Position numbers and translations under genes: made by a program. This document shows, one piece after another, positions 1 to 19,875 of a DNA stretch of 19,875 nt; the first letter of the stretch is position 1, and every line of letters starts with the position of its first letter. The notes beneath the pieces are model-generated. The model searched no databases and was not told where the DNA came from. It saw nothing but the letters and a program-made list of their open reading frames with translations. This stretch comes from an uncultured Microbacteriaceae bacterium (GTDB taxonomy: Bacteria; Actinomycetota; Actinomycetes; Actinomycetales; Microbacteriaceae): positions 1 through 19,875 of the forward strand of contig CAMLMQ010000031.1 of the NCBI GenBank assembly GCA_946481135.1. Direction: 5' to 3'.

Positions 1-188
1 ACCCCCGCGTGCAGAAGCAGGTGGATGCGGTCGAGGACTTCGTGAAGGACAAGGCGCCCGAGGTCGCCGAGTTCGTCACCGACAACGCCAAGAAGGTCGC
101 GGGCAAGGTCACGAACGCCGCGACCCCGGCGAAGAAGCCCGCCGCGCGCTCGACCGCGTCGTCGCGCACCACGACCCCCAAGTCCTGA
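1..188 (+). CDS. YtxH-like envelope protein, C-terminal part (5' end outside window)
   Basis: This is an open frame entering from the left edge, with 61 residues visible before a TGA stop at 186-188. The visible part has a charged, amphipathic helical stretch (VEDFVKDKAPEVAEFV, then repeated Lys/Ala) followed by a low-complexity tail rich in Lys, Ala, Pro, Ser and Thr. This is the usual C-terminal composition of actinobacterial YtxH-domain proteins, which have one N-terminal membrane helix and a long soluble helix. The membrane helix expected for the family would lie outside the window, so the assignment rests on composition and on position: YtxH genes often precede a Phage_holin_3_6 gene and a DUF3618 gene, as here. 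The next gene starts only 3 nt after this stop, so the three are probably one transcript. Confidence 0.55.
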   Translation, partial: PRVQKQVDAVEDFVKDKAPEVAEFVTDNAKKVAGKVTNAATPAKKPAARSTASSRTTTPKS

Positions 189-191
189 CCG

Positions 192-620
192 ATGACGAGC
201 GCAGAACCGCAGGGATCCGCGCCGTCGCGCAAGAGGTCGGTGTTCGCGCTGCTCGCGGACATCCCCACGCTCGTCACCGACCTCGTGCAGCGTGAGATCG
301 AGCTCGTCAAGACCGAACTCGTCGCGAAGTTCAAGGCACTCGGCGTCGGCGCGGGTCTCATCGCCGTCGCGCTCGTCGTGCTGCTCGGCATGCTCGGCGT
401 CCTGTTGACGGCCGCGATCCTCGCGCTCTCACTCGTGATGCCCGGATGGCTCGCCGCGCTGCTCGTCGCGGGCGTCCTGCTGCTCATCGCCGTCGTGCTC
501 GGCCTCATCGGCTACCGCGTGCTGATGCGCGGAGTCCCCCCCGTGCCGACGGAGGCGATCGACAGCATCCGTCGCGATCTCAGAGCCATCAAGGGAACCG
601 GAAAGCGAGGAGCATCATGA
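192..620 (+). CDS. Phage_holin_3_6 family (PF07332-like) membrane protein
   Basis: This encodes 142 residues. An N-terminal cytosolic segment contains the family's amphipathic helix (about residues 24-47, with the pattern DLVQREIELVKTEL). Two long hydrophobic helices follow at about 50-80 and 85-110, then a basic C-terminal tail. Despite the family name, these proteins are ordinary chromosomal envelope proteins in actinobacteria; no lysis role is implied and no molecular function is established. The ATG lies 3 nt after the preceding stop, and the stop overlaps the next start as ATGA, indicating translational coupling with the DUF3618 gene. The family assignment is from the motif and the neighbours; the function is unknown. 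Confidence 0.8.
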   Translation: MTSAEPQGSAPSRKRSVFALLADIPTLVTDLVQREIELVKTELVAKFKALGVGAGLIAVALVVLLGMLGVLLTAAILALSLVMPGWLAALLVAGVLLLIAVVLGLIGYRVLMRGVPPVPTEAIDSIRRDLRAIKGTGKRGAS

Positions 621-850
621 GCATGACCGACGCGAAGCACCAGGCGGCGAAGGCCCGCGCGGAACTGGCGGCGACTCTCGACGCGATCGAAGACCGCATC
701 AACGTGCCGAAGCGGGCGAAGGAGCTGTCCCAGAAGGCGGCGGCGGCCTACGAGAAGAACCCGGTGCCGTGGATCGTCGGCGGTGTCGCGGTCGCGGTCA
801 TCGCCGCGGGTCTCGTCGCGTGGGCCATCTTCAGCGGCGACGACGACTGA
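617..850 (+). CDS. DUF3618-containing small membrane protein
   Basis: This encodes 77 residues. The N-terminal half matches the DUF3618 pattern: an Arg/Glu-rich helix with RAELAATLDAIEDRINVPKR at about residues 14-33. A single membrane helix follows at about 52-73, ending in an acidic GDDD tail. The ATG overlaps the TGA of the holin-family gene (ATGA at 617-620). Such proteins sit beside YtxH and Phage_holin_3_6 genes in many high-GC actinobacteria and are thought to be envelope-associated, but no activity is known. Residue spacing and gene order make the family call fairly safe. Confidence 0.8.
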   Translation: MSMTDAKHQAAKARAELAATLDAIEDRINVPKRAKELSQKAAAAYEKNPVPWIVGGVAVAVIAAGLVAWAIFSGDDD

Positions 851-881
851 TCGTCGCCGAGCGCGCCATGCCGGAGCGCGG

Positions 882-887
882 GAGAAT
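882..887 (+). promoter_or_regulatory. Possible -10 element of hemD (leaderless geometry)
   Basis: The hexamer GAGAAT ends 6 nt before the hemD GTG. If used as a -10, transcription would begin at or next to the start codon. The same bases also contain GGAG (881-884), which could act as a weak Shine-Dalgarno sequence 9 nt from the GTG, so the two readings compete. Confidence 0.35.
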
Positions 888-893
888 GGGGAC

Positions 894-1649
894 GTGAGCT
901 CCCCCCGTCCGCTCCGGTCCTGGCGCGTCCTCGTGCCGCGAGGCGGCAGCTGGGGCGATCGCGTCGCGGCGCGTGTGCGCGAGTTCGGGGGCATCCCGGT
1001 GATCGCGCCCATGCTCAACTTCGCGAGCGTCGAAGACCCGGCTCCGCTCGCGAACGCCTTGCACGAGCTTCAGGACGGGCAGTTCGAGTGGATCGTGCTC
1101 ACGAGCGCGACGACGGTCGACGTGCTCGTCAGCCAGGGGACGAGCATCCCCGACGAGACCCGGGTGGCCGCGGTCGGCGAGACGACGGCGGCAGCGCTTC
1201 AACTCGCCGGCTACCGGGTCGACTTCGTGCCGACCGCCGACAATTCGGCGCGCGGTCTGGTCAAGGAATGGCCGACGAGCGAGGTTCACGGCCGGGTGCT
1301 CGTGCCGCAGTCCGACATCGCCGAGCCGACCCTCGTCGCGGGCCTCGCGAAGCTCGGGTTCGCGGCCGAGTACGTGACCGCGTACCGCACGGTCGGCGTC
1401 CCCGTGACGCGGGAGGTGGCGGCCGATGTCGCGAGCGGGCGGATCGGCGCGATCCTCGTGACCTCCGGCAGCGTCGCCCGCCAGGTCGCCGCGCAACTCG
1501 ACCCGCTGCCGGCGACCACCGTCATCGTCTGCATCGGCCCGCGCACCGCTTTCGACACCCGGGCCGCCGGCCTGCCCGTGCACGCGATCGCCGAGGAGCG
1601 CACGACCGACTCGCTCATCGAGGCCCTCGTCGACTACGTCACCGGCTGA
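894..1649 (+). CDS. hemD: Uroporphyrinogen-III synthase
   Basis: This encodes 251 residues, the normal size of a single HEM4-domain enzyme. The enzyme cyclises hydroxymethylbilane to uroporphyrinogen III in the cytosol, the branch-point macrocycle for haem, sirohaem and cobalamin. Family features are VLVPRGGSWGDRVA near residues 12-25, the first lobe signature VLTSATTVDVL (68-78), VAAVGETTAAAL (91-102), Tyr164 in AYRT, the second lobe LVTSGSVARQV (188-198), CIGPRTA (213-219) and the C-terminal TTDSLIEAL (237-245). The GTG at 894 is chosen because upstream in-frame sequence runs into the DUF3618 gene and has no family similarity. No other haem gene is adjacent, so hemD is isolated here. It is followed by a hairpin at 1661-1689. 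Confidence 0.88.
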   Translation: MSSPRPLRSWRVLVPRGGSWGDRVAARVREFGGIPVIAPMLNFASVEDPAPLANALHELQDGQFEWIVLTSATTVDVLVSQGTSIPDETRVAAVGETTAAALQLAGYRVDFVPTADNSARGLVKEWPTSEVHGRVLVPQSDIAEPTLVAGLAKLGFAAEYVTAYRTVGVPVTREVAADVASGRIGAILVTSGSVARQVAAQLDPLPATTVIVCIGPRTAFDTRAAGLPVHAIAEERTTDSLIEALVDYVTG

Positions 1650-1660
1650 GGCGTCGTCTT

Positions 1661-1689
1661 CTGTCGGATCAGCCGGGCCAATCCGACAG
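1661..1689. terminator. Hairpin between convergent hemD and DUF1304 gene
   Basis: A perfect 9-bp inverted repeat (CTGTCGGAT / ATCCGACAG) with an 11-nt loop begins 12 nt after the hemD stop, and a convergent gene's stop lies 25 nt further on. There is no T-tract on either strand, so it would be a U-less, bidirectional terminator of the kind proposed for actinobacteria. Confidence 0.5.
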
Positions 1690-1713
1690 CAACCGACCTC
1701 TCGGGCCGTCAGC

Positions 1714-2121
1714 TCAGCCGAGCACCGCCGCGAGAACGAGGGCGAGGATGGCGACGGCCGGGGCGGCTCCCTGGATGAGCGCGGGGCGGAGCATCCGCCG
1801 GTTCGACGTGAGCAGCACGAGCGCGGCGAGCACCATGCTCGCGAGGGCGAAGAGGATGACGGCGAAACCCGCCTGGCCGAGGTCGCCGCTCACGAGCAGC
1901 AGCAGCCCGACGATCACCCCGAGTGCGAGGAACAGGTTGTAGAAGCCCTGGTTGTACGCCATCGGCCGCAGCGTCTCGGCGTCGGCTTCGCTGCTCACGC
2001 CGAACACCCGGCGGGTGGACGGCCGACGCCACAGCAGGCTCTCCAGCACGAAGATGTAGACGTGCACGAGCGCGGCCGCGAAGGCCACGCCGCACCCGAG
2101 GATCGTCAGCGGCAGGTTCAT
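1714..2121 (-). CDS. DUF1304 family integral membrane protein
   Basis: This encodes 135 residues with four predicted membrane helices (about 5-28, 59-77, 83-103 and 112-134). It carries the DUF1304 landmarks: a first helix ending VHVYIFVLESLLW (about 19-31), an arginine-rich cytosolic loop with RVFG, and MAYNQGFYNLFLALG (about 53-67) at the start of helix two. The biochemical role of the family is unknown. The gene lies 19 nt downstream of the pfkA stop on the same strand. It could be co-transcribed with pfkA, or use a -10-like TAGCCT in the gap. No function should be inferred from the neighbour. Confidence 0.8.
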   Translation of the reverse strand: MNLPLTILGCGVAFAAALVHVYIFVLESLLWRRPSTRRVFGVSSEADAETLRPMAYNQGFYNLFLALGVIVGLLLLVSGDLGQAGFAVILFALASMVLAALVLLTSNRRMLRPALIQGAAPAVAILALVLAAVLG

Positions 2122-2130
2122 CTCACCCGA

Positions 2131-2136
2131 AGGCTA
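2131..2136 (-). promoter_or_regulatory. Possible -10 element of the DUF1304 gene
   Basis: On the minus strand TAGCCT (TANNNT pattern) lies in the 19-nt gap after pfkA, 9 nt before the ATG, which would give a leader of only a few bases. It is a weak call because read-through from pfkA is equally possible. Confidence 0.3.
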
Positions 2137-2140
2137 CGCC

Positions 2141-3163
2141 TCATCCGAACAGCACGCGTGCTTCGTCGTAGCGATCCTGCGGCACCGTCTTGAGCTGACC
2201 GAGCGCGTCGGCGAACGGCACCTCGATCATGTCGGTGCCGCGCAGGGCCACCATCTTGCCCCAGCGCTCCTGCAGCACGAGGTCGACCGCCTTCATCCCG
2301 AAGCGCGTCGCGAGCACGCGGTCGTAGGAGGTCGGGGTGCCGCCGCGCTGGATGTGGCCGAGGGTCGTCGCCCGGGTCTCGATGCCCGTCGCCTCCTCGA
2401 TCTGCGGTGCGATGATCTCGCCGATGCCGCCGAGACGGGGACGGCCGAACGCGTCGAGTCCGCGCTCGGAGTGCGCGTCGTCCATCGAGTCGAGTTTGAA
2501 GCCCTCGGCGACCGCGACGAGCGGGGCCCGGCCGCGGTCGCGGGCGCTCTCCACCCATTCGACGATCTGCTCGATGCTCGTCTTCTGCTCGGGGATGAGG
2601 ATCGCGTGGGCGCCCGCCGCCATCCCGGAGTGCAGCGCGATCCAGCCGACGTGGCGGCCCATCACCTCGGCGACCATGCACCGGCCGTGCGAGTCGCCCG
2701 TCGTGCGCAGCCGGTCCATCGCGTCGGTCGCGATCTGCACGGCAGTGTCGAAGCCGAACGTGTAGTCGGTGGCCGACAGGTCGTTGTCGATCGTCTTCGG
2801 CACGCCCACGATGCGGATGCCGGCATCCGCGAGTCGCTGGGCCGCGGCGAGCGTGCCCTCGCCGCCGATCGCGATGAGGGAGTCGACGCCGTTGAGTTCC
2901 ATCACCTCGGCGACCCGCTCCGGGCCGCCGTGCTCGAACGGGTTGGTGCGCGAACTGCCGAGGATCGTGCCGCCCTGCTTCGAGATCCCCATCACCTGGG
3001 GGCGGCCGAGCGGCACGGTGTCGTTCTCGACGAGACCCTTCCAGCCCCACTTGAAGCCGACGAAGTCGAGGTCGTGCAGCTTGCTTCCCGTGAAGACGGC
3101 TGAACGGATCACCGCGTTGAGCCCGGGGCAGTCGCCGCCGCTGGTCAGGATTCCGACACTCAT
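2141..3163 (-). CDS. pfkA: 6-phosphofructokinase (actinobacterial group)
   Basis: This encodes 340 residues. The enzyme phosphorylates fructose 6-phosphate to fructose 1,6-bisphosphate, the committed step of glycolysis. Landmarks are the phosphoryl-donor loop TSGGDCPGLNAVIR (7-20), IGGEGTL (99-105), PKTIDND (122-128) with catalytic Asp126, MGRHVGWIAL (168-177), PE at 191-192 and LGHIQRGG (268-275). The donor-determining pair is Gly103 (GGEGT) and Lys123 (PKTIDND). Gly at the first site is the ATP-type state, while Lys at the second is typical of PPi-dependent enzymes; the combination occurs in ATP-dependent actinomycete enzymes such as those of Streptomyces. ATP use is therefore the better guess. 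The ATG at 3163 is chosen because it places the conserved SVGILTSGGD at the N-terminus; an upstream in-frame start would add an unconserved basic extension. Confidence 0.9.
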   Translation of the reverse strand: MSVGILTSGGDCPGLNAVIRSAVFTGSKLHDLDFVGFKWGWKGLVENDTVPLGRPQVMGISKQGGTILGSSRTNPFEHGGPERVAEVMELNGVDSLIAIGGEGTLAAAQRLADAGIRIVGVPKTIDNDLSATDYTFGFDTAVQIATDAMDRLRTTGDSHGRCMVAEVMGRHVGWIALHSGMAAGAHAILIPEQKTSIEQIVEWVESARDRGRAPLVAVAEGFKLDSMDDAHSERGLDAFGRPRLGGIGEIIAPQIEEATGIETRATTLGHIQRGGTPTSYDRVLATRFGMKAVDLVLQERWGKMVALRGTDMIEVPFADALGQLKTVPQDRYDEARVLFG

Positions 3164-3169
3164 GCCGCC

Positions 3170-3175
3170 ATTCTG
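3170..3175 (-). promoter_or_regulatory. Possible -10 element of pfkA (leaderless geometry)
   Basis: On the minus strand CAGAAT is followed by 6 nt and then the pfkA ATG, with no Shine-Dalgarno sequence in between. The hexamer and spacing match those before hemD (GAGAAT, 6 nt). Confidence 0.35.
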
Positions 3176-3236
3176 CCGGGTCACGGGAATGCGGCGCGCC
3201 GCACGCAAGTGCTATCGGCGAGAACCCCGGAATCGC

Positions 3237-3242
3237 TAGAGT
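3237..3242 (+). promoter_or_regulatory. Possible -10 of the small membrane protein gene at 3293
   Basis: TAGAGT fits the TANNNT pattern and lies in the 129-bp divergent gap between pfkA and this gene. It would give a leader of about 44 nt carrying a good AAGGAG ribosome binding site at 3281-3286. I see no convincing -35. Confidence 0.3.
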
Positions 3243-3292
3243 CGGCGGCGGTGCGACGCATGTCGCGCCACATCCACGACAAGGAGAGTTCT

Positions 3293-3568
3293 ATGACCAC
3301 CCCTGCGCCTGCACCCGCCCCGGGCCCGGCTCCGGCTTCGGACGGCAAGACCCTCGGCATCGTCGGCCTGGTCCTCGCCTTCCTCGCGCCGCTCATCGGC
3401 CTCATCGTGAGCATCATCGCCCGCAACCAGTCGAAGGCGGCCGGCGTCGAGAACACCCCGGCGAAGGTCGGCGTCATCCTCAGCATCATCTTCCTGGTGC
3501 TCGGTGTCATCTTCGCGATCATCTACTTCGCGTTCATCGGCACCATGATGACGACCTACAGCTACTGA
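3293..3568 (+). CDS. Small two-helix membrane protein (DUF4190-like), paralogue 1
   Basis: This encodes 91 residues. A Pro/Ala-rich N-terminus (about 1-16) precedes DGKTLGIVG and a first hydrophobic helix (about 20-43). A short polar loop with Arg, Lys and Asn (44-56) and a second helix (about 58-84) follow, with a short TTYSY end. The basic loop suggests both ends face outward. The layout resembles DUF4190 proteins, whose function is unknown. The start at 3293 is set by AAGGAG at 3281-3286, 6 nt upstream; an earlier in-frame ATG would add 28 unconserved residues. It is a tandem paralogue of the gene at 3643-3978, with near-identical stretches at DGKTLGIVG and GLIVSIIAR even at the nucleotide level, implying fairly recent duplication. 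Confidence 0.75.
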   Translation: MTTPAPAPAPGPAPASDGKTLGIVGLVLAFLAPLIGLIVSIIARNQSKAAGVENTPAKVGVILSIIFLVLGVIFAIIYFAFIGTMMTTYSY

Positions 3569-3581
3569 TCGGTGAACCGTG

Positions 3582-3617
3582 ACGAGCCGGGGCTGCCCAA
3601 CGGGTGCCCCGGCTCGT
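3582..3617 (+). terminator. Strong hairpin between the two tandem membrane protein genes
   Basis: ACGAGCCGGGG (3582-3592) pairs perfectly with CCCCGGCTCGT (3607-3617), with one more C:G pair inside and a small inner CCC/GGG stem. It starts 13 nt after the first gene's stop and is followed by TGTCGTCTT, a weak T-rich run. It should end or attenuate transcription before the second paralogue. Confidence 0.7.
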
Positions 3618-3642
3618 GTCGTCTTCTGAGAGGAATCGCGTC

Positions 3643-3978
3643 ATGACCACCCCCGCTCCCACCCCCGCCCCTGCGGCGACTCCCGCCTCCGACGGCAAGA
3701 CCCTCGGCATCGTCGGCGTCGTGCTCGCGATCGTGCTGCCGCTCGTCGGCCTCATCGTGAGCATCATCGCCCGCAGCCAGTCGAAGCGCGCCGGCGTCGC
3801 GAACGGCCCCGCCACGGCCGGCATCGTCATCAGCATCATCCTCATGGTGCTCGGCCTCATCGCCGGCATCGCCCTCGCGCTCGGCGGCGTCGCCCTGTTC
3901 GGCGGCATCGCCCAGGTCTGCGCCGAATACGGTCCCGGCGTCTGGGAGATCGACGGCGTCACCTACACCTGCGGCTGA
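3643..3978 (+). CDS. Small two-helix membrane protein (DUF4190-like), paralogue 2
   Basis: This encodes 111 residues with the same plan as the gene before it: a Pro/Ala/Thr-rich N-terminus, DGKTLGIVG, helix one (about 20-43), a basic loop ARSQSKRAG (43-51), and helix two (about 58-88). Unlike paralogue 1 it carries a further C-terminal tail of about 20 residues containing two cysteines (Cys93 and Cys110) and the acidic/aromatic stretch EYGPGVWEIDGVTYT. With the basic loop inside, this tail would be extracellular and could form a disulfide. The start is set by GAGAGGA at 3628-3634, 8 nt upstream. A strong hairpin separates it from paralogue 1, so it may be expressed by read-through or from its own promoter. 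Function unknown. Confidence 0.75.
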   Translation: MTTPAPTPAPAATPASDGKTLGIVGVVLAIVLPLVGLIVSIIARSQSKRAGVANGPATAGIVISIILMVLGLIAGIALALGGVALFGGIAQVCAEYGPGVWEIDGVTYTCG

Positions 3979-3983
3979 GTCGT

Positions 3984-4019
3984 CGCCCGACCGTCGGGCT
4001 GAGTCTCGGCGGTCGGGCG
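3984..4019 (+). terminator. Hairpin after the second membrane protein gene
   Basis: CGCCCGACCG (3984-3993) and CGGTCGGGCG (4010-4019) form a perfect 10-bp stem with a 16-nt loop, starting 5 nt after the stop at 3978. A smaller competing hairpin (CCCGA/TCGGG) is nested in the left side. There is no T-tract. The right arm ends immediately before the -10-like TACGCT of the next gene. Confidence 0.6.
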
Positions 4020-4025
4020 TACGCT
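4020..4025 (+). promoter_or_regulatory. Possible -10 of the DNA glycosylase gene
   Basis: TACGCT (TANNNT) lies 8 nt before the ATG at 4034, directly after a terminator-like stem. No Shine-Dalgarno sequence of quality is visible, which suits a leaderless or near-leaderless start. Confidence 0.4.
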
Positions 4026-4033
4026 CGCAGGCG

Positions 4034-4936
4034 ATGATCACCACCCGGTACGCGCCGCGCGAGCGGGTGTCGCTCGCGCACGTGCTGGCTCCGCTCCGGC
4101 AGGGAGCCACCGATCCGACGTTCCGCCGGGACGACGCGGGCTGGTGGCTCGCGATCGGGACGGTCGCCGGCACCGCCACGCTGCGCCTGCGCGAGACCGC
4201 GGGCGCGATCGAGGCGACCGCGTGGGGCGACGGCGCCGAGCACGTGATCGCCGAGGTGCCCGACCTGTTGGGGGCGCGGGACGACGACACGGGCTTCGAC
4301 CCGTCGCGGCATCCCGTCGTCGCGGCGCTCCACCGTCGCTTCCCCGGCCTGCGGCTCGCCCGCGCGGCGCGCGTGATGCCGTACCTCGTGCCGACGGTGC
4401 TCGGGCAGAAGGTCACGGGTATCGAGCAGAAACGGGCCTGGCGCGAGCTCGTGCTGCGGCACGGAGAGCCGGCCCCCGACCCCGCGCCCGCGGGGATGCG
4501 GGTCGCGCCGCCGCCCGCGGTGTGGCGTCGGGTGCCGTCGTGGCAGTGGCACACCGCCGGGGTCGGCCCGCAGCGCTCCGACACCGTCATGCGCGCGGTG
4601 GCCGTCGGCGACTCCCTCGAACGCACGGCGAAGCTGGATGCCGCGGAAGCATCCCGACGGCTGCGCACCATTCCCGGCATCGGCGTCTGGACGGCGGCCG
4701 AGACGGTGCAGCGCTCACACGGCTGCCCCGACTCGGTGAGCGTCGGCGACTTCCACGTGTCGAAGCGGGTCGGCTGGGCGCTCATCGGCACGCGGGTCGA
4801 CGACGACGGGATGCTGGAGCTGCTGGAGCCTTGGCGCGGTCACCGGCAGCGTGTCGTGCGGCTCATCGAGGCGGCGGGCATCGGGTACGAACGGCACGGC
4901 CCGCGCATGACGATCGTCGACAACCGGCGGCGCTGA
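4034..4936 (+). CDS. DNA-3-methyladenine glycosylase II-like (HhH-GPD, AlkA type)
   Basis: This encodes 300 residues. Enzymes of this family remove alkylated purines from DNA in base-excision repair. The helix-hairpin-helix element is LRTIPGIGVWTAA (210-222) and the catalytic aspartate is Asp239 in SVGDFHV, with the usual spacing of about 20 residues. The preceding region (about 115-135, containing PYLVPTVLGQKVT) matches the family's first conserved helix, where an I/L-x-x-Q-Q-V type motif is expected; here it reads VLGQKV. The N-terminal 100 residues resemble the beta-rich AlkA N-domain but are divergent. It stands alone between terminator-like hairpins, with no adjacent ada or ogt gene. The family is certain; substrate preference is not. 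Confidence 0.85.
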   Translation: MITTRYAPRERVSLAHVLAPLRQGATDPTFRRDDAGWWLAIGTVAGTATLRLRETAGAIEATAWGDGAEHVIAEVPDLLGARDDDTGFDPSRHPVVAALHRRFPGLRLARAARVMPYLVPTVLGQKVTGIEQKRAWRELVLRHGEPAPDPAPAGMRVAPPPAVWRRVPSWQWHTAGVGPQRSDTVMRAVAVGDSLERTAKLDAAEASRRLRTIPGIGVWTAAETVQRSHGCPDSVSVGDFHVSKRVGWALIGTRVDDDGMLELLEPWRGHRQRVVRLIEAAGIGYERHGPRMTIVDNRRR

Positions 4937-4967
4937 TCGCGCGCGTCGGCTGTGCGTCGCCGACAGC

Positions 4968-4984
4968 CGGATGGAGCGCATCCG
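4968..4984 (+). terminator. Small hairpin between glycosylase and thioesterase genes
   Basis: CGGATG / CATCCG form a 6-bp stem with a 5-nt loop, 31 nt after the glycosylase stop and just ahead of the next gene's promoter. There is no T-tract. It is one of several inverted GGATG/CATCC pairs in the window, so it may reflect that word's abundance rather than termination. Confidence 0.3.
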
Positions 4985-4995
4985 CGGGGGAGCGT

Positions 4996-5001
4996 TAGCG
5001 T
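4996..5001 (+). promoter_or_regulatory. -10 element of the thioesterase gene (leaderless)
   Basis: TAGCGT followed by 6 nt (GCCGCC) and the ATG at 5008 is textbook leaderless geometry, with no purine-rich ribosome binding site between them. Confidence 0.5.
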
Positions 5002-5007
5002 GCCGCC

Positions 5008-5562
5008 ATGGACTGGTTCCGGCGCTTCTCCCGTCTCGCGCGCATCCAGCTGGCGGCCCGCCGCCGCACCCCGCTGACCTTCCAAGACGTGTCGGTCGTG
5101 CACGACCGGGTGTGGTGGAGCGACATCGACGAGCTGCGGCACATGAACAACGGCGTCTACCTCTCGCTGCTCGACCACGCCCGCCTCGACCTCATGCTGC
5201 GGTCGCAGGGCTGGCAGCGGTTCCGGGCGGCGAAGGTGTATCCGGTCGTCACGGCGCAGTCGATCGCGTACCGCAAGTCGCTCGAGTTCGGACAGCGGTT
5301 CCGGATCGAGACCCGCATCGCCGGGTACGACGACCGCGCGGTCTACATCGAGCAGCGCGTCGTGCGCAACGACGAGGTCTACGCCCGCGCCTACGTGCAG
5401 GGACGGTTTCTGCGGGATGCCGGGGGAGTGGTGCCGATCGACGAGGTGGGGCGTCTCGTCGGCGTCGACGTGACCGAACACCCCGCGCCGGCGTGGCTCA
5501 CCGAGTGGGCCGAGCACATCCGCCTGCCCTCGACGCGCGAGCCTGCCCCCTCCGAGTGGTGA
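5008..5562 (+). CDS. Hotdog-fold acyl-CoA thioesterase (4HBT/THEM6-like)
   Basis: This encodes 184 residues. A basic N-terminal extension (1-25) precedes a single hotdog domain with the signature WWSDIDELRHMNNGVYLSLLD (about 36-56). Here HMNN and the following helix carry the active-site region, and Asp39/Asp41 lie in the usual D-x-D/N position of 4-hydroxybenzoyl-CoA-thioesterase-like proteins. AYRKSLEFGQRFRIETRI (87-104) is the family's central strand pair. Such enzymes hydrolyse acyl-CoA thioesters; the acyl group here cannot be told from sequence. The closest layout is the THEM6-like group of about 180 residues. Its TGA stop is part of a long hairpin shared with the convergent gene. Confidence 0.8.
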   Translation: MDWFRRFSRLARIQLAARRRTPLTFQDVSVVHDRVWWSDIDELRHMNNGVYLSLLDHARLDLMLRSQGWQRFRAAKVYPVVTAQSIAYRKSLEFGQRFRIETRIAGYDDRAVYIEQRVVRNDEVYARAYVQGRFLRDAGGVVPIDEVGRLVGVDVTEHPAPAWLTEWAEHIRLPSTREPAPSEW

Positions 5563-5616
5563 GGCGTCAGAAGTTGTCGCTCCGCGTGCCCGAGAACGAC
5601 GTTTTCTGACGCCTCA
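5560..5616. terminator. Shared hairpin joining the two convergent stop codons
   Basis: Thirteen perfect base pairs (5560-5572 with 5604-5616), a 3x3 internal loop, then GTCG/CGAC (5576-5579 with 5597-5600) make an extended quasi-palindrome of 57 nt. The TGA of the thioesterase gene (5560-5562) and the TGA of the minus-strand oxidoreductase (5614-5616) are base-paired to each other at the foot of the stem. It is well placed to act as a terminator for both genes. Confidence 0.75.
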
Positions 5617-7176
5617 GGGTGAAGTCTCCAGCACGGCCATCGCGGCGTTGTGTCCGCCGAGGCCGCTGACGGCACCGCCGCGCTGGGCGCCCGACGCGCA
5701 GCGCAGGATGCGGTCGTGCTCGGTCGCGACGCCCCACCGTCGCGCGGGCGTCGAGAGGTCGGCGTCGTCCGCGGCGAACGGCCAGTCGAGCGGTCCGTGG
5801 AAGATGTTGCCGCCCGGCATCCTCAGCGCGTGCTCGAGGTCGAGCGTCGTCTTCGTCTCGATGCACGGTCGGCCGTCGCCGTCGGTCATCACGAGGTCGG
5901 CGATGCTCTCGCCGAGCACCCCGTCGAGCGAGCGCAGCACGGCGGCCTCGAACTCCGCCCGCCGCGCGTCGTTCGTCGCCGCGGTCACGAGACGGTCGGG
6001 GGTCTGCAGCGCGAACACGGTCAGCGTGTGGGCGCCCGCGGCCTGCAACTCGGGGGAGAGGATGCTCGGGTCGGTCAGCGAGTGACAGTAGATCTCGCAC
6101 GGGATCGGGTCGGGCACGCGACCGCGCGCGGCTTCGACGTAGGCGTCGCCGAGCCGGGTCCAGCCCTCGTTGGCGTGGAAGGTGCCGCCAAACGCGGCGG
6201 CCGGGTCGACCGCGGCGTCCCGGAGGCGGGGCAGTCGGCGCAGGAGCAGGTTGACCTTCACCTGCGCCCCCTCGGGCCGGGGTTCCTCGTCGCCGAGCAG
6301 GCGGGCGAACTCGGACGGGGCGATTCCGTTGAGCACGACCTCCGCGGCGAGGCGCACCTCGTCGTCGCCGCGGCGGTAGACCACCTCGCCGTCGGGTGAC
6401 ACCGACGTGACCTCGGCCTCCGCGACGAGCTCGGCACCCGCCTCGACGGCGGCGTGCCACAGGGCGCCGCTCACCGCCCCCATCCCACCGACGGGCACGT
6501 CCCAGTCGCCCGTGCCGCCGCCGATCACGTGGTAGAGGAAGCACCGGTTGGCGTCGAGCGTGGGGTCGACGGGCGGCGCGAACGTGCCGATGAGTGCGTC
6601 GGTCGCGACCACGCCGCGGACGAGGTCGTGGGAGAACCGGTTCTCGATGGCGGCACCGACGGGCTGCTCGACGAAGGTCTCCCAGACGGCGTCGTCGCCG
6701 ACGAGCCGCCGCGCCTCCGATCGGGTGACGAGGGGCTCCGTGACGGTCGGGAAGAGCGCGCGGGCGAGACGCGCGGTGCCGTCGTAGAACTCCCCCCACG
6801 CGGCGATGTCGCCCCGCTCGCCGACGGCGGAGAACGACGCCTGCGTCGCCGCGGCATCCCCGGTGTCGACGAGCAGCCCACGGTCGGTGCCGGGCAGGGG
6901 CGTGTACGACGAGTAGCGGCGACGCGCGAGCCGGATGTCGAGGCGCAGGTCGTCGATGATGCGGCGGGGCAGCAGGCTGACCAGGTACGAGTAGCGCGAC
7001 AGCCGCGCCGACACCCCGGGGAACGCGTCCGCCGACACCGCCGCGCCGCCGAACCCGGGCAGCCGCTCGAGCACGACCACGGAGCGCCCGGCTGACGCGA
7101 GGTACGCGGCGGCGGTGAGCGCATTGTGGCCGCCCCCGACGATCGCGACGTCGACCCGGCGCGTGCCGGACGTCAC
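5614..7176 (-). CDS. FAD-dependent phytoene-desaturase-like oxidoreductase (PYROXD2-type)
   Basis: This encodes 520 residues. The N-terminus VDVAIVGGGHNALTAAAYLA (8-27) is an FAD dinucleotide-binding motif of the HN-containing variant typical of CrtI/PYROXD2-like proteins, with the ribose-binding acidic residue at Glu37 in VVVLER. GFGG at 41-44 follows, and the C-terminal FAD contact VSGLGGHNAAMAVLE closes the chain. The middle contains a WDVPVGGMGAVSGAL stretch that matches the family's P-x-GGM-G motif. These are FAD enzymes oxidising or isomerising lipophilic substrates, but the substrate here is unknown and no carotenoid gene is adjacent. The GTG start at 7176 overlaps the MarR stop (GTGA), so the gene is the second in a coupled pair. 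The stop lies within the shared hairpin at 5560-5616. Confidence 0.85.
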   Translation of the reverse strand: MTSGTRRVDVAIVGGGHNALTAAAYLASAGRSVVVLERLPGFGGAAVSADAFPGVSARLSRYSYLVSLLPRRIIDDLRLDIRLARRRYSSYTPLPGTDRGLLVDTGDAAATQASFSAVGERGDIAAWGEFYDGTARLARALFPTVTEPLVTRSEARRLVGDDAVWETFVEQPVGAAIENRFSHDLVRGVVATDALIGTFAPPVDPTLDANRCFLYHVIGGGTGDWDVPVGGMGAVSGALWHAAVEAGAELVAEAEVTSVSPDGEVVYRRGDDEVRLAAEVVLNGIAPSEFARLLGDEEPRPEGAQVKVNLLLRRLPRLRDAAVDPAAAFGGTFHANEGWTRLGDAYVEAARGRVPDPIPCEIYCHSLTDPSILSPELQAAGAHTLTVFALQTPDRLVTAATNDARRAEFEAAVLRSLDGVLGESIADLVMTDGDGRPCIETKTTLDLEHALRMPGGNIFHGPLDWPFAADDADLSTPARRWGVATEHDRILRCASGAQRGGAVSGLGGHNAAMAVLETSP

Positions 7177-7667
7177 GCCCGCCTCGTCGCCTTCGCGTCG
7201 AGCTCGCACGCCTCGGGGTTGAGGCGGTCGAGCACCCGCCTGGCCGCCTTCTGCAGCACGGCCTTCTCGTCGTCGTCGAGCTGCGCGAGGAAGAGGTCGC
7301 GGATCGCCGCCGCGTGCTCGCGCATGGCGCCGAGGAGGGCGCGCTTGCCGTCGGTCTGCAGGGTCACCCAGGTGCCTCGCCCGTCGGACTCGCACTCGAC
7401 GCGCTTCACGAGACCGCGGGCCTCCATGCGCGCGACCTGGTGCGACACGCGGCTCTTCTCCCATGCGAGCAGCTCCCCGAGCTCGCCGGTGCGCAGCTGC
7501 TGTCCCGGCGCTTCGAAGAGAGAGACGAGGATGCCGTAGTCGGCCTGCGAGAGGCCCGCGTCCCGCTGCAGCTGGCGGTCGAGTTCGCGGCCGAGCTGCT
7601 CGCCCATCGAGCGAAAGGTGCGCCACAGCTCCCAGTCCGCCGGCGACACCTCGGAGACGGTCGACAT
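7173..7667 (-). CDS. MarR family transcriptional regulator
   Basis: This encodes 164 residues with the standard MarR winged-helix layout. An N-terminal dimerisation helix (about 10-38) precedes SQADYGILVSLFEAPGQQLRTGELGELL (40-67). The recognition helix region WEKSRVSHQVARMEARGLVKRV (69-90) follows, then the wing ESDGRGTWVTLQTDGK (93-108) with the conserved D-x-R-G, and C-terminal dimerisation helices. It is transcribed ahead of, and translationally coupled to, the FAD oxidoreductase, and divergently from the PutA-like gene, so either or both are likely targets. No clean palindrome stands out in the 117-bp divergent gap. Ligand unknown. Confidence 0.88.
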   Translation of the reverse strand: MSTVSEVSPADWELWRTFRSMGEQLGRELDRQLQRDAGLSQADYGILVSLFEAPGQQLRTGELGELLAWEKSRVSHQVARMEARGLVKRVECESDGRGTWVTLQTDGKRALLGAMREHAAAIRDLFLAQLDDDEKAVLQKAARRVLDRLNPEACELDAKATRRA

Positions 7668-7675
7668 GGGAGTCG

Positions 7676-7681
7676 ATGCTA
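7676..7681 (-). promoter_or_regulatory. Possible -10 of the marR-like gene
   Basis: On the minus strand TAGCAT is followed by 8 nt and the ATG at 7667. No Shine-Dalgarno sequence is visible, so a very short leader is likely. Confidence 0.35.
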
Positions 7682-7771
7682 CTCGTGCCGCCCGGCGGGC
7701 GCGGGCGTGGGGCGGGTTCGGGCCGCCCTGTGCGTTCTCCGATTGTCGGCTGAGTGTCAGCCGCGCGGCTC

Positions 7772-7777
7772 TATCCT
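7772..7777 (+). promoter_or_regulatory. -10 element of the PutA-like gene (leaderless)
   Basis: TATCCT is followed by 7 nt and the ATG at 7785. The intervening GGAGG is only 1 nt from the ATG, too close to work as a ribosome binding site, which favours leaderless translation. Confidence 0.5.
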
Positions 7778-7784
7778 CGGAGGC

Positions 7785-10700
7785 ATGCCGGAAGGGCCCC
7801 CGACCGACCTGCCCTCTGCCGACGAGGTCGCGCAGCAGGTGGCGCGCTGGGTCGAGACGAGCGCCGAGGCGCCGATCGACCGGGATGCGGAGCGCCTCGA
7901 CACCCTGCTCCGGGATCCGCGGGGCCTGGAGTTCGCCCTCGGCGTCGTCGACCGGGTCATCCGGCCGGAGGACGACCGCGTCGCGGCGACCAGTCTCGAG
8001 CGACTCTCGCGGCGGCTGCCCCAGTTCCTGCCGCGCAGCCTGCGGGCGGCGGTCGTCGCCGGCGGCGGCTTCGGCGTGCTCGTGCCCCGCGCCGTGACGC
8101 CCGCGGTGCGCGGGGTGTTCCGGCGACTCGTGCGGCACCTCGTCGTCGATGCGGCGCCCAAGCACCTCGACCGCACGCTCGCCGAGCTGCGCGACGACGA
8201 CATCCGCCTCGACCTGCACCCGATCGGCGAACCCGCGCTCGGACCGTGGCAGGCGGCCGAGCGTCGCGACGCCGTCGTCGACCTGCTCGCGCGCGAGGAC
8301 GTCGACGGCGTCACCGTGCGCCTCGCCGCCGTCGCGGTGCCGCGCTCGCCGTGGGCGTTCGAGGCGTCGGTCGACGAGCAGACGGAGCTGCTCGCCGCCC
8401 TCCTGCGTCGCACGGCCGACGGGCGGCCGACGGCGATCACCGTCGAGGCTGTCGAGCATCGTGAGCTCGACGTCACGCTGGCCGCCTTCACCCGGGCGCT
8501 CGGCCTCCCGGGACTCACCGGCCGCGCGGCGGGCATCGCGATCCCGACATCGCACCCCGACGCTGTCGCCGCGTTCGACCGGCTCACGGCGTGGGCGCGC
8601 GAGCGGGTGGCCGCAGGGGGCGCCGGCATCCGCATCCGACTTCTTCCCGGCGGCGACGCCCGCCTGCTGCGACTCGTCGAGCGGGCGCTGCGGCCCGCGA
8701 ACGCCGACGCCGTGCGGGTCGGACTCGCGTTCCACGATCCGTTCGTCCTCGCGTTCGCCGCCCTTCTCGCCGAGCGCCGCGAACTCAGCGACCGGGTCGT
8801 GTTCGAGCCGCGCTTGGGGCTCGGAGCCGATCTCGTCGACGCAGTGCGCGCGACGTTCGGCGGGGCGACGCTCGCCGTGCCGGTGGTCGCGGCCGATCAC
8901 TTCGGCGACGCCGTGCCGCTCCTCGTGCGGCGCCTCCGCGAGAGCGTCACCCTGCCGCGCCTCGACGTGGGTGAGCCGGACCGTCTCGCGGCGGCGGCGA
9001 ACCGATTCGCCGCCACGCTCGCCGCGTTCGACCGGCCCGACGACGCACCGCACGGCCCCGACCGCTCGCGGCCGCCGGTGCCGCAGGCCCCCGTCCCGTT
9101 CGTCAACGACGCCCCGGCCGACCCGGCGCTCGCCGGCAACCGGGCGTGGGCGCGTGAACTGCTCGGGCGGGCCGCCGCGTCGACGCACGGCGCGCAGACC
9201 CTGGCCGCCGCCCGAGTCGCCGACGCCGAGCGGGTGCGCGAGCTCGTCGGCGAGGCGGCGGCGGCCGGCCGGGAGTGGGGGAGTCGACCCGGAAGCGCCC
9301 GCGCCGAGGTGATCGACCGCGCCGGCGAGGTGCTCGCCGCCGTGCGCGGCCGCCTCGTCGAGGCGCTCGTCGCCGAGGCGGGCGCGACCCTCGCGGCAGC
9401 CGACGCCGAGGTGGGTCGGACCATCGACCTGACCCACCACGCGGCCGCCCGTGCGCGGGAGCTCGCCGGCATCCGATCGGCGCTGTTCGTTTCCGTTCCG
9501 CTCACGGTCGTGATGCCCGCGCGCTCGCCGGCCCTCGAGACGGCGGCCGATGCGCTTTCAGCGCTCGCCGCGGGCAGCGCCGTGCTGCTCGCCCCGGTCG
9601 ACGGCGCCTCCCGCGTCTCGGCGGTGCTCGTCGAGGCGCTGCACGAGGCCGGCATTCCGGGAGATGTCGCACGTCTCGTCGCGCCCGCCGACGATCCGAC
9701 CCTGCGGGCCCTCGCCGTCGATCCTCACGTGGCGCGCGCGCTCGTCGGCGACGTCGAGACGGCCCGGCGGGTGCGCGGGTGGCGGCCCGACCTCCCGGTG
9801 GTCGCCCGCGGTGCGGGCGTGAACTCGATCGTCGTCACCCCGAGCGCCGATCTCGACGCGGCCGTCCGGGATCTCGTCGCGAGCGCGTTCGGCGGGGCGA
9901 CGCGCGCGGCGGTGGGCATCCTCGTCGGATCGGTCGCCGACTCGGCGACGTTCCGCCGCCGACTGGCCGATGCGGTCACGAGCCTCACCGCGGGCTCCGC
10001 GCTCGATCCGGCGACGCAACTCGCCCCGCTTCCCGAGCCGGCCACGGGCGCCGTCACGCGGCTCGGCGACGGCGAGGGCTGGCTCGTCATGCCGCGCGCC
10101 CTCGACGGCTCGGATCGACTCTGGTCGGCGGGCGTGCGGGAGGGGGTGCGTCCGGGCGCGGCCTTCTCCGGGGATCCGGCGGTACCGGTGCTCTCCCTCG
10201 TCGTCGTCGACTCCCTCGACGACGCGATCGCACTGCAGAACGCCGCCGAGCACGGACCGGTCGCCGGACTGCAGGCGCTCGACCCCACCGAGATCGGCAC
10301 GTGGGCCGACCGGGTCACGGCGGCATCCATCGTCGTCAACCGCGCGATCCCCGGGCTCGTGGTGCGACGCCATCCGCTCGGTGGCCTCTTCGGCGCGGGA
10401 GCGGCGGCCGGGGGTCCGAACACCCTGCTCCCGATGGGCATGTGGGCCCCCGAGCCGCTCGAACCCTCCGAGGAGCTGCGACTCGACGGGCTCGACCCGC
10501 GGGTGCGCGCGACCATCGAGGCGATGCAGCCCGCGCTCGACTTCGGCGGCTTCGACCGCGTGCGGCAGGGGGCGTACTCCGACGAGGAGGCGTGGACGGT
10601 CGAGTACGGCCGTGCCCACGACCCGGTGGCGCTGCCGCTCGAGCGCAACGTCGTGCGCTACCGGCCGGCCGAGGTGGTGGTGCGCCTCAGCGAGGGCGCG

Positions 10701-11105
10701 CCGCTCGCCGACCTCGCCCGCGTGCTCGTCGCGGGGGTGCGCGCCCGGGCGCGGATGCTCGTCTCGAGCGCGGTGCCGCTGCCGTCGGGGATGCTGCCGC
10801 TCGTCGACGACGGCACGCCCCTCGGCCGCTCCCCGATCGGTGTGCTCGGAACTCAGGTCGAGGGCGACGAGGCGTTCCGCGCCCGGGTCGCCCGCGCGCT
10901 GCCCGCCCGCATCCGGTTGATCGGAGGTGACGCGAGCGCGCTCGCGCACGCGACCGGCGGGTCGCTCGACGTCGCCGTGTGGGCGGGGGCGGTCACGGTC
11001 GCCGGGCGTCTGGAGGTGCTGCCGTTCGTGCGCGAGCAGGCGGTGACGATGCCCGCGCACCGCTACGGCATCCCCGACCGTGAGGTCGCGGCCCTCCACC
11101 TCTGA
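7785..11105 (+). CDS. PutA-like protein (type-B layout) with both active sites eroded
   Basis: This encodes 1,106 residues with the layout of type-B PutA: proline dehydrogenase barrel (about 130-415), P5C/aldehyde dehydrogenase domain (about 440-890) and C-terminal domain (about 890-1106). Active PutA oxidises proline to glutamate. Retained are the barrel's RRLRE (382-386), VTPSADLD (684-691), AGGPN (875-879) and the C-terminal REQAVTMPAHRYG (1083-1095). Lost are the barrel's R-V-V-K-G-A segment, which reads RLLPGG (285-290) followed by a deletion of some 25 residues, and the S/A-H-N motif, which reads FHD (316-318). Also lost is the ALDH glutamate (E-T-S-G-K-N has become R-G-A-G-V-N, 675-680). 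The catalytic-cysteine loop H-A-G-Q-K-C-S-A is replaced by a shorter GGATRAAVG (703-711). I find no cysteine in the whole protein. The frame is continuous, so this looks like a maintained non-catalytic paralogue. Comparisons with active PutA are from memory of the family. Confidence 0.75.
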   Translation: MPEGPPTDLPSADEVAQQVARWVETSAEAPIDRDAERLDTLLRDPRGLEFALGVVDRVIRPEDDRVAATSLERLSRRLPQFLPRSLRAAVVAGGGFGVLVPRAVTPAVRGVFRRLVRHLVVDAAPKHLDRTLAELRDDDIRLDLHPIGEPALGPWQAAERRDAVVDLLAREDVDGVTVRLAAVAVPRSPWAFEASVDEQTELLAALLRRTADGRPTAITVEAVEHRELDVTLAAFTRALGLPGLTGRAAGIAIPTSHPDAVAAFDRLTAWARERVAAGGAGIRIRLLPGGDARLLRLVERALRPANADAVRVGLAFHDPFVLAFAALLAERRELSDRVVFEPRLGLGADLVDAVRATFGGATLAVPVVAADHFGDAVPLLVRRLRESVTLPRLDVGEPDRLAAAANRFAATLAAFDRPDDAPHGPDRSRPPVPQAPVPFVNDAPADPALAGNRAWARELLGRAAASTHGAQTLAAARVADAERVRELVGEAAAAGREWGSRPGSARAEVIDRAGEVLAAVRGRLVEALVAEAGATLAAADAEVGRTIDLTHHAAARARELAGIRSALFVSVPLTVVMPARSPALETAADALSALAAGSAVLLAPVDGASRVSAVLVEALHEAGIPGDVARLVAPADDPTLRALAVDPHVARALVGDVETARRVRGWRPDLPVVARGAGVNSIVVTPSADLDAAVRDLVASAFGGATRAAVGILVGSVADSATFRRRLADAVTSLTAGSALDPATQLAPLPEPATGAVTRLGDGEGWLVMPRALDGSDRLWSAGVREGVRPGAAFSGDPAVPVLSLVVVDSLDDAIALQNAAEHGPVAGLQALDPTEIGTWADRVTAASIVVNRAIPGLVVRRHPLGGLFGAGAAAGGPNTLLPMGMWAPEPLEPSEELRLDGLDPRVRATIEAMQPALDFGGFDRVRQGAYSDEEAWTVEYGRAHDPVALPLERNVVRYRPAEVVVRLSEGAPLADLARVLVAGVRARARMLVSSAVPLPSGMLPLVDDGTPLGRSPIGVLGTQVEGDEAFRARVARALPARIRLIGGDASALAHATGGSLDVAVWAGAVTVAGRLEVLPFVREQAVTMPAHRYGIPDREVAALHL

Positions 11106-11119
11106 TCACCGGGGCTCGA

Positions 11120-11144
11120 CCGTCGTCGTCCGACTACTCGACGG
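11120..11144. terminator. Weak hairpin between convergent PutA-like and GntR genes
   Basis: CCGTCG (11120-11125) and CGACGG (11139-11144) form a 6-bp stem with a 13-nt loop in the 28-bp convergent gap, overlapping the GntR TAG stop. There is no T-tract. It is the only candidate terminator here and is weak. Confidence 0.25.
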
Positions 11145-11511
11145 CCGGAGTCGGGGTGCCGAGTGCGGCGGCGAGGTAGGCGGGGGCTTCCGCGTCGGCG
11201 ATCCCGAGGGCGCGCAGCCGCGCGACGAACGCCGCCGCGGCCTCCTGTGCCGATCGGGTCGCCGCGTCGGGGGAGAGCGCGACGAACGTGCCGTGCCGCC
11301 CGCGGGTCTCGACGATCCCCGACTGTTCGAGCTCGCGGTACGTGCGGGCCACGGTGTTCGGCGCGAGGCCGAGGTCGTCGGCGAGCCGCCGCACGGTGGG
11401 CAGCCGGGCACCGGCGGCGAGCCCGCCCGAACGGATCTGCTCGAGCAACTGGAGCCGCAGTTGCTCGAAGGGCGGAACGGGCGACGACGGGTCGACGGCG
11501 AGGAGGGTCAT
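11134..11511 (-). CDS. GntR family regulator, YtrA subfamily
   Basis: This encodes 125 residues. The N-terminal winged helix has the GntR pattern PPFEQLRLQLLEQIRSGGL (13-31), ARLPTVRRLADDLGLAPNTVARTYRELE (35-62) and a wing GIVETRGRHGTFV (65-77). Only about 45 residues follow, the short helical C-terminus that defines the YtrA subfamily. Such regulators usually repress their own operon and control a linked membrane transporter. Here the ATG overlaps the stop of the upstream membrane protein gene (ATGA, 11508-11511), and a palindrome of the expected kind lies in front of that gene (12406-12433). No ABC transporter ATPase is present, which is unlike typical YtrA operons. Confidence 0.88.
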   Translation of the reverse strand: MTLLAVDPSSPVPPFEQLRLQLLEQIRSGGLAAGARLPTVRRLADDLGLAPNTVARTYRELEQSGIVETRGRHGTFVALSPDAATRSAQEAAAAFVARLRALGIADAEAPAYLAAALGTPTPAVE

Positions 11512-12386
11512 CGCGCGGCCGCCGCGGTCTCGGGCCACAGGCGACGCAGGAAGTGGCGCTGGGGGCGGCTCACCATGGCGACGACGGCGATCGTGAGCGC
11601 CGCCAGGAGCAGCAGCATCGGCACGACGGTGCCGACGACGATCGTGACCGGGTTCAGCGGGAGCGTGCCGAAAGCGCCGACGACCGTGAGCGCGACCGCG
11701 ACGCAGCCGAACATGAGGGGGGTGGTGACGAGGTTGCGCAGGGTCTCGGCCCGGAGCGCGTCCTCCCACGCGAGGCTCGTCGGGTCCTGCGCGGGGCTCG
11801 GCTGCGCGATGATCGCGCGTCCGGCGACCTCGAACACGACGAGGGCGCCGGCCGCCAGCAGCGTGACGACGACGAGGGAGACGAGGCTCGTGGTCTCACG
11901 CGGGTTGCCGATGAGCAGCACCGCGACGACCGTGCCGGTGGAAACCGCGGCGCCGACGAGGATGCGCGCGCCCGTGAGCTCGATCGGAGCGACGTAGTCG
12001 CCGAGGGTCACGTCGCGCGATCGGGCGATCCGCGGGCCCGCGGGGGTGGCGCGGGGCCGCGCGAGGAAGGCGCCGACCGCGCTTCCGGCCCCGATGCCGA
12101 GGAAGAGTCCGGCGAGCATGAACCACTGCGAGAACGACCCGATCGGCCACGCGGTCATCGCCGCCCAGCCGAGGGCGAGACCGATCACGGCCCCGACGCC
12201 CGTCGTGCGCAGGCGCACGGCGAGGGCACGCTCGACGCGGGGTCGCACCGAGTCGTCGAGGGCGAGACCGACCGAGGTCGACATCTGGCGAGCCCGCGCG
12301 GCGCGGTAGCGCGGTGACAGCGTCAGGCCGACGAGCACGAGGAGGGCGAGGCCGCTGAGCGCGGCGAGGACGGTGAGGAACGGCAC
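11508..12386 (-). CDS. Multi-pass membrane protein of unknown function
   Basis: This encodes 292 residues with about seven predicted membrane helices (about 3-23, 62-80, 87-108, 141-160, 166-187, 221-240 and 248-272). A soluble loop with DSVRPRVERALAVRLR lies between helices 1 and 2, and an acidic loop DPTSLAWEDALRAETLRN (201-218) before helix 6. I do not recognise the family. The GTG at 12386 is chosen because AAAGGA (12394-12399, minus strand) lies 7 nt upstream and the reading leads straight into the first helix. The gene is coupled by ATGA to a YtrA-type GntR gene, and the operator-like palindrome upstream suggests repression by that protein. By position it takes the place of the transporter usually found with YtrA regulators, but it has no ATPase motif. 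Confidence 0.7.
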   Translation of the reverse strand: MPFLTVLAALSGLALLVLVGLTLSPRYRAARARQMSTSVGLALDDSVRPRVERALAVRLRTTGVGAVIGLALGWAAMTAWPIGSFSQWFMLAGLFLGIGAGSAVGAFLARPRATPAGPRIARSRDVTLGDYVAPIELTGARILVGAAVSTGTVVAVLLIGNPRETTSLVSLVVVTLLAAGALVVFEVAGRAIIAQPSPAQDPTSLAWEDALRAETLRNLVTTPLMFGCVAVALTVVGAFGTLPLNPVTIVVGTVVPMLLLLAALTIAVVAMVSRPQRHFLRRLWPETAAAAR

Positions 12387-12405
12387 GGGAGCATCCTTTG
12401 TCTGC

Positions 12406-12433
12406 GTTTTGTACCACTGTAGCAATACAAAAC
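12406..12433. promoter_or_regulatory. Palindromic operator, probable GntR/YtrA site
   Basis: GTTTTGTA and TACAAAAC form perfect 8-bp arms separated by 12 nt, in an A/T-rich island 20 nt upstream of the membrane protein start. Its AT content is striking against the surrounding GC-rich sequence. The position suits autorepression by the GntR protein encoded in the same operon. The promoter probably overlaps it, but I cannot fix a -10/-35 pair. Confidence 0.6.
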
Positions 12434-12449
12434 CGGATGCGCACCCGGT
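12432..12449 (-). terminator. Possible intrinsic terminator of the lrp-like gene
   Basis: On the minus strand, 2 nt after the Lrp-type gene's stop, ACCGG / CCGGT form a 5-bp stem with an 8-nt loop. It is followed directly by TTTGTATTG, a rare T-rich run for this window. The T-run is also one arm of the palindrome at 12406-12433. The stem is short, so confidence is moderate. Confidence 0.4.
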
Positions 12450-12451
12450 CG

Positions 12452-12889
12452 TCAGTCGTAGGAGCGGTGCACGAGGCGCGTGAGCACGATCGCGCTGCGC
12501 GTGTGGTCGACCGACGGCGCCACCCGGATGCGTTCGAGCGCATCCTCGAGCGACGGGATGTCGCGCGAGCGCACGTGCACGATCGCGTCGGCGTCGCCCG
12601 TGACGGTGGCGGCATCCTGCACCTCCGGCACGGCGGAGAGGATGCGGCGCAACTCCTCGGGGGCGACGGTGCCCCGGCAGAAGAGCTCGACGTACGCCTC
12701 GGTCGCGAGTCCGTCGACGACCGGGTCGACCTGCACCGTGAACGCCCGGATCACCCGGTCGGCGACGAGCCGGTCGACGCGGCGCTTGACCGCCGACGCG
12801 GAGAGGCCGATGCGGTCGCCGATGTCGCCGTATCCCGCGCGGGCGTTCTGACGCAGGAGGTCGATGATCCCGTAGTCGAGATTGTCCAT
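12452..12889 (-). CDS. Lrp/AsnC family transcriptional regulator
   Basis: This encodes 145 residues. The N-terminal helix-turn-helix is DYGIIDLLRQNARAGYGDIG (5-24), with recognition region LSASAVKRRVDRLVADRVIRAF (29-50). The C-terminal RAM/effector domain spans about 55-142 (TEAYVELFCRG, then VPEVQDAATVTGDADAIVHV). AsnC-type proteins bind amino acids and regulate their metabolism. The gene is divergent from the dihydrolase-rocD pair across a 103-bp gap that contains a hyphenated palindrome, so local control by arginine or ornithine is likely. The start at 12889 has TACCCT 5 nt upstream and no Shine-Dalgarno sequence. Confidence 0.88.
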   Translation of the reverse strand: MDNLDYGIIDLLRQNARAGYGDIGDRIGLSASAVKRRVDRLVADRVIRAFTVQVDPVVDGLATEAYVELFCRGTVAPEELRRILSAVPEVQDAATVTGDADAIVHVRSRDIPSLEDALERIRVAPSVDHTRSAIVLTRLVHRSYD

Positions 12890-12894
12890 GCTTC

Positions 12895-12900
12895 AGGGTA
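12895..12900 (-). promoter_or_regulatory. -10 element of the lrp-like gene (leaderless)
   Basis: On the minus strand TACCCT is followed by 5 nt (GAAGC) and the ATG at 12889. The same hexamer serves the flavoprotein gene at 15077. Confidence 0.45.
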
Positions 12901-12949
12901 CGGCGGATCATTGCGTCGGCCCGGGGTGATTCGACGGAAGGGTGCGCAT

Positions 12950-12974
12950 CAGGCACGGAAACTCCGGATGCCTG
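12950..12974. promoter_or_regulatory. Hyphenated palindrome, candidate Lrp operator
   Basis: CAGGCA...TGCCTG (12950-12955 and 12969-12974) encloses CGGA/TCCG (12956-12959 and 12963-12966), giving an imperfect 25-bp palindrome. It lies 19-43 nt upstream of the dihydrolase start and within the divergent gap shared with the Lrp-type gene. It would cover the promoter of the + strand pair. Confidence 0.4.
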
Positions 12975-12979
12975 CGTGC

Positions 12980-12985
12980 GAGTCT
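12980..12985 (+). promoter_or_regulatory. Possible -10 of the dihydrolase-rocD pair
   Basis: GAGTCT ends 7 nt before the ATG at 12993. It is a poor match to TANNNT but has the same position as the better examples in this window. GGAG at 12986-12989 is only 3 nt from the ATG, close for a ribosome binding site. Confidence 0.25.
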
Positions 12986-12992
12986 GGAGAGC

Positions 12993-13835
12993 ATGCAGGA
13001 TGCCGCCACCCTCGTCGTGCCCGCCGCGCCCGAGCGCGTCGCCGTGAAGAAGACCGTGCTGATGTGCCGTCCGGAGCACTTCACGGTGAGCTACCGCATC
13101 AACCCGTGGATGCATCCCGAGGATCCGACCGACACGAGCCTCGCGGTACGCCAGTGGGAGTCGCTCCACCGCGTCTACCTCGACCTCGGCTTCGACGTCG
13201 AGCTCATCGACCCGCTGCCGGGCCTGCCCGACATGGTCTACGCCGCGAACGGCGGGTTCACCCTCGACGGCATCGCCTACGGCGCGCGGTTCCAGTACGA
13301 CGAGCGCGGGCCGGAGGGGCCGGCGTACATGGACTGGTTCCGGCAGCACGGCTTCGAGGTCGCCGAGCCCGTGAGCGTCAACGAGGGCGAGGGCGACTTC
13401 CTGCTCGTCGGCGACCGCATCCTCGCCGGCACCGGGTTCCGCTCGGACGCCGCGAGTCACGACGAGCTGCGCCGCATCTTCGGCCGGGAGGTCGTGACGC
13501 TGCAGCTCGTCGACCCGTCGTTCTACCACCTCGACACCGCCCTCGCGGTGCTCGACGACCGCAACATCGCCTACCTCCCGAAGGCCTTCTCCGCTGAGTC
13601 GCGCGCCGTGCTCGACGACCTCTACCCGGACGCCGTCACCGTGGACGATGCGGATGCCGCGGTGCTCGGGCTCAACAGCTTCAGCGACGGGCGCCACGTC
13701 GTGATCGCCTCCCGCGCGGTCGGCTTCGAGCGGTCGCTGCGCGAGCGGGGCTACGAGCCGATCGGCGTCGACCTCTCCGAGCTGCTGCTCGGCGGCGGCG
13801 GCGTGAAGTGCTGCACCCTCGAGCTGCGGCGATGA
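12993..13835 (+). CDS. Amidinotransferase-fold guanidine hydrolase: arginine dihydrolase or DDAH
   Basis: This encodes 280 residues of the pentein (DDAH/amidinotransferase) fold. Motifs are LMCRPEHFTVSYRINPWM (23-40), LPDMVYAANGGFTLDG (78-93), EGEGDFLLVG (131-140), FYHLDTALAVLDD (177-189) with His179 and Asp181, and a C-terminal GGGGVKCCTLEL (267-278) carrying the nucleophilic cysteine (Cys273/274). True DDAHs have an acidic pair at the VYAAN position. Asn86 instead resembles the cyanobacterial arginine dihydrolase ArgZ, which releases ornithine, CO2 and two ammonia. The spacing Asn86-Glu133 equals the ArgZ Asn71-Glu118 spacing as I remember it. Translational coupling (ATGA) to ornithine aminotransferase fits ornithine as the product. 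DDAH remains the conservative annotation. Confidence 0.75.
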   Translation: MQDAATLVVPAAPERVAVKKTVLMCRPEHFTVSYRINPWMHPEDPTDTSLAVRQWESLHRVYLDLGFDVELIDPLPGLPDMVYAANGGFTLDGIAYGARFQYDERGPEGPAYMDWFRQHGFEVAEPVSVNEGEGDFLLVGDRILAGTGFRSDAASHDELRRIFGREVVTLQLVDPSFYHLDTALAVLDDRNIAYLPKAFSAESRAVLDDLYPDAVTVDDADAAVLGLNSFSDGRHVVIASRAVGFERSLRERGYEPIGVDLSELLLGGGGVKCCTLELRR

Positions 13836-15049
13836 GCGTGACCACCCTCGTCTCGTCCGCCGAGAGCATCGAGCTCGTCGAGCGGTACGGCGCGCACAAC
13901 TACCACCCGCTCCCCGTCGTCGCCGCGCACGCGACCGGCGCCTGGGTCACCGACCCCGAGGGCAACCGCTACCTCGACTGCCTGGCGGCGTACTCGGCGG
14001 TCAACTTCGGGCACGGCCACCCCGCGCTCGTGCGCGCGGCCCGCGAACAGCTCGACCGCGTGACGCTCACGAGCCGGGCCTTCCACAACGATCGGCTCGG
14101 CCCGTTCCTCGAGGCCCTCGCGCGGCTCGCGAAGAAAGACATGGTGTTGCCGATGAACACCGGCGCCGAGGCGGTCGAGTCGGCCGTCAAGGTGGCCAGG
14201 GCCTGGGGCTACCGGGTGAAGGGCGTTCCCGACGGCCGGGCGAAGATCGTCGTCGCCGACGGCAACTTCCACGGCCGCACCACCACGATCGTGAGCTTCT
14301 CGACCGACCCGCAGGCCCGGGCCGACTTCGGCCCGTTCACCCCCGGGTTCGTGTCGGTGCCGTATGGCGACGTCGCCGCGATGGAGGCCGCGCTCGACGA
14401 CGACACCGTCGCCGTGCTGCTCGAGCCGATCCAGGGCGAGGCGGGTATCATCGTGCCGCGACCCGGGTACCTCGCCGAGGTGCGCCGTCTGACGCGGGAA
14501 CGCGGCATCCTGTTCATCGCCGACGAGATCCAGTCGGGGCTCGGGCGTACGGGGGCGACGTTCCAGTGCGACAACGAGGGCGTCGTGCCCGACCTCTACC
14601 TGCTCGGCAAGGCGCTCGGCGGGGGCATCGTGCCGGTGAGCGCCGTGGTCGGCGATCGGAGCGTACTCGGGGTGCTGCGTCCGGGCGAGCACGGCTCGAC
14701 GTTCGGCGGCAACCCCCTCGCCGCCGCCGTCGGACTCGCCGTCGTCGAACTGCTGCAGACCGGCGAGTACCAGGAGCGCGCCCGCGACCTCGGCGCCCAC
14801 CTGCTCACGCGGTTGAAAGCGCTCGTCGGACACGGCGTGGTCGCCGTGCGCGGCGTCGGCCTGTGGGCGGGCGTCGACATCGATCCCGCGCGCGGCACCG
14901 GGCGGCAGGTCTGCGAGAAGCTCATGACGCGCGGCATCCTCGTGAAGGACACCCACGGGTCGACCATCCGCTTCGCGCCGCCGCTCGTCGTCACGCGCGA
15001 CGAACTCGACCTCGCCGTCGATGCGCTCGCCGAGGTGCTGGGGGCATGA
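13832..15049 (+). CDS. rocD: Ornithine aminotransferase
   Basis: This encodes 405 residues of a class-III PLP aminotransferase. It would transfer the delta-amino group of ornithine to 2-oxoglutarate, giving glutamate 5-semialdehyde/P5C and glutamate. Markers are RYGAHNYHPLPVV (18-30), which is the ornithine aminotransferase start, NTGAEAVESAVKVAR (109-123), GNFHGRT (144-150), EPIQGEAGI (198-206), FIADEIQSGLGRTG (228-241) with Asp231, and LLGKALGGG (257-265) with the Schiff-base Lys260. STFGGNPL (289-296) and the C-terminal RFAPPLVV (380-387) are also present. The start overlaps the stop of the upstream guanidine hydrolase gene. The pair forms a two-step arginine-to-P5C route if the first enzyme is an arginine dihydrolase. 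Confidence 0.9.
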   Translation: MSVTTLVSSAESIELVERYGAHNYHPLPVVAAHATGAWVTDPEGNRYLDCLAAYSAVNFGHGHPALVRAAREQLDRVTLTSRAFHNDRLGPFLEALARLAKKDMVLPMNTGAEAVESAVKVARAWGYRVKGVPDGRAKIVVADGNFHGRTTTIVSFSTDPQARADFGPFTPGFVSVPYGDVAAMEAALDDDTVAVLLEPIQGEAGIIVPRPGYLAEVRRLTRERGILFIADEIQSGLGRTGATFQCDNEGVVPDLYLLGKALGGGIVPVSAVVGDRSVLGVLRPGEHGSTFGGNPLAAAVGLAVVELLQTGEYQERARDLGAHLLTRLKALVGHGVVAVRGVGLWAGVDIDPARGTGRQVCEKLMTRGILVKDTHGSTIRFAPPLVVTRDELDLAVDALAEVLGA

Positions 15050-15064
15050 GTCGACCCCACGACC

Positions 15065-15070
15065 TACCCT
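15065..15070 (+). promoter_or_regulatory. -10 element of the flavoprotein gene (leaderless)
   Basis: TACCCT, 6 nt (GAGAGG), then GTG at 15077. The purine-rich GAGAGG abuts the start codon and is too close to act as a ribosome binding site. Confidence 0.5.
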
Positions 15071-15076
15071 GAGAGG

Positions 15077-16180
15077 GTGTCCCCGCTGACGCCCGACCTC
15101 CTCGCCCGCATCCGCGAGCGCGCGCCGGGGTACGACCGCGACAACGCGTTCTTCACGGAAGACCTCGACGAACTGCGCGACGCGGGCTACCTCGCCCCGC
15201 GGTCCCTGCTCGACACCGTGCGCGATCAGCGCCTCCTCGCGGCTCACGCTCCGGCGACCGCCCTCGGCATCAACATGCACCTCGTCTGGGTCGGCGTCGC
15301 CCGCGTGCTGCACGAGCGGGGCGACGCCTCGCTCGGCGGGGTGCTGCGGGATGCCGAGGCGGGCGAGCTGTTCGCGTTCGGCAACAGCGAGCCCGGCAAC
15401 GACCTCGTGCTGTGGGACTCGCTGACCCGCGCCGAGACCGTCGACGGCGGTTACGCCTTCACGGGAACCAAGATCTTCACGTCCCTGGCGCCGTCGTGGA
15501 CGCGCCTCGGCGTCTTCGGCAAGACCGACGGACCCGACGGCCCGCGCCTCGTTCACGGGTTCCTCACCCCCGACGACCCCGGCGTGACGACGCTCGACGA
15601 CTGGGACACGCTCGGGATGCGGGCCACGCAGAGCCACACCACGCGCCTCGACCGTGCGGTCATCCCGACCGAGCGCATCACGCGCATCCTGCCGGTCGGA
15701 CCGAACGCCGACCCGTTCGTCTTCGCGATCTTCGCGAACTTCCTGCTGCTCATCGGATCGGTGTACGCCGGGATCGCCGACCGCGCGCTCGAGCTCGGCG
15801 TCGAGGCGGCGCACCGGCGCACCTCGCTCAGGACCGGGCTGACCTACGCGGCCGACCCCGACATCCGGTGGCGTCTCGCGGATGCCGCGCTCGCGCTCGA
15901 TGCGCTGCGCCCCGACCTCGAGACCCTCGCGGCGGATGTCGACGGCCTCGTCGACCACGGCGGCGACTGGTTCCGGCTGCTCACCGGGGCGAAGCATCGC
16001 GCGACCGAGACCGCACGACGCGTCGTCGATCAGGCGATGCGTGTCGCCGGGGGCGGCGGCTACCGGTCGTCGAGCGAGCTCGCCCGGCTGCAGCGCGATG
16101 TGCTCGCGGGCATCTACCACCCGTCCGATCCCGAGTCGGTGCACGCCACCGTCGCGACCAACCTCCTGGGGCCCCTGTGA
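15077..16180 (+). CDS. Acyl-CoA dehydrogenase-fold flavoprotein, possibly a group-D monooxygenase
   Basis: This encodes 367 residues with the ACAD layout: an N-terminal helical domain (1-95), a beta domain with FAFGNSEPGND (100-109), YAFTGTKIFTSLAP (126-139) and DTLGMRATQSHTTRLD (177-192), and a C-terminal helical domain with VAGGGGYRSSSELARLQRD (323-341). At the place where dehydrogenases carry Y-E-G-T with the catalytic glutamate, this protein reads YHPS (347-350). A histidine in this region is seen in DszC-like flavin monooxygenases (L-H-D-P). It may therefore be an FMN- or FAD-dependent oxygenase or an acyl-CoA dehydrogenase with a displaced base; I cannot decide. The GTG at 15077 is set by the leaderless promoter. 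The stop overlaps the FAH gene start (GTGA). Confidence 0.75.
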   Translation: MSPLTPDLLARIRERAPGYDRDNAFFTEDLDELRDAGYLAPRSLLDTVRDQRLLAAHAPATALGINMHLVWVGVARVLHERGDASLGGVLRDAEAGELFAFGNSEPGNDLVLWDSLTRAETVDGGYAFTGTKIFTSLAPSWTRLGVFGKTDGPDGPRLVHGFLTPDDPGVTTLDDWDTLGMRATQSHTTRLDRAVIPTERITRILPVGPNADPFVFAIFANFLLLIGSVYAGIADRALELGVEAAHRRTSLRTGLTYAADPDIRWRLADAALALDALRPDLETLAADVDGLVDHGGDWFRLLTGAKHRATETARRVVDQAMRVAGGGGYRSSSELARLQRDVLAGIYHPSDPESVHATVATNLLGPL

Positions 16181-17013
16181 GACTCGCCACCCTGCGCCGC
16201 GACGGCGACACCGTCGCCGTCCGGATCGACGCCGACGGCGCGGTCGAGATCCCCGGCTTCGCGGACGTCGGCGCCCTCCTCGCCGACCCCGACTGGCGCT
16301 CGATCGCCGCCGGCGCCGCCGGGCGGGTGCGACCCCCCGTCGACATCCGCGACGACGCCTGGGCGCCCGTCGTCCCCGCGCCGCGCAAGATCCTCTGCGT
16401 CGGGGTGAACTACCGGGCGCACATCGCCGAGATGGGGCGGGAGGAGCCCGACTTCCCGACCGTGTTCACGAAGTACCCGGAGTCGCTCATCGGCGCCGGC
16501 GACCCGATCATCGTGCCGCCGTACGCCGCGGACGCCGTCGACTGGGAGGCCGAGCTCGCCGTCGTGATCGGCAGCCGCGTGTTCCGGGCGTCGGAGGAGG
16601 AGTCGCAGGCGGCGATCGCGGGCTACACGGTGCTCAACGACACGAGCATGCGCGACTGGCAGAATCGCACGCTGCAGTGGCTGCTCGGCAAGAGCTTCGA
16701 GAAGTCGACGCCCGTGGGTCCGATGCTCGTGACGCCCGACGAGGTGGCGTCGGATGCGCGCATCACGACGCACGTCGACGGCGAGCTCATGCAGGACGGC
16801 CGCATCGACGACCTCGTGTTCGGCCCGGCGGCGGCGATCGCGTACATCTCGCAGGTGTTCGCGCTCGACCCGGGCGACATCGTCGCGACCGGCACGCCGG
16901 GCGGCGTCGGGCATGCCCGGAAGCCGCCGCGCTACCTCGCCGACGGGTCGACCGTCGTCACCGCGATCGAGGGCATCGGGGCCCTGCGGAACACGGTCGT
17001 GGTGAGCGCCTGA
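16177..17013 (+). CDS. Fumarylacetoacetate hydrolase (FAH) family protein
   Basis: This encodes 278 residues. The FAH catalytic domain begins at PRKILCVGVNYRAHIAEMG (69-87). It has the metal-binding DWEAELAVVIG (122-132, Glu124 and Glu126), GYTVLNDTSMRDWQ (149-162, Asp155) and GKSFEKSTPVGP (171-182, Lys172), and ends in the DIVATGTPGGVG signature (234-245). All three metal ligands are present. Family members hydrolyse C-C bonds in, or decarboxylate, products of aromatic ring cleavage, or act on acylpyruvates; which applies here is unknown. The GTG start overlaps the flavoprotein stop, so the two are coupled, and the LigM-like gene follows after 57 nt. Context favours aromatic acid breakdown. 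Confidence 0.85.
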   Translation: MRLATLRRDGDTVAVRIDADGAVEIPGFADVGALLADPDWRSIAAGAAGRVRPPVDIRDDAWAPVVPAPRKILCVGVNYRAHIAEMGREEPDFPTVFTKYPESLIGAGDPIIVPPYAADAVDWEAELAVVIGSRVFRASEEESQAAIAGYTVLNDTSMRDWQNRTLQWLLGKSFEKSTPVGPMLVTPDEVASDARITTHVDGELMQDGRIDDLVFGPAAAIAYISQVFALDPGDIVATGTPGGVGHARKPPRYLADGSTVVTAIEGIGALRNTVVVSA

Positions 17014-17030
17014 TTTCCACGAGGTGGAAA
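17014..17030. promoter_or_regulatory. Perfect palindrome upstream of the LigM-like gene
   Basis: TTTCCAC-GAG-GTGGAAA is a 17-bp palindrome with perfect 7-bp arms. It starts at the base after the FAH stop and lies 41-57 nt upstream of the predicted start site of the LigM-like gene. The size and position suit an operator for an activator or repressor; no regulator gene is adjacent, so the binding protein is unknown. Confidence 0.55.
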
Positions 17031-17058
17031 GTGGATCGGCAGCCGGAGTCGCCGTTCG

Positions 17059-17064
17059 TAGGGT
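17059..17064 (+). promoter_or_regulatory. -10 element of the LigM-like gene (leaderless)
   Basis: TAGGGT, 6 nt (GACCGC), then ATG at 17071, with no Shine-Dalgarno sequence. It gives the gene its own promoter in addition to any read-through from the FAH gene. Confidence 0.5.
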
Positions 17065-17070
17065 GACCGC

Positions 17071-18426
17071 ATGACCAGCCCCTCCCTCGCCGACGCCATC
17101 GCCGCCGCCGGCGGCAACCCCGTCGACTACCTGCGCAACGCGCAGTCCCGCCCCACCGTCTTCCCCGTCGCGCCCGAGTTCAGCAACTGGCGCAGCGAGC
17201 AGCAGTCCTGGCGCACCGGCTGCGCCCTGCTCGACCAGTCCCACCACATGACCGACCTGTTCATCACCGGCCCCGACGGCCTGCGTCTGCTGCAGGACCT
17301 CGCCGTGAACTCGTTCGCGACCTTCACCCCCGGCAGCGCGAAACAGTTCATCGCCGTCAACCACGAGGGCTACCTCATCGGCGACGCCATCCTCTTCCAC
17401 CTCGCCGAGAACTCGTTCGACCTCGTCGGTCACCCGTTCGCGATCGACTGGGTGCGCTACCACGCCGAGATCGGCGACTACGACGTCGAGCTCGAGCTCG
17501 ACGGCAACTCGATCGTGCGACAGGGTCCGCCGAAGCTCTACCGCTACGAACTGCAGGGACCCAACGCCCTCGCGATCGTCGAGCGCCTCATCGGGGGCGA
17601 GGTGCCCGCGACGAAGTTCTTCGGCATGGCCGACTTCCGCATCGCCGGACGCGACGTGCGCGCGCTGCGGCACGGCATGGCCGGCCAGCCCGGCTTCGAG
17701 CTGTTCGGGCCGTGGGAGGAGGGCGACGCCATCCGCGACGCGATCCTCGAGGCCGGAGCCGACCTCGGCATCACGCAGGTGGGGTCGATGGCGTACTCCT
17801 CGGCGAACCTCGAGTCGGCCTGGGTGCCGTCGCCGACCCCGGCGATCTTCTCGGGTCGCGGGATGGATGCCTACCGCGCCTGGCTGCCCGCCGCCCGGGC
17901 CGGCTCGATCGCGGGGTCGGTCGACTCGCCGCGCATCGAGGACTACTACGTGACCCCCGCCGACCTCGGCTACGACCGCTCGGTGCGGTTCGACCACGAC
18001 TTCATCGGCCGCGCCGCCCTCGAGGCCCAGCAGCCGACGCGCACCAAGGTGACGCTCGTCTGGGACGAGGACGACGTCGCCGCGGCGATGAGATCGCTCT
18101 TCGAAGACGGGGTGCCGGCCAAGTACATCGCCCTGCCGAAGGCCCGGTACGGGTTCTTCCAGGTCGACCAGGTGCTCGTCGACGGCGTGCAGGTCGGCGT
18201 CTCGCACGACTGCGGCTACATCGTCAACGAGCAGACGTTCGCCTCGCTCGCCTCGATCGACCTCGCGCACGCCGAGCCCGGAACGAAGGTGACCGTGCTG
18301 TGGGGCGAGAACCCGAACTCGCGCAAGCCCGCCGTCGAGCCGCACCGGCAGGTGGAGATCCGGGCCACCGTCGCACCGGCGCCGTTCTCGGCCGAGGCGC
18401 GGGAGAACTACCGCCGCAACCGCTGA
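17071..18426 (+). CDS. GcvT-fold tetrahydrofolate O-demethylase (LigM/DesA-like)
   Basis: This encodes 451 residues, close in length to the aryl O-demethylases LigM (vanillate) and DesA (syringate), which pass a methyl group from a methoxy-aromatic acid to tetrahydrofolate. Features shared with that group are EFSNWRSEQQSW (36-47), LLDQSHHMTDLFI (53-65) with the paired histidines, AVNSFATF (78-85), AKQFIAVNHEGYLIGDAILF (90-109) and GHPFAIDWVRYHAE (120-133). MAYSSANLESAWVPSPTP (240-257) contains Tyr242, which I align with the essential LigM tyrosine, and RVRFDHDFIGRAAL-type sequence follows. Glycine-cleavage GcvT proteins are shorter (about 360-400) and lack the SHHMTDL pattern. The exact methoxy substrate cannot be read from sequence. 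Its 3' end overlaps the convergent CAP gene by 19 bp. Confidence 0.8.
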   Translation: MTSPSLADAIAAAGGNPVDYLRNAQSRPTVFPVAPEFSNWRSEQQSWRTGCALLDQSHHMTDLFITGPDGLRLLQDLAVNSFATFTPGSAKQFIAVNHEGYLIGDAILFHLAENSFDLVGHPFAIDWVRYHAEIGDYDVELELDGNSIVRQGPPKLYRYELQGPNALAIVERLIGGEVPATKFFGMADFRIAGRDVRALRHGMAGQPGFELFGPWEEGDAIRDAILEAGADLGITQVGSMAYSSANLESAWVPSPTPAIFSGRGMDAYRAWLPAARAGSIAGSVDSPRIEDYYVTPADLGYDRSVRFDHDFIGRAALEAQQPTRTKVTLVWDEDDVAAAMRSLFEDGVPAKYIALPKARYGFFQVDQVLVDGVQVGVSHDCGYIVNEQTFASLASIDLAHAEPGTKVTVLWGENPNSRKPAVEPHRQVEIRATVAPAPFSAEARENYRRNR

Positions 18427-19124
18427 CGGACGACGAACGCGGACGCCCCGGCGACGAGTGCGGCGCCGATCGCGAACGGCCACCACGGCACCGCGGCGGC
18501 GTCGCCTCGGGCGGCGTCGCGGGCCGCGCTCGTGGGGCGATCGCTCGGTTTGTCCGACCGGGTCGGCGACGGGGTGACCGTCGGCGTCGGAGTGACGCTC
18601 GGTGTGGCCTCGGGTGCCGGCTCGACCGGAGCGGGCACGGGTTCCGCCGGCGCGGGGGCGGGCGCGGCGGGCGCGGGAGGTGCCGGCCCGACGTGACCGG
18701 GGTACTTCGCGAAGACCTGAACGCCCCACGTCGTGCCGCCCGCGCTCAGGAACGCGACCCCGATATCGGTGTAGTCGCCCAGAAGGTTGGCGCGGTGACC
18801 GGGGGACGACATCCAGCCCTCGTGCATCGCGGAGGCCGACGGATGACCCTGGGCGACGTTCTCGCCCGCCGCGACCCAGCCGCCCGGGATCTCGGCGGAG
18901 TAGTTCGGGTTGTGGGCGAGGGTGCCGCTCGCCGCGAGCTGGTTCGCCCAGTTCGCCGCCACGGCATCCATCGCGGCGTTGCGCAGCAGCCCGTTCAGCC
19001 CGTTCGCCCAGCGGGCCTGCGTGGCGAGCGCGGCGAGGTCGTCGGCGGGCGTGGCGTGCGCGGTCGACGGCACCAGCGCCATCCCGAGAGCCAGCGCGAG
19101 CACGACGGCCGCGCGCCGGATCAC
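18408..19124 (-). CDS. Secreted CAP-domain (SCP/PR-1) protein with C-terminal membrane anchor
   Basis: This encodes 238 residues. A signal peptide (about 1-24, ending STAHA) precedes a CAP domain of about 28-145. The CAP domain has His71, GENVAQGH (87-94, Glu88), HEGWMSSPGHRANLL (101-115, His110) and GTTWGVQVFAKY (130-141). A Pro/Ala/Glu- then Thr/Pro/Ser-rich linker (145-205) follows, then a membrane helix (about 213-232) and a basic RQRLRR tail, the pattern of a C-terminally anchored wall-spanning protein without an LPxTG motif. The molecular role of bacterial CAP domains is mostly unknown. The GTG at 19124 has AGGAGG 10 nt upstream and overlaps the stop of the hydrolase gene (GTGA), so the two are coupled. 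The TAG stop lies inside the convergent LigM-like gene. Confidence 0.85.
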   Translation of the reverse strand: MIRRAAVVLALALGMALVPSTAHATPADDLAALATQARWANGLNGLLRNAAMDAVAANWANQLAASGTLAHNPNYSAEIPGGWVAAGENVAQGHPSASAMHEGWMSSPGHRANLLGDYTDIGVAFLSAGGTTWGVQVFAKYPGHVGPAPPAPAAPAPAPAEPVPAPVEPAPEATPSVTPTPTVTPSPTRSDKPSDRPTSAARDAARGDAAAVPWWPFAIGAALVAGASAFVVRQRLRR

Positions 19125-19774
19125 GCCAACCACCCCTCCTCGCGCAGCCACAACGCGCACAGGTCCGTCCACTGCCGCGCGTCGCCGTCGCCCTCGGCCC
19201 GCGCGAGGTTCAGCCCGTGCCGTCCGTTCGGGAACACGTGGAGGGCGTGGCGCACCCCGGCCGCGGCGAGCGCCATCCCGAGCAGGTAGCTGTGCTGCAC
19301 GGGCACGACGGGGTCTTCGGCCGTGTGCCAGACGAAGAAGGGGGGAGCATCGGGCGCGACCAGCAGGTCGACGCTCGTCGCCGCGCGCAGGGTCGGTGAC
19401 GCGTCGACGCCGATCAGGTTCTCGCGGGACTGCTGGTGCGTCGGCAGCATCATCGACACGACCGGGTAGCAGAGGATCGCGAGGTCGACCCGCTCCTCGG
19501 GCGTCGCGCCCGGGGCGAGCGCGGCGTGCCCCGCGGCGTGTCCGCCCGCCGAGAAGCCGAGCACCGCGATCCGTTCCACCCCCGTCGCGCGCAGCCGGCG
19601 GATCTCGCCGCGCACCGCATCTAGCACCGCCGGGTGGCGCGTCTTCACCGGATACGCGAAGTACGACGCCGAGAGTCCGAGCGACTGCAGCCACGCCACG
19701 ACCGTCGTCGACTCGTTGTCGGAGATGCGGGTGTAGCCGCCGCCGGGCAGCACGAGCACGTGGTCGCGGGTCAC
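19121..19774 (-). CDS. Alpha/beta hydrolase, esterase of the BD-FAE/acetyl esterase type
   Basis: This encodes 217 residues. The oxyanion-hole motif PGGGYTRIS (10-18), nucleophile elbow GFSAGGH (73-79, Ser75), acid HTAEDPVVPVQ (150-160, Asp154) and base NGRHGLN (183-189, His186) complete a catalytic triad. The order and spacing resemble small carbohydrate-acetyl or feruloyl esterases. There is no signal peptide, so it acts in the cytosol unless exported otherwise. The GTG at 19774 has GGGAGG 8 nt upstream on the minus strand and gives an N-terminus that begins directly at strand one; GAGGAT 6 nt upstream could alternatively be a leaderless -10. It is the first gene of a pair with the CAP protein. 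Confidence 0.85.
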   Translation of the reverse strand: MTRDHVLVLPGGGYTRISDNESTTVVAWLQSLGLSASYFAYPVKTRHPAVLDAVRGEIRRLRATGVERIAVLGFSAGGHAAGHAALAPGATPEERVDLAILCYPVVSMMLPTHQQSRENLIGVDASPTLRAATSVDLLVAPDAPPFFVWHTAEDPVVPVQHSYLLGMALAAAGVRHALHVFPNGRHGLNLARAEGDGDARQWTDLCALWLREEGWLA

Positions 19775-19810
19775 CCCACCATCCTCCCGCCGTTTGCCCG
19801 GAAGACCCTG

Positions 19811-19838
19811 TTGGTCGGCTGGTGGGTTCAGGTAGTTA
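19811..19838 (+). promoter_or_regulatory. Possible promoter of a + gene at the right edge
   Basis: TTGGTC (19811-19816) and TAGTTA (19833-19838) are spaced by 16 nt in a comparatively AT-rich stretch after the divergent hydrolase start. About 20 nt downstream there is GGGAG (19856-19860) and then GTG at 19867 (or 19870). This is a plausible promoter, ribosome binding site and start, but only three codons are visible. Confidence 0.35.
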
Positions 19839-19866
19839 GCGCAACACCTCTTCGTGGGAGTGGGTT

Positions 19867-19875
19867 GTGGTGCCG
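19867..19875 (+). CDS. Possible start of a + strand gene cut by the window edge
   Basis: GTG at 19867 follows GGGAG with 6-nt spacing and stays open to the edge. A second GTG at 19870 is equally possible. With three codons visible nothing can be said about the product. Confidence 0.2.

What the first reader, a model, noticed from the sequence alone, without database searches (positions are those of the whole stretch)
7785..11105. A full-length PutA-like protein that seems to have lost both catalytic centres but is still intact
Seen directly: one continuous 1,106-codon gene with no cysteine in the product. RLLPGG stands where the proline dehydrogenase lysine motif is expected, with about 25 residues missing after it, and GGATRAAVG replaces the aldehyde dehydrogenase cysteine loop. 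The ALDH glutamate and the NAD-site lysine are also replaced (R675, A603). Yet the C-terminal domain signature REQAVTMPAHRYG and flanking framework match active actinobacterial type-B PutA as I know it. Selective loss of active-site loops with framework and C-terminal domain kept suggests a pseudoenzyme with a structural, regulatory or ligand-sensing job, perhaps pairing with an active PutA elsewhere.
Basis: partly seen in the sequence, partly recalled or inferred. Interest (0 to 1): 0.75.

Follow-up and report, generated by a model that had tools for sequence, protein, structure and literature searches.

The report
Dead proline-burning enzyme kept intact
An actinobacterium carries a full-length copy of the proline-degrading enzyme PutA whose two reaction centres are both destroyed, yet relatives show that its two ends are still carefully preserved, so it probably does a non-enzyme job that can now be tested.

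Summary
Window 7785-11105 (+) encodes an intact 1106-residue protein with type-B (class 3B) PutA architecture. It has no cysteine; the PRODH lysine is proline, 25 residues after it are missing, and the ALDH Lys, Glu and Cys are Ala, Arg and deleted. It is not a lone oddity: P0002 (86% identical) shares both deletions, six further relatives (59-61%) are degenerate at the same sites, and a 52-row tree holds four separate dead clades (AU test against one clade, p 1.5e-7).

It is not simple decay. P0001-P0002 differences are far more conservative than neutral simulations in all three domains. In the six dead groups measured, catalytic domains evolve about 3-5 times faster than in canonical sisters, the C-terminal domain only 1.1-2.1 times. 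P0001 keeps 49 of 52 canonical-invariant positions in the N-terminal arm plus C-terminal domain, against 148 of 272 in the catalytic domains (p 5.8e-9).

Best reading: a pseudoenzyme kept for a non-catalytic, probably assembly or regulatory, role of its arm and C-terminal domain. Pairing with an active PutA in the same cell could not be tested: no genome is held for this window.

The parts
7785..11105 (+). Pseudo-PutA, 1106 aa, type B / class 3B architecture
7785..8144 (+). N-terminal arm, aa 1-120: 23 of 24 canonical-invariant positions kept
8637..8654 (+). RLLPGG (aa 285-290) in place of the R-x-VKGA motif; Lys replaced by Pro; 25 residues missing directly after it
9591..9593 (+). A603 in place of the ALDH NAD-site Lys
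9807..9809 (+). R675 in place of the ALDH catalytic Glu
9891..9917 (+). GGATRAAVG (aa 703-711): catalytic Cys loop shortened by 4 residues, Cys absent
10455..11102 (+). C-terminal domain, aa 891-1106: slowest-evolving of the three domains in clades A and B, 26 of 28 canonical-invariant positions kept
11031..11069 (+). C-terminal motif REQAVTMPAHRYG; E1084, Q1085, H1092, R1093, G1095 invariant in 90 aligned active and dead relatives
7173..7667 (-). Divergent MarR-family regulator; 117 bases between its start and the pseudo-PutA start
7747..7763 (.). Perfect 7-nt palindrome CGGCTGA-GTG-TCAGCCG in the divergent intergenic; possible operator (inference)
12452..12889 (-). Lrp/AsnC-family regulator
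12942..13835 (+). dimethylargininase (ddaH, NF045659 above cut-off)
13808..15049 (+). ornithine aminotransferase (rocD, TIGR01885 above cut-off), a source of P5C/GSA

Best explanation
The gene encodes a pseudoenzyme descended from an active class 3B PutA. Shown from sequence: the residues of both catalytic centres are gone while the reading frame is kept and the fold is predicted to be kept, and the N-terminal arm (aa 1-120) and C-terminal domain (aa 891-1106) stay under strong constraint although the constraint that catalysis imposes has gone. Inferred: the arm and C-terminal domain form an assembly or docking module with a job independent of catalysis, most likely joining an active PutA (or the membrane or another partner that PutA docks on) and tuning its amount, localisation or activity, as inactive paralogues do elsewhere. 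Likely route (inferred): gene redundancy relaxed one copy, active-site residues were lost stepwise, and the module was kept. My estimates: dead and maintained by selection, 0.85; acting as a partner or regulator of an active PutA specifically, 0.35.
Against: No active PutA was shown in the host: no genome is held, and no genome with a dead and an active copy was seen. No DNA of close relatives, so no dN/dS. The 90-row alignment behind the good model is mostly canonical; with 15 degenerate rows alone pLDDT falls to 71.7 and pTM to 0.57, with pLDDT under 50 at (among others) 749-799, 846-883, 942-962 and 1074-1098, the last of which holds the conserved C-terminal motif; no 15-row canonical control was run. 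P0035 (p 0.23) and P0146 (p 0.09) miss significance and P0121 is marginal at 0.046. The CTD is also faster in dead groups, up to 2.1 times in P0010/P0035/P0072. In the Frigoribacterium clade the CTD is not clearly the most conserved domain in close pairs. Arm and CTD constraint could serve only folding or stability. Loss of activity is inferred from sequence, not assayed. Domain rates were not measured for P0076/P0121 or P0254/P0276.
Confidence: 0.55

Rival explanations
1. Slow decay: a redundant putA copy drifting neutrally whose frame stays open only because stop codons are rare in a 73% G+C genome.
For: Long spurious ORFs are common here; neutral simulation to the P0001-P0002 divergence expects only about 0.9 to 2.3 stops over the three domains together; catalytic domains are clearly accelerated; Cys and Lys depletion fits GC-biased drift.
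Against: Amino-acid differences are far more conservative than neutral in all three domains (0 of 200 simulations in each setting), at levels like those of canonical pairs in the same call; full-length in-frame relatives at 86% and about 60% identity; CTD and arm constraint kept in several independent lineages.
Confidence: 0.15
2. Stand-alone scaffold or regulator: the protein acts by itself (membrane, DNA or another partner) in a cell that no longer has, or does not need it to touch, an active PutA.
For: The same conserved module fits; the CTD has been implicated in functional switching, with membrane association of a type-B PutA being redox-regulated (PMC5293562, passages); the gene sits by a divergent MarR regulator.
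Against: No DNA-binding domain among the Pfam hits or the 25 of 31 NCBIfam hits shown; rocD beside it makes P5C/GSA, which normally calls for a P5C dehydrogenase (and general knowledge).
Confidence: 0.25
3. New enzyme: the rebuilt pockets bind another substrate or do other chemistry, so this is neofunctionalisation rather than loss of catalysis.
For: Replacement motifs recur within clade A (PGD in P0002-P0007, EPTLG in P0003-P0007, ATTAVN in P0005-P0008); R285 and the RR pair at 382-383 are kept in P0001 and nearly throughout.
Against: In P0001 the 25-residue segment after the Lys is absent and the ALDH Cys loop is shortened; in its barrel the strongest canonical constraints were lost as often as weaker ones (67/133 against 28/52 kept); replacement motifs differ between lineages.
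Confidence: 0.08

Closest known systems
Class 3B / type B PutA (Corynebacterium freiburgense PutA, PDB 5ux5)
   Same: Whole-length fold and domain order: arm, PRODH barrel, ALDH, CTD.
   Different: Catalytic Lys, Glu and Cys absent; 25 residues missing after the Lys motif. The class 3B paper itself was not held.
ALDH16A1 (human ALDH pseudoenzyme; PMC10650815, passages)
   Same: ALDH-superfamily protein without the catalytic triad, thought to act through protein interactions.
   Different: Human, without PutA architecture (recalled); here a PRODH domain is dead as well and the state arose repeatedly in one bacterial family.
Trypanosoma AdoMetDC prozyme (PMC6221367, abstract start in search listing)
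   Same: Inactive paralogue; there it pairs with the enzyme to form the active complex, the mechanism proposed here.
   Different: Different protein family; pairing is untested here.

Membership tests
PutA, type B / class 3B | Arm, PRODH barrel, ALDH and CTD in one chain, no N-terminal RHH domain | tested here: met
PutA, type B / class 3B | PRODH catalytic/FAD site (VKGA Lys, following segment, Tyr, RR..E) | tested here: not met
   Lys to Pro, 25 residues missing, Tyr to Ala; RR and the Glu kept
PutA, type B / class 3B | P5C dehydrogenase site (Asn, NAD-site Lys, Glu, Cys, EFFGP) | tested here: not met
   Asn, Lys, Glu, Cys and the E and G of EFFGP all changed or missing
PutA, type B / class 3B | Proline to glutamate activity | not testable with these tools
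   needs an assay
Pseudoenzyme of the PutA family | Homologous fold without catalytic residues | tested here: met
   (fold predicted, not solved)
Pseudoenzyme of the PutA family | Maintained by purifying selection | tested here: met
   protein-level tests only, no dN/dS
Pseudoenzyme of the PutA family | Works through an active paralogue in the same cell | not tested
   no genome held

The most novel reading that the evidence does not exclude
Microbacteriaceae have repeatedly turned PutA into a non-catalytic protein, and what selection keeps each time is the N-terminal arm plus the C-terminal domain. That domain would then have a catalysis-independent function (assembly or docking) in PutAs generally, not only the catalytic-support and channelling role now given to it.
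Probability: 0.45. Interest if true: 0.75.

Novelty: new variant of a known kind. Interest (0 to 1): 0.62.

Why it matters
Pseudoenzymes are known, but a PutA dead in both centres, with four separate dead clades among the sampled relatives, did not appear in the listings of my searches of a PMC open-access library (which listed 1 of 1, 0, 10 of 9,353, 6 of 6 and 12 of 33 papers; most subscription papers are not held). The rate pattern separates the constraints on the PutA C-terminal domain from those of catalysis, so 'what is this domain for' becomes testable with natural separation-of-function proteins. It also warns that automatic labels are wrong for some of these genes: the representative P0265 of a 198-member Curtobacterium cluster, named a bifunctional PRODH/GSA dehydrogenase, lacks the ALDH Glu and Asn.

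Tried and rejected
Own-genome search for a second putA: no genome held. The genome-contig scan with P0001 gave 34 loci whose record titles name no Actinomycetota (mostly proteobacterial, one Acidobacteriota, one Clostridiales), so no Microbacteriaceae handle was obtained. Viral contigs gave no relative. Plasmid tblastn gave three actinobacterial PutAs, all with canonical motifs, so they are not pseudo-PutAs. Rfam (gathering threshold) and tRNA scans of the window were empty. Matching contig lengths between degenerate and canonical proteins, by eye in the tables, gave only the Frondihabitans pair, in which both are canonical. Assembly error thought unlikely (P0002). A single origin of the dead state rejected, with the caveat that long branches are present. 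Frameshifted relatives could not be looked for.

Full report
What is there. The + strand frame 7785-11105 encodes 1106 residues, with 0 Cys and 1 Lys. phmmer against PDB sequences puts it closest to Corynebacterium freiburgense PutA 5ux5 (E 1.5e-117). Pfam sees only the ALDH domain. Aligned with canonical P0011, a Pseudolysinimonas PutA by its source name, every reader claim holds: RLLPGG for RIVKGA with 25 residues missing after it, APV for KPA, RGAG for ETSG, and GGA----TRAA for GNAGQKCSAA.

Relatives. The first protein search listed 120 of 234 hits. P0002 is 86% identical with the same deletions; P0003-P0008 (59-61%) have no PRODH Lys and no ALDH Glu, and five of these six (all but P0003) still keep the Cys. 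Around them stand canonical Pseudolysinimonas-type PutAs. At 12 catalytic or ligand positions, 133 of 160 rows were canonical and 22 full-length rows had four or more changes. A third search, from the Frigoribacterium protein P0138, added 104 rows: 17 more had four or more changes, and 77 of the 108 aligned rows, four references included, were canonical. Counting PRODH Lys lost together with ALDH Glu or Cys lost, 18 of the 264 rows are dead in both centres (counted by hand). These shares are not prevalences, as dead proteins were the queries. P0027 (one site changed) and P0010 (four changed) branch just outside the fully dead clade A (support 88 and 92), suggesting stepwise loss.

Origins. In a 52-row mixture-model tree the dead label needs four changes, all forced by starred branches, and one clade is rejected (p-AU 1.5e-7). 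Reading these as four losses assumes that catalytic sites are not regained. Long branches are a caveat (warning).

Selection. On fixed topologies with lengths refitted per domain, distance from the common ancestor to tips rises from 0.20 to 1.02 (PRODH with arm) and 0.26 to 1.01 (ALDH) between canonical rows and clade A, but only from 0.26 to 0.36 in the CTD. Clade B gives 0.68, 0.89, 0.41, and the looser group P0010/P0035/P0072 0.93, 0.88, 0.55. Three more groups show PRODH 0.28 to 0.85-1.12, ALDH 0.29 to 1.00-1.37, CTD 0.59 to 0.64-0.78; a mixed Curtobacterium group with mostly ALDH-site changes shows a weaker form of the same (0.12/0.21, 0.13/0.22, 0.33/0.34). Among distant canonical pairs the CTD is the least conserved of the three domains; among distant clade-A and clade-B pairs it is the most conserved. 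Of columns invariant in 20 canonical PutAs, P0001 keeps 23/24 in the arm, 56/119 in the PRODH barrel, 92/153 in ALDH and 26/28 in the CTD. The arm-plus-CTD excess has the same direction in 20 of 20 dead rows and p < 0.05 in 18; P0035 and P0146 miss it. Sixteen held-out canonical rows keep 0.89-1.0 of the CTD columns; in the barrel all but P0027 (0.81) keep 0.92 or more, and in ALDH all but P0027 (0.89) keep 0.95 or more. Differences between P0001 and P0002 are much more conservative than neutral simulation (mean BLOSUM62 0.26, 0.05 and 0.87 in PRODH, ALDH and CTD against about -0.7 to -0.9; 0 of 200 in each of 18 settings) and resemble those of two canonical pairs. So the catalytic domains are relaxed but not free, and the arm and CTD are constrained. 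No codon-level test was possible.

Surroundings. A MarR-family gene is divergent (7173-7667), with 117 bases between and a perfect 7-nt palindrome at 7747-7763. Downstream lie a GntR regulator, an Lrp/AsnC regulator, ddaH and rocD. Ornithine aminotransferase makes P5C/GSA (established biochemistry), the substrate that an active PutA ALDH domain would oxidise; the cell presumably has another P5C dehydrogenase, but this was not tested.

Mechanism. The CTD has been credited with ALDH activity, channelling and functional switching in other PutAs (PMC5293562, passages), and the N-terminal arm of the Thermus PRODH with oligomerisation and helix alpha8 stabilisation (PMC6017737, passages; whether aa 1-120 here corresponds to that arm was not tested). 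If supporting catalysis were their only job, both should relax once catalysis is gone. They largely do not, although a plain folding or stability role is not excluded. I therefore infer a catalysis-independent assembly or docking role, most economically as a partner of active PutA. Coexistence of a dead and an active copy was not seen.

Verdict. Real, more than chance, recurrent, and not filed as an active PutA. New variant of a known kind (a pseudoenzyme), with an open and testable function.

Noticed in passing
P0265 (one search list; 198 member sequences, Curtobacterium): Representative PutA with PRODH sites intact but ALDH Glu changed to Gly and Asn to Ser; P0231, P0249, P0250, P0252, P0258 and P0260 also vary at one or more of the 12 sites. 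A PutA with a damaged ALDH site may be common in this genus.
   Followed up: partly
P0110 and P0180 (Frondihabitans sp. 762G35, contig length 3,409,251): Two canonical PutAs, apparently on one chromosome and on different branches of the tree, suggesting that PutA redundancy exists in the family.
   Followed up: partly
P0276 (Frigoribacterium sp. CFBP9030) and P0254: Another lineage with a dead ALDH site (Cys loop GQAPW) that keeps the PRODH Lys.
   Followed up: no
window 12942-15049: ddaH and rocD overlap (13808-13835 as listed; rocD also has a Met at its ninth codon, 13832), an arginine/ornithine catabolic pair next to an AsnC-type regulator.
   Followed up: no
window 192-620: Actinobacterial Holin-X domain protein (PF07332, E 1.9e-28), upstream of the hemD-like gene at 783-1649.
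   Followed up: no
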